Shown here: positions 1 through 64,000 of the stretch, in pieces
How positions within the stretch are numbered: position 1 is the first letter of the stretch
Layout of the letters: each line of letters starts with the position of its first letter
Virus record (IMG/VR): IMGVR_UViG_3300021479_000006
Span: 102,901-166,900 of that record
Strand: one strand, 5' to 3'
DNA: 64,000 nucleotides
From: a virus
Notes under the pieces: generated by a model
Database searches by the model: none
Told to the model about the DNA's origin: nothing
Seen by the model: the letters and a program-made list of their open reading frames with translations, nothing else
Position numbers and translations under genes: made by a program

Positions 1-40
1 CCGACCAACTATAAAAGTTGACCGGGTTTTAATATTTTTG
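1..40 (+). terminator. probable rho-independent terminator at window edge
   Basis: Bases 1-9 and 17-25 form a 9-bp stem (two G:U pairs) around a 7-nt loop, followed by a T-rich tract (gttttaatattttt). It would end a plus-strand gene lying before the window. Confidence 0.5.
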
Positions 41-52
41 TTATTTCAAATA

Positions 53-124
53 TTAAGCAAAACTTTCCCAGTCAACCATTGGTTGTTGCTGAGCCTGCAT
101 ATTATTTGAAATTAATTTTTTCAT
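53..124 (-). CDS. 23-aa small protein, hypothetical
   Basis: An ATG at 122-124 opens 23 codons (starts MKKLISNNMQAQQQ, ends VDWESFA) to a TAA at 53-55. A late-promoter-like GATATATAA motif lies just upstream (minus strand, 131-139), as for several virion-type genes of this window, which makes a real small gene plausible. No family recognised. Confidence 0.35.
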   Translation of the reverse strand: MKKLISNNMQAQQQPMVDWESFA

Positions 125-179
125 CTTAGATTATATATCAGAAAATTTCTGTTTGTTTTAGCAAAATTAGTAATTTATT

Positions 180-386
180 TCATTTTATCAAAATATTCTT
201 TAAATAATATTCACGCATTTTATCGAATCCATCAATTAAAGTATTCCAGGAATGAATAAGTTCAAAGTTTATTTTCTCATTTACTATAGAAGGAATATAC
301 TTAAAATCTATATTAGACCAATTATCACCTAAGAAGTATTGAAAGCATTCTTCATCAAACTTATTTCTTACAAACTGATATCTCAT
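180..386 (-). CDS. 68-aa hypothetical protein
   Basis: Small soluble protein rich in aromatic and charged residues (starts MRYQFVRNKFDEE). Its start overlaps the stop of the upstream minus-strand DRTase-Nudix gene by four bases, so the two are probably translationally coupled. No domain recognised. Confidence 0.6.
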   Translation of the reverse strand: MRYQFVRNKFDEECFQYFLGDNWSNIDFKYIPSIVNEKINFELIHSWNTLIDGFDKMREYYLKNILIK

Positions 387-1666
387 ACTTTAATCTTTTG
401 ATCTTTGATTTTACTATAGATGACTTCCATTATCATACCAATCTGAGCATGATCTACGATATCATCTTTGAATAGGTCTTTTAGTTGTTTAAATTCAACG
501 TAAGTACGTTCTGTTTCTTCGGTCACACCAAACACCTTTCCTTTGACAGACTTCTTTATATCAGCTAAATCATCATCAGATAGCTCAAGACCAAATAGAG
601 CGTTCTTATGTATTGATAAAGTAGAAACTAACTGTCTTCTTCCAAAGAATTCTAAATCATATGGTTCAACAGTTAAACCAGTTTCTTCTTTTATCTCTTT
701 AACTATTATTTCCTGAGGATCTTTACTTGAGAAACTAGAACCACCTGGATTTTCGTAAACATAAATATCTCCATTATTTACTGGAGATCTGAATTCCTTA
801 ACAAGAACAATATCACTGTTCCACATATCTTCTTGATCAATATGATACATTACTACTGAAGATAAATTGAATCTGGATAGAATTATTTCATTATCTTTAT
901 ACCGGTCCTCAGCTTTTATCCATACTTTAACCCACATAGACCATAAGAATAGAATATTTTTATCTGGCCCAACATAATACTTCCATAATACATTTGCATC
1001 ATGAAGTTCATCACCGGCTTTCTCTTGATTTTTATACCATTCAATAAATGTGTCAGAATTCCAAATATCCAAGGGTACAAATCTCTCAGCACCTGTTCTT
1101 TTAAATGTATATTTATCTTTCTTTAAAAGTTCTTTATATTTATCAATAACATATTGAAGAGTATTTTCGAGAGTTTTAAAGGCTGGTATATTGTATTTCT
1201 CAGCATAAAATTCTTGATACCTTACTTTCTCAGCATCTTTAGGACATCCAAGTACAAGTTTTTCTGGAGCCTGACCTTTCCAATAACCCCATTCATCGTT
1301 GGTAGTGAATCCTGGAAGTTTAACTAAATCTCTTGGTATCCAAAAAAGGATTACATCAGCTATTCTCAAACCTTCTTCTTCCCATTCAATCTGATCCTCA
1401 TATTCATTTTTAAATTCACCACTTGAATCTTCCGGAATAAGAACAGCACCAGTAAATCCTTTTTTCTTAAGATATTCTACAGCTTCAGATCTCCAGGATT
1501 TAGGTGTTTTTTTATTTTCTTCAGATCTATAAGTAGGACCAGCAAGAAATACAGTGAATTCAGTTGTTTTAGGTAATTCCTGGTTACTGTAATATACTTT
1601 TAATTTTCCAGAACTATTATCTTCATTAATACTTTGATAAGTATCAGATTTTTTGAAATACTTCAT
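383..1666 (-). CDS. nucleoside 2-deoxyribosyltransferase-like / Nudix hydrolase fusion
   Basis: 427 aa, two domains. Residues ~35-190 read like the DRTase-like family (PF15891 type): FLAGPTYR near the start, then SWRSEAVEYL, an IEWEEEGLRIADVILFWIP helix/strand and a TTNDEWGYW segment. Residues ~265-420 form a Nudix domain with a good box (GGSSF...EIIVKEIKEETGL; Lys replaces the usual Arg of REUXEEXGU). DRTases cleave or transfer base-sugar bonds and Nudix enzymes hydrolyse nucleoside diphosphates linked to another moiety, so the fusion probably acts on a nucleotide or NAD/ADP-ribose-type metabolite. Substrate unknown. A P-loop kinase of NadR type lies at 50056. Start chosen at the ATG followed by KYFKKSDTYQ. 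Confidence 0.8.
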   Translation of the reverse strand: MKYFKKSDTYQSINEDNSSGKLKVYYSNQELPKTTEFTVFLAGPTYRSEENKKTPKSWRSEAVEYLKKKGFTGAVLIPEDSSGEFKNEYEDQIEWEEEGLRIADVILFWIPRDLVKLPGFTTNDEWGYWKGQAPEKLVLGCPKDAEKVRYQEFYAEKYNIPAFKTLENTLQYVIDKYKELLKKDKYTFKRTGAERFVPLDIWNSDTFIEWYKNQEKAGDELHDANVLWKYYVGPDKNILFLWSMWVKVWIKAEDRYKDNEIILSRFNLSSVVMYHIDQEDMWNSDIVLVKEFRSPVNNGDIYVYENPGGSSFSSKDPQEIIVKEIKEETGLTVEPYDLEFFGRRQLVSTLSIHKNALFGLELSDDDLADIKKSVKGKVFGVTEETERTYVEFKQLKDLFKDDIVDHAQIGMIMEVIYSKIKDQKIKV

Positions 1667-1809
1667 TTTATAATTTTGATTTATAAAGTATATAAGATAA
1701 ATGATAAAAGTTTTGAAGTAATTAGTATCTTTACACCAATAACAGTTAATATATAAGTCATGAAAAATCTAAATTATGGACTCTAAGTAAAAAATTAACT
1801 TAGAGTAAA

Positions 1810-2496
1810 ATGAAAAAAAGAAACAAGCAATATCTTCGTGAGAAGGAATATTTGCGTTTAAAAAAAGCATCCGATGATAATTGGGATGCTCAAAGAAATT
1901 TAGGTTGGATTCAACTTGATGAACCTCTCCATACAGGTTATACAGCTAAACTAGTTCTCAGGTCTGATATTGCTAATAGAGAAGATGCTTGGATTTTTCA
2001 AACAATCATCGATAATTACAGTAGCAGTTCTTATGCTAAAAGATTAAGGGATCTTGATTTTTCAAAAAAAGATATCAAATCATATCGTATTTATGGTAGG
2101 CCACATGTGTATAGTATAAGTGAAAATACATATAACTCAATGAATCCACAAATCAAAAAATGGTTTCAAAAACTATCATTTACTTCCTCATGGGCAGGCG
2201 AACGTTATTCTTGTGATGTACCAAATTTCTTTTTTGAAATTTCAATAGAGAAATATTACACAACTAAAATAAGAATATTTGATGAAGTTCTTCAACAAGA
2301 AGCAGCAGAGATAAAAGCTACAATTGAACATAAATTCTATATAGAAAATTGTAGATTTTATAATGGTCGTAGAATGAGAAGAATTTTGAATAATATACAA
2401 AGGAATAAATCTAAAATGAAAATGAATCATATTATTGATAGTGATGAGGATTATATCTTTGAGGATAATTATAAAAATGCTTCCGGGTATTGGTAG
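1810..2496 (+). CDS. 228-aa hypothetical protein
   Basis: Basic N-terminus (MKKRNKQYLREKEYLRLKK), a central region rich in aromatics and a C-terminal basic helix followed by an acidic tail. No motif recognised. Preceded by a 143-bp intergenic region after the divergent DRTase-Nudix gene and followed within 30 bp by a small membrane protein gene. Confidence 0.6.
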   Translation: MKKRNKQYLREKEYLRLKKASDDNWDAQRNLGWIQLDEPLHTGYTAKLVLRSDIANREDAWIFQTIIDNYSSSSYAKRLRDLDFSKKDIKSYRIYGRPHVYSISENTYNSMNPQIKKWFQKLSFTSSWAGERYSCDVPNFFFEISIEKYYTTKIRIFDEVLQQEAAEIKATIEHKFYIENCRFYNGRRMRRILNNIQRNKSKMKMNHIIDSDEDYIFEDNYKNASGYW

Positions 2497-2526
2497 AATT
2501 AATATATAATAGAAATAATATTTTTT

Positions 2527-2709
2527 ATGATTAAATTTAGAATAAAGAGTATACTGATGATATCAGCAATTTTGGTTATTGCTTTAGCTTTAATATTTCT
2601 AATACATATTTTTAGTCTTCCACCTATATTAGTAGGTGTAGTTTTTATATTTACTTTTGTTGCAGTAATATTTAACGAAAGTATATTTAAAATAAATATT
2701 AAAGAATAA
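2527..2709 (+). CDS. small two-helix membrane protein
   Basis: 60 aa with two predicted membrane segments (about residues 8-28 and 32-50) and a short basic C-terminus. Could be an inner-membrane effector or a holin-type protein, but nothing in the sequence decides this. Confidence 0.5.
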   Translation: MIKFRIKSILMISAILVIALALIFLIHIFSLPPILVGVVFIFTFVAVIFNESIFKINIKE

Positions 2710-2711
2710 AT

Positions 2712-2743
2712 TTTGGTTATATGAAAACTTTCTACTACTTTTG
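2712..2743 (+). promoter_or_regulatory. Bacteroidetes-type promoter TTTG-N20-TACTTTTG
   Basis: TTTG at 2712-2715 and TACTTTTG at 2736-2743 match the -33 (TTTG) and -7 (TAnnTTTG) consensus of the Bacteroidetes primary sigma factor, with 20 bp between. Transcription should start near 2750, ahead of the 32-codon mini-ORF and the tRNA cluster. Confidence 0.7.
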
Positions 2744-2797
2744 ACGTATCAATACAAAAGGAAGATATTTGTCTTCATATATAAGTTAAGAAAAACA

Positions 2798-2896
2798 ATG
2801 AACTTGAACAATAACATATCTACAACCACTACGAATAGATGGCATCGTCGTACAAGAACCTCTCAAGGGTTGCTTAGTGGTCATGGTATGTTGTAA
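2798..2896 (+). CDS. 32-aa peptide between promoter and terminator (leader-like)
   Basis: ATG at 2798 opens 32 codons; the peptide has a Thr-rich part followed by an Arg/His-rich part (STTTNRWHRRTRTS) and ends before a 16-bp terminator. The unit promoter - mini-ORF - strong terminator directly in front of tRNA genes resembles a transcription attenuator or a stand-alone small transcript. The rare Arg/Trp/His/Thr codon cluster is interesting because the cluster downstream encodes tRNAs for Arg, His, Thr and perhaps Trp. Function is inference. Confidence 0.45.
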   Translation: MNLNNNISTTTTNRWHRRTRTSQGLLSGHGML

Positions 2897-2923
2897 TTTC
2901 TAGTTCTAAAGATAAAGGAATTC

Positions 2924-2965
2924 AAAATCCGCCTCGAAGCATAAAACCTTCGAGGCGGATTTTTG
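2924..2965 (+). terminator. strong intrinsic terminator before the tRNA cluster
   Basis: A perfect 16-bp stem (2924-2939 with 2948-2963) around an 8-nt loop, with a T-run at its end (core CCGCCTCGAAG). It ends the mini-ORF transcript just upstream of the tRNA genes. Confidence 0.85.
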
Positions 2966-2972
2966 TTTATAT

Positions 2973-3044
2973 GGTGTCATTAGTTTAGTGGTAGAATTTA
3001 GGTTTGTGGAGCCTAAGACCAGGGTTCGATTCCCGATGACACCC
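2973..3044 (+). tRNA. tRNA-His (GTG)
   Basis: Acceptor stem GGTGTCA pairs with TGACACC. The anticodon arm TAGGT-TTGTGGA-GCCTA exposes GTG. The T-arm has TTCGATT in its loop, but its stem is partly mismatched (only GGG/CCC pairs well). No encoded CCA. First gene of the tRNA cluster. Confidence 0.85.
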
Positions 3045-3048
3045 AAAT

Positions 3049-3127
3049 ACAGCAGCTGGCATTGGCGAGCCGAGCATTCTCCAAAAGTGTGTCGAAAGAC
3101 TTGTAGATCCGACTTCTACCTGCTGTG
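3049..3127 (+). tRNA. atypical tRNA, best read as tRNA-Trp (CCA)
   Basis: Acceptor ACAGCAG/CTGCTGT, D-arm TGGC/GCCG, anticodon arm GCATT-CTCCAAA-AGTGT giving CCA, T-arm GTAGA/TCTAC all pair. Unusual points: an extended variable arm that can form a GTC-GAAA-GAC mini-hairpin, and TCCGACT instead of TTCRANT in the T-loop. A class II tRNA such as Leu (CAA) is the alternative if the loop is shifted by one. Confidence 0.5.
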
Positions 3128-3134
3128 CAAAAAT

Positions 3135-3207
3135 ATTCCTGTAGTTCAATTGGATAGAACAAATTACTACGGATAATTAGATAAAGGTTCGAGTCCTTTC
3201 GGGAATA
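3135..3207 (+). tRNA. tRNA-Arg (ACG)
   Basis: Acceptor ATTCCTG/CGGGAAT (one G:U). Anticodon arm AATTA-CTACGGA-TAATT is perfectly paired and gives ACG. T-loop TTCGAGT. Sits two genes before a phage ArgRS. Confidence 0.85.
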
Positions 3208-3216
3208 CAAAAATAT

Positions 3217-3290
3217 TATCTTGTAGCTCAATTGAATAGAGCGATTGCCTTCTAAGCAGTAGGTTGCAGGTTTGAATCCTGCCAAGGTAA
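3217..3290 (+). tRNA. tRNA-Arg (TCT)
   Basis: Acceptor TATCTTG/CAAGGTA. Anticodon arm ATTGC-CTTCTAA-GCAGT gives TCT (reads AGA/AGG, the favoured Arg codons in this AT-rich genome). T-arm GCAGG-TTTGAAT-CCTGC. Confidence 0.88.
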
Positions 3291-3295
3291 CAAAT

Positions 3296-3368
3296 TCCGG
3301 AGTAGCTCAATTGATGGAGCATCTGACTTGTAATCAGAAGGTTGAGGGTTTGATCCCCTTCTCCGGAT
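3296..3368 (+). tRNA. tRNA-Thr (TGT)
   Basis: Acceptor TCCGGAG/CTCCGGA perfectly paired. Anticodon arm TCTGA-CTTGTAA-TCAGA gives TGT. T-arm GAGGG-TTTGATC-CCCTT. Last tRNA, 15 bp before the ArgRS gene. Confidence 0.9.
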
Positions 3369-3383
3369 CAAACGTATATAACT

Positions 3384-4559
3384 ATGAAAATAAATATCAA
3401 CATATTAAAAGAAATTCCTAAGAACTTTGGTTCTGGATTATGTGTATATGGTAAACCTAGTGAAGAAGTTTCTTCATGGATAAACTATCACAATTTTGAA
3501 ACCGAGTTATCTGGAAGCTTCACTAATATAATAATACCAGAAGATTTAGATATTAATACAGCTTTTTACATTAACGAGCAGTATGAGTATATTGATGGGA
3601 TTAGTCCAAATCTCAATAAGTATACTCATTTAGGACATATATCTAACTTTGTATTAGCTAAAACTTTTCAAAAACTTGGTATAGGAAAACAATTTATCGC
3701 TAACCTCGGTGATACTTTGGAGGGTAATGTTAAAAAAGAAGATGCTTTAAAAGTTTATCAGGAAATATGTAACACTTTCGATTACAAAATTGATAAAATA
3801 TTCTTTGCTTCTGAATTAGAATATACTGGTGAACTTTTAGAAAACGGACAAGGTGAATATGAAGGCACTAAAATATTTAACATAAATGATAAGAAATTGG
3901 TCGGAATTAAAAGTAATGGGGCTACATCATATTTTTATCAGGATGTAGCCCTGGCCTCTATACTAAACAGTAAAACTTTATACATGACAGGTTTGGAACA
4001 AGGTGAGCATTTTAAATCTTTGAAAATATTATTTCCAAATGTTGAACATCTACCTCTTGGTTTAGTTATGGTAAAAGGCGAGAAAATGTCTTCTCGTTTA
4101 GGTAATGTGATCTTATTTTCTGAGATCATAGATATGTTCAAAGAGAAATTTGGTGATAATGATAAGCTTGTATGGAATGTATTAGCAGGTTATATTTTAA
4201 AATCTATTCCTGGAACCAATAAAAACATTGATTTGGATCAATTGGATAATGTTAAGATGTCAGCCGGTTTATATTTGAGCTATACGTTGGCTAAATTAAA
4301 AAGTGCTGGATTAGTTGTAAATGATATATCTGATTTCAATTCAGTTTTCTTAAAAATAAAAACATTGAAAGCAAAGAATAGTTTATCACCAAATATATTG
4401 TTTGAAGCTTTAGTGGAACAGGCTAAAAAGATAAGTGGTTTGTATGAGTTATATCAAATAAAAGGAAACGACGATAATCAAAAAATGTTCAACCCCTTGG
4501 CTGAGGACTTATTATTTGGTATGAAACTATTAGGTCTTTATGATATAGACAAGGTGTAA
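3384..4559 (+). CDS. argS: compact arginyl-tRNA synthetase-like protein
   Basis: 391 aa class I aminoacyl-tRNA synthetase. The ArgRS-type first motif is SPNLNKYTHLGH (HIGH box = HLGH, residues 82-85) and the KMSKS loop is KMSSRLGN (234-241). A TSYFYQDVALA segment matches the ArgRS GxTxYxxRDxA region. The C-terminal ~120 residues look like a short DALR anticodon-binding domain ending in a typical LLGL helix. Cellular ArgRS is usually ~550-580 aa, so the N-terminal additional domain and part of the insertions are missing or reduced. It directly follows a tRNA cluster with two Arg tRNAs, which supports Arg-tRNA charging. Residues 1-70 keep only a remnant of the N-terminal domain. Confidence 0.82.
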   Translation: MKININILKEIPKNFGSGLCVYGKPSEEVSSWINYHNFETELSGSFTNIIIPEDLDINTAFYINEQYEYIDGISPNLNKYTHLGHISNFVLAKTFQKLGIGKQFIANLGDTLEGNVKKEDALKVYQEICNTFDYKIDKIFFASELEYTGELLENGQGEYEGTKIFNINDKKLVGIKSNGATSYFYQDVALASILNSKTLYMTGLEQGEHFKSLKILFPNVEHLPLGLVMVKGEKMSSRLGNVILFSEIIDMFKEKFGDNDKLVWNVLAGYILKSIPGTNKNIDLDQLDNVKMSAGLYLSYTLAKLKSAGLVVNDISDFNSVFLKIKTLKAKNSLSPNILFEALVEQAKKISGLYELYQIKGNDDNQKMFNPLAEDLLFGMKLLGLYDIDKV

Positions 4560-4580
4560 AATATTCAACACCTTGTCTAT
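4545..4580. terminator. bidirectional hairpin between convergent genes
   Basis: A 13-bp inverted repeat (ATAGACAAGGTGT and its complement) with a 10-nt loop spans the end of the ArgRS gene, which converges on the endolysin gene. There is no strong T-run on either strand, so termination is likely but not certain. Confidence 0.45.
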
Positions 4581-4590
4581 CATAAGTAAT

Positions 4591-5169
4591 TTATTTAGCT
4601 ATAGAAGCTGTTGTAGGAGCTGCCTGTATAACGGATTTACATTTAACTACCCACATCTTTCTTTCATTAAGACCATTATAACCGCCATTAATTTTTTTAG
4701 TGATTGATACTACATCATCTTTATCAGCAAAAACGTTGAGACCTTTTCTATTCCAGAACCAGCCTGCCACTAAACCATCCCATGGTTCATGTGCAACTAA
4801 ATCAGGGTTTGTAACAAAATCTTGTCCAAATTCAGCTGATGCAGCTTTATAATTACCTTTTCCGGTTAATTGGAACCAACCTCGACCCCTGTATAAATAT
4901 CCATCACCATCATGTTCAGGAGTATTACCAAGATCTACTCTTGTATCATAAGCTAACTGAGCCGGAGTATTACCCCAAATCTCTGTTGAATATCTGAAAG
5001 CACCAGATTCATGTAATACTTGGGCCAAGAAATGGCAAATTCTAAGAATAGTATTAATATTGTATTTTATAAATGTTTGATTTAAGGCATCTGTAATTGT
5101 TTGAAGTCTAGCATCATCGTAATGTGTTGGTACTATAATAGATGCTAACTGTTCTTTTGTAATAGACAT
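4591..5169 (-). CDS. GH19 chitinase/lysozyme-type endolysin
   Basis: 192 aa. HESGAFRYSTE (residues 53-63) carries the putative catalytic Glu pair of family GH19, followed by YRGRGWFQLTGKGNY and ITKKINGGYNGLNER, the characteristic substrate-cleft motifs. No signal peptide, so release would need a holin or other membrane lesion. It should cleave the peptidoglycan glycan strand at the end of infection. Divergent to a lipoprotein gene that may be part of the lysis set. Confidence 0.88.
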   Translation of the reverse strand: MSITKEQLASIIVPTHYDDARLQTITDALNQTFIKYNINTILRICHFLAQVLHESGAFRYSTEIWGNTPAQLAYDTRVDLGNTPEHDGDGYLYRGRGWFQLTGKGNYKAASAEFGQDFVTNPDLVAHEPWDGLVAGWFWNRKGLNVFADKDDVVSITKKINGGYNGLNERKMWVVKCKSVIQAAPTTASIAK

Positions 5170-5260
5170 AAGAGAATTTTTGATTTCCTTTATCTATATT
5201 TTTAGATAAATGTTTTTATTCCACAAATACATCAGTACCAATATTAAAACATAAGATAGT

Positions 5261-5291
5261 TTTGTTATATAACAATAAATGCTTATTATTG
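5261..5291 (+). promoter_or_regulatory. possible promoter TTTG-N19-TATTATTG
   Basis: TTTG at 5261-5264 and TATTATTG at 5284-5291 with 19 bp between fit the Bacteroidetes consensus except for one base in the -7 box. The ATG of the lipoprotein gene is only 5 bp downstream, implying a leaderless mRNA if this promoter is real. Confidence 0.35.
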
Positions 5292-5295
5292 TAAT

Positions 5296-5661
5296 ATGAA
5301 ACATTTCATGATTCTTATCATCGGTATTATATTCACTACGGGATGTTATAAACCACCACAAAAAGTATCTTACATCGTGAAAGATACTATTTATGTTACT
5401 GTCATCGATACGATATATTTACATCATTATGTAGATACTATAGTTGAAAGAATCATAATACCATATACAAGTATGATTACATCTATTGATAAAATATGTA
5501 TACCTAATAATAAACCATATTATTCAAAATTTTCTAAACTAGGTATAACTATAAACATACCTAAGAGAAAAACGCTGTCGGATTTTAGACCAGGGCTCCA
5601 GTATCATATTATTATACCTAAACCAAAAGTAAAAAAACCAAAACATTCTTACGATTTTTGA
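5296..5661 (+). CDS. small lipoprotein, possible spanin-type lysis protein
   Basis: 121 aa. A type II signal peptide with lipobox FTTGC gives lipidation at Cys17. The mature part has repeated DTIY/DTIV strands and ends in a Pro/Lys-rich tail (PKPKVKKPKH). Position next to the endolysin and lipoprotein nature suggest an outer-membrane spanin component, but no spanin partner is recognisable, so this is inference. Confidence 0.6.
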   Translation: MKHFMILIIGIIFTTGCYKPPQKVSYIVKDTIYVTVIDTIYLHHYVDTIVERIIIPYTSMITSIDKICIPNNKPYYSKFSKLGITINIPKRKTLSDFRPGLQYHIIIPKPKVKKPKHSYDF

Positions 5662-5687
5662 AATCACAAAGAATTTTAGTAAATTTG
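5657..5687 (+). promoter_or_regulatory. Bacteroidetes-type promoter TTTG-N19-TAAATTTG
   Basis: TTTG at 5657-5660 and TAAATTTG at 5680-5687 match the consensus exactly with 19-bp spacing. It would drive the three-gene run starting at 5710. Confidence 0.65.
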
Positions 5688-5709
5688 ATACAAAATTAAG
5701 AATAAAAAA

Positions 5710-5922
5710 ATGTCCACAAGTTTGTTATGCAATAATTGTAAATCACCTATACGTAAAAGTAACCAAGAAGAAGTTTATGAGAATAACTTTTTTTATAAAA
5801 ATGATAATGGTCAACCTATATGCAAATATTGTGGACCCAAAAATTATTCGGATGATTTTGGATGGGTATTTATTGGTATGGTAATAATAGCCCTAATTGC
5901 TATAGTATTCACAATCGTGTAA
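5710..5922 (+). CDS. zinc-ribbon plus single membrane helix protein
   Basis: 70 aa. CNNCKSPI and CKYCGPK form a CxxC...CxxC zinc ribbon (residues ~7-43), followed by a C-terminal transmembrane helix (~52-69). Probably a tail-anchored membrane protein; role unknown. First gene after a consensus promoter. Confidence 0.6.
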   Translation: MSTSLLCNNCKSPIRKSNQEEVYENNFFYKNDNGQPICKYCGPKNYSDDFGWVFIGMVIIALIAIVFTIV

Positions 5923-5926
5923 AATC

Positions 5927-6265
5927 ATGAAAGAGGTAAAGGATCCTTGTTATCAAATCACAAAAAAAGTTAAAACTGTTTTATATACAGATGGTATGAT
6001 AGAGGATTTTCCTTTAATTAAAAAGACTAGAGAACAAATTATCGAACTTATAACTCAGGCTCGTTTACAGAAGTATAACTCTTTGACTAAAGAAGAGTTG
6101 ATTGAGAAGTTAATGAGAAAGAATGCTGTTAGAATAGAAAGTACAAAGAATGATGATCTGGAGGATTTAGTGGATAAACTTGTAGGATTCGGTCATATTA
6201 TTAATGAACCTTGTCCATACAATGGTATTCATTGTTCCTTTGGTGATATAAATGGTTTAGTTTAA
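5927..6265 (+). CDS. 112-aa hypothetical protein
   Basis: Charged, helical protein; a segment SLTKEELIEKLMRKNAVRIE...DDLEDLVDKLVG resembles helix-extension-helix DNA-binding modules such as SAP, but the match is weak. A C-terminal Cys pair (CPYNGIHC) could bind metal. Follows the zinc-ribbon gene by 4 bp. Confidence 0.55.
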   Translation: MKEVKDPCYQITKKVKTVLYTDGMIEDFPLIKKTREQIIELITQARLQKYNSLTKEELIEKLMRKNAVRIESTKNDDLEDLVDKLVGFGHIINEPCPYNGIHCSFGDINGLV

Positions 6266-6271
6266 AAAATT

Positions 6272-6994
6272 ATGATACACACTGTAACAATTACTGGAGC
6301 TGATGATAACGTAGAACAGAAAGAATTACAAAAACTCTTTGTTAAATATCCATTTGTCGAATGGGGTATTTTATTTTCAAAAACCAGAGCTGGAACACAG
6401 CGTTATCCATCTACTAAGTGGATAGATAATTTAGGCAGTATAGATGAATTATTTGATCGCAAGAAAGTTAAGTTCTCATCGCATATTTGTGGTTCTATAT
6501 GTGAAGATTTTCTTCAAGGTGATAGAAAAATCTTAAAACTTATACAAACTAATGTATTTACAAGATTTCAATTGAATTTTAATATTGAGAAATACTCTGT
6601 TAATATATTTGATTTCATTCATTTAATGATTCGTGCTGAAGAGAAATCATACAATGGTTTAAATGTTATACTTCAATATAATCAACCAAATAAAGCATTC
6701 ATGGATTTTTTAATAAAATATCAACCAGGTGAATTTTTACATTACTTATATGATTCTTCAGGTGGTAATGGTAAAACACCTGATTCCTGGCCAGCTCCTT
6801 TATCCAAACCTACCGGTTATGCTGGAGGATTAAATTTGGAAAATTTAGATTCAGAAATTCAAAAGATACTAAGTGTAACTGGTGAAACACCTATTTGGAT
6901 AGATGCTGAATCTGGTATCAGAACAAATAATGAATTTGATTTAGTTAAGGTAGAAAAATTTTTAGAGATAGCATCCAAATATGTTGAAAAATAA
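6272..6994 (+). CDS. TrpF-like (phosphoribosylanthranilate isomerase family) TIM-barrel protein
   Basis: 240 aa. Strand/turn pattern of a TIM barrel: WGILFSKTRAGTQRYPS near the N-terminus, FSSHICGSIC as a second strand, and the phosphate-binding end GYAGGLNLENL and PIWIDAESGIRT...FDLVKVEKFLEIA. This matches TrpF-like proteins of unknown substrate seen in bacteria and large phages; a role in tryptophan synthesis is not implied. Third gene of the run from 5710. Confidence 0.65.
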   Translation: MIHTVTITGADDNVEQKELQKLFVKYPFVEWGILFSKTRAGTQRYPSTKWIDNLGSIDELFDRKKVKFSSHICGSICEDFLQGDRKILKLIQTNVFTRFQLNFNIEKYSVNIFDFIHLMIRAEEKSYNGLNVILQYNQPNKAFMDFLIKYQPGEFLHYLYDSSGGNGKTPDSWPAPLSKPTGYAGGLNLENLDSEIQKILSVTGETPIWIDAESGIRTNNEFDLVKVEKFLEIASKYVEK

Positions 6995-7040
6995 TATTTA
7001 ATCTAGTTTAAACTCAGAATATATAAAGCATGAAAAAATA

Positions 7041-7897
7041 GTATATTATATACCTGTTGCAACCATTTTTTAATTTATACGTATAAGAGTCTATAAAATA
7101 GGCTAATATATGTTTATGCATTTATCCCGATAATTACATTTTATACTTAATTGTATAGAATAAATTATATTTTCTTATTTAATATACCCTTTAAATCTGT
7201 CACCAAAAATTGCATGTGCTCAAGTAAGCTACTTCTGTCTACAGTATTTCCGTTTACGGTTATGTAATTATGTTCACTAATTTCAACATTAACTACAATT
7301 TGAGAAACCTGTTCTCTTAATCTTTTTTCGTATTGCCTAAAATCATTTATTGTTTTTTCGTAATCATCTTTCGCTAATTTCAGGCTATCATTTAAACGTT
7401 TATTTTCTTCTAAGTAATGTCTATTCTGATCAAGTTCTTTTTTGAATCCATAATTTTTAAGTATATAATTAGAAATAGGAAATGAAAGCAAAAGAAACAT
7501 TAATCCAGACAACAAAAAACATACTATTATCATATCTAGTGTCATTTTCTCATATTTTGAAATTATTAAGGCAATAGCTACTCCTATTGCAATACCTATT
7601 AGAGGAAAAATCAAATTAACGATTACATCTCTTGAACTTATTTTTTCATTCATATAAATTAAGGCTTAAGTTAAAACCCTAAAATACACGAAAAATCTAG
7701 CATCTAAGGTTTATTTTCTTTTTGTACACTATTTCTTTTACTGCTTTCTTAGGTTTATAATTCAGCATTTCAGGACTGTGCCCCAAGGCTAACTTTACTG
7801 GTAACAATTAAAATACCTAATTTTCAGTCGCTTATCAAAAAAAGCGAAATCACTGAAATTTAAGGAAAATGACGGTTGCAACAGGTTTATAATATAC
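7041..7897. mobile_element. 857-bp non-autonomous transposon with 24-bp TIRs and 8-bp target duplication
   Basis: Bases 7041-7064 and 7874-7897 are inverted repeats of 24 bp with one mismatch (inner part ACCTGTTGCAACC). The 8-bp direct repeat AAAAAATA flanks it exactly (7033-7040 and 7898-7905). Deleting the element plus one repeat copy joins the ATG at 7030-7032 in frame to the downstream gene. The element carries one passenger gene (7165-7653, minus) and no transposase. A short minus-strand ORF at 7697-7807 (contains LALGHSPEMLNYKPKKAV) may be a fragment of a lost gene. An 8-bp duplication occurs in families such as IS1595, IS6 and ISAs1; no family can be assigned. Confidence 0.88.
7165..7653 (-). 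CDS. transposon passenger gene: membrane/coiled-coil protein
   Basis: 162 aa. Two transmembrane segments (about residues 11-31 and 40-60), a long coiled coil (about 70-120), and a small C-terminal part with VNVEISEHNYITVNGNTVDRS. Topology suggests a membrane-anchored sensor or effector. It is the only intact gene inside the inverted repeats. No recognised family. The ~220 bp upstream of it within the element hold no intact gene. Confidence 0.6.
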   Translation of the reverse strand: MNEKISSRDVIVNLIFPLIGIAIGVAIALIISKYEKMTLDMIIVCFLLSGLMFLLLSFPISNYILKNYGFKKELDQNRHYLEENKRLNDSLKLAKDDYEKTINDFRQYEKRLREQVSQIVVNVEISEHNYITVNGNTVDRSSLLEHMQFLVTDLKGILNKKI

Positions 7898-7954
7898 AAA
7901 AAATATGTTGTTAGTTTTGCTGATTTTATAAAAGAAAGTATAGATAATTCAGTA

Positions 7955-8503
7955 ATGAATAAACCAGAAGATATATACAATTATATTAGTAATCTACCAG
8001 GAAGAGGTAAAATATATAGTCAGTCATCATACCACACTAAAGATATTTTATATAAAGATAGTATAATTACTGCAATAAATTCATCATTCAATGATATTCG
8101 CACTTTTTATATAAAATATAACAAGACCTTAAATAAAATAAAACATAGTCTTCCAACACCAACAAATTTAAGAATACCTCTTTATGATAAATTAAATAAT
8201 ATAATAATACATTGTGAACGATATTCAAAAAACAAAATGTATTTAGATCTTGCTAAGTTAATGTGTTTTCAGACTATGTCATTTCTATTATATGAAGACT
8301 ATTTCAATATTAATTTTTCATATGCAAATCATAATTTCGAAGAAGTAATAAACAATATTGTTATACCTGAAACAGAAATAGATTTTTATAACTTTGTAGC
8401 AAATTTTGTAAATGGTGATCCAATTAAAGGTTTATTACTTTTTAGTAAAAATTCAGAACCAATATTAGTGACTATGACACTCTTTATTCAGGGTAAAAAA
8501 TAA
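7955..8503 (+). CDS. hypothetical protein, N-terminus cut off by the transposon
   Basis: 182 aa from the ATG at 7955. The frame is open further upstream through SFADFIKESIDNS to the transposon edge. In silico removal of the element gives the start MKKYVVSFADFIKES from an ATG at 7030. That is the N-terminal tag shared by many genes here, so the intact gene was ~199 aa and probably a capsid-targeted protein. The current short form, if made, lacks the tag. The rest (helical, with LSYANHNFEEVINN-like segments) is unrecognised. Confidence 0.6.
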   Translation: MNKPEDIYNYISNLPGRGKIYSQSSYHTKDILYKDSIITAINSSFNDIRTFYIKYNKTLNKIKHSLPTPTNLRIPLYDKLNNIIIHCERYSKNKMYLDLAKLMCFQTMSFLLYEDYFNINFSYANHNFEEVINNIVIPETEIDFYNFVANFVNGDPIKGLLLFSKNSEPILVTMTLFIQGKK

Positions 8504-8509
8504 AAAATT

Positions 8510-8809
8510 ATGTTGAACCCAATATCAAATAAAATAGTAGTTAAGATAAATAATTCTGGTAGTTGTTTTTTAAGTGATCCAGACTCTATGCTGGCTTCAG
8601 TTCTTACAGAAGTATTAACTGCTATGGGACATAAATTCCCTTTTAGTAAAGACATATTATCTCAATTAAATGAAAATGAGCTTGAATCTAATAAGGATAT
8701 ATTTCCGAAGAAAATTAATTACTATCTTGGTAGCACATTTATTATGCAGGAAAATATTTTAAACCCTGGTGTGTTTAGATTTTATTCACCCTTTATATCA
8801 TTTTCGTAG
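8510..8809 (+). CDS. 99-aa hypothetical protein
   Basis: Follows the interrupted gene by 6 bp, so probably the second gene of that pair. Its 3' end overlaps the convergent rhomboid gene by 28 bp. No motif recognised. Confidence 0.5.
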   Translation: MLNPISNKIVVKINNSGSCFLSDPDSMLASVLTEVLTAMGHKFPFSKDILSQLNENELESNKDIFPKKINYYLGSTFIMQENILNPGVFRFYSPFISFS

Positions 8810-9348
8810 GAGATTTCTTTATTATTAAGGTATTCATAATAACCATATAAAATACCTACAACAGCACCTAAAACATGTGCTTCATAAGCAATATTATCAT
8901 TAGGTAGTGCTACAACATTAATAAAATTACTAATTATGGACCATATGATATAAAATCGGATCAACCAAAATCTTGTAACAACTAAGGCGTACCCTTTAAG
9001 TACATAAATTCCGGTTGAGGCACCAAGTAATCCTCCAGGCGTTCCCATAAAATAACAAGCGTATAATAAATTCGCTATGGCACCAAGCAAAAATATTTTG
9101 AATATATCTTTTCTGTTTTCATATACTTCAAGATAATATCCTGTCATAAATAAGACAACAATATTATTTAGTATGTGTGAATAATCCGAATGGAAAAACA
9201 AAGCTGTTACAGAAGTTATGAATGTAAATCTATTACCTTTTGTAATACAGAAAAACCATAAGAATACATCATTGTATATACAGATCTGCTCAAAAATAAA
9301 ACAGAAAATAATTATACATATTAACAGAACAGTTTTATTCTTCTTCAT
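8782..9348 (-). CDS. rhomboid-family intramembrane serine protease
   Basis: 188 aa, about six hydrophobic segments. HSDYSHILNN (residues 53-62) fits the conserved HxxxN region of helix 2. GASTG holds the catalytic Ser111 and EAHVLGAVVGILYG carries the catalytic His158 with the AHxxG...G packing motif. Both dyad residues are present, so an active membrane protease is expected. The start overlaps the end of the gp46-like gene by 14 bp, implying co-expression. Target unknown; a host membrane protein or phage superinfection-type function is possible. Confidence 0.82.
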   Translation of the reverse strand: MKKNKTVLLICIIIFCFIFEQICIYNDVFLWFFCITKGNRFTFITSVTALFFHSDYSHILNNIVVLFMTGYYLEVYENRKDIFKIFLLGAIANLLYACYFMGTPGGLLGASTGIYVLKGYALVVTRFWLIRFYIIWSIISNFINVVALPNDNIAYEAHVLGAVVGILYGYYEYLNNKEISYENDIKGE

Positions 9349-11092
9349 TAGTTATTTCCTCACTTTCAATTTTTTTAGGTATTAATTGATTCTTCCTCTT
9401 TTCAGTTATCATTGTAGTCACATTCTTTTCGAAACTTATAATCCGATCAAACCAAGGTTCGCCTATTTGTGCATGATGCACCAGAAATACAATTGTCTTA
9501 TATTCAGTAGCGAAATTTCTGAATAGTTTCAATATATCTTCAATACTCTTCAGATCAATTGAGGCAAATACTTCATCAAGAAAAAGAATATTGATTCTTC
9601 TTTTTGATCTGATAACTTTTAGATAAGCTAGCATTATTGATAAATTAACTTTCCTGGCCTCACCATTACTTAATAGTTCTGGATCAATGTCTTCACCCAT
9701 AAAAGTAATAACAGCATCAAATTTATCATCTAGAGAAATAGCATAAGGAAATTTGATTAAGTCAAGATTTTCTTTGACATATGTATTGATAATTTTTACC
9801 AGATTTCCTACAATTATTTTTTTAATACCATTCTCACCAAATACTTTATCTAGCTGTTTATAAATATTTTTTTTCTTCTCGTGTACAATACTGAGATCTT
9901 CAACGGTTTCTTTTCTTTGATGAACACTATCAATAAGTTTTAAAAACTCTTGGACACCGTTGACATCTTTTTGATCTACATTAGTTTCTTCTATTTTTAA
10001 AATATCTAATTTTATTTTAAGATCAGATAAATAGAATTTTATAGAATTGTAACTTTCAGTAGTATTTTTATTTCTGCTATTAAGTTCTTTTTCTATTTCA
10101 GAATATTGTGTCATTGTCTGCTTAATTGTGTCACGGATATCAATCAACGTTTGACGTTTATCTTCGATTTCTTTTCTGTAGGCTTGATTTGTTTCTGTTG
10201 TTAAATCAGACTTACAAGTGGGGCATTTACCAAGATTGTAAAGTTTTATTTGCTCATCAATAGTCTTAATTTCAAAATTAACATTTTGAAGTTGTTCAGC
10301 CTCTTGATCATACATAGTATCAAGTTCAACTTTTTTATTGGTAAGTTTTTGTACCTTAGATTCTAATTTTAGAAATTCCTCCTTTTTAGTAAGCATAAGT
10401 TTTTTGATCTCTTTGATCTCTTGACCTATGTTGGTTTTTACCTTTTCTTTTAAGGATTCAATGCTATTTTGTAAACCATTAATCTCCCTGTCATAATTAG
10501 ACATTTCTTTTTGATACCCTTCAATAATTAGTTGATTCTGACTTGTAAGTCCTGTTAGTATTTTCTTTAGTTCATTTATAATAGAGAGGTTGAATAAACG
10601 ATCAAGCAGAAGTTTTTTATCTTCGCTGTTAAGTGACATGAAATTTTTAAAGTCATTTATACTCATAGATATGAATGACAGAAAGGATTTATAATCTAAT
10701 CCTACATACTCTTCGATTTTATCATCAATATTTCCTTTACCTATACGATCATAGGGTTTATGATCTACCCAAAGATTTAATTTATCTGGTTTAACATCAC
10801 GTTCAACTCTTACATGAGTTCTTTTGGAATCACTACCAAGAAATTCGATACCAACATGAAGATTTTTATTAAATCTATTTGCTAATTTATCTTTAGCAAT
10901 TGTTCCATCACCAGACTTCTTTTTTACTTTACCATATAAAGCAAATTCGATAGACTCTTTAAAAGAAGATTTTCCAGAACCATTTTCTCCTGTAAGTAAA
11001 ACTAATTCACCAACCTCTGGATCAAATTCGAGAGTCTGAAGATTATTACCAAAACTTTTAACATTTCTTATTCCAATTTTTGTAAATAGCAT
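9335..11092 (-). CDS. gp46/SbcC/Rad50-like recombination endonuclease ATPase
   Basis: 585 aa SMC-like ATPase. Walker A GENGSGKSS (residues 35-43), long coiled coils on both sides of a zinc hook CPTC (~290), ABC signature LLSNGEARK and Walker B INILFLDEVFAS near the C-terminus. By analogy to T4 gp46 it works with a gp47/SbcD nuclease to resect DNA ends for recombination-dependent replication and host DNA breakdown. No gp47-like metallophosphatase is found in this window. Confidence 0.88.
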   Translation of the reverse strand: MLFTKIGIRNVKSFGNNLQTLEFDPEVGELVLLTGENGSGKSSFKESIEFALYGKVKKKSGDGTIAKDKLANRFNKNLHVGIEFLGSDSKRTHVRVERDVKPDKLNLWVDHKPYDRIGKGNIDDKIEEYVGLDYKSFLSFISMSINDFKNFMSLNSEDKKLLLDRLFNLSIINELKKILTGLTSQNQLIIEGYQKEMSNYDREINGLQNSIESLKEKVKTNIGQEIKEIKKLMLTKKEEFLKLESKVQKLTNKKVELDTMYDQEAEQLQNVNFEIKTIDEQIKLYNLGKCPTCKSDLTTETNQAYRKEIEDKRQTLIDIRDTIKQTMTQYSEIEKELNSRNKNTTESYNSIKFYLSDLKIKLDILKIEETNVDQKDVNGVQEFLKLIDSVHQRKETVEDLSIVHEKKKNIYKQLDKVFGENGIKKIIVGNLVKIINTYVKENLDLIKFPYAISLDDKFDAVITFMGEDIDPELLSNGEARKVNLSIMLAYLKVIRSKRRINILFLDEVFASIDLKSIEDILKLFRNFATEYKTIVFLVHHAQIGEPWFDRIISFEKNVTTMITEKRKNQLIPKKIESEEITNEEE

Positions 11093-11095
11093 AGT

Positions 11096-11845
11096 TTAAA
11101 AATCAATTTTTATATCCCAATTTACAAGAGTTACAGCGTCTGTATTAAATAATATTTCAAAGTTATTTTTGAATATTAAATTGTTTTTATTATCTGTTTC
11201 TAATTCCATTAAAGAATTAATTTTAACAGTAACAGGCTTATTTTTTATAATTAATATTTTTTTATCACTATAAAACATATATGGATCTACATATAATTTA
11301 TAACTATTTATTTGACCACATAGATAGATTGATCCTGAAATTCTTGACTGTAGGATAGGTTGTGTCATATAATTTTCTACAAGAATACTTGAAGTAATAA
11401 GACCATTACTTATAATGTAATTTTCTTCCGACTTATTATCTTCTAATAATTTATCGATTACTTTTTTATTACGTTTCTTTACATATAGATATGCTGAAGA
11501 ATTTATACCAGTTAATTCATCGACAGGTTCATTACTAGGAAATTTTTCGATATTAATATCTTTAATAAGATCAGTAAAATTTATAATCTTACTAGTTTTA
11601 AACATTCCAGAAACTATTTCTTTAGATATATTTACAATAAGTGTTTCTCTTAAGGTAACTGTCATCTTTTCTATATCATGATGACTATTAAAAGGCATTG
11701 ATATAACCGTTTCCGAATTTGTGATAGGCTCATCAGTGAATTCAATATTTACAAAAGGAAAATGTTCAAGATATCCTAAAATATATTTAATATTTTTTAG
11801 CTGGTTATTTTTATTATTACTAATAAGAAATTCCTCATGATTCAT
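11096..11845 (-). CDS. 249-aa protein, possibly virion-related
   Basis: The segment IYLCGQINSYKLYVDPYM followed by KKILIIKNKPV resembles the C-terminal strands of T4-type capsid proteins (GxxNxxxVYVDPY pattern). The match is short. The gene lies 3 bp upstream of the gp46-like gene on the same strand. A capsid-related or virion role is only a guess; otherwise unknown. Confidence 0.5.
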   Translation of the reverse strand: MNHEEFLISNNKNNQLKNIKYILGYLEHFPFVNIEFTDEPITNSETVISMPFNSHHDIEKMTVTLRETLIVNISKEIVSGMFKTSKIINFTDLIKDINIEKFPSNEPVDELTGINSSAYLYVKKRNKKVIDKLLEDNKSEENYIISNGLITSSILVENYMTQPILQSRISGSIYLCGQINSYKLYVDPYMFYSDKKILIIKNKPVTVKINSLMELETDNKNNLIFKNNFEILFNTDAVTLVNWDIKIDF

Positions 11846-11855
11846 AAAACATCTT

Positions 11856-12194
11856 TTAGTTTATATCGGATTTTTCAGGTAAAGTTGCCTGACCAGATGT
11901 TGATACATTAAGATAAGGTAATAATTCATCAAATATTTCATCATGTGGAGGTAAAATAAGATCTATATCATCCATGAGTTCTTTTAAAAAAGGGAGTTCC
12001 TCTATACTTTCAATATCAAATAATTCTAAAAAATCTTCATATACCTCTAAGTATCTTATACCTTCTGGATGAAGCCAATATATGGCTTCATAACTAACAT
12101 CATCATTCATAGTAATAGCAATATGAATAGGTATACCACCATGTAGAGGTTCTAAATAATTAATAATAGATGTTTTTACTAGTATAGGTTCCAT
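11856..12194 (-). CDS. 112-aa acidic hypothetical protein
   Basis: Strongly acidic C-terminal half (FDIESIEELPFLKELMDDID), which could mimic DNA or bind a basic partner. No family recognised. First gene of the minus-strand run leading to the gp46-like gene, 10 bp before the next one. Confidence 0.5.
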   Translation of the reverse strand: MEPILVKTSIINYLEPLHGGIPIHIAITMNDDVSYEAIYWLHPEGIRYLEVYEDFLELFDIESIEELPFLKELMDDIDLILPPHDEIFDELLPYLNVSTSGQATLPEKSDIN

Positions 12195-12256
12195 TCTTTT
12201 TATATGATATAAAGTATAAAAGTTTCGGGTATTACTTTCTTAACTATATAATTACA

Positions 12257-12422
12257 ATGATACTTACTAATAATTGGCTTGTCGATGATCCGAATGATTT
12301 TGAATGATTTTGAATATAAACAATATGCTTTGTTGGCCTTCGAACAATCATGTAATGAGGATTTTAATATTTTAAAAATATTTCCACTCTATAAATCTTA
12401 CATCTTTAAATACACTCTGTGA
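12257..12422 (+). pseudogene. small gene broken by a 10-bp tandem duplication
   Basis: The ATG at 12257 reads 16 codons to a TGA at 12305. The stop follows a perfect tandem duplication of AATGATTTTG (12293-12302 and 12303-12312). Removing one copy gives an open frame of ~51 codons to the TGA at 12420-12422. The rest of 12195-12553 holds only a promoter. Confidence 0.5.
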
Positions 12423-12493
12423 TTTCTTAATCGTTACTATTTGCACTAAATATTATATCATTTTTTGATACTGTATATATCAAAAATATGTGT

Positions 12494-12524
12494 TTTACTT
12501 ACTGAAATATTTTAACTATTTTTG
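12494..12524 (+). promoter_or_regulatory. possible promoter TTTA-N19-TATTTTTG
   Basis: TATTTTTG at 12517-12524 fits the -7 consensus; TTTA at 12494-12497 is a 3/4 match to the -33 box at 19-bp spacing. The 72-aa gene starts 30 bp downstream. Confidence 0.5.
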
Positions 12525-12553
12525 TATATAAAATATATCATATATCATTTGAT

Positions 12554-12772
12554 ATGATTTCTATTGAACTGTTAAAACACAAAAATATAATTTTAACACA
12601 TCATAAAAATATAATTTTAACACAAAGTGTAAATCAGGCTACTGAATATTTAAATAAGAAAGAGAAAACTAACATATATCATATCGAATCTAAATACCCT
12701 TTAGAAACTTGTGTTTTACCTATTATAAAAATAAAAATTCTTAATGAAGTTAATAAATTGTTTAAATTTTAG
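12554..12772 (+). CDS. 72-aa hypothetical protein with duplicated octapeptide
   Basis: Residues ~9-24 are a near-perfect tandem duplication (HKNIILTH/HKNIILTQ) that is also visible at DNA level as two ~24-bp copies. The frame is preserved. It ends 11 bp inside the convergent gene. A promoter lies just upstream. Function unknown. Confidence 0.5.
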   Translation: MISIELLKHKNIILTHHKNIILTQSVNQATEYLNKKEKTNIYHIESKYPLETCVLPIIKIKILNEVNKLFKF

Positions 12773-13301
12773 AACAAACAACTACTAATCTGTCTGAATT
12801 ATTAAGTAAATGTTCTTCAATTAATGTATTATAATCACCCCGGATACGTTTCTTTTTAAGACCACTGATGGCTTTATTTTTATATTCGTATTCTGTATAA
12901 GAACAAGAAGCTGTAAAAATACCAGTAGTGGTATTATCATAATATTCAGTATTTACAATAAAAGATTCAGGAACTGTATATTTTGGACTAAATTTACATT
13001 CTATTTTCTCTTTATATTCTCTGGCCTTCACAGTAAATATAGGTGATATATTAGAAAAATATGTTCTACAGGCTGATGAAATTGGTTTAAACCCTAATAT
13101 TTTTTCTATATCAGACTTCTTTTTCTTATTAAAGAACCACTGGACATAGGCTTTTAAAAAAGGAGTATATGTGTTCTTAAATAGAGTAGAATTTTCAATC
13201 TGATATTCAAATTCATATAGATCATCTTGATTTATTACCTCATCATAAGCTTCTTCTAAATCTTTATACTCAGGTAAAATAACAGCTATTGATTTGATCA
13301 T
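12762..13301 (-). CDS. 179-aa hypothetical protein
   Basis: Mixed alpha/beta composition with a basic segment FFNKKKKSDIEKILGF and GLKKKRIRGDYN. No motif recognised. Its start overlaps the RNase HII stop by 4 bases, so it is translationally coupled to that gene. Confidence 0.55.
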   Translation of the reverse strand: MIKSIAVILPEYKDLEEAYDEVINQDDLYEFEYQIENSTLFKNTYTPFLKAYVQWFFNKKKKSDIEKILGFKPISSACRTYFSNISPIFTVKAREYKEKIECKFSPKYTVPESFIVNTEYYDNTTTGIFTASCSYTEYEYKNKAISGLKKKRIRGDYNTLIEEHLLNNSDRLVVVCSKI

Positions 13302-13888
13302 ATTAAATTATTAATATCGAAAGAGACTCTATGATATGGTGATAAACCATGTTCATCAATTGCCATTTTATGTTCTTTAGTTAAATAACCAGAGTTTTTA
13401 TCCCAGCCATATTGAGGATATTGCTCCGATAAAACTCTCATATAATTATCTCTATATGTTTTTGCTATTAAAGAGGCAGCTGCAATTGAATAATATTTAT
13501 CATTTCCACCAACTATACATTGATATGGAAAACCTAAAAAAGATTTAAATTGATTACCATTTATTAAAAGGAAATTAGGCTTTATAGATAAAGAATTCAC
13601 AGCATCATTCATTGCCTGTATTGTAGATTCTGAAATATCTATTTGATCTATGATTTTATTATCAGCGATACCTACAGAAAAAGATATTGCTTCACGACGT
13701 ATAATGTCAACGAGTTGATATTTTGCTTTTTCGGTTAATTTATTAGAATCTTTTAATTTAGAATTTCTAAAATTCTTTGGAAAAATTACAGTAGCAGCAA
13801 TTACTGGTCCTGCTATACAATCTCTACCAGCCTCATCTACACCAGCAATAAGCTGATGTGTAATATATTCGAAATATTCGTTCTGCAT
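13298..13888 (-). CDS. rnhB: RNase HII-like protein with two catalytic Asp replaced by Asn
   Basis: 196 aa. Clear family features: LIAGVDEAGR (Asp18, Glu19), SKLKDSNKL, IAAASLIAKTYRD and the C-terminal GYLTKEHKMAIDEHGLSPYHRVSF. The third and fourth carboxylates of the family (in the IDGN and GGDxxxxSIAAAS motifs) are Asn here: INGN (Asn110) and GGNDKYYS (Asn129, with Asp130 next to it). The enzyme may be inactive, metal-altered or use Asp130. RNase HII normally cleaves RNA in RNA:DNA hybrids. It lies between unknown genes with 0-4 bp spacing. Confidence 0.85.
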   Translation of the reverse strand: MQNEYFEYITHQLIAGVDEAGRDCIAGPVIAATVIFPKNFRNSKLKDSNKLTEKAKYQLVDIIRREAISFSVGIADNKIIDQIDISESTIQAMNDAVNSLSIKPNFLLINGNQFKSFLGFPYQCIVGGNDKYYSIAAASLIAKTYRDNYMRVLSEQYPQYGWDKNSGYLTKEHKMAIDEHGLSPYHRVSFDINNLI

Positions 13889-14305
13889 TTATTTTGAATT
13901 GAATTTTTCCTTTAACTTAGACAATTTATCTTCATAGGATTCTACTGGTTTCATGGGTAAAGAAATGTGTTTCTCTCGCCTAGTATGATCCTCATTGTTT
14001 AATATAATGAAGGTTATTAGTTCACCTAACGCATAAGGCTCAAAACATCTCTCTGATGCATATCTCATCTCTGTTTTATATTCACCTTCAACAGAATCAT
14101 AATCTCGTATAGCTTTTTCTGAACCAAGCTCAGGATAATTTTCATAACTTATTTCAAAGTCTTCAAACTTACCATAACTACAATCATCATGTGGACCAGA
14201 AAAAAGACAAATACTAGATTTCTCCATAGTATCACATTTACAAGACCTAGTATTTACTCTTACGATATATTTATCGTTTAATTTTACAACTACACCTTTA
14301 ATCAT
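13889..14305 (-). CDS. 138-aa hypothetical protein with N-terminal Cys cluster
   Basis: Residues 1-45 contain SCKCDTMEKSSICLFSGPHDDC, which could bind a metal ion. The C-terminus is a basic helix (SKLKEKFNSK). Directly upstream of the RNase HII-like gene without spacing. Not recognised. Confidence 0.5.
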   Translation of the reverse strand: MIKGVVVKLNDKYIVRVNTRSCKCDTMEKSSICLFSGPHDDCSYGKFEDFEISYENYPELGSEKAIRDYDSVEGEYKTEMRYASERCFEPYALGELITFIILNNEDHTRREKHISLPMKPVESYEDKLSKLKEKFNSK

Positions 14306-14307
14306 AC

Positions 14308-14580
14308 TTAAAATTTATTAGCGTCAATAGTTTTTGAACATATACCGAAAACCAAATACGGTTTTATAAAAATTAGCAAATCTCTTATGAGTTCATTTTC
14401 TGAAGGTGCTTGCGAATTATAAATGAAAGCCTTTTCATCTGATATTCTGTTATCACCTTTAAAAGATAATGTTCGCATTAGTTTACCATTTTCTATAGGT
14501 CTAAAATTATCATTAAAAATTAAGCCTGCACTATTTGCCACAGCTATCTGTATAATTTCTTTAATCTCGTTATTTCCCAT
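14308..14580 (-). CDS. 90-aa hypothetical protein
   Basis: Contains an alpha/beta pattern (EIIQIAVANSAGLIFND...IRDLLIFIKPYLVFGI). No family recognised. Spaced 2 bp from both neighbours in the same operon. Confidence 0.5.
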   Translation of the reverse strand: MGNNEIKEIIQIAVANSAGLIFNDNFRPIENGKLMRTLSFKGDNRISDEKAFIYNSQAPSENELIRDLLIFIKPYLVFGICSKTIDANKF

Positions 14581-14582
14581 TA

Positions 14583-15497
14583 TTATAAATCATTTTCGTT
14601 TTCAACTGTTTCTTTAATTTCAAAATCAACTAACTCGTCACCGAGCAACTCAGCAATCTTTTCCCAAGTAAGATCACATACTTCATCTATCCAATCACCT
14701 ATAAAATAAAGCTTTCTACTACCTCTGATAACACCAAAAAGAATTGGATCTTTTTTCTTTTCTATTTCCTTCTTGGTTAAGTGATTATTTTCATTCTTTG
14801 GGTCAAAATGTAGAATAACATAATTATCAAAAACATTTAGTTCGTCAGCAAGTAATTTTTGTTCTAAAACATCATCTGGTATAACTCTTGTAAAATTCTT
14901 TATCCAGTCTAAACGAAGCCCTCTTTCACATTTTTTAGAAAATAATATTATTTTTTCTTCTGTGATGAATTTTTTAAATTCTGATTTAAGTAAAGCTGTT
15001 TCAAGATAGTACAATTTAATATGATCTTTAACTTTTTCTTCAAGAGCTTTTTGACCAAGAGTTTGAGCTTTTATAAGAAGTTTTTTGTAACCATCTAATC
15101 TTGTGTTTACTATTCGAAGTTCTTCAATATTTTTCGCTAAATCATTGAATACTTTTTGAACAGGTACAGACATAATTTTTATTTTACTTCTTGTAAAAAA
15201 ATATTTTATCTGTATAAAAAGTTTATTTATAAATTTTGGTTTCTTTCTAAGAGAACTATTACTAGCAAAACCAGACATGACTGAACCCATATCACCAGAA
15301 AAGAACACACCAGGTTTTGTATCAGACATAGGCATATTTGGTACAGAACCTTCTTCTTCACTATCAAAATCCAAAAAGGTTACTTGATCTTTGTCATTAA
15401 CTGTTCCTTTATGTTTGGATAGATTAAAATCGGTCTCAAAATTTTCAAATATATCTAATTTAGTATTAGTTCTAAAATACAGATGGTCATTCATCAT
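14583..15497 (-). CDS. 304-aa hypothetical, possible virion-associated protein
   Basis: Acidic/Gly-rich N-terminus (~1-80), a basic helix around 85-110, a coiled-coil-like middle and a conserved-looking C-terminal module (FTRVIPDDVLEQKLLADEL ... DPILFGVIRGSRKLYFIGDW). The last segment has the look of a compact beta domain. First gene of the operon running to 12762. Function unknown. Confidence 0.5.
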   Translation of the reverse strand: MMNDHLYFRTNTKLDIFENFETDFNLSKHKGTVNDKDQVTFLDFDSEEEGSVPNMPMSDTKPGVFFSGDMGSVMSGFASNSSLRKKPKFINKLFIQIKYFFTRSKIKIMSVPVQKVFNDLAKNIEELRIVNTRLDGYKKLLIKAQTLGQKALEEKVKDHIKLYYLETALLKSEFKKFITEEKIILFSKKCERGLRLDWIKNFTRVIPDDVLEQKLLADELNVFDNYVILHFDPKNENNHLTKKEIEKKKDPILFGVIRGSRKLYFIGDWIDEVCDLTWEKIAELLGDELVDFEIKETVENENDL

Positions 15498-15568
15498 GCT
15501 ATAAATAATTATTCTAAAGTTTTAACAAAAATACACTTTATTATGTAATAATCAAATAAAAAAATAAA

Positions 15569-15588
15569 AAAAGGCCCTAAGGCCTTTA
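15569..15588 (-). terminator. intrinsic terminator
   Basis: Hairpin AAAGGCC-CTA-GGCCTTT with an A-run on the plus-strand left side, i.e. a T-run after the hairpin on the minus strand. It terminates the 95-aa gene at 15592. Confidence 0.7.
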
Positions 15589-15591
15589 TAA

Positions 15592-15879
15592 TTAAAATAT
15601 TAATTCATCCGGATTTTCAATAGTCAATCGAAGTTTTTGTTTCTCTCCTGATTCAAGTAATCTAACCATATTGATTACCAATTTTTTATCAATTTTACTT
15701 GGATCAGGTTCTGTCCACGTTAATTGACCCAACTGTGAGCATTGTTGAAGTAATTGCTGAGCGAAAGCTTTAAAATCGATAGGTTGTACTTTTGGTACTT
15801 CCTGTGTGTTTTGACCATCATTCACAATAGTTGCTTCTGTTAAAATGTTATCTGTTGCATTAGAATTTGTAATTTCCAT
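15592..15879 (-). CDS. 95-aa hypothetical protein
   Basis: Acidic Thr/Asn-rich N-terminus then a helical domain (FKAFAQQLLQQCSQLGQLTW ... LVINMVRLLESGEKQKLRLTI). Stand-alone gene with its own terminator. Not recognised. Confidence 0.5.
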   Translation of the reverse strand: MEITNSNATDNILTEATIVNDGQNTQEVPKVQPIDFKAFAQQLLQQCSQLGQLTWTEPDPSKIDKKLVINMVRLLESGEKQKLRLTIENPDELIF

Positions 15880-16098
15880 AAATCAATTATTTTTACATTA
15901 TGTATAAGTAGTTTTGATGAAAGTTTTTAAAAAGATGAAATATTTTAATTATAGAAGAAAAAACAATAGGAGGAAACTTTTTCATATAAATAAAATATAA
16001 ATGTAGTCCAGCATTTATCTGTTTCGAGCATAAAGCTTTGAAGATATCAAAAAGGTATCAAAGAAATAGGTAAAATATAAACAAAACAAGCGACGATT

Positions 16099-17067
16099 AT
16101 GACACACAAACAAACCCAAGGGAATAGTATGCCAGAGGCTTACATTACCCGCACGCAAACCCAATCAAGAGGCCGTTACAAAATTTTTGAAGAGTCAACG
16201 AGTCTTAAATCTGAAGCTACCACACCTATTAAAAAAATAGAAAATGGTAAAGTTTACATTCAATCCGGTGAAAATTTTGAGATTGAACTGTATAATCCAA
16301 CACAAAAGTTAGTATTAGCTAAACTTTCCTTTAACGGAAAGGATGAAGACTCACCAGGTTTAGTATTAAAACCAGGACAGAGAATTTATTTAGATCGATA
16401 TCTGACTGAAGCAGTAAAATTCAAATTCGATACTTATGAAATCGATAATTCCGGCGAAAGCTTAGATGCTACAGCTAAAAATGGTTTACTAAAAGTTTCT
16501 TTTTATGAGGAATCTGTAAACAACCCAATAACTACTAGTAATAGTGGTCATACAACTATTATACATAATTATCCTTATTATCGACCAATAAATCCTTATA
16601 ATTGGCCATATAGAAAACCTTGGTATAATGAATGGTATATTAATGATAACAATAATTTCTATGGGAATATCACAAATGGGTTTTCATCAAATACAGCAAA
16701 CTTTAATTTAAATTCTAATAACCTTAACACCAATGATTGTTCTTATTATACTAGTAGTGAAAGTAATCTTTCTGATAGCTTAAAAGAAAATGTTGAATTC
16801 TCTGATGAATTTTATGAAACTTTAGCTTCTTTATCAGATAAATTGGAAACTGGTAGAATTGAAAAAGGTGCTGTATCAGAACAAAAATTTGTAGATGTTA
16901 ATTACAATTTTAATTCATATACTTGTAATGAAGTTGTTATCACTATGCTTCCTGTTAGCAGAAAACCTTTAGAAGCAAAAGATCTTAATGTGTTTTGCAC
17001 AGGTTGTGGAACAAAAGCAAAAAAGAATCATATCTTCTGTTCCAAATGTGGTACTAAACTAGAGTAG
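16099..17067 (+). CDS. 322-aa protein with C-terminal zinc ribbon
   Basis: Residues ~45-130 form a beta-rich domain (FEIELYNPTQKLVLAKLSF ... PGQRIYLDRYLTEAVKFKF). A long Asn/Tyr-rich linker follows (~150-215), and the C-terminus is a zinc_ribbon_2 motif CTGCGTKAKKNHIFCSKCG. The ribbon suggests protein or nucleic-acid binding. Two perfect start-region repeats were not seen. Stand-alone gene ended by a strong terminator. Confidence 0.6.
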   Translation: MTHKQTQGNSMPEAYITRTQTQSRGRYKIFEESTSLKSEATTPIKKIENGKVYIQSGENFEIELYNPTQKLVLAKLSFNGKDEDSPGLVLKPGQRIYLDRYLTEAVKFKFDTYEIDNSGESLDATAKNGLLKVSFYEESVNNPITTSNSGHTTIIHNYPYYRPINPYNWPYRKPWYNEWYINDNNNFYGNITNGFSSNTANFNLNSNNLNTNDCSYYTSSESNLSDSLKENVEFSDEFYETLASLSDKLETGRIEKGAVSEQKFVDVNYNFNSYTCNEVVITMLPVSRKPLEAKDLNVFCTGCGTKAKKNHIFCSKCGTKLE

Positions 17068-17083
17068 TTTCGTTAAAGAAAAA

Positions 17084-17123
17084 ATAAGAAAGCCGGTGTT
17101 TGGACTACTACCGGCTTTCTTAT
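17084..17123. terminator. bidirectional intrinsic terminator
   Basis: A perfect 14-bp stem (17084-17097 with 17110-17123; core GAAAGCCGGT) around a 12-nt loop, AT-rich on both sides, separates the plus-strand zinc-ribbon gene from minus-strand genes. Confidence 0.85.
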
Positions 17124-17187
17124 TATATAGTAATGACTTTATCTAATCCTTCGCTAGAATTATTTCTTCTTATCTGTTCAATCAACT

Positions 17188-17310
17188 TCATCTGTTCTTT
17201 GCTTGTTCTAATACAGCCTTTACTTCTGGGTCATTAAAATCAAGTTTTCCAACATTTAATTTAGTATTTGGGTCTTTTAAAATATCAGAAAGGCTAAGTC
17301 TGGTTTTCAT
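17188..17310 (-). CDS. 40-aa small protein, possibly frameshifted
   Basis: ATG at 17308-17310 follows the stop of the 91-aa gene by one base. The frame ends at a TGA (17188-17190), but a -1 shift at GCAAAGAAC continues as KEQMKLIEQIRRNN... to a TAA at 17123-17125. The two parts read as one ~62-aa helical protein. So it is either a frameshifted gene or uses -1 frameshifting or reinitiation (ATGA at the stop). Confidence 0.45.
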   Translation of the reverse strand: MKTRLSLSDILKDPNTKLNVGKLDFNDPEVKAVLEQAKNR

Positions 17311-17311
17311 A

Positions 17312-17587
17312 TTAGTTGGTCCCACTTTTACAAACTGATTCAATTTTTTTAACCAGCATCATATATTCTTTAGGTGTTTCAAAGTGATAAGATTCCTTAT
17401 TTTCGATCAGAGTGATTGTTTTATTTTCCAAATCAATTTTTATTATTGATTCGTTATCATGAAGTACCAAAGGATCATGTTTAAATTCATATCGCAAAAG
17501 CTCTTCACATAAAGCTTTCAACACAAACTTGTTGTGTGATTTTATTATGATTTTATTAGATATTTCGTTTCTTGATAATTTAGGCAT
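17312..17587 (-). CDS. 91-aa hypothetical protein
   Basis: Small alpha/beta protein (SNKIIIKSHNKFVLKALCEELL ... IIKIDLENKTITLIE). No family recognised. Probably co-transcribed with the 40-aa ORF downstream. Confidence 0.55.
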   Translation of the reverse strand: MPKLSRNEISNKIIIKSHNKFVLKALCEELLRYEFKHDPLVLHDNESIIKIDLENKTITLIENKESYHFETPKEYMMLVKKIESVCKSGTN

Positions 17588-17728
17588 AATTTGTTTTATT
17601 GTATTTTGTTGGTAAATATATGTATATAATAAACAAATAACAAAAATATAATATAAAATTTGGTTTACTCTCTAAACCATTATTTTGGATTTCAATATAT
17701 ACATTGTAGAAAATATACTGAAAGAATT

Positions 17729-18244
17729 ATGAAGTATCGTTCATTAATATACGAAAAAAACCGCTACTATCAAACCCACCAAATAAATGAAATTCTTTCA
17801 TCTAATGGGTACTCCTGGCTAATAAATGCTGAATTTGAGAATGCTTTGATTGAAATCAAGGATGATACAATTGTATGGCATGGTGGAACTTGGTTTTACG
17901 GAACCTGGGAATATGGAGTATTTATGGACGGTTTATGGAAGGCTGGCATATGGAAAGGTGGGGTCTTTAAAAATGGATTGTGGGAATCCGGTACCTGGGA
18001 GTCTGGTGTCTTCCTTAATGGTACGATATTGAAAATAGATTGGAAGGGTGGAGAATTTAGAGGTGGTACCAAAGGTAAAGATGTTAAAATAAATGAGTCA
18101 TTCGCTGACAGAGAACAAAAAACGAATCATTATGAAACCAAAGAGAAATTTAGTTCAAGTAGCAGAACAGCAATATACACTGTATCGAGATTCTCAGATC
18201 ATAATCAGCCGAATAGACGAACAAACAAAAATAGCAGTAAATAA
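17729..18244 (+). CDS. WG/GW-repeat beta-solenoid-like protein
   Basis: From the ATG at 17729 the product is 171 aa. Residues ~50-115 are a five-residue repeat array of Trp/Phe-x-x-Gly units (WHGGTWFYGTWEYGVF, then WKGGVFKNGLWESGTW), as in pentapeptide-like or MORN-like solenoids that bind proteins. A related short repeat ends the amidoligase at 32948. The C-terminal ~45 residues overlap the next gene out of frame by 113 bp. An upstream TTG at 17660 is a less likely start. Confidence 0.6.
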   Translation: MKYRSLIYEKNRYYQTHQINEILSSNGYSWLINAEFENALIEIKDDTIVWHGGTWFYGTWEYGVFMDGLWKAGIWKGGVFKNGLWESGTWESGVFLNGTILKIDWKGGEFRGGTKGKDVKINESFADREQKTNHYETKEKFSSSSRTAIYTVSRFSDHNQPNRRTNKNSSK

Positions 18245-18605
18245 TTTTGAATTTGAGACACTTGATGTTTTTGAGGCTGTAGCTTTTTTACTTCGAGATA
18301 AAAAATATAACAAATCATTTCTTTGGGATATTAAATTAACCGACGGAGATAGAGAATATGTAAATCCTATCAGATGTCTATACTGGCTAAGTGGTGGTGA
18401 TGAATTCTGGTTTCAAAACGATGAAATATCACAAAAATGGGGTGAATGTAATGAATCCTATTATGAAGAATTCTCTGATATTATTTATGATGGTCTGGAG
18501 CAAGCAGAAACTTTGATGGATATCCGTAAACATATAATGACTAATTTGAATCTTATTAAGTTTTGGAATTTTGCTTTAAGTCAAAAGATTATTGCTTTTG
18601 CTTAA
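18132..18605 (+). CDS. 157-aa hypothetical protein
   Basis: Starts inside the WG-repeat gene, in another frame; an ATG at 18093 is also possible and would enlarge the overlap. The core LYWLSGGDEFWFQNDEISQKWGECNESYYEEFSDII is Trp/aromatic-rich and acidic. No motif recognised. Confidence 0.55.
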   Translation: MKPKRNLVQVAEQQYTLYRDSQIIISRIDEQTKIAVNNFEFETLDVFEAVAFLLRDKKYNKSFLWDIKLTDGDREYVNPIRCLYWLSGGDEFWFQNDEISQKWGECNESYYEEFSDIIYDGLEQAETLMDIRKHIMTNLNLIKFWNFALSQKIIAFA

Positions 18606-18637
18606 AAAATTAGTATATTTGTTCATATAAAAATACT

Positions 18638-19399
18638 ATGGCTTTGAAACTTCGTTATTATTTTTTTGACTTAGATGACAATTTGTTAAGGACTGATACT
18701 AAAATTAACCTTAAGAATGGTGATGAATATGTAGATTTGTCTACAGAAGAATACGCTACTATCAGTGAGGATAAAAATCACAACTTTACGTTTCATGAAG
18801 ATTCTTTTAAAGAATTTTCTGATAATGGTACACGTGGTGATATGGCTTTTCATCAAGATGCTACAATAGCATTAAACGAAAAGAGATTTTCTGCAAGTTT
18901 TAATGATTTGATACGTTGTATTAAAAATGGTCATTTATTTGGTATAGTTACAGCAAGAGCTCATCATCCAGACACAATAAAGAAATGGTTCTATATGTTC
19001 ATCAACCATTATCTAAATGAGGATGAAATGAAAGTATTGATTATGAAACTTAATAAATACTGTAAGATTTTAGGAACTAACATTCCCAAAGATCCTATAT
19101 TACATTATCTGGATCATTGTTATTTCTTTCCAGTAACAAATCCAGAGTTGAAGCTTCCAAAGAAAATAGATGAAGCCAAGAGTCTTGTTGTAGAAAAAAT
19201 AGTTAGTGAAATATATGATTATTATCAAACGATTTCATCACTAGTTGATAAGGTTCAAATTGGTTTCTCTGATGATAATATCAGTAATGTTGAGAAAATG
19301 AAAAGTCTTTTCACAGAATTTAAAGACAAGTATAAACCAATAAAATTCTATATATTCGATACCTCAAAAGGTATAAAAATTAAGTACAAAATAAAATGA
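18638..19399 (+). CDS. HAD-like phosphatase
   Basis: 253 aa. YFFDLDDNLLRTD near the N-terminus is the HAD motif I (DxD), GIVTARA is motif II, and GFSDDNISNVEKM supplies the late acidic motif. A cap-like insertion lies between motifs I and II. Substrate unknown. Paralogous to the next gene, whose ATG overlaps its stop. A TATATTTG -7-like box lies at 18614-18621. Confidence 0.75.
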   Translation: MALKLRYYFFDLDDNLLRTDTKINLKNGDEYVDLSTEEYATISEDKNHNFTFHEDSFKEFSDNGTRGDMAFHQDATIALNEKRFSASFNDLIRCIKNGHLFGIVTARAHHPDTIKKWFYMFINHYLNEDEMKVLIMKLNKYCKILGTNIPKDPILHYLDHCYFFPVTNPELKLPKKIDEAKSLVVEKIVSEIYDYYQTISSLVDKVQIGFSDDNISNVEKMKSLFTEFKDKYKPIKFYIFDTSKGIKIKYKIK

Positions 19400-20214
19400 G
19401 ACCTTTTCACTTCTATGACCTTGATTCAACTTTATGGGATACTCATTCTAAAGAGGTTGTTATAGATAAAAGAAGTCCTGGTAAAACCATACTTCGATTA
19501 ACAAATATACAATCCTTTCAAACATCAAACCTTAATAAGGAATACAAACTAGAAATTAATTACAATGGTGAAACTCGATATCTGGATCCTGCTGTTTGGG
19601 AGAAGATAAAAAAACTTTCTAAGAACATAACACTTGCTGATGTGGGTATATCTGGAAGAGAGTTTACACAAGATGAATTTTTAGATAAGCAGGCAAAACA
19701 TCTTGAAATATTCTTAAACGTTCTTAATAGTATTAAAGGAAAGGATGTTTCTGTAGGTATTATTACTGCCAGAAGCAAACAAAAAGAACATTCTGAATTA
19801 CTTAAAAAGTTTAAAGATACGGTTAAGCAGAAATTAGGTATTGATATTACCAAAATTTATTTTGTTAATGATAATTCTGTTTCTGATCCGGATTCAACAG
19901 CCTATAAAAAAGTTAAAATACTATTAGAATATCTAATCGGATTAAAAATAAAAGGTGATTGCTTCACAAATTTAAAACAAGATTCTGATGCTAATGAAGT
20001 ATACTTTTATGATGATATAGAAAAGAACATAGAGGCAGCAAATAACATAAACTATCTGTTTATAAAATTATTTCATGAAACACCAGATAATATCAAATCC
20101 ATAATAATAGAAAAAATGGATAAATCTCCTTTAAAACTTATTACTAATAAAATAACAAATAATAAACTCAATCCATTTGTTACAACAGAGAACATTTTAA
20201 AAAAGCCTAATTGA
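19396..20214 (+). CDS. HAD-like phosphatase, second copy
   Basis: 272 aa. FYDLDSTLWDT (motif I), VGIITARSKQKEHSE (motif II) and VYFYDDIEKNIEAANN (motif IV). Start overlaps the previous HAD gene by four bases (ATGA). Tandem HAD proteins may act on nucleotide or nucleic-acid 3'/5' phosphates, as phage polynucleotide phosphatases do, but this is inference. Confidence 0.75.
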   Translation: MRPFHFYDLDSTLWDTHSKEVVIDKRSPGKTILRLTNIQSFQTSNLNKEYKLEINYNGETRYLDPAVWEKIKKLSKNITLADVGISGREFTQDEFLDKQAKHLEIFLNVLNSIKGKDVSVGIITARSKQKEHSELLKKFKDTVKQKLGIDITKIYFVNDNSVSDPDSTAYKKVKILLEYLIGLKIKGDCFTNLKQDSDANEVYFYDDIEKNIEAANNINYLFIKLFHETPDNIKSIIIEKMDKSPLKLITNKITNNKLNPFVTTENILKKPN

Positions 20215-20295
20215 ACAAACTTTTCAGCATTTTATAATATAATCTTTACCGATGGACCTTTTAGGTTCTATGTAAAAAATAAAATTATAAAACAA

Positions 20296-20691
20296 ATGGT
20301 GAACTTTTATGCTGATGATAGGTACAACACAACCTTTGATCTAAACACATTAGAAGAAGATAATTATGTGTATTTAAGATGTAAATCTAATTTTGCTTAT
20401 CTTTATGAGTATGAATTAACAACAGACCTTTATAAAGAACTCGTTATACATTTAAGGAACGAAAAAAATAAGCTGAGTGTTGTTGAAGCTAATGATTTCT
20501 TAGAGTATATTCATTTTGTTCATAATGGGATTACGTATAAAGTAAAATTTAATGTAATTGATCAACTTATTAAATCCTTTGATTATCTAAGAAAATCTTT
20601 CTGTAGAAAACATGATTTTCCTTTAGATGGGTATGTACCTCAGGATGGACTAAGAGATTATCAAAAAATTAAAATATTACAAGAATGTTAA
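20296..20691 (+). CDS. 131-aa hypothetical protein
   Basis: Beta-rich, Tyr-rich protein (YLRCKSNFAYLYEYELTTDLYKELVIHL). No motif recognised. Overlaps the start of the next gene by 7 bp (TGTTAA/ATGTTA). Confidence 0.5.
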   Translation: MVNFYADDRYNTTFDLNTLEEDNYVYLRCKSNFAYLYEYELTTDLYKELVIHLRNEKNKLSVVEANDFLEYIHFVHNGITYKVKFNVIDQLIKSFDYLRKSFCRKHDFPLDGYVPQDGLRDYQKIKILQEC

Positions 20692-21020
20692 CAGATATAA
20701 AACAGTTTGAATTAAAAGAAGAACACATAAAGTTACTTAGTAATTTTAACATCTATTGGGTTGATAATAGTTATGATGGTGCCCCAGGTGTTTATCCTAA
20801 AAAACCTTATGGAAATTCAAACGTTATGAGAGATGTAGCTAAAATAGTTGGTGAGGATTATTGTGAAGATAATGATATTGAACAAATTAAACGATTGTAT
20901 AAATGGCATACAGAAACAGAAATAGCTTTAACTGTTGTATTACAGGCTAAAAGTTTTGAACCAGGTATTTATCAATCAGTAAACGGTGGAAAATATTCAA
21001 AAATTGAACCATTACTTTAG
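20685..21020 (+). CDS. 111-aa hypothetical protein
   Basis: Contains WVDNSYDGAPGVYPKKPYGNSN, a loop typical of small globular proteins of unknown function. The 3' end overlaps the convergent tagged gene by 9 bp. Not recognised. Confidence 0.5.
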   Translation: MLTDIKQFELKEEHIKLLSNFNIYWVDNSYDGAPGVYPKKPYGNSNVMRDVAKIVGEDYCEDNDIEQIKRLYKWHTETEIALTVVLQAKSFEPGIYQSVNGGKYSKIEPLL

Positions 21021-21479
21021 TTGGATATAGTAGTCCCAACCCTCTTTATCATCGCTGGCTTCTTTCTTAGTAATAATTACATTCTCTTTTGATTGTTCTT
21101 TGTAAATATTTTCCCAGAACATATCCATAATAGTTGTTCTCTGGCCTTTTTTATGAATAGGATATTTTCTTGATACAATACCTTTTGATTTTTTACTTTC
21201 TACAATACTAAGACATTCTTTAAGCATTGATAGATACAAACCATGTCTTTTATATTTTTCATTAATATCGACTTCCTCAACCTCCCAGAAATTTTCTGTT
21301 ATATCATGCTCCAGTTTTATATAAGATATTACTTCATTCTTTTTATTTGTTATAGTTAAACGGATTTCGTGTCTAGTTGATATAAAATGATAATTGTATA
21401 CATTATCAAATTTATCTTTAATTGTTCCGGTCTTCTCATCCTTGTCTATAAAGGCCTCAAATGTTTTTACATATTCCAT
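21012..21479 (-). CDS. GNAT acetyltransferase-like protein with N-terminal capsid-targeting-like tag
   Basis: 155 aa. Starts MEYVKTFEAFIDKDE, the recurrent tag of this window. Residues ~60-110 (WEVEEVDINEKYKRHGLYLS) fit GNAT motif A, the acetyl-CoA pyrophosphate loop RxxG being RHGL. Probable acyltransferase, perhaps delivered with the virion (inference from the tag). Divergent from the next tagged gene with only 18 bp between start codons. Confidence 0.6.
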   Translation of the reverse strand: MEYVKTFEAFIDKDEKTGTIKDKFDNVYNYHFISTRHEIRLTITNKKNEVISYIKLEHDITENFWEVEEVDINEKYKRHGLYLSMLKECLSIVESKKSKGIVSRKYPIHKKGQRTTIMDMFWENIYKEQSKENVIITKKEASDDKEGWDYYIQLK

Positions 21480-21497
21480 GGTATTATATATAAGACT

Positions 21498-21926
21498 ATG
21501 AAATATGTTAAACTATTTGAAAGTTTCGAACCAAATTTTAAAGAATTTGATAGTTATCTATATCATGGAACATCTGATAAAAACCTGAATAATATTTTAG
21601 AAAAAGGTATTCTAAACAAAAGTTGTTGGGGTTCTGAAAGTATTGCTTTTTACTATGCTGAATGTGTGGTAGATGAAATTGGTGGTAATCCAATTTTAAT
21701 TAAAATGCCTTTTAAAAATTTTGCTGATAATAAATTTGAAATAGATTGGCCTTCTATATCAGAACCTATAACTACTATTCTTGGACAAACAGATGAAGAA
21801 TTAATAGATCTTTGGTCAAAAGTACCCAATGATGGTACTTGGTTAGATTGTTTAAATATTTTTCATTCTGTGATTTATAAAGGCGATATTTATCCCACAG
21901 AAAAAAACATTATTGCTGATATATGA
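21498..21926 (+). CDS. ADP-ribosyltransferase-like protein with N-terminal tag
   Basis: 142 aa from the ATG at 21498 (MKYVKLFESFEPN). The following YLYHGTSDKNLNNILEKGIL is the typical first core of ART-fold enzymes (H-G-T/S, then a helix and G-I-L). T4 packages its ADP-ribosyltransferase Alt using a comparable N-terminal sequence, so a packaged ART is a reasonable parallel. The catalytic Glu is not identified. An upstream TTG extension from 21387 is rejected. Confidence 0.55.
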   Translation: MKYVKLFESFEPNFKEFDSYLYHGTSDKNLNNILEKGILNKSCWGSESIAFYYAECVVDEIGGNPILIKMPFKNFADNKFEIDWPSISEPITTILGQTDEELIDLWSKVPNDGTWLDCLNIFHSVIYKGDIYPTEKNIIADI

Positions 21927-22300
21927 AATTTACTGATTACATAAAAGAAGAGTTTGCTAATAAAAGCGAATTAAGTATTGTATCCTCATTTATAGAAGCT
22001 TTGAAATCTTTACCGGCCTCTGACATACTTAATAAGTTTGATCACCTTAAAACAACTGTAAAAAAGGAAATGTCTGATATAAATGATCTTATTGATTCTC
22101 TCGAGTTTGATATTCAAAATATAAATAACAGTTTAGCTCAAGAAGTACTCAATCAGAAGGAACAGGAACGTAATGAGAAAATTGAACAACGTAAAAAGAT
22201 GCACAGTGTCGAAAAAGGTATTGATAGTATATTACCCTTGATGAGAAGTATGTTTACTAACATCGATACTCAGAAGAAAGCTTTTAACATTAGTAATTAA
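21923..22300 (+). CDS. 125-aa coiled-coil protein with N-terminal tag
   Basis: Starts MKFTDYIKEEFANKSE, matching the tag with an I-K-E site. The rest is helical/coiled coil (residues ~30-105). Overlaps the previous tagged gene by four bases, so the two are coupled. Role unknown; a virion-internal protein is inferred. Confidence 0.6.
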   Translation: MKFTDYIKEEFANKSELSIVSSFIEALKSLPASDILNKFDHLKTTVKKEMSDINDLIDSLEFDIQNINNSLAQEVLNQKEQERNEKIEQRKKMHSVEKGIDSILPLMRSMFTNIDTQKKAFNISN

Positions 22301-22587
22301 TACCCAAGCATTTTTCTATTCATACTAACATTACTTATCACTTCACCCATATTGCTATTTTTAGCATTTTTAAGTTCAACTTCTTCATTATGTATAATGA
22401 TCTCCTCTTGGTACATCCAGTAAGGCCAGTTTTCAATATTTTCGAAGTTATAAGGATATTTAGAGAATCTACGAATGTTTCTTAGTAAATTTCCTAAAGG
22501 CACCTGAAATAAGGAAAAGGTCTTTTGCTCGTCTGGGAAATACCTTATTGGTGCGGACCTCCCTACCACACGAACATTTCTTAACAA
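22297..22587 (-). CDS. frameshift partner or continuation of the baseplate hub protein
   Basis: The ORF overlaps the last 119 bp of the hub gene in the +1 frame. Its non-overlapping part (RFSKYPYNFENIENWPYWMYQEE ...) looks like a real helical domain, and there is no convincing ATG. A +1 frameshift near AGGAAATTTACT would give a hub protein extended by ~58 residues (GAFRKF then LRNIRRFSKYPY). Alternatives are an independent start at a non-ATG codon or an assembly error. Confidence 0.5.
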   Translation of the reverse strand: MLRNVRVVGRSAPIRYFPDEQKTFSLFQVPLGNLLRNIRRFSKYPYNFENIENWPYWMYQEEIIIHNEEVELKNAKNSNMGEVISNVSMNRKMLGY

Positions 22588-23842
22588 GACCTTTAATACC
22601 GAATTTCATATAATTAGTTACTGTATCATCAAGATAGGAGAATAATTCAGGCGACAAATCTTTTTCGAAACGAGCCAGTTCTTGTTCTATTTCATCTATT
22701 CTTAGATAGTCCTGATTTATTTTTGTATATGGTATTATTTTATAAAAGGATTCATTTATAGGCAGACGTTTTTTAGCTCTATATTGAGCCCATTCAATAA
22801 AAGATGTCTGGATACCTATAGATGGTGGAGCCATATAAATTGGGTTTTTTCTAAGTGAAGTTGGAAAAGCAAAACAATTACTGTTAGTATCCCAATAAGA
22901 TTCTATATCTGGACTAATATCATAATATTCTAAATGTTGACGAACTAATTCTATTTTAATTGGATTATTACATTGACAAGTCGTTGATACAGTTAGCATA
23001 TTACCTTCCTGAAAGGTAATCTCTCTTAATAAGAGTATAAGATATAAACGATCTCCCTCTTTAATATCATTTATTGTACCTACAGTACCATTAAATAATA
23101 CAATCGATACACAATTATCAAGTAAATCATTTAGCTTCTTACGAGCCTCCATAATTGTTTCATTATCAAGTGTTGCTATGTGCTGAATTTCTTTTAATTC
23201 TACAGGTCTTATTTGTAATCTGGTATTAGGATGATAAAAAACACCATGTGGTAAAGTATGAATATCTATGTCACGCCAAAAGAATTGAGAATCATTTCTC
23301 ATAGTATTTCCTCTTTGTGTATAATCTTGTTGAAATTTTTTAGCTTGATGAATCTCTTCATCTTGTAAATAACTATCTTTGGAATTAAAGAAATTTGGTG
23401 TTGGTTGTGGTGGAGCCTGATAAGCATTTTGAAAAGGTATTCTTTTCTCTTCTGGTATATTTCTATTCTGTAAAATAGGTTGTTCTTGCTCTTCTACTGG
23501 TTGTTTGTAAACATTATTTAATTGCTGTGGTTCAACCAGCACACCATTCTGAAATTGCTCTTTGATAACACCTTTAATTTTTGGTTCATATGGTTTTTTT
23601 AGAAAAATATCCTGAAATTCTGGAGAATTTAGAAGTTCCTTGTGATTACCCATTGGTATATTGTTCTCTGGTGCTTGAAATTGTGAATGATAATCATTTG
23701 GTTTAAGATCATTTTTATAGTCAGGAGATTGTTTATTAATATTGGCTTTAGCAGCTTCTTTATCATTTATATACTTGTTAACAACATTTTTCATCATATC
23801 ATCATTGCTGTTGTTATTATTATTGTTCTTACGACCACTCAT
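22469..23842 (-). CDS. baseplate hub protein (T4 gp26/gp51-type, Cys-rich)
   Basis: 457 aa. The first ~150 residues are Asn/Gln/Pro-rich and low complexity. The C-terminal half has the T4-type baseplate features: FYHPNTRLQIRPVELKEIQHI, then a metal site formed by CQCNNPIKIE and KKCSCGREVRTNKVFP. A CATATATAACTAAAA late-promoter-like motif lies upstream. Adjacent to the tail tube gene, consistent with tail assembly. Ends ISGAFRKFTKKHS, with a possible +1 frameshift into the next ORF. Confidence 0.72.
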   Translation of the reverse strand: MSGRKNNNNNNSNDDMMKNVVNKYINDKEAAKANINKQSPDYKNDLKPNDYHSQFQAPENNIPMGNHKELLNSPEFQDIFLKKPYEPKIKGVIKEQFQNGVLVEPQQLNNVYKQPVEEQEQPILQNRNIPEEKRIPFQNAYQAPPQPTPNFFNSKDSYLQDEEIHQAKKFQQDYTQRGNTMRNDSQFFWRDIDIHTLPHGVFYHPNTRLQIRPVELKEIQHIATLDNETIMEARKKLNDLLDNCVSIVLFNGTVGTINDIKEGDRLYLILLLREITFQEGNMLTVSTTCQCNNPIKIELVRQHLEYYDISPDIESYWDTNSNCFAFPTSLRKNPIYMAPPSIGIQTSFIEWAQYRAKKRLPINESFYKIIPYTKINQDYLRIDEIEQELARFEKDLSPELFSYLDDTVTNYMKFGIKGLVKKCSCGREVRTNKVFPRRAKDLFLISGAFRKFTKKHS

Positions 23843-23892
23843 TAGTATAGGATATGTATTTTAGTTATATATGGCCTTTATAGCTCTACAGT

Positions 23893-23927
23893 AAAAATAA
23901 AAAACCCACTTTTTGAGTGGGCTTTTT
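23893..23927 (-). terminator. intrinsic terminator after the tail tube gene
   Basis: Hairpin CCCACT-ttttg-AGTGGG (23905-23921) with a T-run on the minus strand (complement of 23893-23904). It lies between the tube gene and the hub promoter. Confidence 0.8.
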
Positions 23928-23942
23928 TACTTAATTCTAAAA

Positions 23943-24509
23943 TTAAGAAACATCAAAATAAGTATCAGTCCAATAATCACAACAGAATGTAGCTGTGATA
24001 TCCTGTATTCCGTTTTCTTTCCAGTTCATATCCCAAGCTGTAAGACCAATAAGTTGACAATTGATATAATCAATTCTTCTTATAACCTCACCAGTTCTAT
24101 CATGTATATGGCCTGTGATTTGACCCAACATATCATGTTTATAGTGTAATTCACCGGTTTGACTATTCCAAGCCAAATCATACCATCTTTTTAATAAAGC
24201 CCAAACATAAACAGTTTTTCTATCTGTTTGATTAATATTGAATGTTATTTTAAATGCTTTTATTGTTGTTGCACCTGGAGTTTTGACATAAAGTCTTCCA
24301 GAATATTTGAACAATTGTTCAACAACTTCTATTTGTTCTGTAACAGGTAAGCTGATATTAGTCGCATTTTCCATTAACACAATCGGTTCTAGTTCTCCAT
24401 TTGGTGCTATTACTTCTGGTACTCTTGTAACAACTTCAAAAAGATTTTTATAGACCGGCTCCCAACGTGTATCGGTAGAAACTAAGTTTCGAAAATGTGG
24501 TAATGCCAT
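23943..24509 (-). CDS. tail tube protein (gp19-like)
   Basis: 188 aa, starts MALPHFRNLVSTDTRW as typical for T4-type tube subunits. ENATNISLP, KITFNINQTDRKTVYVWALLKRW and a C-terminal WKENGIQDITATFCCDYW fit the family. Forms the inner tube through which DNA passes. A GATATATAAA motif (minus strand, 24528-24537) precedes the start. Confidence 0.88.
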   Translation of the reverse strand: MALPHFRNLVSTDTRWEPVYKNLFEVVTRVPEVIAPNGELEPIVLMENATNISLPVTEQIEVVEQLFKYSGRLYVKTPGATTIKAFKITFNINQTDRKTVYVWALLKRWYDLAWNSQTGELHYKHDMLGQITGHIHDRTGEVIRRIDYINCQLIGLTAWDMNWKENGIQDITATFCCDYWTDTYFDVS

Positions 24510-24527
24510 AGTTTTGGTTCCTTTTTA

Positions 24528-24537
24528 TTTATATATC
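24528..24537 (-). promoter_or_regulatory. late-promoter-like motif GATATATAAA (tail tube)
   Basis: GATATATAAATAAAAAGG on the coding strand, ~20-30 bp before the ATG. It resembles the T4 late promoter TATAAATA, and related motifs precede many virion-type genes here. Confidence 0.5.
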
Positions 24538-24717
24538 AAGTATTGAATCTAATTTTTATCACTACTATTGTAGCATACTGATTAATCTATATATTTAATT
24601 TCATATAAAAGAAATGATGAAAAAATGCAAATTATGTTGAAAAAATAAATTTGTTAAAAAATTTTTAATATTGAATTTTTTTTATAAGTTTGTATAGTAA
24701 ACCTTAACTTTTATACT

Positions 24718-24807
24718 ATGTTCATTAAACGATTAATATATTCCTTCGAAGAACATCATAAAAATATTTATTTAGAAATACAACCACCAGAAGCTACATT
24801 AGCCTAA
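24718..24807 (+). CDS. 29-aa small peptide
   Basis: ATG at 24718 opens a 29-codon frame (starts MFIKRLIYSFEEHHKN). No homologue recognised. It is the only coding-like signal in the ~350-bp gap between the tube gene and the gene at 24858; the rest is very AT-rich. Confidence 0.3.
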   Translation: MFIKRLIYSFEEHHKNIYLEIQPPEATLA

Positions 24808-24857
24808 TTTTTAGTCATACTATAAAAAATTCAATTCAAACTAAAATTCCTACTTTT

Positions 24858-25367
24858 ATGAATACAAATTATATAGAGACCAAAGGTGCTTTACTACTGA
24901 TAGTTGTAGATAAACTAAAAAAGAAAGAAATTAAATATGATTGGACAAATCAAGAAACAGATAATATCGGTATTATAGCTCAGGGTTTATCTGGTATGAC
25001 AGTTGATGCTTTTTCTGATTATTTAATTATGGGTAGAATAGATCTACTAAATGCTTTGGAAGCATTCCCTGATATAGAATATACACCATATGAACTTAAT
25101 TTCTGGGAACCTTTCTCCAGATTAAGTCGATTTTGTTCAAATAATATTACAACTAAGAGATATAAAAGACCTGATATTTTTGATAAGTTAGAATCTTATG
25201 GATTCAGCGATAAAGATTTGGATTCTTTACAAAATTTAAATGATCCTGAAATTTTAAAAAATTCGAAGATAAGGGTTACAGAGAATTATCAAAATGTTCT
25301 TTCCAATTTTATCGAATATGTTAATACTTGGGTGAATATAATGTCTAAAAATACAGTAACAGCATGA
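24858..25367 (+). CDS. 169-aa hypothetical protein
   Basis: Helical protein (SDYLIMGRIDLLNALEAF ... YGFSDKDLDSLQNLNDPEIL). No motif recognised. Its stop overlaps the start of the following Cys-rich small gene (ATGA). Confidence 0.5.
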   Translation: MNTNYIETKGALLLIVVDKLKKKEIKYDWTNQETDNIGIIAQGLSGMTVDAFSDYLIMGRIDLLNALEAFPDIEYTPYELNFWEPFSRLSRFCSNNITTKRYKRPDIFDKLESYGFSDKDLDSLQNLNDPEILKNSKIRVTENYQNVLSNFIEYVNTWVNIMSKNTVTA

Positions 25368-25507
25368 AAAAATTAGTAGGAAAATTATTATGTTATATGA
25401 AGTTTCATAATTATACAAAATGGGAACATACAGGATGTCCTACGTGGGGATTTAATGCCAGAAATTGTAAAAGATGTAATAAATGTCAAGATTCTCTTAC
25501 ATCATAG
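25364..25507 (+). CDS. 47-aa DUF1660-like zinc-binding protein
   Basis: Basic N-terminus KKLVGKLLCYMKFHNYTKW followed by CxxxxxxxxxCKRCNKCQD. The size and Cys pattern resemble short DUF1660-type phage proteins (C..C zinc knuckle). Translationally coupled to the previous gene, with a terminator directly after it. Confidence 0.5.
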   Translation: MKKLVGKLLCYMKFHNYTKWEHTGCPTWGFNARNCKRCNKCQDSLTS

Positions 25508-25511
25508 AAAT

Positions 25512-25540
25512 AAAAAAGGCCTCATATAGAGGCCTTTTTT
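25512..25540. terminator. bidirectional intrinsic terminator
   Basis: A perfect 12-bp stem (AAAAAAGGCCTC with its complement) and a 5-nt loop, A-run on one side and T-run on the other. It serves the plus-strand small genes and the minus-strand sheath gene. Confidence 0.9.
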
Positions 25541-25560
25541 ATTTCTTCAAAATTATTTAA

Positions 25561-28500
25561 CTATGGTAGTTGAAATCCTCCAGAAGCAATATCACCGGTT
25601 TTAAGAACAGTAATGTTGTTAACAATAATACCCATACCTTTGATTGGTTCAACAAAAGTATCCAAAACACCTATCTGTGCATCAATAATATCAGGTGTGT
25701 TATTCGAGTCATCACATATATTTAAATAATTTGTAATACCTTGATTTTTAACAAATGTTGCACAAATATCATCAGCTTTTCTTTTTATTTCACTTCTAAT
25801 ATCAGGAGTATTAAATCTCCATTGATAAGTTAAAAGCATATCATAAAGTTGATCTTCAAGTTCTATAAGAGCTTCTCTTACGTGAATATAACTTAAAGCT
25901 GATGTTATTTCTGTTTGAGCTGTATTATCTGTTTCAATAGTAAAACCTTTACCCATTTTATAAACAATAGGATTTGCGTGCATTTGATTTAAATTAGTAA
26001 TATCATCTGGTGTTAAATCTATTTCAAGATTAGCTATACCATTAATGAGGCCATTATTCAAACCAGCTGCAATTGTCCATGGTTGAACTGTAGCAAGTCT
26101 GCTTAGATGTTTTCTTAAGAAAGTAGTACCAACAAATGATGATGGTGGAAACACAAGAGGTCTTCCATTGTCATTTATAATAACATGTGGAAAGAAATAA
26201 CCTACTGTAGTTTCACCAATACCCTGACCAAATGAATATCTGAATGTTGGATTACTTTGTGGGTTAGCACCAAGTGCTATGTATGCTGTTGATAAAACAC
26301 CATTAGCATCAATGAAACTTGGTGATGTAGACTTTTTAAAATCTTTAACAGCTGGCATATTTAATATACCAAAGCAATTTAATTTGGTACCACAAAGGTC
26401 TACTAATTGTTGTTTTGATAAAGCTGTTAGACCAAGACCGAATGAATCAATTAAATATCTCCATTCTATTTTATTACGATTTGTTAAACCTTGAGCTATT
26501 GGTGTATTTACAGCAAGCATATCAAGTATACTACTTTGTTTTGCTTCTGTACCATCTGGTAAACTTTCAGTTCTAATTTTAAATCCATTAAGAACGATAG
26601 CCTGGAAAGTATTAACATAATCTTCTATAGCAGTATATCTCATTGTTTGTTGTTCTGCTCCGAAAGTTGTTATTGCTATTTGAGCATCTGTTGTTATTTG
26701 TGATAAGCTAGCATCTTGCGAGTAAGCTATTTTGTCAATAACACGAGTTAATCTTCTTGGTACACCAACTACTGTAGACTCATCTACATAAGCTTCAAGA
26801 TAATCACCAACAGCAACAGTTGCATATCTTGTACCATTAACTAATATTTTATTTATATCAAGTACAGCTTCAATCTCAATAGTTTCTTGAAAATTAGATC
26901 TTTTTGAGAATACTGTAACACTCCTATTACCATTTACTAAATAACTTTTATAAACAGGATCTGTTAATGTTAATGAACCTGTAAGAAGAGTAGGATCCGA
27001 AGTAAATTGAACATTAAGACTGTTATTTATTAAAAAGAGTCTTAAATAAACAATACTATCTTGATCAGCATTGTGTATTTCTACACCATCAGTTAATCCT
27101 TCAGGATTTATAGCTTCATTAACGGCTAATTGAAACATATTTGAATAGGTAGAGGTACCTACAGTATAAGGACCAGGAATAGGGCCTGTCACAGAAAGAA
27201 CTGTGAATATACCATCATTAGTTTTTGATCCTTGTATGTAAATTAATCTATTCGGTATTATACCACCAGTTTCACTATCATATAAAGTAGATAGATTTGT
27301 GTAAACCTGGATGATATCTGTTCCAGAATTCAAAACAAATTGTGTACCGAATGGATTAGTAAATAAATCTTGATAAAAGTAATCACCACTGTTTATTAAA
27401 CCTTGTAAGAAATATTGATAGAATTTAGAATTAGGGGCAACTCGACCTGTACCAGATGATGAAGCACTACCAACAGTCATCATACCCAAAGACCCAAATT
27501 GGAATTCATTATCGATATAATAAATTTCCACTTGTGAACCTCTATCTATGTAGATATTGGCCGGCATTACAATATTTATGGATTTGTTATCAGTACTAGA
27601 TACATCATAAGTAAGCGAATTTATTATGTTATTATTACCACTAGAATCTACAATAACAGATTGACCTTGAATAAGATTAGATTCAATGGATTTAAAAATC
27701 ATTAATTCTCTTGTCTTTTTATAATTTGTATCAGGATCACTGTCTTTTGTACCGTTAAATGTTATTATTATCTCATTAGTACCAAGCATTTGAAACTCGA
27801 TGTCATATAATTGTGACATAGTATTATTTCTTCCTGATGTTAATGGTGCCAAAGCAGTAACACTTTCAATACCTACATCACTACCACTTGTACCTTGGTC
27901 ACCAAGCATTACAATACCAACTGGTATCACACCAGAAGCTAAAGGTATTAATGGTACATCTATCCAAGCAGTGAATTTACTTACTTCAAAACCAGTTGCT
28001 ATACCAAGAACACCGTTTCCGTCTATGTAAAGTGTATCTTTTCTTATTTTGCCAAGTGCAACATTTTGTGTTTGAACAACAAAGTTATTTGGAGATATAG
28101 TTGAATTAAGTGTAACATTAAGTCCATTAAGAATCATGTAACCATCAGTATTTAATTGAATTTGACTACTACCAGAACCTGGAGTAACGACAAAATCGCC
28201 ATTTACAAGAACTGGACTAATTTTTGTTTCATCCATAAATTGTCCGTATATAGCATATCCAGATGTACCATCGAAACCAAATACATTACCTGGTGTATTC
28301 AATTCAACTTCAGTGAAAACAATTGATTCTGAAATATTTTCAAGATAAGATAAGTATTGAATAGTTTCTGTATTTTGTCCAACAAGACTATTACCTACAA
28401 GGTCAATTAAACCGTTGGGTGCATCCGTTTCTATTTTATCCAAATCATAAGTTACAAATAGACCAGTTATATCAGTATCAGCATTTACTAAATTTTCTAT

Positions 28501-29319
28501 GTACATATCTCTACCTTGTGAATCACGGAAATAAGGTATTAGTGATACATCATAAAATTTATAAAGTGTCACAGCATTATCATTTAAGAAATTCTGTATA
28601 GAACCTTTTCTAAGACCTTGATTATTAAAATATTTAGACCATTTTGTATCTACAGAGAGTGCTTTATAATTTGACCAATCACCACCAACAACAGCTATAG
28701 AAATAATATAATCAGAAATAAGCTCTGTTGGGTTAAGATATGTTGGTATTTTTTCTTTACCACCATACCATGCTTCAGTTGTTATATCAAATCCAGTTAT
28801 TGCTGATTTATACATGAAAACTGACGTTTTCTTGTCACTCATATTTGTAATATGAAGTACATGCTTACTATCTGTAGCTGTAGACTGAGCTAAGAATAAA
28901 AAAGCATCAGGATCTCTATCCCAAAATTGATTTTTGTTAAAAAATTTCGAATATGAATCAGTTCTTATAGGTCTATTAAGAACGGTTGGTGAAGTTGATA
29001 TTGATTGCCATTGAAGCACATCCAGATTATCATCTGTAGGAAGAAGATTTAATGCCCATACAGGTGCAGAACTTATAAGATTAGAAATAGTTCTATGAAA
29101 ATATGAACCTTTTTTTTCTAAATTTCTATCAACTGGACCAAAGATTTTTGCTAGATCTTGTGGTGTGGATATCAATGTAGGCAGATTTATAGGTCCTTTT
29201 CTCGAAAATCCTGGGACTAAAACTTGTAGTGCTGTTTGTGCAGGAATTTGTTGTATAGATGCATCAATTTCTTCGATATAAATACCAGGTCTTGTGTACT
29301 TGGAAATTTGAATAGCCAT
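25561..29319 (-). CDS. giant tail sheath protein (gp18-like)
   Basis: 1252 aa from MAIQISKYTRPGIYIEEIDAS, the standard sheath N-terminus; a longer ORF start at 29415 is only upstream sequence. The C-terminal third has sheath features (PWTIAAGLNNGLINGIANLEIDLTPDDITNLNQMHANPIV; YQWRFNTPDIRSEIKRKADDI). T4 gp18 is 659 aa, so ~600 residues are inserted, apparently in the middle (residues ~300-900, beta-rich and Gly/Ser/Thr-rich), probably as surface domains. Contracts on infection to drive the tube. A GATATATAA motif precedes the ATG. Confidence 0.88.
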   Translation of the reverse strand: MAIQISKYTRPGIYIEEIDASIQQIPAQTALQVLVPGFSRKGPINLPTLISTPQDLAKIFGPVDRNLEKKGSYFHRTISNLISSAPVWALNLLPTDDNLDVLQWQSISTSPTVLNRPIRTDSYSKFFNKNQFWDRDPDAFLFLAQSTATDSKHVLHITNMSDKKTSVFMYKSAITGFDITTEAWYGGKEKIPTYLNPTELISDYIISIAVVGGDWSNYKALSVDTKWSKYFNNQGLRKGSIQNFLNDNAVTLYKFYDVSLIPYFRDSQGRDMYIENLVNADTDITGLFVTYDLDKIETDAPNGLIDLVGNSLVGQNTETIQYLSYLENISESIVFTEVELNTPGNVFGFDGTSGYAIYGQFMDETKISPVLVNGDFVVTPGSGSSQIQLNTDGYMILNGLNVTLNSTISPNNFVVQTQNVALGKIRKDTLYIDGNGVLGIATGFEVSKFTAWIDVPLIPLASGVIPVGIVMLGDQGTSGSDVGIESVTALAPLTSGRNNTMSQLYDIEFQMLGTNEIIITFNGTKDSDPDTNYKKTRELMIFKSIESNLIQGQSVIVDSSGNNNIINSLTYDVSSTDNKSINIVMPANIYIDRGSQVEIYYIDNEFQFGSLGMMTVGSASSSGTGRVAPNSKFYQYFLQGLINSGDYFYQDLFTNPFGTQFVLNSGTDIIQVYTNLSTLYDSETGGIIPNRLIYIQGSKTNDGIFTVLSVTGPIPGPYTVGTSTYSNMFQLAVNEAINPEGLTDGVEIHNADQDSIVYLRLFLINNSLNVQFTSDPTLLTGSLTLTDPVYKSYLVNGNRSVTVFSKRSNFQETIEIEAVLDINKILVNGTRYATVAVGDYLEAYVDESTVVGVPRRLTRVIDKIAYSQDASLSQITTDAQIAITTFGAEQQTMRYTAIEDYVNTFQAIVLNGFKIRTESLPDGTEAKQSSILDMLAVNTPIAQGLTNRNKIEWRYLIDSFGLGLTALSKQQLVDLCGTKLNCFGILNMPAVKDFKKSTSPSFIDANGVLSTAYIALGANPQSNPTFRYSFGQGIGETTVGYFFPHVIINDNGRPLVFPPSSFVGTTFLRKHLSRLATVQPWTIAAGLNNGLINGIANLEIDLTPDDITNLNQMHANPIVYKMGKGFTIETDNTAQTEITSALSYIHVREALIELEDQLYDMLLTYQWRFNTPDIRSEIKRKADDICATFVKNQGITNYLNICDDSNNTPDIIDAQIGVLDTFVEPIKGMGIIVNNITVLKTGDIASGGFQLP

Positions 29320-29338
29320 TGGTATGCGTAATTTTCTT

Positions 29339-29347
29339 TTATATATC
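29339..29347 (-). promoter_or_regulatory. late-promoter-like motif GATATATAA (tail sheath)
   Basis: GATATATAA on the coding strand ~20-28 bp before the sheath ATG, the same distance class as for the tube gene. Confidence 0.5.
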
Positions 29348-29389
29348 AGGATATTTGTTTGTAAAAATTCGACTACAAAAAATATTTGC

Positions 29390-30550
29390 TTATTTATACA
29401 TCCATTTAAAACCACCAGATGTAATTCTTTTGCCTATACAACAACTACATATAGATCTTCGATCAATATGTAATTTATCCGAGGCTTCATTAGCTGATAC
29501 CCATTCACTTATTATATTTTTATCTAAATCTAATTGTATTACAGCTTTCTTTTTTTTATATGGCTCATTATGATGTTTATCAATTATATCATCATAGCTC
29601 CGATCATTCAAATAATAAAACTTGTAACTATTGAGCTTACCTCTCTTTCCTTTACACATCATATTAATGTATCCATCAGATACGTCATTATCTATTGCTG
29701 CTAATATTAAACTTTTATAAATAGTTTCTTTGTTTGTTATCTTACATATTTTTTTTACATACTTTTCTGAATTTGAATTTATAGATTCTCTTTTTTTTCT
29801 ATATTCCTTCTTTTCTTTAATAGAAATATTAGAATACTCCCATATGAAACCATTTGTTTCACCCTGTAAACCACGACAACATTTTGATATTAATACATAA
29901 TTTGAATTTGTGTTTTTTGCTGCTTCTGTTATACTATTATACACTTTAATAATATTATAATTATAATCATACTGTATTATCTTCTTTTTTTGTATATCAT
30001 TTATTTGAAGTTCTTCATCATGATACTTCCAATAAAACCCACCAGCTGTTATTGCTTTATGTCTGCAACAAGCAACAATATTAGACATATCTATGTTGTT
30101 TTGTAATCCAGCTTCCACAATACTTTCATATGAAACAATAACTTCTTTTGTTTTCATACAGATTTTATCTATTTTTCTCATAGATAAAATCATATTAGAT
30201 TTCACACCTTCTTCACTTATATTAGCAAGTACACCTGTATTATTAATAATTTTCCCTATACTCTTTATAAGAATTGCTTCATTTATTAATGCATTATTCT
30301 CGGTAATACCAGTTAAATACATCTCGCAAAACGGTGTATGTCCACTTTTTTTAATAGCTTTTATTTTATTGTTTTTTAAATTACTGTATTTTAAACTATA
30401 AGGATATAGATGCATTTTATATCGATCTGATTTACCTTTGCCAACATAAAAAGGTTCGTATAAAAAACAACAATTTACATTTTCATATTCATAACGACCT
30501 TTCTTTCTTGGATCTAAATATACATACACATAATAAAAATTTTTAGACAT
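29390..30550 (-). CDS. GIY-YIG homing endonuclease with NUMOD1-type repeats
   Basis: 386 aa. The N-terminal ~110 residues match a GIY-YIG variant (YYVYVYLDP ... EPFYVGKGKSDRYKMHL). The remainder holds several NUMOD1-type DNA-binding repeats (VYNSITEAAKNTNSNYVLISKCCRG ... GFIWEY; EWVSANEASDKLHIDRRSICSCC). Free-standing homing gene placed directly upstream of the sheath gene, between tail genes. It has its own GATATATAC motif before the start. Probably moves by cutting intronless or endonuclease-free relatives of this site. Confidence 0.85.
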   Translation of the reverse strand: MSKNFYYVYVYLDPRKKGRYEYENVNCCFLYEPFYVGKGKSDRYKMHLYPYSLKYSNLKNNKIKAIKKSGHTPFCEMYLTGITENNALINEAILIKSIGKIINNTGVLANISEEGVKSNMILSMRKIDKICMKTKEVIVSYESIVEAGLQNNIDMSNIVACCRHKAITAGGFYWKYHDEELQINDIQKKKIIQYDYNYNIIKVYNSITEAAKNTNSNYVLISKCCRGLQGETNGFIWEYSNISIKEKKEYRKKRESINSNSEKYVKKICKITNKETIYKSLILAAIDNDVSDGYINMMCKGKRGKLNSYKFYYLNDRSYDDIIDKHHNEPYKKKKAVIQLDLDKNIISEWVSANEASDKLHIDRRSICSCCIGKRITSGGFKWMYK

Positions 30551-30631
30551 AAAAGTTTTTTATGTATATATCTTAGTTAATTCTTCCTACATACTTTTCA
30601 TAAAATATATAAAGAAAAGAAGCTGGTAATT

Positions 30632-31375
30632 ATGACGATAGATTCAATGATCGATTTTATAAATTCTGATCTTACCATGAGTGGTAGTATACCGACATTA
30701 CTACCACCATTAGAAATAAGAAGATTAGTGACTGAAGAAGCGTTACCATACTTTTATCAAAATTATCAATTCTCTTTACAAAAAGCATATCTGTTGGTTC
30801 TTAGGAAATCTTTGCTTAAAGATCCGGATACTGGTTGGACATCAGCTATTCTTCCAGATGAGGTTTTCAGTATTGTAAGAGTTATACCGATATCAGATCC
30901 AACACTCTTTAATATGGGTATAAACGCACCCAATATGAATTTGAATTTAGGTGTAACAAACCAACCATATTTGACTAGTTTTGTTACCACTGTTGGAGAA
31001 TTAGGTGTTTATAAATGTGCTCTTGATGGATTCGCTGATGTTTTAAATATGCTTTCAAAAAACACAATTAAAACAGATTATAATTTTAATAACAATCGTT
31101 TTCATATACTAACTTCTACTAGAGAAAATCTTATATTAGAAGCAAGACTTAAAATAGAATGTGAACGATTATTTGAAGATGAATTATTTAAACGGTATGT
31201 AAAAGGACTTGCGTTGAGACAACTTGGTAGAATGCTTACTAGATATAATTTCCAATTACCTGGTGGATATCAAATCAATGGCGAAGCATTAAAAACTGAC
31301 GGACAAGCAGAAATGGATAAAGTTATGGAAACAATAAAAGGTCAAAGTAACGTAACATTTTTCTTTATGAAATAA
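30632..31375 (+). CDS. virion structural protein (neck/adaptor type)
   Basis: 247 aa. Contains LLPPLEIRRLVTEEALPYFYQNY, GWTSAILPDEVFSIVRVIPI and the C-terminal RYVKGLALRQLGRMLTRYNFQLPGG, the pattern seen in T4-like phage neck or tail-connector proteins. The assignment is by general pattern. Followed by a terminator, preceded by an AATATATAAAG motif (30604-30614). Confidence 0.55.
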   Translation: MTIDSMIDFINSDLTMSGSIPTLLPPLEIRRLVTEEALPYFYQNYQFSLQKAYLLVLRKSLLKDPDTGWTSAILPDEVFSIVRVIPISDPTLFNMGINAPNMNLNLGVTNQPYLTSFVTTVGELGVYKCALDGFADVLNMLSKNTIKTDYNFNNNRFHILTSTRENLILEARLKIECERLFEDELFKRYVKGLALRQLGRMLTRYNFQLPGGYQINGEALKTDGQAEMDKVMETIKGQSNVTFFFMK

Positions 31376-31385
31376 TATATGGTTC

Positions 31386-31425
31386 CTGGAAGTCCCTGAA
31401 GAAATTCAAACTTCCAGATTTTTTT
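31386..31425 (+). terminator. intrinsic terminator
   Basis: Stem CTGGAAGT/ACTTCCAG (31386-31393 with 31410-31417), then a T-run of seven. Ends the neck-type gene. Confidence 0.8.
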
Positions 31426-31708
31426 ATTTAGCATATACCTGATCTATAATAGTATTTAGTACTATTTCTTCAAGAACTAATCTACCCATGAATATTTTTA
31501 ATATTAAAGAATATTTATCAAGTCTCCATCTAAAATTTCCTTGTATACCTGGTATAGGTGTTATAGGTAAATTTTGTGGTGTGGCATTAGCTATAGATTT
31601 AAAAAGTGGTCTCACTTTTAATTGTTCATCATAAATCAAAGTACTATAAGTATTGAATGCTCTATTTGATATAAAACAGTCCTCTATTTGTTTATAATTT
31701 TCAGTCAT
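31424..31708 (-). CDS. 94-aa hypothetical protein, probably virion-related
   Basis: Small protein with ISNRAFNTYSTLIYDEQLKVRPL and GIQGNFRWRLDKYSLILKIFMGRLVLEE. It lies between the neck-type and gp25-type genes in the tail module. Not recognised. Confidence 0.5.
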   Translation of the reverse strand: MTENYKQIEDCFISNRAFNTYSTLIYDEQLKVRPLFKSIANATPQNLPITPIPGIQGNFRWRLDKYSLILKIFMGRLVLEEIVLNTIIDQVYAK

Positions 31709-31781
31709 TGGATATTTTTTATTTTATGTATCATCTGTATACGACCTCCTTAATATATAAAACAAATAAAAACCATACACT

Positions 31782-32147
31782 GTGCAAGATTTTAGAACCT
31801 TTCAGGTAAGATACCCAGGACACCCGAAATATCAACCAGATGTAGTTCTTATTGATAATCCTGTTATCCATATTATTCAAAAAATCGAAATGTTACTGTT
31901 TACTAATAAAGGAGATTTTATTGGTGACTTGGATCTTGGTTGTGATCTTGAACTTTTAATATGGGAAACAAATGTGTCTGGTGATTATATACAAAATATT
32001 GTATTGGAACAATTTAATACTTATATACCAGAATTAAGTTTAACTAACTGGACATTATCAGTAGATTTTGTTGAAGGTGATTTTCGTGATATAGCAGTCA
32101 TAAATATTACAGTAAATGATGCTGAAATCACAACTATTTTTAGATAA
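31782..32147 (+). CDS. baseplate wedge protein (gp25-like)
   Basis: 121 aa starting with GTG at 31782. Typical gp25/lysozyme-like baseplate fold: NPVIHIIQKIEMLLFTNKGDFIGDLDLGCDLELLIWE, and a C-terminal FRDIAVINITVND. gp25 is a wedge component that nucleates sheath polymerisation. A TTAATATATAAAA motif precedes it. Confidence 0.82.
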   Translation: MQDFRTFQVRYPGHPKYQPDVVLIDNPVIHIIQKIEMLLFTNKGDFIGDLDLGCDLELLIWETNVSGDYIQNIVLEQFNTYIPELSLTNWTLSVDFVEGDFRDIAVINITVNDAEITTIFR

Positions 32148-32194
32148 TTTAGAATATTTTTCAAATATATACATTGTAAAAATAAAATAGAGTA

Positions 32195-32509
32195 ATGGTA
32201 TTGTTAGATATAATGAGTATTGTTGAAAAAGTTATGGAGAAAGTAATTAAGCATATTTCTCCTATGGAAGCTTTATTGTTACTAGTTGTAGGTGCGTTGA
32301 TGTATTTTATATACTATAAAGACAAAGAAGTTAAAGAATTAAATGCTTATATTCGTGAGAGTGAAAAAGGAAACTTACAAGTATTAAACGAAATTAATAA
32401 TACACTTGATAAAATTACTGAAACAGATAAAATACGTTCTGAATCTTTAATTGATGAATTTAAATCTTTACGTGATTTGATAACATTCAATATGATGAAT
32501 AAAAAGTAA
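32195..32509 (+). CDS. single-TM coiled-coil membrane protein (holin-like?)
   Basis: 104 aa. One TM segment (about residues 23-42) and a long amphipathic/coiled-coil C-terminus. The layout resembles small holin-like proteins, but also other membrane proteins. Ends at a perfect terminator. Confidence 0.5.
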   Translation: MVLLDIMSIVEKVMEKVIKHISPMEALLLLVVGALMYFIYYKDKEVKELNAYIRESEKGNLQVLNEINNTLDKITETDKIRSESLIDEFKSLRDLITFNMMNKK

Positions 32510-32513
32510 TAAG

Positions 32514-32534
32514 AGCTCCGAAAGGAGCTTTTTT
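32514..32534 (+). terminator. intrinsic terminator
   Basis: AGCTCC-GAAA-GGAGCT stem-loop with a T-run of six, directly after the membrane protein gene. Confidence 0.9.
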
Positions 32535-32542
32535 AATTAAAT

Positions 32543-32941
32543 CTATGAATAAAGAGGTGAGATATCACAAAAATAAACTAAAATACTTTTGTCACCTCTT
32601 TTTTTAGCCATGGATATACGATGTTTACCATCAATTACTTCATATGGATCATTTGATTTCGGATCATAGTTAACAACAGGAGGAAATTTAGAAATATTTT
32701 TATAATCAATATCTACATCTAATTCAAAAGTAAAATAATCAACAGGTACTTCAACTAAATGGTAATATAAACTCCATGGTATCAAATTAGAAACATCTTC
32801 GTGAGATAATTTACCTAAACCATCTCTACCATATCTAGTTAAAAGCAATCGTAAATCATCGCCTTTTATTTCTTTAGGAAGATTTTTAAAAGATATTCTT
32901 TTACTTATGAAACTTTCAAAATTTTTAACATATTTTCCCAT
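32543..32941 (-). CDS. ParB-like protein with N-terminal tag
   Basis: 132 aa. Starts MGKYVKNFESFISKR, the recurrent tag. The C-terminal part YEVIDGKHRISMAKKRGDKSILVYF is the ParB/Srx-type core (DGxHRxxxAxxxG), which in ParB-like nucleases binds nucleotide and acts on DNA. Likely a packaged DNA- or nucleotide-acting protein. Confidence 0.65.
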   Translation of the reverse strand: MGKYVKNFESFISKRISFKNLPKEIKGDDLRLLLTRYGRDGLGKLSHEDVSNLIPWSLYYHLVEVPVDYFTFELDVDIDYKNISKFPPVVNYDPKSNDPYEVIDGKHRISMAKKRGDKSILVYFCDISPLYS

Positions 32942-32947
32942 AAAAAA

Positions 32948-34306
32948 CTATTTTTTATCTTTTCCACCTTTCTTCTCAGTAGAATTAAAATTAACATTAA
33001 AGAAATTATTTGGTGTCATCATTTTAGTAGTACTACTAACTCTTCCATACTTGCCAACTTTACCGGATCTAAATATACCACCATCCATTTGGCCATCCAT
33101 AAAACCACCTACAAAATAACTATTTACAATATATGAATATTGATCAACAGAAGAATCTAAAAGTTTTGAATCAAGTATAGTACTATTTTTTATAGAACTA
33201 GAATTAATTATACTATCTTTTATATCACAACCAATCAGACTACAATTTTCAAAATCACCTTGTTTAACATTACATCTAATCATATCTATATTAGATACCT
33301 GATTTATACATCTGAATTCAGCATCTACTAATTCTACTTTCTTTGTTTCTGTATCAAGATTAATAATAGCATTTTTTATGCCTTGTGTTTTTGAAAATAA
33401 ATCAAATAGTATATCTTTAATTTGATCATAATAAGCAGAAACTAATTCGTAAGCAGCATTTTGATCTATCTGAAGACTTATACCAGGATGTTGGGAAACA
33501 AAATTTTCAAATTTGTCATATGATTTATAATGCCTAATATTATCATCAAGATAAGCTCTTAGTACACGCAAGTCTTTATTATCAAGCGTTATATTTAAAG
33601 AGTTAAAAGATAACGTTGTAAAATAGTCCATTATAGCTATAATACCATTAAGTTTCTTTTGATAATCTTTACCACCCATATAACGAAACTCCATTCTTCC
33701 TTCTGGTATTAAACCAAAGTTAACACCGAAATATTTTGTATTAGGGAGATTTAATGAACTCTGTAGAATTTTCGCACTAGCCTCAGAATAATCATAACCT
33801 TTAAAAGGTATAACTTTCTTAATAGATTTAGCATAAATATTATTTCTTCTTTCTGGGAAATGTTGATAAACAACATCCTCATCAATATTAAGAATCATTT
33901 TAAGTACATTAATATTATTAAGAGATATTGCTGGATTATTTTCATCAAAAAAGGAAAGACTAAATTGTATAGCAGATCTTTCGTTAGTATAACCTATTTC
34001 ATCAATAATTTTCAGACATTTAGCAAGTATAAGTTTTGCATTAACATATTCGAATGGTCCTGTAACAAGTTCAGCCATATCGGATCCACCAGAATAGTCT
34101 GGTTCTATTTTAAAATTATTTTGATCTGGTACAAAATCACTATGGTATTGTTTGAATAAGTGTACTTGAATAGGTTTTAACCTTTCATTAAAAATTTCCA
34201 TAGTTTTTGCTAAAGGAAGCTTACTATAAAATTCAAATTCAAAACCTATAACAGCTTTTTTTAAGTTACCAAAATTATTTAAATATGACTGACTGAAATT
34301 TTCCAT
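32948..34306 (-). CDS. amidoligase-like protein with C-terminal repeat tail
   Basis: 452 aa from the ATG at 34306. The N-terminal ~250 residues read as an amidoligase-type (PF12224, COOH-NH2 ligase) domain: IGFEFEFYSK, DYSGGSDMAELVTGPFEY, NFGLIPEGRMEFRYMGG. The C-terminal ~110 residues are pentapeptide-like (NSSSIKNSTILDSKLLDSSV) and end FVGGFMDGQMDGGIFRSG, related to the WG-repeat protein at 17729. Probable substrate: an amino group joined to a carboxylate on a peptide or cell-wall unit; unknown. Confidence 0.65.
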   Translation of the reverse strand: MENFSQSYLNNFGNLKKAVIGFEFEFYSKLPLAKTMEIFNERLKPIQVHLFKQYHSDFVPDQNNFKIEPDYSGGSDMAELVTGPFEYVNAKLILAKCLKIIDEIGYTNERSAIQFSLSFFDENNPAISLNNINVLKMILNIDEDVVYQHFPERRNNIYAKSIKKVIPFKGYDYSEASAKILQSSLNLPNTKYFGVNFGLIPEGRMEFRYMGGKDYQKKLNGIIAIMDYFTTLSFNSLNITLDNKDLRVLRAYLDDNIRHYKSYDKFENFVSQHPGISLQIDQNAAYELVSAYYDQIKDILFDLFSKTQGIKNAIINLDTETKKVELVDAEFRCINQVSNIDMIRCNVKQGDFENCSLIGCDIKDSIINSSSIKNSTILDSKLLDSSVDQYSYIVNSYFVGGFMDGQMDGGIFRSGKVGKYGRVSSTTKMMTPNNFFNVNFNSTEKKGGKDKK

Positions 34307-34331
34307 TGTTGTATATATCAGAAATATACAG

Positions 34332-34736
34332 TTATTTAATAGCTTCAAGATATTGTTTTACTTGTTCTATTTCCAATACTTGTTTCGTTGTGTAGTCGAA
34401 AACCCATAATATTTTTTTAAATTGGATAGCTTTTCTTAAGGAGTCGGCTGTTCCTCGTGATTTACAATTCCACATAGCAAGTACTTTATCTGAATTCTTA
34501 ACAATATCTGTATTTCGAATAAATCCAGCAGCTTTTCCGTTTGTATCCCAATCAGGTAAATAGATTGTTTTATGCACATCATTTTCAAAAGCCCACTTCT
34601 CAGAAAGTTTATCAGCACCTTTGGCTCCACCGGATATTATAAAAGTTATTGTTTCTTTTTTGTGAATATAATTTAATATCTTTTTTAGATAAGGATAATC
34701 ATTAAATTCTCTTCCACCAATTACAGCAAGCTTCAT
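34332..34736 (-). CDS. SLOG-fold protein (DUF2493/YspA-like)
   Basis: 134 aa. MKLAVIGGREFNDYPYL and FIISGGAKGADKLSEKWA match the SLOG (Rossmann-like, DprA/YpsA superfamily) nucleotide-binding core, DUF2493 type. These proteins are thought to bind nucleotides or nucleotide-derived signals. Sits directly upstream of the amidoligase gene. Confidence 0.75.
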   Translation of the reverse strand: MKLAVIGGREFNDYPYLKKILNYIHKKETITFIISGGAKGADKLSEKWAFENDVHKTIYLPDWDTNGKAAGFIRNTDIVKNSDKVLAMWNCKSRGTADSLRKAIQFKKILWVFDYTTKQVLEIEQVKQYLEAIK

Positions 34737-34741
34737 ATAAA

Positions 34742-35038
34742 TTATTCTTCAAGAACAACACTATCTAAACCTATACCAGCATAAAATAAAAGAAAAAGAC
34801 TGACAGGTTTCAACATTTTAACCAGACACATATCTTTCTTTTTATTCAATTTAATAACATTAGCAACATGTTCTTTATTGGAATTATATAAAGGCATACC
34901 ACTCTTAATGAGTATATCACCAAAATCAGAATTTTTTCTCCAATAACGATTAACCATTTGGTATGGGCCTATAGCATTAATTAGCTCCTCATCGTTATAT
35001 TTTTTTCTGTTGTTATCACCAAGAAATTCGTTTATCAT
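34742..35038 (-). CDS. 98-aa hypothetical protein
   Basis: Helical N-terminus then a hydrophobic segment (SLFLLFYAGIGL). Spacing of 5 bp to the SLOG gene downstream suggests a shared operon. Not recognised. Confidence 0.5.
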   Translation of the reverse strand: MINEFLGDNNRKKYNDEELINAIGPYQMVNRYWRKNSDFGDILIKSGMPLYNSNKEHVANVIKLNKKKDMCLVKMLKPVSLFLLFYAGIGLDSVVLEE

Positions 35039-35091
35039 TACAAATACATTTTAATACAATCTACAAATTATATAAGATATTTTATAATAGT

Positions 35092-35625
35092 TTAAAATCT
35101 ACTGCGAGCAATCAACATACGTCTAAAAAATAAACCTACATCAATTTCGATAAGGTTTGATGAATAACAACCATTATCACCATTTGTTATTGTGCATGTA
35201 ATTTTTACTACACCAGATTCTCCAAAAAACACATCTATATTCTTTCCTGAACTCGATGAGGTAATCGTAGCTGGTCCTGTGATAGACCATTGATAGTTAT
35301 ATAAACCTGAAGGATCAAATGTTGCTGGTATACTATAATTTTTAGTTGAATTTTCCTTTACTCTAAGTGTTCCAAGAATACTAGTCGTTGCAGGTTTCTG
35401 ATAAATAGCTATACCAATATCCCATAAGGATGAGTAACCAGCTGTAGATTCGTCCATTATTGTACTATAATGTGTTTCTTTTGGTTGATCATAATGCCAA
35501 TCATCGGGTTGTACAATAATTTGACTTACTGATAATAAAACATCATTAGTGACAACAGCTGGATCATAATAAATCAGATATCTTCTTTGTCCTCCTACAG
35601 TAGTTACAAGATTAGTATTAGCCAT
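35092..35625 (-). CDS. virion fibre/Ig-like domain protein
   Basis: 177 aa. The second half is an Ig-/PKD-like beta domain (YQWSITGPATITSSSSGKNIDVFFGESGVVKITCTI), usual in tail fibre or surface proteins. Located at the 3' end of the fibre module. Confidence 0.55.
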   Translation of the reverse strand: MANTNLVTTVGGQRRYLIYYDPAVVTNDVLLSVSQIIVQPDDWHYDQPKETHYSTIMDESTAGYSSLWDIGIAIYQKPATTSILGTLRVKENSTKNYSIPATFDPSGLYNYQWSITGPATITSSSSGKNIDVFFGESGVVKITCTITNGDNGCYSSNLIEIDVGLFFRRMLIARSRF

Positions 35626-35651
35626 ACTTTATGTATTAAAAAGTTAACATT

Positions 35652-36299
35652 CTATTTTATTATATGCCAATCAAATTTAACAGTTCCTGTTAATCCACTC
35701 AAATATACAACATCAAAAGTTGTTGTAGTTTTTGTACTATCATCAATATAATAGTTTGCTGCCGATAAAAGATTTGCTGGTGTGGCAACAGCACTATATG
35801 TAGTGTTAGACATTGTTACTCCTATTGGAACAGTGAACCTAGTTGCTGATGTACCACTTGTCGAGTATATCCCACCTATACTAACAACAGCATCAACATA
35901 ACTTTTACTTACAAATTCATTTGGATTATCAAATGATGTTAGGTTAGTAATTACTTTTGAATTAATATATTGAGGTAAAACCGTATTTTTATTAAGATAA
36001 GTAGCTTCTGTAAAATTCTGAAGAGTATTAGGTGCTATTGTTTTATTATTTACTGAACCAGCAGAAATTTCTTGAACTGTAGCAAACATTACTATACCAG
36101 CACCAGATGTAGAGGCTACATATTTATCGGTTAAAACTTTTCTAACTGTTGTACTATCAAGATATTTTATACTACCATCTAAAAGATCATAACCTATTTG
36201 ACTTTCAACAGCAAATCCAGAAGTACCTGATAAGTTATGCAATAAAGCATTTTGAAGCTGAGCCTTATTTTGTAAATTAAGATGACTTTGAAATTCCAT
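35652..36299 (-). CDS. tail fibre-like protein
   Basis: 215 aa, Ser/Thr/Asn-rich with repeated beta segments (SGTSGFAVESQIGYDL, GTSATRFTVPIGVTMSNTTY) and a FVSKSYVDAVV motif typical of fibre proteins. An AATATATACTTCAG motif precedes it (minus, 36330-36338). Confidence 0.6.
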   Translation of the reverse strand: MEFQSHLNLQNKAQLQNALLHNLSGTSGFAVESQIGYDLLDGSIKYLDSTTVRKVLTDKYVASTSGAGIVMFATVQEISAGSVNNKTIAPNTLQNFTEATYLNKNTVLPQYINSKVITNLTSFDNPNEFVSKSYVDAVVSIGGIYSTSGTSATRFTVPIGVTMSNTTYSAVATPANLLSAANYYIDDSTKTTTTFDVVYLSGLTGTVKFDWHIIK

Positions 36300-36329
36300 T
36301 AAGATATTAATTATTTTTCTTTCTCTGAA

Positions 36330-36338
36330 GTATATATT
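36330..36338 (-). promoter_or_regulatory. fibre-type late motif CAATATATAC
   Basis: CAATATATACTTCAG on the coding strand before the 215-aa fibre gene. Close variants AATATATACTTGAAG, AATATATACAG and AATATATACTG precede the genes at 36398, 39157 and 41061. Confidence 0.45.
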
Positions 36339-36397
36339 GAAAAAGTATCTTAATAATCTTTTTTCAATAGAAAGAGAAACTTTAATGATTATATCCT

Positions 36398-38788
36398 TTA
36401 ATTTACTTCCATTATAAAATATATGAAAGTAGAGGTATCTAAAGTCTGAGTAGTAACTCCATCATCAAGAGTAGAAGTAACTGTAAATCCTACACCAGAA
36501 TTAATTGAATAAGTCAGATGCCCTAATGTTCCAGATGGATTTCGTAACTGTAAAAATATAGAATTAATAGTAGAAATAAGTGCTGTATTCGAAATAGTTA
36601 CAGTACCAGCTACCAATGTTGATACACCGGCCATTTGATTTGCACCAGGCGTAAATGCAATAGTTTTAGCAAGACCCAAAGAAACAGATTTGCTGAAATT
36701 TAAATAATTAATTCCATGGAAATTTAGTGCTATTTGCCCATCCATATCCAATAAATATCGGTTTTGCCAATCGATGGAATTTGTATCTGTATTATCAACT
36801 AAAAATCTGTTTTGATAATCAATAGAAATATTTACTGATGCATCTATTAAATCTCTATGTGTTGTATTATACCTGAATGCTATACTACCAGCATCATCAT
36901 ATAATTCTCTAGCTGCCCATCCGATAGAATTAACACTTGATGTATCTAACAAGAACCTCTCATAAAACTTTGCCGATATACCAGTAACTCCGTATACAAA
37001 AAAATTATTTGAATCAAGAAATAAACTACCACCAGCTGAATAAAATTCGCCAGTTGCCCAATCCAAACAAATATTCGATCCATTATAATATAATCTATGA
37101 GCATTCCAGTCTATTGATACTAAATTATTAGTGTCATAAATCCAATGTGTAGTAAAATCAAAAGCTAAATTTCCATTAGAATAATTTATAACATGATTTT
37201 GCCAATCATAAATAATATTACTTGATGAATTAATTAATTCTCTAGTAGTCCAATTTACAGATTCAACTCCAGTATTATCATTCAACTTATATAAGTTCCA
37301 CTCTATTGGATAATGTACACCAGCACTATCAACCAATCTTCTATTCAACCAATCAAGAGAATGGTTATTTGAATTATCCAATAATAGTCCTAAATTCCAT
37401 GCTACTGATACTTCATTAGATGTTGTATATAAGTATCTATTCAACCAATCAATGGAACCTATATTAGAGTTATCATAAATTTTATAAGTATTAAAATCAA
37501 AGGCAAGATTACCGTTTGAATAATATTGTTTTCTATTTTCCCAATCTATAAATGCATTTCCACTGGTATCATAAAGTTTTGAATTTTCCCAGTCAATAGA
37601 AGTTGAGCCAGTTGTGTATAATAATTTTTTGTTATTACCCCAAATAGAACCATTCCAGTATACACCATCACCAATTTGTAAATTTGTAAAACTAACATCG
37701 GCTAAATCTTCAAAATAGGGAGCCGAAGATCCTGCTGTTCCAGAATTAGTAATATTACCTCTACCAACAATACTTAAAATACCATCAACAGATGTTATTG
37801 TATTAACAGTAATAGTTTTTGCTATATGTTGTATATCAATATCAGCATTTATTAAAGTATAATCGTTACCAGTTTTTCTATAAAACTGAACTGATCCTAT
37901 TTCACTAAAACCTAAAGCTTCATAATTTATAGTTCCTGGTGCAGTCAAACTTACGACCATTGTACCAGCAGTATTAGTGCTATTTGCACCACCACTACCA
38001 GATGATATTTGAAAAACATCATCAAACTTATCGTAAATTAAAATGTAATTAAGGCTTGTATCTATATCACCTGGATCTAATGGCAACATAGCACTACCAT
38101 TTATCTTCATGACTTGTTTTGAACCAAGACCATTTATGTTTATATAAAGTGGTCCTGTATTTTGAAGTACAGGTCTAAAAATATAAATAGCATTCGATGT
38201 ATAACTTGTAATAGAGGCATTAAAATTATAACTATTAGCAGTACCAGAGGTACCTGATATTTCATCACTTGATAAATATAAAACAGAATTTCCTTTAGCT
38301 CCGATATATTTATAAAAAGAAATTTTAGGTGGCATATTTGCTGGTGGTAAATTATCACCAGAAGGAACACCATTTGTAATTGTTCCATAAAAAGTTAAAA
38401 CACCAGCATCTCTATCAACTACCCAATCTTGTAAAGAATAAGGAATTATGTTACCATTATTATCTTTTAATTGAATATTATAAGATATACCATCACCATA
38501 ATTAGGAGATATGCAATTTTTTAATTCTGAATGGTAAAAACTATTAATTGTTCCAGGAACAACATTTAAAATCAAATCATTAAACTTTTGAACAACACCA
38601 ATAGACTGTCCACTTGTACTACTAGGAGCAGTATTAGGTATAAGATATTGTTCTAACCATATTTGTTGTGGATCTATTGATAATGGTGATGTAAATGGTT
38701 CATTAAATGTAAACCTATTAGAATTTGTAGCACTTAATTCTAATAATTTCTTGTATGAGCTGTCAGATTTTTGTCCTGTAGTTGGCAT
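36398..38788 (-). CDS. tail fibre with ~17-residue W-N-R repeats
   Basis: 796 aa. The middle (residues ~370-690) is ~18 copies of a repeat of the form [SI]-DW-x-NR-x-L-[YVL]-D-x-[ST]-G. Examples are SIDWENSKLYDTSG and SLDWLNRRLVDSAG. The flanks are Ser/Thr/Gly-rich beta regions. Such a solenoid would form an elongated fibre shaft or receptor-binding part. A copy of the same repeat appears in the unrelated protein at 43696. Confidence 0.7.
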   Translation of the reverse strand: MPTTGQKSDSSYKKLLELSATNSNRFTFNEPFTSPLSIDPQQIWLEQYLIPNTAPSSTSGQSIGVVQKFNDLILNVVPGTINSFYHSELKNCISPNYGDGISYNIQLKDNNGNIIPYSLQDWVVDRDAGVLTFYGTITNGVPSGDNLPPANMPPKISFYKYIGAKGNSVLYLSSDEISGTSGTANSYNFNASITSYTSNAIYIFRPVLQNTGPLYININGLGSKQVMKINGSAMLPLDPGDIDTSLNYILIYDKFDDVFQISSGSGGANSTNTAGTMVVSLTAPGTINYEALGFSEIGSVQFYRKTGNDYTLINADIDIQHIAKTITVNTITSVDGILSIVGRGNITNSGTAGSSAPYFEDLADVSFTNLQIGDGVYWNGSIWGNNKKLLYTTGSTSIDWENSKLYDTSGNAFIDWENRKQYYSNGNLAFDFNTYKIYDNSNIGSIDWLNRYLYTTSNEVSVAWNLGLLLDNSNNHSLDWLNRRLVDSAGVHYPIEWNLYKLNDNTGVESVNWTTRELINSSSNIIYDWQNHVINYSNGNLAFDFTTHWIYDTNNLVSIDWNAHRLYYNGSNICLDWATGEFYSAGGSLFLDSNNFFVYGVTGISAKFYERFLLDTSSVNSIGWAARELYDDAGSIAFRYNTTHRDLIDASVNISIDYQNRFLVDNTDTNSIDWQNRYLLDMDGQIALNFHGINYLNFSKSVSLGLAKTIAFTPGANQMAGVSTLVAGTVTISNTALISTINSIFLQLRNPSGTLGHLTYSINSGVGFTVTSTLDDGVTTQTLDTSTFIYFIMEVN

Positions 38789-38901
38789 TTAATATTATCT
38801 TTTTCTTCAAGTATATATTAAATGTCATATCAAAGATTTCATAAAAAATAGATTTTATAAACCTATAAAAGTTTTATATATACTTAAAATAAAGACATAT
38901 T

Positions 38902-39075
38902 ATGAATACAAATGAAAACGTTGAATACGGGGAAAAAGAAATTAAATTAGTAGAAGAAAATGTAAATGAAATACTAAATATATCTAAAGATTCTCCAATG
39001 GTTAATTCTAAAGTGAAAATTAATAAAATTGATAAATTTTCTAAAGAAGAAGCTTTGAAAGAAGGTTTAGTTTAA
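38902..39075 (+). CDS. 57-aa small acidic protein
   Basis: ATG at 38902, 57 codons to TAA at 39075. Highly charged (EYGEKEIKLVEENVNEILN ... IDKFSKEEALKEG). Preceded by a TTTTATATATACTTAAAATAAAG late-type motif. It fills the ~370-bp gap between two fibre genes and is on the opposite strand. Function unknown. Confidence 0.5.
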   Translation: MNTNENVEYGEKEIKLVEENVNEILNISKDSPMVNSKVKINKIDKFSKEEALKEGLV

Positions 39076-39156
39076 TTTGTTACAACTATAAAGCAACAAA
39101 AAATTAAATAGTAATTCGGAATTATCACTTACAATACTTGATAATTCCGAATTACT

Positions 39157-41019
39157 TTATACAGCTGATAAAGTTACACTAGTAAATTTCAAATATCCAG
39201 CACCCTTAGTCGTATCAAAAAAACCAATCCTCACATAACAAGTACCAGTTTTTACAGTAGAACCAAAAGTTACTACTTTGGAAGTTACTGTTGATGCTGC
39301 TATAGCTAATGCTGGATCATTATTATTGTTTGGATTACCACTTCCTGGATAAGCTGTATTACCATCTATCCATCCATTTGAAGGTATGGAACCATCTACT
39401 CTAACATGTAAAGAGAATTTAGTAGGATCTAATGTAATACCATCCATATTTACTATAGAAGCTAAGTTACTACCTAAAAAATTAACTGTTACATTTTGAA
39501 TTGATGATACATTTAATTGAAATGTTACATATCTCCATCCTGTAAAAGTAGAATAGTTTGGTCCGGCTATAGGATAATTTGTTGTATAAGTAAAATCCGG
39601 ATATCTATATTCACCACCAAGCATTTGTAGTTCAGAATTAATATTTAATAATTGTGTTGAATCATATGCTATACCGTAACCTGATGTGGTTGCTGGATAA
39701 AGACCTGTTCCTGATGTTACCCTTGCAGATTCATTACTTATTGTATCTATTCTCATTGTTCTCCCAGCTTGTGTTGTTGCTATGGTGCCAGTATTAGAAG
39801 ATGTCTGGCCAATTGAATTATAAGCACGACAAGTCATGATAATATTTTCAATATATTTGCCAGTTAGTACATTAACAGATAAATCTGCTGGATAAACCTG
39901 ATTATATGTTTTTATACCAGAATCCGCCGATGTTGAAGAAGATGTCCAAGTAGAATCTGTTTCTGATATTGCTGCTGGGTAAAATGTTTTTATAGCATTG
40001 TTTACACTGAATTGTGTTCTTACAAGATCTCCAGTAACTAGTGTTGGTACACCAGATATTTTTGTAGTACCTGGTGCTCCTGTACTTATAGCTATACTAG
40101 TAACAGTTGGAAGAGTTGGATCATCTATCCAAAATGTTAAACCTGAAGTACCAGTTATAGAATGAGTCATTAATACATTTTGTTCTTCGTCTGGATAAAA
40201 TGTAAGAGCTGATAAAACCTGTACTTTCGAAAGGAAAGCATACCAGAATCCAGCTTTACCAGAAACACCGTAATGAAAATCAAAATCATCTGTTATATCT
40301 AAGGTTATATTATTTCCAGAATCTGTTGCTGTATGACCAGCTTCACTGGCTGGTGTAAATGTTATAGATGGTGTAACAAAAGTTGATGGATTTGTTCCTT
40401 GTTTCTTTGTTATTTGTCCCGTTAATACTCCACTATTAGCATTATAAGCACCATTATTTGTAGAGGCTGGTGTTGCGGTATTAGGGTTAAATATAATTTG
40501 AGGTGTCTGGTTATTGGTAACCATATTCCTTACAGTACCAGTTTTTGTTTGTATGGCAGTATAATTAGTAGACAGTGTTAATACTTTTGTTGAAAGGTTA
40601 CCTGGTTTTGGTGGTGCAAGTAATGATAATATTTGATCCAGAGTGGAAATGTTACCGTTATAATCAACATTATCTACAATAAAATTATTACTTAAATAAT
40701 CTGTATTTTCTACATAAGAAGCTTGAGAAGTATTAATCCAGTTGGTACCATTATATACGAAATTATCACCTGGTTGTAAATCTGTAAATGCTATTCCTGG
40801 AATATTTGAAAATGAAGGAATATCTTCTGGAATACGAACATCTATTTGCCCAACATTTGTGTAAAAGGATAAAATAGTTTCACCTGATGTTCCATAATCA
40901 AAATGTAAAGCTGACACATCATAGATAATTGTATCTACTAAAACATTGTATTTATCCATAAACCCGGTTTTTACAAGGTTTAATGTATCCATTTTATATT
41001 GATTTAAAGCACCTGACAT
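39157..41019 (-). CDS. tail fibre/structural protein
   Basis: 620 aa, Gly/Ser/Thr/Asn-rich with many short beta repeats and no enzymatic motif. The N-terminal ~100 residues (SFSNIPGIAFTDLQPGDNFVYNG) may attach it to the baseplate. Starts behind tandem AATATATACAGATATATAA motifs. Likely a fibre or long tail protein. Confidence 0.6.
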   Translation of the reverse strand: MSGALNQYKMDTLNLVKTGFMDKYNVLVDTIIYDVSALHFDYGTSGETILSFYTNVGQIDVRIPEDIPSFSNIPGIAFTDLQPGDNFVYNGTNWINTSQASYVENTDYLSNNFIVDNVDYNGNISTLDQILSLLAPPKPGNLSTKVLTLSTNYTAIQTKTGTVRNMVTNNQTPQIIFNPNTATPASTNNGAYNANSGVLTGQITKKQGTNPSTFVTPSITFTPASEAGHTATDSGNNITLDITDDFDFHYGVSGKAGFWYAFLSKVQVLSALTFYPDEEQNVLMTHSITGTSGLTFWIDDPTLPTVTSIAISTGAPGTTKISGVPTLVTGDLVRTQFSVNNAIKTFYPAAISETDSTWTSSSTSADSGIKTYNQVYPADLSVNVLTGKYIENIIMTCRAYNSIGQTSSNTGTIATTQAGRTMRIDTISNESARVTSGTGLYPATTSGYGIAYDSTQLLNINSELQMLGGEYRYPDFTYTTNYPIAGPNYSTFTGWRYVTFQLNVSSIQNVTVNFLGSNLASIVNMDGITLDPTKFSLHVRVDGSIPSNGWIDGNTAYPGSGNPNNNNDPALAIAASTVTSKVVTFGSTVKTGTCYVRIGFFDTTKGAGYLKFTSVTLSAV

Positions 41020-41060
41020 ATCGTAACAAATTTTTTATATATCTGTATATATTGAAAAGG

Positions 41061-42176
41061 TTAATCAAAATCATCAAAAATAAAACCTTGAATTACTCTT
41101 AATGGTAATAGCATCTCTGATGCAGGTACATCTTTATAATCAACACTAGGATTTTTAATATCAGCGATGAATAAATCATAATTTATTTGTGAAACATCAC
41201 CAACAAACTGCCATTGACCCGAACCATTTGTACCAGACCATGTGGAATTATCTATAATCAAAATTACATCACCAATACAGTATGATCCACTTACACCAGA
41301 GCATAAACCAATAGTCGGATCATCAGGATGAACAAACTTTTTAACTAAATAATGAGCTGTAGGATTATTTCCAGCTAATCTTATTTCACTAAAAACATTT
41401 CCTCCGCCAAACATTAAACTTGGTGCTGGAATAATCTTGGTTATATCATAATTATATACAACACCATTAAAACACCAGCAAACCTCAGTAATACTTTTAT
41501 ATGTTATCTTACAAGCATTACTGATATAAAATTTTTGATATTGTGTATTATCACTAACATTTCTATTTAATAAAGCTAGTATTTGACTTGCTTCAGGTAT
41601 TGATATATTATTGTTAGCCCAATCCTGAAAGAATGTTGTTGGATAAACATTCATACCAACACTTATTTCTTCACTTACAAAATCTTTGTTAACATAAGCT
41701 ATAGAAGGACCACTTATCAAAGCAAAACCATTTAAAGATTCCCAATAAGTCAGAAGTAATAAAATTAATGCTGAATCATTTGTAAGTGTATTAAGACCAC
41801 AATTATTCATAAAAGCTATCAACCAATCATGTTTTGTCTGATCTACCCAATCATTTTCATGAACAGGCTCTATAATAAAAGTATCTGTACCTAACGTATA
41901 AGTAAGAGATTCCCCGTTTGTTCCGTAGGTTGGTGTATTCGAATCCGGCCATGGAGCTAGTTTAGAAATATCACCAGGCACACAAATATTTCCTGAAGGA
42001 AGATATTTACTAAAACCTCTGGTACCATATTCACCAGCATAAGGATAGTTTAAAGTAAACGGTATATAACTATTAGTAGTTAAACCAGAAGTTCCAGCTT
42101 CTGGACTTGTATAATTAACAACACCATTAATAAGATAAATAGGATTTACTAACCCTCCACCGCTTGGTCCAGACAT
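41061..42176 (-). CDS. 371-aa virion structural protein
   Basis: Contains SGPSGGGLVNPIYLING at the start and several Cys-containing loops (ITEVCWCFNGVVYNYDI, GLCSGVSGSYCIGD) that may form disulphides or bind metal. Lies directly upstream of the fibre gene at 39157. Preceded by AATATATACTG. Probable baseplate/fibre component; not recognised. Confidence 0.5.
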   Translation of the reverse strand: MSGPSGGGLVNPIYLINGVVNYTSPEAGTSGLTTNSYIPFTLNYPYAGEYGTRGFSKYLPSGNICVPGDISKLAPWPDSNTPTYGTNGESLTYTLGTDTFIIEPVHENDWVDQTKHDWLIAFMNNCGLNTLTNDSALILLLLTYWESLNGFALISGPSIAYVNKDFVSEEISVGMNVYPTTFFQDWANNNISIPEASQILALLNRNVSDNTQYQKFYISNACKITYKSITEVCWCFNGVVYNYDITKIIPAPSLMFGGGNVFSEIRLAGNNPTAHYLVKKFVHPDDPTIGLCSGVSGSYCIGDVILIIDNSTWSGTNGSGQWQFVGDVSQINYDLFIADIKNPSVDYKDVPASEMLLPLRVIQGFIFDDFD

Positions 42177-42254
42177 TTAATATGCTATTTTTCAGTATAT
42201 ATTATATCAATCCTTACTGTTATGAAGGATTTCATCCTATTAAAAATTCATACT

Positions 42255-42286
42255 ATTGTTTTTAACAAAAACCTATACTATATTTG
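42255..42286 (+). promoter_or_regulatory. Bacteroidetes-type promoter ATTG-N20-TATATTTG
   Basis: TATATTTG at 42279-42286 is a perfect -7 box; ATTG at 42255-42258 is a 3/4 match to TTTG with 20-bp spacing. Drives the lipoprotein gene. Confidence 0.6.
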
Positions 42287-42322
42287 TAGTATTAGTAATA
42301 ATTTCAATCTAAAATTAAAAAC

Positions 42323-43201
42323 ATGAAAATTAAATCAATATTATTAGCCTTATTATTAGGTATAACATTATTCTCTTGTGATGATAATAAAACAAGAAAT
42401 AAACCATACAGTGTTTCTCAACTAGATGCTCTAATCCGTGATCTCGGTAAAGAAAAAACTTTCTCCATTATTCTCAATGATATGGATATGGATGATAATG
42501 GTGCATACAAACATCAATACAAGATAATTTTACAAAGAAATAATTTACCAAAAGATTCTTTGACTGATTGGAAACCAGTAACACCTAAATTTTTTGAAGA
42601 ACAAGAAAAAAATATGGGCATGGAAATAGCTTCCAAAGATTCCACTGGTAATGTATCTAAAAAAGCTTCACCAGCCGGTTATAACAATTATGTTGGTAAT
42701 AAACAATATGGTAATTGGCAAACAGATAATACAGGAAACTCATATTGGGCTTTTTATGGTCAGTATATGTTCATGCAACAAATGTTTGGTTTAAACAGAC
42801 CCATATACAGTACAGAATATCATACTTATACACATGATTATAGAAATACAAACAGGTCTTATTATGGTTCAGGTAGAACTAACTATGGTACATACGGTGA
42901 TAATACAAACTATTCTAAAAGTAATTACCGAACAAAAGTAGACAATATAAAGCGTAGTGATAGAAACAGATCTAATAATTCAAATAGTAGTTGGGGTTCA
43001 AATAGTAATAAACCATCTTCTAGTACAAATAAACCAAGTAGTTATAGTTATGATGATACAAGAAAAACTTCTACAAGTAATAGTTTAAGAAATAACTCAA
43101 CGAGCAGACCAAGTTCATCTTCTAGATCTATTTTTAATTCTGGTTCCAGTAATAGAAGAAGTAGTGGATATAGTAGTAGCCGAAGTAGTCGTCGTAAATA
43201 A
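42323..43201 (+). CDS. surface lipoprotein with Ser/Asn/Arg-rich tail
   Basis: 292 aa. Type II signal peptide with lipobox LFSC at ~residue 19, followed by DDNKT, the acidic pattern typical of surface-exported Bacteroidetes lipoproteins. The globular part ends near residue ~150. The C-terminal ~130 residues are low complexity, rich in Ser, Asn, Tyr and Arg. Single gene with its own promoter and terminator. Could coat the infected cell surface (superinfection exclusion is possible, inference). Confidence 0.65.
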   Translation: MKIKSILLALLLGITLFSCDDNKTRNKPYSVSQLDALIRDLGKEKTFSIILNDMDMDDNGAYKHQYKIILQRNNLPKDSLTDWKPVTPKFFEEQEKNMGMEIASKDSTGNVSKKASPAGYNNYVGNKQYGNWQTDNTGNSYWAFYGQYMFMQQMFGLNRPIYSTEYHTYTHDYRNTNRSYYGSGRTNYGTYGDNTNYSKSNYRTKVDNIKRSDRNRSNNSNSSWGSNSNKPSSSTNKPSSYSYDDTRKTSTSNSLRNNSTSRPSSSSRSIFNSGSSNRRSSGYSSSRSSRRK

Positions 43202-43222
43202 TTTGTTCTAGTCTATGAAAAT

Positions 43223-43254
43223 AAAAAAAGCTCGAATTATTTCGAGCTTTTTTT
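43223..43254. terminator. bidirectional terminator
   Basis: Perfect 14-bp stem AAAAAAAGCTCGAA with its complement around a TTAT loop. It overlaps the 3' end of the minus-strand tagged gene, so it serves both convergent genes. Confidence 0.9.
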
Positions 43255-43677
43255 ATTTTCTTGTAATACTAATTCTTCCTTTTCAAGTTCTACCTTATTT
43301 TGAGCCTCGAAATAGTACTCCAAATACTTTTCAATTCTATCCGGCTTAAATAGAAGTTTCTTTGTAGCACGATCCCAATAAACATAACTTCTGATTTCTT
43401 CACCAGTCATATGAGCAATGATAGGTTTATCCTGTTTAAATTCACCCCATAACCTTTCAATATTACTTCTGTTATCCTTTCTATTGAAACTGTTAATAAA
43501 CTGAGCTATTCTTTTGGTAACATTATCAACCTTAGAAGTAAGTACTCTTTGTTCAGTTATAGGTAATTCATATACATCCTTTGGATAAAGACGAACATTT
43601 ACATAAAGTATAAGTTCCTGTTCCCATGTTTCCATGGCTTCAAAAAATTGTTCAAAACTTTTTACATAATTAATCAT
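43237..43677 (-). CDS. 146-aa protein with N-terminal tag
   Basis: Starts MINYVKSFEQFFEAME, the recurrent tag. The rest is helical and charged. A GATATATAA motif lies directly before the ATG (43681-43689). Probably a capsid-packaged protein; function unknown. Confidence 0.6.
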   Translation of the reverse strand: MINYVKSFEQFFEAMETWEQELILYVNVRLYPKDVYELPITEQRVLTSKVDNVTKRIAQFINSFNRKDNRSNIERLWGEFKQDKPIIAHMTGEEIRSYVYWDRATKKLLFKPDRIEKYLEYYFEAQNKVELEKEELVLQENKKSSK

Positions 43678-43695
43678 AATTTATATATCATGATA

Positions 43696-44514
43696 TTAAG
43701 CCAAAAATTTTACTGTTGACTCATATAAAAAATCCAATAATGTTCTCTTCTTAATTATACGGCTCCTTTTAATTTGAAAATTAACTCTTTGTTTAAGAGT
43801 CATACCAGTATAAGATGTTTTCTTTTTTTCAACTATTAGTTTGGTTTCAGCAACTGTATTACCATTGTTAGGATCGAATGCTGAATTATTATCCCATACA
43901 GCATCTCTCCATGTATCAGCACTATGGAAAATAGGATCTTGTAATTTAATTGATTCGCTACCTGTTGAGCTAACTAATCTTCTATTACTCCAATCGAGAC
44001 TCTGTACAACATTATTACAATTTATTAAGTATCGATCAATAATTCCTTGCATACCTTTCAGTATATCATCTTTTAAATCATTAGCCTCTTGTGAATGACT
44101 ATAAAATAATATTATCATGATAGGCTCATGTTGCATATCAATTCTGTCAGTAACTGTTATTTTGTGTATAAAAGGAAAGCTTTTTAAGAAATTTGTAATG
44201 AGATCTTTTAAAACAGATATATTATCATTTGATATTATAAAACTACCTAAATTAAAATGATACTTGTGTGGTAATAACATTTTTGAAACAAGTTTCAAAT
44301 CACCAGACTCAGTAATTTCTGTTTCATAAACACAATAGCCAGCAGCTGTTGTATCTGGTAATTGTATATTTAGTCGAAGACCTTTATGTTGAATTTCTAT
44401 TTCTCGAATAGATTCATCTTCTGGTGAAAAGGAGGTGTAGTTATCTATATTTCTGGATAGATCTTCATTAATATAATTGCAAATATGTTCACTATATGTT
44501 AAACCTCTTTCCAT
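43696..44514 (-). CDS. 272-aa hypothetical protein containing one fibre-type W-N-R repeat
   Basis: The N-terminal ~150 residues form a mixed alpha/beta domain. Residues ~170-190 contain SLDWSNRRLVSSTGSESI, essentially one unit of the repeat that fills the fibre at 36398. The C-terminus is basic. The repeat may be shared by recombination, or be a chaperone/attachment contact for the fibre. Confidence 0.5.
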   Translation of the reverse strand: MERGLTYSEHICNYINEDLSRNIDNYTSFSPEDESIREIEIQHKGLRLNIQLPDTTAAGYCVYETEITESGDLKLVSKMLLPHKYHFNLGSFIISNDNISVLKDLITNFLKSFPFIHKITVTDRIDMQHEPIMIILFYSHSQEANDLKDDILKGMQGIIDRYLINCNNVVQSLDWSNRRLVSSTGSESIKLQDPIFHSADTWRDAVWDNNSAFDPNNGNTVAETKLIVEKKKTSYTGMTLKQRVNFQIKRSRIIKKRTLLDFLYESTVKFLA

Positions 44515-44516
44515 AA

Positions 44517-45287
44517 TTATATCTCACGTGTAAGAAGTATAGAACCATTACCAAAATCCATAAAAAGCATTGTAGTAAACATTGTTATTTTCCATTCTTC
44601 ACTAACTGGTAAAGACATAAAGAAATCTTTATTATAACAGAAAGAGGACTCTTCCATATCTTCATAAGTACCAACCTTGAGACTATAGGTTCCCTGTTCT
44701 TCAATAAAAATACTACCTTTTTTAAAAGATATAAATATTCGCTTGTCTTCTGTTCTCACCGAAGATAATTCTTTTAGATCTTTATAATCTTCTTTGTTTA
44801 GAGAAAATTCAATAATAGAATCTTCGCTGTTTCTCATGTCATCTATTGCTGAGAATTGAACATTTTCAGCAGTACTATGTTCACCAGAAGTATAATTGTT
44901 TCTTACTTTACCATCCCAGGCCGTAATTTTAAATATTGTGTTATGTTGATCCTGAATAAGTATTTTGAGTTTTATTTCCTCTTTACTTCTTTTATAAATT
45001 TTGAATTGTTTATAAAAGTTTTTTGGTAAAAAAATTACAAAATCACTATCAGGAAAGTTTTCTGGAAGATGTTGAAACAAATACTGACTATCAAAAGTGT
45101 AGTATTTTATAAGTGATAGAACTTCACCTATTTTCTCAGCAGCATATATGAAGGTTTGCTTACCTCCTATTCTGAGCATCAATTCTTCTTCCTTGATCTT
45201 AGCAAGATCATTGATGGCCTCTAAAATAATTTCTAATTTATCTGCTGAAGTTGTGAGTTTTAACTCTTGGAACATTTCTTTGCTCAT
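44517..45287 (-). CDS. possible sliding clamp (gp45-like)
   Basis: 256 aa. An arrangement of alternating strands and helices with SYSLKVGTYEDMEE and WKITMFTTMLFMDFGNGSILLT at the C-terminus resembles the ring-forming clamp fold. No decisive sequence motif. Located two genes downstream of DnaJ. If correct, it supplies processivity to the phage polymerase; otherwise unknown. Confidence 0.4.
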   Translation of the reverse strand: MSKEMFQELKLTTSADKLEIILEAINDLAKIKEEELMLRIGGKQTFIYAAEKIGEVLSLIKYYTFDSQYLFQHLPENFPDSDFVIFLPKNFYKQFKIYKRSKEEIKLKILIQDQHNTIFKITAWDGKVRNNYTSGEHSTAENVQFSAIDDMRNSEDSIIEFSLNKEDYKDLKELSSVRTEDKRIFISFKKGSIFIEEQGTYSLKVGTYEDMEESSFCYNKDFFMSLPVSEEWKITMFTTMLFMDFGNGSILLTREI

Positions 45288-45336
45288 ACACTATAATGTT
45301 TAAGTACTATTGATATAGTAAGAACACTATAAAGTT

Positions 45337-46398
45337 TTACAAACTCTTAATTTTATTTATTTGATCGATAGTAAGATTGTTATAATCAACAATAATATTT
45401 ACATTCAAAATAAGATTACCCCGAAGGTCATGTTGAGGATTGTTAATCAATCCTTTATTACTCATCTTCAAACCTTGCCCGTCTTCTATTTTTGCCGGAA
45501 TATTAATTTCATATTCTTTACCATCAAGATGTGTAAATTTAAACTTACCACCAGTAATGGCTGTTTTAAAATCAATATCTATTTTTCTTTGTAAATCACC
45601 ATTACTACCTCTTTTGTAAAGATTATGTTCTTTTTCTATAAGTTTTATAAATAATGATCCTTTTTTTCCAAGGTCTGTATAATACTTAGAAAAATGCCCA
45701 TAATTATGTACAGTATATTTTCGTTCACCTTTATGTGAGTATAAAGTTTCTACTGGTATTTTTTCATCTTTTTCACAAACCTTCTCACCTTTACATTTAG
45801 CACAAAGTTGTGTATGGATTCTTCCGCTACCTCTACAGAATCTACATTTAGCACCTTGGAATATTCCTGTTTGTCCACACATTAAACAATCATTACCATC
45901 ATCAGATAAGTCAGAACCTGTACCATCACATTTAGTACATACAACATTTCTTTTATAGTTAATATTTAATTTCTCATTACGATAGATATGTTCCAAGGTA
46001 ACATCAACAGTCAAATTAATATCAAGTTCTTCAAAAAAACCTTGTGTATCTCTACGTGTTTTAAATGGATCATATTGCCTACTACCTTGTGTAAAACCAC
46101 TACCAAACATTTCATTAATCAAATCTTCAAAGTTTTTATCACCTTGTGGGTATGTACGACCATTTTGATTATAATTATATCCACCAAAATTACCATGAGT
46201 TTTCATAGTATCATAATTAGATTTCTTTTGTGGATCACCTAATATCGAATATGCTTCATTTATTTCTTTGATCTTTTCTTCAGTACCACCAATATCTGGA
46301 TGATGTAGTTTACTTAATCGTCTGAAGGCTTTTTTAATATCCTCCTGAGTACTACTTGAAGTAACTTCAAGAATTTTGTAATAATCTTTATTCTCCAT
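45337..46398 (-). CDS. dnaJ: DnaJ-type Hsp40 co-chaperone
   Basis: 353 aa. J domain with HPD at residues 33-35, a Gly-rich linker, then four Cys-x-x-Cys zinc-finger repeats (CTKCDGTG, CLMCGQTG, CRFCRGSG, CAKCKGEK) and a C-terminal peptide-binding domain. All functional parts appear intact. Probably recruits host DnaK for virion assembly or replication. A 59-aa gene overlaps its start by 11 bp. Confidence 0.93.
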   Translation of the reverse strand: MENKDYYKILEVTSSSTQEDIKKAFRRLSKLHHPDIGGTEEKIKEINEAYSILGDPQKKSNYDTMKTHGNFGGYNYNQNGRTYPQGDKNFEDLINEMFGSGFTQGSRQYDPFKTRRDTQGFFEELDINLTVDVTLEHIYRNEKLNINYKRNVVCTKCDGTGSDLSDDGNDCLMCGQTGIFQGAKCRFCRGSGRIHTQLCAKCKGEKVCEKDEKIPVETLYSHKGERKYTVHNYGHFSKYYTDLGKKGSLFIKLIEKEHNLYKRGSNGDLQRKIDIDFKTAITGGKFKFTHLDGKEYEINIPAKIEDGQGLKMSNKGLINNPQHDLRGNLILNVNIIVDYNNLTIDQINKIKSL

Positions 46399-46567
46399 CG
46401 GTTTTAGTATTGATTTCTTTTTCGAGATCTTTTAGAAAATTTTTACTATCAGAATCCATAGCAATTATAATATCTTGTTTATTAAGAAAGTCCAGCATTT
46501 TATTCCGGCCTACCTCAGCTAACATTGAGTTCAAATGATTAATATCTACGTAAAATCTTTTTTTCAT
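46388..46567 (-). CDS. 59-aa small protein upstream of DnaJ
   Basis: ATG at 46565-46567, 59 codons; starts MKKRFYVDINHLNSML. Stop overlaps the DnaJ start by 11 bases, suggesting translational coupling. Not recognised. Confidence 0.55.
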   Translation of the reverse strand: MKKRFYVDINHLNSMLAEVGRNKMLDFLNKQDIIIAMDSDSKNFLKDLEKEINTKTDGE

Positions 46568-46609
46568 TAAATTTATAATTATATTTTATATACTATTCTT
46601 ATATAGAAG

Positions 46610-46640
46610 TTTGTTAAATTGTTAAAAAAAGCTAATTTTG
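46610..46640 (+). promoter_or_regulatory. Bacteroidetes-type promoter TTTG-N19-TAATTTTG
   Basis: TTTG 46610-46613 and TAATTTTG 46633-46640 match the consensus exactly. Transcription would start near 46647, so the IF-3 start must be the ATG at 46676 and not the upstream TTG. Confidence 0.7.
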
Positions 46641-46675
46641 ACGTAAACTTTCATCGATTTAATACTATAAAAATA

Positions 46676-47215
46676 ATGAAACCAAATTTTAAATCTAATT
46701 TTAAGTACCAGAAGAAAGAAAATCCTCATAAAATTGACGATTTTATTAGAGCTACAACTGTAAGACTTGTAGGTGAAGGTACCAGTGATATTGTAGAACT
46801 GAGTTATGCACTTAAACAAGCTGACAGTTTAAATTTAAATCTTGTTGAGATTAATGGACAAGTAAACCCACCTATTGTTAAAATAATGGATTATAAAAAG
46901 TTCCTATATGAACAGGAGAAAAATAAAAAAAATACTAAAGGTCCTACAACTAAAGAAATTCAGCTAACATCAAATACCGGCCAGAATGATATTGATGTTA
47001 AAATGAAGAAAATTTTAGAATTTTTAGATAAAGGTCATAAGGTTAAAATAGTCATGAAATTTCTGGGTAGAAATATTCAGTTCGTTAGCCGTGGTGAAGA
47101 AATGCTTTTAAGAATGGCTGAGAAACTTGCTGAAGTAGGTAAGATTGAACAGTTACCTAAACTGGAAGGTAAGAATATGCTACTTTATGTGGCTCCTAAA
47201 CCAAAAAATAAATAA
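46676..47215 (+). CDS. infC: translation initiation factor IF-3
   Basis: 179 aa with both IF-3 domains. N-domain: IRATTVRLVGEGTSDIVELSYALKQADSLNLNLVEI then PPIVKIMDYKKFLYEQEK. C-domain: KEIQLTSNTGQNDIDVKMKKILEFLDKGHKVKI. It keeps the full length of cellular IF-3. IF-3 prevents subunit association and checks start codons on the 30S subunit, so a phage copy could bias initiation towards phage mRNAs. Driven by a consensus host-type promoter, so probably early. Confidence 0.9.
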   Translation: MKPNFKSNFKYQKKENPHKIDDFIRATTVRLVGEGTSDIVELSYALKQADSLNLNLVEINGQVNPPIVKIMDYKKFLYEQEKNKKNTKGPTTKEIQLTSNTGQNDIDVKMKKILEFLDKGHKVKIVMKFLGRNIQFVSRGEEMLLRMAEKLAEVGKIEQLPKLEGKNMLLYVAPKPKNK

Positions 47216-47227
47216 TACTGTTCTAAT

Positions 47228-47386
47228 ATGGTATTCAATAGAATAGTAAAAAGATCTATAATTCTTCTTGAGAAAAATCCTGGGAATAATTCCGACTATA
47301 TAATAATCAAACGCAAATACGTATTTAAACAGAACTTCTTTTTTGGAAGAACACTGTTACATAAATATGATATTCAAATTAAGTAA
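47228..47386 (+). CDS. 52-aa hypothetical protein
   Basis: ATG at 47228, basic (NRIVKRSIILLEKNPGNN). 12 bp after IF-3, so probably in its transcript. Not recognised. Confidence 0.5.
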   Translation: MVFNRIVKRSIILLEKNPGNNSDYIIIKRKYVFKQNFFFGRTLLHKYDIQIK

Positions 47387-47394
47387 AGTAATCC

Positions 47395-47727
47395 ATGATA
47401 AAGAAAGAAGATGGTTGTATAATTTTAATCTTTAAAAAAATTGTAAAAGGTGTAGCATATATTTATAAAATTAATATTACTTCAAAAAAAGTAAAAGCTA
47501 TATCAAAAGAAGGTATTGATATTACTCTTAATTGGAATAATGAAAGATCAAGAATGCGAGAAATGCTTGAAGAAGCCATTATAGAAATGGATGAAATTAT
47601 AATGAATAATAAAAATATTATGTATACAGCAATTTTACAAAAGAATACTTTTGAAGCTGAGAAGGCTGAGAAACATTTAGAAAAGAAAAAAGATATTCTT
47701 ACAATATTAAAATCTTATAAATTCTAA
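47395..47727 (+). CDS. 110-aa hypothetical protein
   Basis: N-terminal beta part then a long charged helix (RSRMREMLEEAIIEMDEIIMNN). Follows the 52-aa gene by 8 bp. Function unknown. Confidence 0.5.
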   Translation: MIKKEDGCIILIFKKIVKGVAYIYKINITSKKVKAISKEGIDITLNWNNERSRMREMLEEAIIEMDEIIMNNKNIMYTAILQKNTFEAEKAEKHLEKKKDILTILKSYKF

Positions 47728-47728
47728 C

Positions 47729-47923
47729 ATGTCCAGATCTATAAAAGAAACTCCTGTTTTAACTGGTAAAGATGTTGATACATTCTACAAAAATCTCATG
47801 GAAAATGTAATAATTTTAGAGAATCCCACTAAAGAAGAATTGGAACTAAAGGCTATTACTATAGAAAGAATGAAGAAATCTTATGAAGCCTTGAAATCGA
47901 TAACAGTTGGTTTTGAGTTTTAA
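47729..47923 (+). CDS. 64-aa hypothetical protein
   Basis: Small helical protein (LTGKDVDTFYKNLMENV ... ERMKKSYEALKS). One base after the previous stop, last gene before a double hairpin. Not recognised. Confidence 0.5.
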   Translation: MSRSIKETPVLTGKDVDTFYKNLMENVIILENPTKEELELKAITIERMKKSYEALKSITVGFEF

Positions 47924-47959
47924 AAATTTGCCCTCTTGAGTTTTTATAAGCTCAAGCAA

Positions 47960-47989
47960 GCCTGCAAAATTGGTTGCAGGCAATTTTTT
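47960..47989 (+). terminator. intrinsic terminator (IF-3 operon)
   Basis: GCCTGCAA/TTGCAGGC stem (47960-47967 with 47974-47981) followed by a T-run. A second inverted repeat (CTTGAG/CTCAAG) lies just before it. Confidence 0.85.
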
Positions 47990-48518
47990 AACCAATAAAA
48001 ATATCGTTTATTCTATTTTTTATTTTAGAAATTTCATCAGCCATCATAGTGTCCATTTCAGAGACCATACCTAAATCAAACGTATACAATTTTATAGTAA
48101 CTTTATTGTGGCCATCAAATTCAATAATTGGATAATGATCTTTCCTGTTTGCGAGTTCTAATACATCCTCTATAAACTTTTTCGATTTCTGAAATTTATC
48201 AAATTTAAAAATAGAAATAAGATATTTACCATCATATAGGAAATCTGAAGGCATTTCTTGATTGGTAATATAAAAAAATACGAAGCCTCCTAATTCCTGT
48301 TTAGGATATTCGGGTGTTAATGACGATATAAGATTTAATTTAGATTCTGGTTCCAAAACCAATACATAATGAAAACCAACTTTAAAAAGAAAAGCTCCTG
48401 GGGACATACTCCTAAGTATAGGATTTATATACCCAAGCTTTAGTACTAAAGATTCAGCATAAGCTTCTAAAGATTCTGGAATTTTAATTGAATTAAATTC
48501 TGTAAAACTGAGAACCAC
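47988..48518 (-). CDS. 176-aa protein with tag-like start
   Basis: Starts MVLSFTEFNSIKIPE, a divergent version of the tag. The rest is alpha/beta with a YPIIEFDGHNKVTIKL segment. Near two other tagged genes. Unknown function. Confidence 0.5.
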   Translation of the reverse strand: MVLSFTEFNSIKIPESLEAYAESLVLKLGYINPILRSMSPGAFLFKVGFHYVLVLEPESKLNLISSLTPEYPKQELGGFVFFYITNQEMPSDFLYDGKYLISIFKFDKFQKSKKFIEDVLELANRKDHYPIIEFDGHNKVTIKLYTFDLGMVSEMDTMMADEISKIKNRINDIFIG

Positions 48519-48523
48519 GACAA

Positions 48524-48781
48524 TTAGTTATTTTTAAGTATAGGATTAAATAACCCATAATCAAGAGCCATTGTTATAAAACTAGAAAGTGTTTCTGAAT
48601 CATAAGCCATCAAATCTTGTACATCAGATTCGCCATCTCTTATCTCTCTAAGAAGATGTATAATTTCTGAATTAAGTTCACTAAATCCTAAATTATCAGA
48701 ACTATCTGATATGTTAACATCATATATGGATTCATCGTCTCCACTATTTTGTTCTTTTATATAATCACTAAATTTTCTCAT
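48524..48781 (-). CDS. 85-aa acidic protein with N-terminal tag
   Basis: Starts MRKFSDYIKEQNSGDDES, matching the tag with an I-K-E site. Highly acidic body. Small size and tag fit an internal head protein. Unknown. Confidence 0.55.
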   Translation of the reverse strand: MRKFSDYIKEQNSGDDESIYDVNISDSSDNLGFSELNSEIIHLLREIRDGESDVQDLMAYDSETLSSFITMALDYGLFNPILKNN

Positions 48782-48797
48782 TGTTGAAATTTGTTTT

Positions 48798-49772
48798 TTA
48801 ATCGAGGAATTCGATTTTTGTCTCAGTCAAACCTAATAAACCATTTACTGTTTCTTCTTCTTTCTCCTCCACATTAATATTACCTTCATCATCTTTTGTT
48901 TGGTGTGTAGCCTCTTCATCAGCTTTATTTTGTTCGTTATCAATAGTATTTTCACCAACTGCTAAAGATGTAGGAATATTATCTATGACCAAATATTTTT
49001 GTAGAATGTATTCAACCATTTGCTCGGCAAGTTCTGTATCTGTATATGCTTTATTCACATCATCACCAGTATCTTCATGAACCTTAGCTTTATATTCATC
49101 TATGAGATTTGATGGTACACTAAATGTTGTTTTTACTTTGTATGAACCTTCTACAAGAATTGTTGATTCATAAAGACCTTGTGTTGGTGAAGGTACTTCA
49201 TCGTCTATATGAAATTCTTCAACTTTATCATCTTCTGCGGAATCTACTATATTTGATTTGTTAATATCCGAAATTGTTTTAGCTGTATCATCAATAAATT
49301 CTTCCTTCTGTATGTAAGGATCAATACCATATTCTTCTGTAAGCTCAGTGAGTATACCTGTTAAAGCATTTAATTCATCAGAAATTTTAGTATAAAAATC
49401 AGGATCTGATAAATCTTTTTTAGAAGAAATTAATCTTGTTTTATTATTAAATGCTGATAAAAAATCCCAGGTGATATCACCTACAGTAAAATCAGGTTCT
49501 CTATTTGAGAAAACGTTATTTAAAATATCAACTAATTCTTTCTTAGATATTCTCTTAACTGGTTGTATAATTTTTGGTGGTGCTATTGTATTTTCAACTA
49601 AATGAGTTGTTTTTGGTGTTACAGGTTTAGTTAAAGCAACTTTAGGTTGAATGTTAGTTTTTGATATCTGTACAGGTTCAACTTTTTTTGGAGCTACTTT
49701 ATTAGTAGTTTTTTCACTACCTTTTTTTACGAAATCATCAAATGATAAAACACGATCTAATTTTGTTGACAT
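48798..49772 (-). CDS. 324-aa acidic tagged protein (scaffold-like?)
   Basis: Starts MSTKLDRVLSFDDFVKKGSE; a Lys/Pro/Thr-rich linker (KKVEPVQISKTNIQPKV) is followed by an acidic helical body. The composition fits a capsid core/scaffold or internal protein. GATATATAA precedes the ATG (49793-49801). Not recognised. Confidence 0.5.
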   Translation of the reverse strand: MSTKLDRVLSFDDFVKKGSEKTTNKVAPKKVEPVQISKTNIQPKVALTKPVTPKTTHLVENTIAPPKIIQPVKRISKKELVDILNNVFSNREPDFTVGDITWDFLSAFNNKTRLISSKKDLSDPDFYTKISDELNALTGILTELTEEYGIDPYIQKEEFIDDTAKTISDINKSNIVDSAEDDKVEEFHIDDEVPSPTQGLYESTILVEGSYKVKTTFSVPSNLIDEYKAKVHEDTGDDVNKAYTDTELAEQMVEYILQKYLVIDNIPTSLAVGENTIDNEQNKADEEATHQTKDDEGNINVEEKEEETVNGLLGLTETKIEFLD

Positions 49773-49792
49773 TATATTGAGTGAAATTTTAG

Positions 49793-49801
49793 TTATATAT
49801 C
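49793..49801 (-). promoter_or_regulatory. late-promoter-like motif GATATATAA
   Basis: GATATATAA on the coding strand ~20-28 bp before the tagged 324-aa gene. Confidence 0.5.
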
Positions 49802-49804
49802 AAA

Positions 49805-50056
49805 TCAATCCTGAGAATTATCGTTTAGATAATCGAATTCTTCGGTAGCAGGAAATAAATGATAAATTAATGGTGTAGATGGTTCATACATACTGAAATC
49901 TCTTATTTCAGAATCTGGTTTGAAAATTTTGATTAGAACTTCTTTTTCAAGTTTGAAGTTTTCAATCATTTTCTTACCATCAATATAGAAAGCCATCCAT
50001 TGAATATTGTTACTATAATCATAACATATTTTTAAAATATACTTCAAGTTATTCAT
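49805..50056 (-). CDS. 83-aa hypothetical protein
   Basis: Mixed alpha/beta (NIQWMAFYIDGKKMIENFKLEKEV). Its start overlaps the stop of the P-loop kinase gene. Not recognised. Confidence 0.5.
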   Translation of the reverse strand: MNNLKYILKICYDYSNNIQWMAFYIDGKKMIENFKLEKEVLIKIFKPDSEIRDFSMYEPSTPLIYHLFPATEEFDYLNDNSQD

Positions 50057-50577
50057 TATTCTTTGATTTTATTTAAGATAGCTCTTACTCTTTTCTTAAG
50101 TTTATGTTCGGTAATTATAGTATAATTAATATTATTATCATCAAGTAATTTTTGTATTTCTATACCTTTAGCGTAGGCCTCTTCTTGGTTTTGTCTTCGA
50201 CCATGACTTTGATATTCAAATATAGGAGGTAAGTAGAAATTGTAATTTTCATAATTATCATATTCCTTCCATATAAGATTTTCTAATTCTTTGTAAGGAT
50301 TTTTAAGATAAGTAATACCCATAGGGAACGGACTATCAGTTACAATCCAATCAACTTTATCACGAACTCTGTATTGAAGATGTTGTTGTTCTCCAAAAAT
50401 AAGTATCTGATCCGATAAATTACAAAAATTGTTTTCATAGGTTTGTCCTTTAGCATATTCTTCAACATACTCAACTTTAAAACCTTTTACCTTCATATCA
50501 GCAGCAAGTCTCATAGCTAATGTGCTCTTACCCGAGCAGGGAGCCCCATAAATATTAATAACTTTAGTTTTCGACAT
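50056..50577 (-). CDS. P-loop kinase of NadR/AAA_28 type
   Basis: 173 aa from the ATG at 50577. Walker A GAPCSGKST, then VEYVEEYAK and WIVTDSPFPMG (the Asp of the Walker B-like strand). The arrangement resembles the ribosylnicotinamide kinase domain of NadR and related small nucleoside kinases. Suggests a role in NAD salvage or nucleotide pools, as does the DRTase-Nudix protein at 383. Substrate unproven. Confidence 0.65.
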   Translation of the reverse strand: MSKTKVINIYGAPCSGKSTLAMRLAADMKVKGFKVEYVEEYAKGQTYENNFCNLSDQILIFGEQQHLQYRVRDKVDWIVTDSPFPMGITYLKNPYKELENLIWKEYDNYENYNFYLPPIFEYQSHGRRQNQEEAYAKGIEIQKLLDDNNINYTIITEHKLKKRVRAILNKIKE

Positions 50578-50637
50578 AATAAACAAATTGTTTGTACTGT
50601 TTATATAGAAATAGCTGAATTAAGTTGAACATATATT

Positions 50638-50646
50638 GATATATAA
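50638..50646 (+). promoter_or_regulatory. late-promoter-like motif GATATATAA
   Basis: GATATATAA ends 18 bp before the ATG at 50665, close to the spacing seen for the tube gene. Confidence 0.45.
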
Positions 50647-50664
50647 TTGAAATATTTACCTTAT

Positions 50665-52008
50665 ATGTCTGAACTAAAATATTTTCAGAATCTAAATGAT
50701 TTCCTCTTAGAAGAGAACACTTATAAAATTAATCCTAAAGTACATGCTGAGGAATTAGTAATGATCCTAGGTAAAAGCATAGGTGAAGTAAATAATTTAT
50801 ATAAGGCTTTAGAAGTTATTAATCGTTTCAATCCAAAGATGGTTTTAAAAGCAAAAGATCAAGATACACTTTCATTTGAACCTATCATACACTGGTTATC
50901 TAATTTTAATGATAATAACAGAAGAAAAATATTAACCTGGTTCAGAGATAATAAAGATAAACACAAAAGACTTATAAGACTATTCGATATGATTGATACC
51001 CTTGATGGGTTTATTGTATACTACAATCAAAACTTTACAGGTGAACATAAGATAGATTTATTCGAAGGTCTTCAATTACATAATATACAAAATGGTAAAT
51101 TACTTATATCCTGGATGGTTCCTAATACAGAAATAAATTCTGATAACTATTATTACGATATTGGTATAGGAGATAGAAAAATAGAAGTAAAGGATTTCAC
51201 AAAAAGAAAAACTCCCTTAGAAGAAATAAAAATTCAGCTGGCAGAGAAAACTAAAATCAGTAGATATGAGTTTTGGTCTGAAATGGATTGGTCCATATTA
51301 CAATTAAGACAAATCAAACCAGAACTTATAGCGTTAAAAGAAGAGTTAGAAAGTGAACAATGGAAATCAGATGAAAATGATATTCTTCGTAAATTTTTGA
51401 AATACGCTTTTGAAGTACTTGATGAACAATTCCTACAAGATTTTGAAGCTGGTAATTTTGAAAACACAGCTTCTTGGGAGCGAATGTATAACTTATTCAT
51501 TAGTGGAAACAATCTATTAAAGTTCAAAAAAAGTAAACCTGGTGAAGGTATTTACGATTACGTTAAATTCATAAGTTCTTCAAGAGACAATAAACCTATG
51601 TTGTTTGATGTTGAACCGGTGGAAATAAAAACAGATGAAAATGATATTCCAGAAGAGATTACTCTAAAAATAAGAGAAAAATCAGAGTTAGAAAAAAAGA
51701 TATCCTATCTAAGAGTTAAGATATTGAAATTTAAGTATGCTAGAAATCCTGTAGACTGGATTAGAGATATATTAGCTGCCGAACAGTCCATAAGAAATTT
51801 CGCTAAAAAAATTAATATACTTATCGTTACACAAAGCGGTATAAAACTTATCACTGGCCAGGGTAATCAAAATCTTATTTTTAATACTGTAGGTAATGAA
51901 AAAGTTAAAGTAAGTTATCTTGGTGAAGAACCTAAAGAAGACTTATCAAATTATAAAAATGGTATATTAAGTCAACCATTCATGAAAAATATTTGGGCTC
52001 ACAGATAA
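50665..52008 (+). CDS. 447-aa tagged protein with PD-(D/E)xK nuclease-like motif
   Basis: Start at the ATG at 50665 (MSELKYFQNLNDFLLEEN), which fits the tag. YYYDIGIGDRKIEVKDFTK contains D-I-G-x-E-V-K, the PD-(D/E)xK-type arrangement of metal-dependent nucleases. The flanking long helices have no recognised motif. A packaged nuclease that attacks host DNA would fit, but the motif alone is weak. Preceded by GATATATAA. Confidence 0.5.
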   Translation: MSELKYFQNLNDFLLEENTYKINPKVHAEELVMILGKSIGEVNNLYKALEVINRFNPKMVLKAKDQDTLSFEPIIHWLSNFNDNNRRKILTWFRDNKDKHKRLIRLFDMIDTLDGFIVYYNQNFTGEHKIDLFEGLQLHNIQNGKLLISWMVPNTEINSDNYYYDIGIGDRKIEVKDFTKRKTPLEEIKIQLAEKTKISRYEFWSEMDWSILQLRQIKPELIALKEELESEQWKSDENDILRKFLKYAFEVLDEQFLQDFEAGNFENTASWERMYNLFISGNNLLKFKKSKPGEGIYDYVKFISSSRDNKPMLFDVEPVEIKTDENDIPEEITLKIREKSELEKKISYLRVKILKFKYARNPVDWIRDILAAEQSIRNFAKKINILIVTQSGIKLITGQGNQNLIFNTVGNEKVKVSYLGEEPKEDLSNYKNGILSQPFMKNIWAHR

Positions 52009-52514
52009 TGGAAAATATTTTAGAAGCATTTGGAATGAAGGATATCGAAGTAAAGAATAACATAAAAGCATTCTTCTCTATCTTTCATGATCTTAAATAT
52101 AAGCTCGAGGAAACACCTAAAAGATTAAGAGTATATCTGAAACATGATGATTTCACAATTCTATCTGTTGCTGGACTGATTAAATTTTATTTTAAGAGAG
52201 TAGAAAACTGTGATATTATTTTCATATACAATAAGAAAGAGAAGTGTTTAAAATTTCCTTTAAAACAAAATATAAGTTTTCAAGATCCTAAAAGAAATAA
52301 TTATTATGGTGTTTATGAACCTAATGGTTTCGATGAATCAAAAGCTAAAGAAATTAGATTAAGTGAATTCTTGAAACACAATAGATTAGATGTTGATTTT
52401 CTTGTTAATCTTGCTGAGTTTCCAGAAGACTTTGAATTTTACAAACAAGTAATATCACTCAAGAAAACTATTTATTATTATAGTTATCAGGGTATTGAAA
52501 CATTTTACGTTTGA
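52008..52514 (+). CDS. 168-aa hypothetical protein
   Basis: Start ATG overlaps the previous stop by one base (TAATG), so it is coupled to the nuclease-like gene. Contains IKFYFKRVENCDIIFIYNKKEKC and a Tyr-rich C-terminus. Unrecognised. Confidence 0.5.
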   Translation: MENILEAFGMKDIEVKNNIKAFFSIFHDLKYKLEETPKRLRVYLKHDDFTILSVAGLIKFYFKRVENCDIIFIYNKKEKCLKFPLKQNISFQDPKRNNYYGVYEPNGFDESKAKEIRLSEFLKHNRLDVDFLVNLAEFPEDFEFYKQVISLKKTIYYYSYQGIETFYV

Positions 52515-52554
52515 TAAACATTACTTATAAACATTGCCTAAAAATGATCTTAAT

Positions 52555-53139
52555 ATGAAAAACATAGTAACAGAGCAATTAGAATCTCTTGAAGTAATTA
52601 TTGATCCGGTTTATTTAAAACAAATTTACAAGAAAATAAGAAAGAGTTTATCCATTGATAAAGTTTATCATTCTATCAGGACTGCCTCCTACGCAATTGA
52701 ATTTACTAATAGTCCAGATGCTATCATTGTGGCCCTCTGTCATGATTATCTTGAAGCTGGTGGTTCCTTATTAAAACTTGATGTGTCTGACAGAATAAAA
52801 GAATTGTTAATGTGTCTCACAATAGAAAAATATTTTAACGAATATGATAATCCTTCTCTTTGTTGTTTACATTATAAAATACCTCGATTACCAACAGATA
52901 TGAAAAAAGATTTAATATATGCTAAAATTTCAGATAGGTTAGATAATTGCATTATGAAAGCTAACATTGGTATTCTTAAGGATAACTATATTGAAAAGAC
53001 AAAAAATCTTTTGTTCATGCTTTATAATAATTTTCCTAATAATAAAACGGATCTAAGAGAAAAAATTCTTGAAAAATTTATACCTATAAATCCAGGTTTC
53101 ATTGAACTTAATAAAATTCTATTTGCTTTCAATAACTAA
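52555..53139 (+). CDS. HD-domain alarmone-hydrolase-like protein (MESH1/SpoT-type)
   Basis: 194 aa. The HD pattern is YHSIRTASYAIEF...IIVALCHDYLE, followed by IYAKISDRLDNCIM, which matches the LADRLHN motif of RelA/SpoT-type hydrolases. Cellular small alarmone hydrolases degrade (p)ppGpp. A phage copy could block the stringent response or alarmone-signalling defences. Start at the ATG at 52555; the TTG at 52534 is rejected. Confidence 0.6.
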   Translation: MKNIVTEQLESLEVIIDPVYLKQIYKKIRKSLSIDKVYHSIRTASYAIEFTNSPDAIIVALCHDYLEAGGSLLKLDVSDRIKELLMCLTIEKYFNEYDNPSLCCLHYKIPRLPTDMKKDLIYAKISDRLDNCIMKANIGILKDNYIEKTKNLLFMLYNNFPNNKTDLREKILEKFIPINPGFIELNKILFAFNN

Positions 53140-53141
53140 AA

Positions 53142-53178
53142 ATTTGCTCAATAACATTAGTAATGATATTGAGCAAAT
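53142..53178. terminator. hairpin between convergent genes
   Basis: A perfect 12-bp stem (ATTTGCTCAATA with its complement) around a 13-nt loop between a plus-strand and a minus-strand gene. There is no strong T-run on the plus strand. Confidence 0.5.
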
Positions 53179-53187
53179 ATAGTGATA

Positions 53188-53463
53188 TTACTTAATATTT
53201 CGCTTCACCCTTTCTAAAAGAATTTCATAAATTAAATCCTCAGCATTGTTTTTATCATCAGGTACTTTTGTTGATACAGTAAAATATTCAATAACCGACT
53301 CGTTAAATTCTTTACAAAACTCATCATATGTAAAATAATTTGTAACACCATATTCATTATAAATCAAAATATTAGTTTCTAGTTGGCACATTTGCCATTC
53401 TGTAAACTGATCCATATAAGAATCATCTTGTATCTTTAGTACTTCTTGTAATTTAGTTTCCAT
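53188..53463 (-). CDS. 91-aa hypothetical protein
   Basis: Acidic helical protein (DQFTEWQMCQLETNILIYNEYGV). Divergent from a tagged gene, with a GATATATAAATA motif between them. Not recognised. Confidence 0.5.
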   Translation of the reverse strand: METKLQEVLKIQDDSYMDQFTEWQMCQLETNILIYNEYGVTNYFTYDEFCKEFNESVIEYFTVSTKVPDDKNNAEDLIYEILLERVKRNIK

Positions 53464-53468
53464 ACTTA

Positions 53469-53480
53469 GATATATAAATA
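53469..53480 (+). promoter_or_regulatory. late-promoter-like motif GATATATAAATA
   Basis: GATATATAAATA, identical in its core to the motif before the tube gene, ~17 bp before the ATG of the tagged gene at 53497. Confidence 0.5.
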
Positions 53481-53496
53481 AAGTATTAGAAAGTTT

Positions 53497-53871
53497 ATGA
53501 AGAAGAGCTACGTAAAAAAATATAATGAATTTTTAAAGGAAGATGCCGGATGTGGATATGCTACACAAGGATCTTCAACTGGTATGGGTGCTGTAGTATC
53601 TCCAGGAATTAATACTGTTCCTGGTGTTCCTGGATCAGCTGGTTCAGGAGATTTCGGTTCACCCTTTTTACCAACAGCAGCTCTTAAGAATACAATTTAT
53701 AAACCTAAAATGACAGACCGTCAAGGATCTAAAAGATATCGTGGAAAAGAAAAAGCTATTAATCAGCTTAAGTCATTATCAAAAACTAGAAAAACAGCAA
53801 GTTCGAGAGTTAAAGATAACGAACCATCAGCTGTAAAAAGTTTTTCTGATTTTATTAATGATTTTAAATAA
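53497..53871 (+). CDS. 124-aa tagged Gly/Pro-rich protein
   Basis: Starts MKKSYVKKYNEFLKEDAG, the recurrent tag. A Gly/Pro-rich middle is followed by a basic region, and the C-terminus ends VKSFSDFINDFK, a second copy of the tag-like sequence. Probably a capsid-internal protein. Confidence 0.55.
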   Translation: MKKSYVKKYNEFLKEDAGCGYATQGSSTGMGAVVSPGINTVPGVPGSAGSGDFGSPFLPTAALKNTIYKPKMTDRQGSKRYRGKEKAINQLKSLSKTRKTASSRVKDNEPSAVKSFSDFINDFK

Positions 53872-53889
53872 TATTTTTGAACTATTCAT

Positions 53890-54354
53890 ATGGGAAAATA
53901 TGTAAAAACATTTGAGAATTTTATAAATGATGGTAAACAGATTGGTGACTATTTTTTAACAAACACAGATTATAAAAAACTTATAGATGAAGGATATGGA
54001 CCTGATGAAGACGAAATCGATAATTACCTTAACACACTTAACAATTATTATAATAACGGTGGAAAAATTAGAAGAATTATTTTTTCATCTAAAGTTAATA
54101 AAAACTTAGGTCATCACTGGACACATATGAATAATGATATTGATAATTACATTCAAGATTTATTCGACTTTTTACATGATGAAGGAAAAGTTACGGATAA
54201 TCCACCTATAACTATAATAGAAGCAATAACACCACCACATAATGTAGGTGTTAAATACTCACTTGAACAATATCAAAATAATCCTTGGGAAGAAGAAATT
54301 TACATTAAAAACTCCAAACTATTAAAAGAAGTAAAAATTAGAAAGATTAAATAA
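53890..54354 (+). CDS. 154-aa tagged protein, ART-like tail possible
   Basis: Starts MGKYVKTFENFINDGKQ. The C-terminal NPWEEEIYIKNSKLLKEV has an E-x-E-like pattern near the end, as in some ADP-ribosyltransferases, but the rest does not clearly match. Treated as unknown. Confidence 0.45.
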   Translation: MGKYVKTFENFINDGKQIGDYFLTNTDYKKLIDEGYGPDEDEIDNYLNTLNNYYNNGGKIRRIIFSSKVNKNLGHHWTHMNNDIDNYIQDLFDFLHDEGKVTDNPPITIIEAITPPHNVGVKYSLEQYQNNPWEEEIYIKNSKLLKEVKIRKIK

Positions 54355-54357
54355 GAA

Positions 54358-55128
54358 TTAGTCCTTTTTAAGGCTGTAATGTTTATCGTAGGCTTTATTC
54401 TTTAAATCAAAAATTTTATCAATATATCCATTTCTTCTAAGAAGTTTGAATACAAGATTTTCCACTGAGTATTCACCTTCAGCTCTAAGACCAGCCTGAC
54501 GACCTTTCTTAATTTTATCCCAGATATCTTTTATTCGTTCTCTGAACTCAGCATAGTCTAAAGTATTAATATCAGCTTCAATATCATCTACTGTATCCAT
54601 AATAGACTCAGCCTTGATTTTAATCAATACATCATCTATTTTAACATTTTTAGGGTGAGGTTTCAGTATCCATTTATCATTTAGTAAAGAATAAATACCT
54701 GTAGAATCATGTTCAGCATTTATGTCTTGCATATACAATTCAACATCATAGTCCAAAATTTTAATATCATGAATAGTGTTAAATTCTCTTGTAACAGATA
54801 AAAGATAATTTTGTACAAGTGTTACATCAGAATTAACCTTAGAAAAATCTAATAAAATATGTAAGTCTATATCACTGTACTCAGACCATGTAAAGTTACA
54901 ATTCGATCCAGTTAGTATTATATCAGTATACTCAATACCAAGTTCAAAAGTTTTATAAAAATCTTCTGCTATACCTAATAACTTCTCACGAATTATAGGT
55001 TTTATCTTATCATCTGTTTCCCATATTAAAGGATTCAGTTCTTTTTTAACAGCAAAGCTCTTCAGAGGTTTTTCGATATCTTGTTCATGAGATCTTTCTG
55101 TTATAAAATCGATATAATTCTTAAGCAT
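54358..55128 (-). CDS. tagged nucleotidyltransferase
   Basis: 256 aa. Starts MLKNYIDFITERSHEQ (tag with I-T-E). Residues ~75-105 carry ILTGSNCNFTWSEYSDIDLHILLD, the G-S-x(n)-D-x-D signature of nucleotidyltransferases. May add nucleotides to proteins or RNA. GATATATAA precedes the ATG (minus strand, 55149-55157). Confidence 0.7.
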   Translation of the reverse strand: MLKNYIDFITERSHEQDIEKPLKSFAVKKELNPLIWETDDKIKPIIREKLLGIAEDFYKTFELGIEYTDIILTGSNCNFTWSEYSDIDLHILLDFSKVNSDVTLVQNYLLSVTREFNTIHDIKILDYDVELYMQDINAEHDSTGIYSLLNDKWILKPHPKNVKIDDVLIKIKAESIMDTVDDIEADINTLDYAEFRERIKDIWDKIKKGRQAGLRAEGEYSVENLVFKLLRRNGYIDKIFDLKNKAYDKHYSLKKD

Positions 55129-55148
55129 GTAACTTAATGATATTTAAC

Positions 55149-55157
55149 TTATATATC
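55149..55157 (-). promoter_or_regulatory. late-promoter-like motif GATATATAA
   Basis: GATATATAA on the coding strand ~20-28 bp before the tagged nucleotidyltransferase gene. Confidence 0.45.
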
Positions 55158-55587
55158 AAAGAAATTTATAATGAAATCTATTGATTACTAAGGCAGCTAA
55201 ACCTAATATTGTAACACTTCGATAAAACAGAGGTAGTATTACATCATTAAACAATGTACCTTTATATTTACTACCAACGATATTATGTAATTGTAAGAAA
55301 ACAATCCGGAAAGATATTAAACCAACAAAGAATATCCATTGTGAAGTCATAATACCAATCAGACAATAAAACAATAAGAAGTACTTTAGAAATAACCCAT
55401 ACATGATATGCTGTTGTATTAGTGGTTGGAGATTATTCCAGTCTTTACTAAGATCTATATTCTCACCAGAATTCATTAATTCTCTGGCTATGTTAACTCG
55501 TAGTTTCCATGATGACATATCTGAAAACAATATTAGAATAGACACTATAGCAACAAAATAGAAAATATAAATGTGTAGCATAATCAA
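55156..55587 (-). CDS. multi-spanning membrane protein
   Basis: 143 aa, about four hydrophobic segments (IYIFYFVAIVSILILF, YFLLFYCLIGIMTSQWIFFV, and the C-terminal VTILGLAALV). No motif recognised. Confidence 0.5.
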   Translation of the reverse strand: MIMLHIYIFYFVAIVSILILFSDMSSWKLRVNIARELMNSGENIDLSKDWNNLQPLIQQHIMYGLFLKYFLLFYCLIGIMTSQWIFFVGLISFRIVFLQLHNIVGSKYKGTLFNDVILPLFYRSVTILGLAALVINRFHYKFL

Positions 55588-55677
55588 ATGGATTTACATT
55601 TTATAGAATAAATATTTCTTTAGTTTAAACTTTTTACCATTTTTCATCTATTAAATTAAAAACCAAATTATTGTTTT

Positions 55678-56169
55678 ATGGGAAAGAAAGAAAAAGAACA
55701 CAAAAAGAGATCGCAAAATAGAACTCAAAGACTTAAAGATACTTTGAATCATAATAAAAAGCAGTATAAAGCCTGGATGGAAGAAACCAAGAAAGTACAA
55801 GCTCAGATAACTAAGGAATATCAAATGGCTCAACTTATCCAGAAGAACATTGACGATGTTAGAAATAAAGCACCAGAGATTTTCATAGTAAATGAAGATG
55901 GTACATATAAGTATAATACCGAATTAGTATCTGTTAATGATAAAGATGAAGTAGTATTTATTACTAGTAGTATTCCGGTATTTGAAACTTATAGTGATAA
56001 AAAAATAACAGCTCAACAATATTTAGAAATCATCAAAGACTTAACAGAAAATGAAAATACGGAAAAAGAAGAAATTCCGGAAATTGTTATTGATGAACCA
56101 ATGGTTACGATGCCAGCAAATGATGTAATACTCATTGAAGGTGTAACTAAGGATGATCTTCCTGAATAA
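55678..56169 (+). CDS. 163-aa basic-to-acidic hypothetical protein
   Basis: Strongly basic helical N-terminus (MGKKEKEHKKRSQNRTQRLKD), coiled-coil middle, acidic C-terminus. May bind nucleic acid. Followed by a strong terminator. Not recognised. Confidence 0.5.
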   Translation: MGKKEKEHKKRSQNRTQRLKDTLNHNKKQYKAWMEETKKVQAQITKEYQMAQLIQKNIDDVRNKAPEIFIVNEDGTYKYNTELVSVNDKDEVVFITSSIPVFETYSDKKITAQQYLEIIKDLTENENTEKEEIPEIVIDEPMVTMPANDVILIEGVTKDDLPE

Positions 56170-56192
56170 TTTTTCGCTTCTTTAATTATTCT

Positions 56193-56224
56193 AAAAGCCT
56201 GATAACAATATCAGGCTTTTTTTA
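56193..56224 (+). terminator. intrinsic terminator
   Basis: A 12-bp stem AAAAGCCTGATA with its complement around an ACAA loop, followed by Ts. Ends the 163-aa gene. Confidence 0.9.
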
Positions 56225-56239
56225 TTAGATAGATAAAAC

Positions 56240-56599
56240 ATGAACCAATTAAACGAGCATATACTTGAATTTTTAAAACTAATAAAGATTGATTTATCTG
56301 ACCGAGAAGAATCTTTTAGTCAATGTAAAAAAGTTTCTATTATGCTTGTTCAATATCTTAAAAGAAATTCAATCAACGCTGAGCTTATTAAAGTCAGTAG
56401 CTTTTTGAAAGGAGGATTCACACAAATTCATTCTAAATGGTGTATCATAGAAAGAAATTTCTGGAGTCATTATATCGTTAAAGTAGGCGATATTTATGTA
56501 GATTTAACATGGAATCAATTTATACCAGGATCTTCAGTACCAACATATTTTACTGAAGAAAATATTATATATTACTGGGAAAATTACTACGTAGTTTAA
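56240..56599 (+). CDS. 119-aa possible papain/transglutaminase-fold protein
   Basis: A Cys in SQCKKVSIMLVQYL (helix start), followed by HYIVKVGDIYVDLTWNQF carrying a His and an Asp in consecutive strands. This C...H...D order fits the papain-like/transglutaminase fold. Candidate cysteine protease or peptidyl enzyme; catalytic residues not proven. The CRISPR-like array begins ~30 bp downstream, in the opposite reading direction. Confidence 0.4.
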   Translation: MNQLNEHILEFLKLIKIDLSDREESFSQCKKVSIMLVQYLKRNSINAELIKVSSFLKGGFTQIHSKWCIIERNFWSHYIVKVGDIYVDLTWNQFIPGSSVPTYFTEENIIYYWENYYVV

Positions 56600-56600
56600 T

Positions 56601-57083
56601 TTATAAGAAGATTTCCTTGACTAACAACAAGGGGGGTTCTGACCTCCATTTGAGGTGCTTCAACATCGCTATAGATGCAGAGCCAAATGTTATAAAAGGT
56701 GTTGATGGCCTCCAATTGAGATGCTTCAACATCCATCGATTTAAAAGGATGTTCGCTTGGCAAGGTGTTTCTGGCCTCCAATTGAGATGCTTCAACATCT
56801 CGTGTACTTTTGTCAGCGAATTTGCTATTGGTGTTTCTGGCCTCCAATTGAGATGCTTCAACATCATGTTAGTTATAAATGTTTGAATGTCTTTATATTT
56901 CATACAATATTGTTTCTCAAAAACTGACCATATTATTGTATAATCAACATATAAGTAGCTATTTTTTCTATTGTACATCACAACATATCCTTCCGAATCT
57001 TCGAATATAATACCATAGGGGTATTTCTTATCCACTGAAATACTCCCTAACTTCGATATCAAAAATTCCTCCGATGTCATCAT
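56601..57083 (-). CDS. ORF ending in the CRISPR-like array
   Basis: 160 codons. The first ~72 residues (starts MMTSEEFLISKLG, ends DIQTFITNM) look like a small real protein. From codon ~73 the frame simply runs through the array: repeat and spacer together are 66 bp, so the frame stays open and each repeat reads MLKHLNWRPETP. The start overlaps the stop of the channel gene. Either the protein is cut short in function or the array was inserted into the 3' end of the gene. Confidence 0.4.
   Translation of the reverse strand: MMTSEEFLISKLGSISVDKKYPYGIIFEDSEGYVVMYNRKNSYLYVDYTIIWSVFEKQYCMKYKDIQTFITNMMLKHLNWRPETPIANSLTKVHEMLKHLNWRPETPCQANILLNRWMLKHLNWRPSTPFITFGSASIAMLKHLKWRSEPPLLLVKEIFL
56632..56865 (-). 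CRISPR. CRISPR-like mini-array: four 36-bp repeats, three 30-bp spacers
   Basis: Repeats at 56830-56865, 56764-56799, 56698-56733 and 56632-56667 (minus-strand order). The first two are identical, the third differs at 2 positions and the last at 5, as expected for the degenerate trailer end. Each spacer is exactly 30 bp and they are unrelated to each other. On the minus strand the repeat core is GCATCTCAATTGGAGGC, and the outer ends pair in part (TGTT with AACA). From memory, type VI-B (Cas13b) repeats are 36 nt with 30-nt spacers, GTTG/CAAC-type ends and a core of the same kind (GC...TTGGAGG). No cas gene is in the window. Orientation is inferred from the decay of the last repeat. Confidence 0.82.
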
Positions 57084-58168
57084 TAGTAAACCAGATTGTA
57101 TTTAAATAAAGTCTGTTGCCACTCAGTATCCATTGTATATTGAAGTATCAAAGGATTCAATTCTTTTCGTAATTCAGTATGTTCTTTATTAAACGCTATA
57201 CCGTAAAATTGTGTATCAAATTCCTTAGATGATAATTGAACGTGATTTTCAAAACCCTCTTTTTTAATTAAATATTTTAGAACGGGTGTATCATATACTA
57301 AAGCATCAAGTTCTCTATTTTTAATTGCATGGAGGCCTTCCACAACACTATTGAATCCTATATGACGTACGCCATGATCACTTAAATAAAAAGAGCTAGT
57401 TGTTCCAACAATGGTTCCAACTTTTTTCTTTTTTAGAGTATTGATATTTTCTATTTCATTTTCCAGCTTCTCCACAGTAAATGCTGCTGTAATCGAAGAT
57501 GAAATAATTGTATTGATAAAGAAACAAGCAAATATAAACACTATAATAATAAATTTACCAAGATTAGACCTGGTAACTTTATCACCGAAACCAACTGTAG
57601 CCTGGACAACAGCCATAAAATAAAAACCGTCAAAAATACCCATAGGACCAGAACTAAAATCAGGATTGTTTTTATATTCTATTATCCAAATAACAATACC
57701 CATAACAAATAGTAGAACAAAAAGAAAAACGAATACTCTGAGATAATCCCAAGATAATAGTTTTCGTATAATCAATGCTGAGGTTGATTCATCAACTGGG
57801 GTTGTAGCAACTCCATATGTCGTAATGAAATAAGGTTGGCTAAAATCAACCACCTGTAACCGCTGTGCATTAATAGTTATAGATCCAAAACCGATATCAA
57901 GCTTTCCTGTATTCACATCATGTAATAATGTTGCTATATTATCTAGGTGATATTCTATTACCACATACTCTATACCCTCTTTTTGAGCAATTTTATTCCA
58001 AAGATCAAAACTTAAACCACCATAACTATTGTCTTTGTTTTTCATTACAAAAGGTGGTGAAATGTAAGTACCAACAATTAACTTCTTTTTAATCGGTACA
58101 CCAAAGGAATTCACAGATATTATAAAGCTTAGAAATAATACCGATATAGTCTTCATTATATTTTTCAT
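57083..58168 (-). CDS. GluR0-like ligand-gated potassium channel
   Basis: 361 aa. Signal peptide (residues 1-~23), then SBP_bac_3-type lobe 1 (VGTYISPPFVMKNKDNSYGGLSFDLW; GFGSITINAQRLQVVDFSQPYF). After it come TM1 (~142-163), a pore loop with the K+ filter TVGFGD (191-196) and TM2 (~204-228), then lobe 2 to the C-terminus. This split order is that of prokaryotic ionotropic glutamate receptors such as GluR0. An extracytoplasmic amino-acid-like ligand would open a K+ pore. First gene of an operon-like unit whose transcript would include the CRISPR-like array. Confidence 0.88.
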   Translation of the reverse strand: MKNIMKTISVLFLSFIISVNSFGVPIKKKLIVGTYISPPFVMKNKDNSYGGLSFDLWNKIAQKEGIEYVVIEYHLDNIATLLHDVNTGKLDIGFGSITINAQRLQVVDFSQPYFITTYGVATTPVDESTSALIIRKLLSWDYLRVFVFLFVLLFVMGIVIWIIEYKNNPDFSSGPMGIFDGFYFMAVVQATVGFGDKVTRSNLGKFIIIVFIFACFFINTIISSSITAAFTVEKLENEIENINTLKKKKVGTIVGTTSSFYLSDHGVRHIGFNSVVEGLHAIKNRELDALVYDTPVLKYLIKKEGFENHVQLSSKEFDTQFYGIAFNKEHTELRKELNPLILQYTMDTEWQQTLFKYNLVY

Positions 58169-58191
58169 AGTAGGTTTAATGGTAATAGGGA

Positions 58192-58222
58192 CAAATATAT
58201 GTAATTTTTATAAAACTTAAAA
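58192..58222 (-). promoter_or_regulatory. Bacteroidetes-type promoter of the channel operon
   Basis: On the minus strand, TATATTTG (58192-58199) is a perfect -7 box with TTTT (58219-58222) at 19-bp spacing in the -33 position. It would start transcription ~20 bp before the channel gene. Confidence 0.55.
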
Positions 58223-58238
58223 GAGTTTTTTTATAGGA

Positions 58239-58249
58239 GATATATAAAG
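58239..58249 (+). promoter_or_regulatory. late-promoter-like motif GATATATAAAG
   Basis: GATATATAAAG ~20-30 bp before the 2H phosphoesterase gene at 58269, identical in its core to the structural-gene motifs. Confidence 0.45.
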
Positions 58250-58268
58250 AAAAGATAAAAACTTCTAT

Positions 58269-59171
58269 ATGAGTAATTTTTCATTAAATTTAAACAAACT
58301 ACACACATCTATACAGGACCTTGGTATAAAAAACATCAAAGTAGTAAAAACTGGCCATCAGGTGTTTTTCGAAGGTACCACTGAAAATAATATTAAACTT
58401 AAATTCAAACTTAACGAAGCTTGTCTGGGTCAAACTTCTCCAGCAGCTTGGAGTTATTCTGCTAATCCAGACAACGATTTATGGGTTCAAAGAATTTCCT
58501 TCCTACAAGATATACCAGAAGTTATTCAGGACATTATAAATAAGAAAAGATTTGATTCTTCTTATTTGAATACCATTAATGAAAATAAAGCTGAAGAAGA
58601 GACTAAGGAAGAGGAAACTGATAAAGACAGTGATAAAAAAGAAGGCCATAAATATGAATATGGTTGTTTAATGGGTGATATTGAATCTGAAGACTGGTCA
58701 TCAGACTTTGTTGAAGAGGAGGATCTTTTCTTTGATCCTGAAGAAGATGACGACCAGTTTGGTAGAGAAGAAGATAAGCATGTAACAATTTTATTTGGAT
58801 TCAAACAAGATGAAACTGATATGACTGACTTAGATAAATTTATTGAAAAAATAAAACCTATCGATGATTTAACTATCACCGGTATATCTTGCTTCAACTC
58901 AGAAAAATATGATGTTCTAAAATATGATATTGAGTCTGAAATATTAAGCAAATTAAATACCGAATTAAGAGAAGAGTTTCCTTATGAGAATGATCACCCA
59001 AAATATCATGCTCATATGACAATAGCATACTTGTTACCAGGTAAAGGTGAGAAATATGACGAGAAATATGAAGAACCTAAAAAATTGGAATCAATAACCA
59101 AACTTACTTATTCATTTCCATCCGGTGAAAAGAAAACATACACTTTAAAGGAAGATAAAGAAGAAAAATAA
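58269..59171 (+). CDS. 2H phosphoesterase-like protein
   Basis: 300 aa. N-terminal ~85-residue domain, an acidic linker (~105-165), then a C-terminal 2H domain with HVTILFGF and YHAHMTIAYLLPGKG (HxT twice). 2H enzymes cleave 2',5' or cyclic phosphodiesters; phage anti-CBASS proteins of the Acb1 group belong to this fold. The substrate here is unknown; the late-type motif upstream suggests late expression or packaging. Confidence 0.65.
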   Translation: MSNFSLNLNKLHTSIQDLGIKNIKVVKTGHQVFFEGTTENNIKLKFKLNEACLGQTSPAAWSYSANPDNDLWVQRISFLQDIPEVIQDIINKKRFDSSYLNTINENKAEEETKEEETDKDSDKKEGHKYEYGCLMGDIESEDWSSDFVEEEDLFFDPEEDDDQFGREEDKHVTILFGFKQDETDMTDLDKFIEKIKPIDDLTITGISCFNSEKYDVLKYDIESEILSKLNTELREEFPYENDHPKYHAHMTIAYLLPGKGEKYDEKYEEPKKLESITKLTYSFPSGEKKTYTLKEDKEEK

Positions 59172-59181
59172 AAAATTATCT

Positions 59182-59496
59182 ATGAAATTCTCCGAACTAA
59201 TAAAAGAATCCTTTTTCGATAAAAACGAAATCAAAACTATTGGTGATGTATTCAGACATAAATCTAGTTATAAAGATAAAGTTGCCTGGGCTGTTAATCA
59301 GATAATGATGGATACTGAAGGTATAAGTGAGAAATCATTTAAACTTCTAGATGAACTTAAAATTAACATTGAAAATGTTTTTGATAAAAATCGTACCGAG
59401 ATAGAGTCTTTGATAAAGGACTGCCAAGAAAAAGATTATAGGGTTGAATATACAGCCGAAAAAGTATATTATGATTTCTTCAAAAAAAGTGAGTAA
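59182..59496 (+). CDS. 104-aa tagged protein
   Basis: Starts MKFSELIKESFFDKNE (tag with I-K-E). Helical body. Directly after the 2H gene (10 bp) and with its stop overlapping the start of the next tagged gene. Unknown function; packaging inferred. Confidence 0.55.
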   Translation: MKFSELIKESFFDKNEIKTIGDVFRHKSSYKDKVAWAVNQIMMDTEGISEKSFKLLDELKINIENVFDKNRTEIESLIKDCQEKDYRVEYTAEKVYYDFFKKSE

Positions 59497-59682
59497 TGAA
59501 TAAATTTGTAAAGAGTTTTGAGGAATTTGTTAATGAATCAAACAATAATGATTACTATGAGGGTGATATTTTTCATTACCTTTGTTTAAATATATGAAGA
59601 CCCAGAAGCTAATGCTGCTTATACTGTAGGAACTCATGATGTAGAAGAAGCTTATGATTTCATAAAGATGAATATAGGTTAA
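59496..59682 (+). pseudogene. tagged gene broken by an AT slippage
   Basis: ATG at 59496 encodes MNKFVKSFEEFVNESNNN, an excellent tag. The frame ends at a TGA within an ATATATGAAG stretch, but adding one AT unit joins it to the open EDPEANAAYTVGTHDVEEAYDFIKMNIG frame ending at 59682. The loss of one AT in a short run (three instead of four) explains the break. It may be a sequencing error or a real phase-variable site. Confidence 0.6.
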
Positions 59683-59730
59683 TTATATTTTTTAGAATAC
59701 TTAATATATAGATTATAATTAAAAAATTTT

Positions 59731-62700
59731 ATGATTAATATAGCAAGTATATCAAATAATACTATAGAATTCACAAGTACAAATGATCCTATCACTCTAT
59801 CAGGAGATGTCTCTGGATCTGGAACTAACGGAATCACTACTCTTGTAAATTGGCCTAATGGTTATCCAACTTACGATACTAGATATTCTACACCTTCGAG
59901 TACAGATACATTTACAAATAAGTCAGGTAATATTTCGCAATGGTCTAATGATTCGGAATATTTAACAGGAAATGAATTAATTATATTATCAGGAGATGTT
60001 ACTGGATCTGGTACTTCTGGAATTTCAACAATAGTTACTTGGTCTAATGGATATCCTACTTATGATGCTAGATATGTTACACCTTCCAGTACAAATACAT
60101 TTACAAATAAATCAGGTAACATTTCGCAATGGTTTAATGATGTTGGTTATTTAACCAATGATAAACCAATAATTTTATCTGGTGATGTAAGTGGAACTGG
60201 TACTTCAGGTATTGCTACATCCGTTAATTGGACAAGTGGTTATGCAACTTATGATTCAAGATATACATCTAAAATAGAAACACCTTTAAATGTAAAAGAT
60301 TATGGTGCAGTTGGTGATGGTATTACAGATGATACAGTAGCAATTAACGCTGCCTTGGCAGCAATGGGTACTCTAAATAAAGATTTATTCTTACCAAGTG
60401 GTACTTATTTAGTAAATACTTATACGGCACCTATTTTATCTGGATCAAGTAATAAAATATTAAGAGTAGAGAATTCTGGTATAGTAAAATTTAGAATATT
60501 TGGGGAAAAGGGTACTTGTATAACATCTAGTCTAGATAATGGTACACAATTAATTTTGTATAATAAATTAACCGATTGTGTAATAGAAAATATATTTTTC
60601 CAAAATACTCATGCTGTAACACTAAATCAAACAGGAGCAATTTATTTATCCGGTACATCATCACAAAATATTAAAAATTTAAAAATAAAAGGTTGTAGAT
60701 TTGAAGGTTATTCTACAGCAATACTAACACAAGGTGTAACTGGTTTCACAATTGAAGATTGTATATTTGAATCACCTCTGGGACATGATAACGCACAAAA
60801 CAATACACAACCAGCAGTGTATGTATGGTTTCATGATAATCCTGGACAAGGTGTATGTATAGATGTTAAAATTAGAAATTGTGTCGCTAACGGGTTTTCT
60901 GGAACAGATATTACAACTACTACAACTAAAAGACCTATGGATGGCTTTTTGGATGGTACAGTTTATGGTTTAGAATATATTGGTAATACGACTAAAAATT
61001 TTAGTCAGGAACATATTATATTATATCCAACAGTACCGGCATCTACTACAGTAGTTGTAGATTCATATTCATTACTAATTGCAGATTCACATTTTTATTT
61101 GTCTGTTGTACCAAATTCTGTTTATACGCCAACGAGTAGTACTTCTGGATTAACTAGTAATTATGGTGTAAGAGCTGATTGTAATAATGTTAATATTTCT
61201 AATTGTGATTTCTTCGATTATACATCTGGTATATTAATATTACCATTACAATTTCCGACACTTAAACAACACGGATTTAAAATATCTAATAATAGATTTT
61301 ATAGTCCAAGAACCACTACACCTGTAGCATATACACCTTATGAAGCTATAAAAATACAAGGATCTACAACAACAGGTAATGCTGCTTATAATATAACAGT
61401 TGATAGCAATTATATAGATATTGATGGAATAACATTACAATCTAATAGAGGTGCAATCTCTATTTACAATTCGGAAAAGGTAAATGTTATGAATAACACC
61501 ATTTATAGTCAAAATGTTAATCTAAATGGTTATACATTAAATGGTATTTTATTATCAAATCTAAATAATACTACGTTAAAAAACAATAATATAATTGGTA
61601 TAGCGACACCTTATAATATATCTGGGGTTCCTGTAGGAAATTTAATAACAGATTCAACAGTTCCAACATTGGGTGATTTACAACTTAGAAATGGTGGAGT
61701 ACCTAATGAAATGGTAACTTTATTAGGTAATATAACATTTGCTGATTCAGCACCAAAAAACTATTATTGGAATTCTACATCTATTGCAACTATAGATAAT
61801 ATATCAATTGTGGGTTCTACATCTGGGACTGGTAGATGGGTAGCATTACCGGTACAATCAAATTTAATAACACCTATAGTATATGGATCTAGTACATCTG
61901 GTGGTGCTTTAAGATTAGATAGCACTTCAAATTCAATTAAAGGTAATATTTATTTTGATGATTCTTCTGGATTTGACTCAATAAATATGTTTTTAGGTAT
62001 AGGTACACCAATTCCTCAGTCAAAATTACATTTAGTTGGTAATATAAAAACTTCAGCCTGGACAACAAATGGTATTGGTTTAAGAATAGCTCCTGCTGTG
62101 TATACTGATACAACGAGTAATGGTGCTGTACCAACTGTTTATGCTCATACAATAGGATCACCTACGTTTGCTACATCATCTGTTACAACTTATTCGCAAG
62201 CAGCAACTCTGTTTATAGATAAGCCAACAGCTGGAACAAATGCTACAGATGCAAACATTTCCTCTCTTATATTAGGTGGTGATTTACAACTTCAAACCGG
62301 ATCAACAGCTAAAATTGGAACAATTGATAACAATGGTCTCAATATTAGAACTAATTCTATAAGTAGAATATTATTAACTGCCTCAGGTCAAATGACTTTT
62401 CAGAATACAGGTTCTGCTAGTGGATCAGTACCATTTATTCAATTTACACAAGCAGTAAATACTGGAGGTAGTGGAAGTGGATTTTTATGGACAGCTGCTC
62501 CTCATACTGGTCAAGCAAATAACACTGAAATAACTGATATTAATTTCAATTTATCAGCAAATATGAAAATGCTTGATGGTACATCGGGATTACAAAGAGC
62601 ATTTAGAATACAAGGAAGAACTTATACACCTGTTACAAGTAATTTGACTTTAATTGAGGCTTCTACATTAGAAGTAAATCCTCCCATCGCTGGTATAGGA

Positions 62701-62985
62701 ACAATTATTGATACGAATTATGCAATAAAAAGTACAGGTAATATAGGACTTATAGATGCGAATCTAGTATTAGGATCTACATCAGGTACTATGATTGGAA
62801 CTTCAATAACACAGAAATTAGCATTTTGGAATGCAACACCGATAGTTCAACCTACTATTGCTATTACAGCTTCAACATTTATAGCCAACCCGAGTACGAA
62901 CACAGTATTTAATGAAAGTACTTTTGATGGATATACAATAGCACAAATTGTGAAAGCATTAAGAAGTGTAGGGCTTTTAGCTTAA
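59731..62985 (+). CDS. tail spike with pectate-lyase-type beta-helix
   Basis: 1084 aa. N-terminal three-fold repeat (residues ~15-185) of GDVSGSGTxGITTxVxW ... TFTNKSGNISQW units. Residues ~190-600 are a right-handed beta-helix with a pectate lyase 3-type start (NVKDYGAVGDGITDDTVAINAAL). The C-terminal part is a Ser/Thr/Gly-rich beta region. Probably a receptor-binding spike with a polysaccharide depolymerase. Sits behind an AATATATAG motif. Confidence 0.78.
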   Translation: MINIASISNNTIEFTSTNDPITLSGDVSGSGTNGITTLVNWPNGYPTYDTRYSTPSSTDTFTNKSGNISQWSNDSEYLTGNELIILSGDVTGSGTSGISTIVTWSNGYPTYDARYVTPSSTNTFTNKSGNISQWFNDVGYLTNDKPIILSGDVSGTGTSGIATSVNWTSGYATYDSRYTSKIETPLNVKDYGAVGDGITDDTVAINAALAAMGTLNKDLFLPSGTYLVNTYTAPILSGSSNKILRVENSGIVKFRIFGEKGTCITSSLDNGTQLILYNKLTDCVIENIFFQNTHAVTLNQTGAIYLSGTSSQNIKNLKIKGCRFEGYSTAILTQGVTGFTIEDCIFESPLGHDNAQNNTQPAVYVWFHDNPGQGVCIDVKIRNCVANGFSGTDITTTTTKRPMDGFLDGTVYGLEYIGNTTKNFSQEHIILYPTVPASTTVVVDSYSLLIADSHFYLSVVPNSVYTPTSSTSGLTSNYGVRADCNNVNISNCDFFDYTSGILILPLQFPTLKQHGFKISNNRFYSPRTTTPVAYTPYEAIKIQGSTTTGNAAYNITVDSNYIDIDGITLQSNRGAISIYNSEKVNVMNNTIYSQNVNLNGYTLNGILLSNLNNTTLKNNNIIGIATPYNISGVPVGNLITDSTVPTLGDLQLRNGGVPNEMVTLLGNITFADSAPKNYYWNSTSIATIDNISIVGSTSGTGRWVALPVQSNLITPIVYGSSTSGGALRLDSTSNSIKGNIYFDDSSGFDSINMFLGIGTPIPQSKLHLVGNIKTSAWTTNGIGLRIAPAVYTDTTSNGAVPTVYAHTIGSPTFATSSVTTYSQAATLFIDKPTAGTNATDANISSLILGGDLQLQTGSTAKIGTIDNNGLNIRTNSISRILLTASGQMTFQNTGSASGSVPFIQFTQAVNTGGSGSGFLWTAAPHTGQANNTEITDINFNLSANMKMLDGTSGLQRAFRIQGRTYTPVTSNLTLIEASTLEVNPPIAGIGTIIDTNYAIKSTGNIGLIDANLVLGSTSGTMIGTSITQKLAFWNATPIVQPTIAITASTFIANPSTNTVFNESTFDGYTIAQIVKALRSVGLLA

Positions 62986-63007
62986 GAGAGTTTTATAGAA
63001 AAAATAT

Positions 63008-63042
63008 AAAAGGTAGTAATTTTTAGTTAATTACTACCTTTT
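63008..63042. terminator. bidirectional terminator
   Basis: A 14-bp stem AAAAGGTAGTAATT with its complement around a 7-nt loop, between the convergent tail spike and the secreted-protein gene (whose stop lies in it). Confidence 0.85.
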
Positions 63043-63988
63043 GTGTTTTAATGAGTAAACCATTACATATTACTTTTATATAAAATACACCGGATATATT
63101 AGTTTTGATACTTTCATTAATATCACCTGATTTTATGAAATAACAAAAAACTTGTTGACCTAAAGTATTTGTAAAATATAAATCTATATTATCTTTAGAT
63201 GATCCAATAACATTAACACAATCATTTTGATTATAAAAAGTAATATTGGTTTCATCTATACCTTCTACTTCAACTATTGATGAGTATGCAAAATTACTAT
63301 TATAATCAACTTGTTTAAGTCTGTAGTATGTTTTTATATCTGTGTCTGTGATATCTAAATAAGAATAATCAATAATTGTTTTACTGTTTTTATATCCTGG
63401 TAATTGTTTTAAAACTGACCAGTTTATAGCATCACTGCTTTTCTCTAAAAGAAAATATTCATTATTAATTTCATTAGTTGTCACCCAAGTTAATAAGTTA
63501 CCTTTGTATGTTCTTTTACAGTCAAAAGAAAGTAATTCAACTGGTGTTGAAAAAGAACATATCAAAAATTGATTTGGTATACCAGGACCTTGTATTTGAA
63601 TTTGTATACTTGGATTAAAAAAGCTAACCTGAACTGTTGCACAATTTGTATTATTTGTAAATGAATTTCCTGTAGAGGTTGTTGTTCCTGAGCCTGCATT
63701 ATTTGGTAGATTAAAAAAGTTAGCTGAATATCCTGAAGCTAACACATTACCTTGTAAAGTCCATAAGCCTCCACCAGGTATATTTATACCAGTAAAATTT
63801 ATATTGTAATCTAAAACATAATTGAAATTATATCCGCCTGATGGACAAATTATTTTATTAGTAGATATAGAAACTGGTGTAACATCAATATGAACAGTAT
63901 AACCATTAGTAGATGTTACAGTACATTGACTGTATGCAGAGAGAAAGCTTATAAAGCAAAAAAAGAATATTAGTAATAAATTTCTCAT
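63023..63988 (-). CDS. secreted protein with T9SS-substrate-like C-terminal domain
   Basis: 321 aa. Signal peptide ending LSAYSQ (~residue 21). A beta-rich ligand-type domain follows, then a PVELLSFDCKRTYKGNLLTWVTTNEINNEYFLLEKSSD fibronectin-like segment and a C-terminal block ending GVFYIKVICNGLLIKTQKVVIN. Both are standard in Bacteroidetes T9SS cargo proteins (type A sorting domain). Probably secreted to, or attached at, the cell surface. Such a protein is unusual for a phage. It may be a moron or host-derived gene; the flanking phage genes show no sign of a prophage boundary in the window. Confidence 0.72.
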   Translation of the reverse strand: MRNLLLIFFFCFISFLSAYSQCTVTSTNGYTVHIDVTPVSISTNKIICPSGGYNFNYVLDYNINFTGINIPGGGLWTLQGNVLASGYSANFFNLPNNAGSGTTTSTGNSFTNNTNCATVQVSFFNPSIQIQIQGPGIPNQFLICSFSTPVELLSFDCKRTYKGNLLTWVTTNEINNEYFLLEKSSDAINWSVLKQLPGYKNSKTIIDYSYLDITDTDIKTYYRLKQVDYNSNFAYSSIVEVEGIDETNITFYNQNDCVNVIGSSKDNIDLYFTNTLGQQVFCYFIKSGDINESIKTNISGVFYIKVICNGLLIKTQKVVIN

Positions 63989-64000
63989 TTTTACTTTTAT

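Follow-up and report, generated by a model that had tools for sequence, protein, structure and literature searches.

The locus at positions 56632-56865 raises the question of whether a phage in which no cas gene was found carries a true CRISPR array or a repetitive coding sequence, and what it could do with such an array. The window, the 64,000-nt stretch analysed here, is the end part of a 166.9-kb virus record (G000), which represents a contractile-tail phage because tail sheath and tail tube are encoded in the window. On the minus strand, four 36-nt repeats and three 30-nt spacers form array 1 (Table 1). Repeat starts lie 66, 66 and 66 nt apart, the three spacers are mutually unrelated and exactly 30 nt each, and repeat decay increases with distance from an upstream open reading frame (ORF), as for an array read on the minus strand. 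The architecture reported by the first-pass annotation, including positions and difference counts, was reproduced exactly, and its minus-strand reading agrees with the identity of repeats 1 and 2 near the leader and the decay of the far repeats. A genome-wide census of exact repeats (20 nt or longer) placed the 36-nt copies of array 1 among the longest exact repeats of the record. Exact 36-nt copies at 66-nt spacing, together with an array of the same build elsewhere in the record, put array 1 beyond chance. Array 1 is a genuine CRISPR-type array rather than a repeat protein. Taken over all arrays, near-identical 36-nt repeats alternate with unique spacers of 30 nt (29-31).

Table 1. Features of the array 1 locus in window coordinates, with a candidate host repeat pattern.
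Feature	Position	Strand	Remarks
ORF, 160 aa	56601..57083	-	leader domain from 57083 to ~56866; reads in frame through array 1
Repeat 4	56632..56667	-	terminal; 5 differences
Spacer 3 of array 1	56668..56697	-	30 nt; no match in INPHARED or PLSDB
Repeat 3	56698..56733	-	2 differences
Spacer 2 of array 1	56734..56763	-	30 nt; no match in INPHARED or PLSDB
Repeat 2	56764..56799	-	same sequence as repeat 1
Spacer 1 of array 1	56800..56829	-	30 nt; no match in INPHARED or PLSDB; 20-nt core absent from IMG/VR
Repeat 1	56830..56865	-	leader-proximal; doubles as coding 3' end of leader domain: GATGTTGAAGCATCTCAATTGGAGGCCAGAAACACC
Ion-channel-like gene	57083..58168	-	Pfam SBP_bac_3, Lig_chan, Ion_trans_2; TAATG overlap with leader ORF
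Self-protospacer	57806..57835	-	inside ion-channel-like gene; source of array 2 spacer 1
TTTAGCCAA	57836..57844	-	directly upstream of the G000 protospacer in guide orientation; fits TTTANNNNN
Candidate host repeat pattern			A or C before the final C: GTTGTGGAAGCATCTCAAATGGAAGGTAAAAACA[A/C]C

Beyond what had been described for this locus, there are a second array, a self-derived spacer, an upstream ORF that is conserved and continues in frame into repeat 1, and relatives in other phages. Array 2, recovered by a repeat search of the record at positions 60647-60815, shares the 36/30 build and comprises three repeats of the type GTTGTGGAAGCATCTCAAATGGAAGGTAAAAACACC, the last of them degenerate, and two spacers; its repeat differs from that of array 1 at 7 of 36 positions. 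Each array occupies the 3' end of a small ORF, and the two ORFs are homologous, with 48% identity. Beside array 2, in divergent direction, lies a gene that by eye resembles thymidylate synthase (L009:1113-2285, plus strand; record positions 61113-62285).

The conserved part of these ORFs is a leader frame of ~75 aa, inside whose 3' end the arrays start, so that the cassette consists of a leader whose last 12 codons are repeat 1, followed by 36-nt repeats and 30-nt spacers. Array 2 of G000 has a leader homologue, and an IMG/VR search with the leader protein added the phages G001, G002 and the distant G007, the last apparently complete at 51 kb with a 123-nt terminal repeat. Two or three cassette copies are present in all four phages. 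All copies have a leader domain whose end lies in frame within repeat 1, and in G001 and G007 other reading frames carry the domain as a C-terminal fusion. One G001 copy is a solitary repeat unit, the remaining copies being arrays, and a truncated second repeat also occurs. The two G001 leader copies (C1 179 and 41581; L014, L012) share an identical 64-nt stretch, which suggests that the cassette was recently duplicated or gene-converted in this phage. Leader and repeat 1 look translated, since codon position 3 is the most variable in both and pN/pS is 0.51 and 0.39, respectively. In array 2, in G002 and in one G007 copy, stops or shifts interrupt the frame once one or two repeats have been passed, so the complete array is not preserved as a coding sequence; the frame happens to stay open through array 1 and through the whole array of one G007 copy. 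The AF2 model of the leader contains a helix, four strands and two helices (mean pLDDT 72), and the domain had no Pfam match, only weak PHROGs matches (E 0.035 or worse) and no convincing PDB or fold match. Neither the Cas13b loci nor any of 396 Bacteroidota genomes gave a match to a leader profile, the genome result being a weak negative for want of a positive control. Three closely related copies (P 0.03-0.07), unlike the rest, hint at an inhibitory hairpin between leader and repeat of the kind found in host VI-B systems.

The first-pass annotation had likened the 36/30 format to type VI-B (Cas13b) arrays. A degenerate repeat pattern scanned over a genome collection of 84,980 species matched 31 stretches, including 17 arrays, 15 of which had a Cas13b gene in the fetched DNA. 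Because this pattern was partly modelled on the phage repeat, an independent position weight matrix (PWM) was built from the repeats of ten loci that had been located by their Cas13b protein alone. With this PWM, the phage array repeats occupied ranks 1-18 among 707,774 36-mers of the four phages (either strand), scored against the Cas13b profile alone, and degenerate repeat copies ranked 78th and 83rd. The repeats of the distant G007 were absent from the top scores and do not score as VI-B; with this exception, the array repeats combine a 36-nt Cas13b-family repeat with 30-nt spacers. The proposed VI-B-like nature thus holds by format and by likeness to the repeats of host cas13b loci. As RNA, single repeats folded no better than shuffled sequences. 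The likeness points to Bacteroidota as the probable host phylum. The nearest genome repeat, from Bacteroidales (L065), has 8 mismatches in 36 positions, and no host with the exact phage repeat was found among the 84,980 species; published mini-arrays mostly match the host repeat. Position 35 is C in all seven phage repeats compared and A in 25 of 26 host repeats, and of the complementary GTTG...CAAC ends of VI-B repeats, pair 2-35 is broken by C35 in six of the seven phage repeats, with the other terminal pairs mostly kept. The host-type repeat pattern gave a single chance match in IMG/VR, in a terminase-looking gene.

As the first-pass annotation had supposed, no cas genes were found with the arrays: searches for Cas13b and Cas1 returned no match in G000, G001, G002 or G007, and short arrays of this kind in virus genomes correspond to mini-arrays. 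In the absence of a cas13b match in any of the four phages, they are not filed as a VI-B system, and because neither Cas13b nor Cas1 was found, the machinery would have to be supplied by the host or encoded in parts that the records lack. A 417-aa protein that by eye looks like TnpB lies ~1.7 kb from the G002 array (L013:61-1314, minus strand; G002 13000-14262); as a candidate effector it was set aside, because Pfam gave no match and the other three phages have no homologue.

CRISPR adaptation is recognised by the capture of DNA pieces of fixed length, and G000 and G002 each display it in one self-derived spacer that is exact over 30 nt. Array 2 spacer 1 (record positions 60750-60779), CCTTATTTCATTACGACATATGGAGTTGCT, is identical over 30/30 nt to the self-protospacer in the ion-channel-like gene, and the identity ends at both spacer boundaries. 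Apart from this spacer and its source, the exact repeats of at least 30 nt in G000 are the array repeats and two further pairs (at 35-36 kb and near 163 kb). Spacer and source are read in different frames, indicating that the spacer is a DNA copy. In the five-repeat array of G002, spacer 2 equals G002 19860-19889 over exactly 30 nt and is antisense to a nucleotidyltransferase gene. A source was thus found for 2 of 11 internal spacers, the remaining nine having no known source. On the evidence of these alignments, fixed-length self capture is not explained by a repeat protein.

In Flavobacterium columnare, the type II-C machinery seems to acquire the type VI-B spacers in trans, and roughly half of the protospacers have TTTANNNNN upstream in guide orientation (PMC8092290). 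The G000 protospacer has a fitting sequence at this place (Table 1), TTTA occurring at 1.5% of positions, and the G002 protospacer has TTCG in place of TTTA, so the acquisition motif holds for one of the two protospacers. Array 2 spacer 1 is presumably the youngest of its array, since it is leader-proximal. Self-protospacers and arrays lie 0.9 kb and 3.4 kb apart, a closeness that is suggestive only. Within the channel gene, the TTTA motif and the beginning of the self-protospacer overlap, perhaps by chance, with a terminator-like stem-loop, GGTTGATTTTAGCCAACC, followed by a T-rich stretch (57834-57851, minus strand). Identical leader-proximal repeats and an exact self-derived spacer in one array of each of two phages suggest that the arrays recently captured DNA, likely via borrowed host machinery.

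The locus is therefore best described as what is probably a phage-borne, cas-less mini-array cassette of type VI-B (Cas13b) lineage, one that would depend on its host and accept spacers through host machinery. During the phage's stay in the cell, host Cas1-Cas2 would add spacers adjacent to the leader, the array would be transcribed together with the leader gene, and the resulting crRNA-like transcripts would engage host Cas13b. Use of host Cas13b and an RNA-decoy role, both raised in the first-pass annotation, are plausible. Rather than a precise weapon, the cassette may be chiefly a decoy whose repeat-bearing RNAs sequester Cas13b and which probably absorbs spacer-integration events too. We put this forward tentatively, as a role with a fair amount in its favour, because self spacers are tolerated, some copies have scarcely a spacer, the repeat end is consistently changed, and Cas13b can reportedly be titrated by an excess of crRNA-like RNA (PMC13187072).

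Somewhat unlikely, by comparison, is a use against competitors, in which array crRNAs would guide host Cas13b to the transcripts of co-infecting phages. Such a role is known for virus-borne mini-arrays elsewhere (PMC6858448, PMC11656645), and the spacers are diverse, most of them lacking a match in the phage itself; with most spacers having no known match at all, the reading retains its place. However, the spacer search proposed in the first-pass annotation yielded no targets: no spacer searched had an outside target, matches in INPHARED being chance stretches of 20-25 nt, PLSDB plasmids giving none, and two spacer cores (20 nt for array 1 spacer 1) being absent from IMG/VR. The related phages G001, G002 and G007 likewise held no spacer match beyond the self copies, and two spacers match their own carrier, which a weapon should avoid. 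In the reverse comparison, spacers of bacterial Cas13b arrays had at least 6 mismatches to the phages. A further reading is speculative and on balance unlikely: a dedicated Bacteroidota-phage counter-defence cassette, in which a small leader protein, possibly an anti-CRISPR, would be encoded by DNA that is also the CRISPR leader and first repeat, the array would divert host Cas1-Cas2, with spacers taken from the invader ending up in the phage rather than the host genome, and its RNAs would occupy Cas13b unproductively.

That the arrays are decaying relics of a larger CRISPR-Cas system, either one that the phage lineage used to carry or one obtained from a host by recombination, is quite improbable. 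The arrays are small, their terminal repeats are degenerate, no cas genes were found in the Cas13b and Cas1 searches, and some copies are reduced to one repeat, but the relict origin considered in the first-pass annotation conflicts with the signs of recent capture in both G000 and G002. In addition, the leader is under purifying selection, was not found at host Cas13b loci, and belongs to a cassette that has been amplified rather than lost. Silencing of the phage's own genes by array guides is very doubtful: two spacers match own genes exactly and the G002 spacer is antisense, but the G000 spacer is sense, so that an array read with its leader would yield no guide able to pair with the channel mRNA, the two genes have no relationship to each other, and collateral RNA damage would follow from activating Cas13b. 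Finally, that the leader ORF simply encodes 22-residue repeats (MLKHLNWRPETP plus 10 variable residues) from which the DNA repeats follow is scarcely credible, for although the ORF passes all four repeats of array 1, continues through one G007 array and has a coding first repeat conserved in all copies including G007, there are exact 30-nt spacers from other genes in another frame, broken frames in other copies, repeats identical at synonymous sites, and similarity to Cas13b repeats. The earlier argument against a repeat protein accordingly stands for the later repeats and the spacers, which behave as DNA, and has to be amended for repeat 1, the coding 3' end of a conserved protein.

A cassette of this kind resembles the mini-arrays of SPV1 and SPV2 (Saccharolobus; PMC6858448) and of Chiyouvirus (Bathyarchaeia; PMC10848311) in having few repeats and spacers, a leader, no copy of the needed cas genes, and an expected reliance on host machinery. 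A role as interviral weapon has been proposed for the former (PMC6858448), and Chiyouvirus carries exact self-matching spacers of unknown role (PMC10848311). In contrast to these viruses, the present case involves VI-B-like repeats in a phage, a coding leader that reads into repeat 1, and several copies per genome, some of them fused, and neither an identical host repeat nor a spacer against a related virus was found. With the type VI-B arrays of Bacteroidota, e.g., F. columnare (PMC8092290), the phage arrays share 36-nt repeats, 30-nt spacers, the repeat profile and, once, the upstream motif, whereas the phages have no cas13b in their records, show one terminal pair broken by C in place of A at position 35, and possess a coding leader not found at host loci. 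RNA anti-CRISPRs (Racrs; PMC10651486) are likewise phage-encoded repeat mimics that could titrate an effector, and the single-repeat G001 copy resembles their solitary repeat units; however, most phage copies here have several repeats and true spacers. The leader-derived extraneous crRNA of type VI-B (PMC13187072) offers a further parallel, as a leader-adjacent repeat could yield abundant crRNA that occupies Cas13b, but there it is a by-product blocked by a host leader-repeat hairpin, and here such a hairpin is suggested in some copies.

The Racr survey lists repeat units of all CRISPR types except VI (PMC10651486), and the arrays in at least two phages appear to be a type VI-B-like case beyond its types. 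Their exact self-derived spacers suggest that arrays in phage genomes were recently open for adaptation. Among the published systems compared, a leader that is a conserved gene reading into the first repeat has no counterpart. The cassette makes testable both a phage diversion of host spacer acquisition and the ways in which Cas13b immunity is countered.

Several other genes in the window deserve mention. The product of the ion-channel-like gene next to array 1 has a solute-binding domain split by an ion-channel domain and resembles a bacterial glutamate-receptor-type channel, which is unusual in a phage. The window also encodes a complete translation initiation factor IF-3 (IF3_N and IF3_C; 46619-47215, plus strand), a rhomboid-family protein (8782-9348), ribonuclease HII (13298-13888) and a DnaJ-like chaperone (45337-46398), the last three on the minus strand. 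A GIY-YIG homing-endonuclease-like protein with NUMOD domains (29390-30550, minus strand) lies beside the tail sheath gene.
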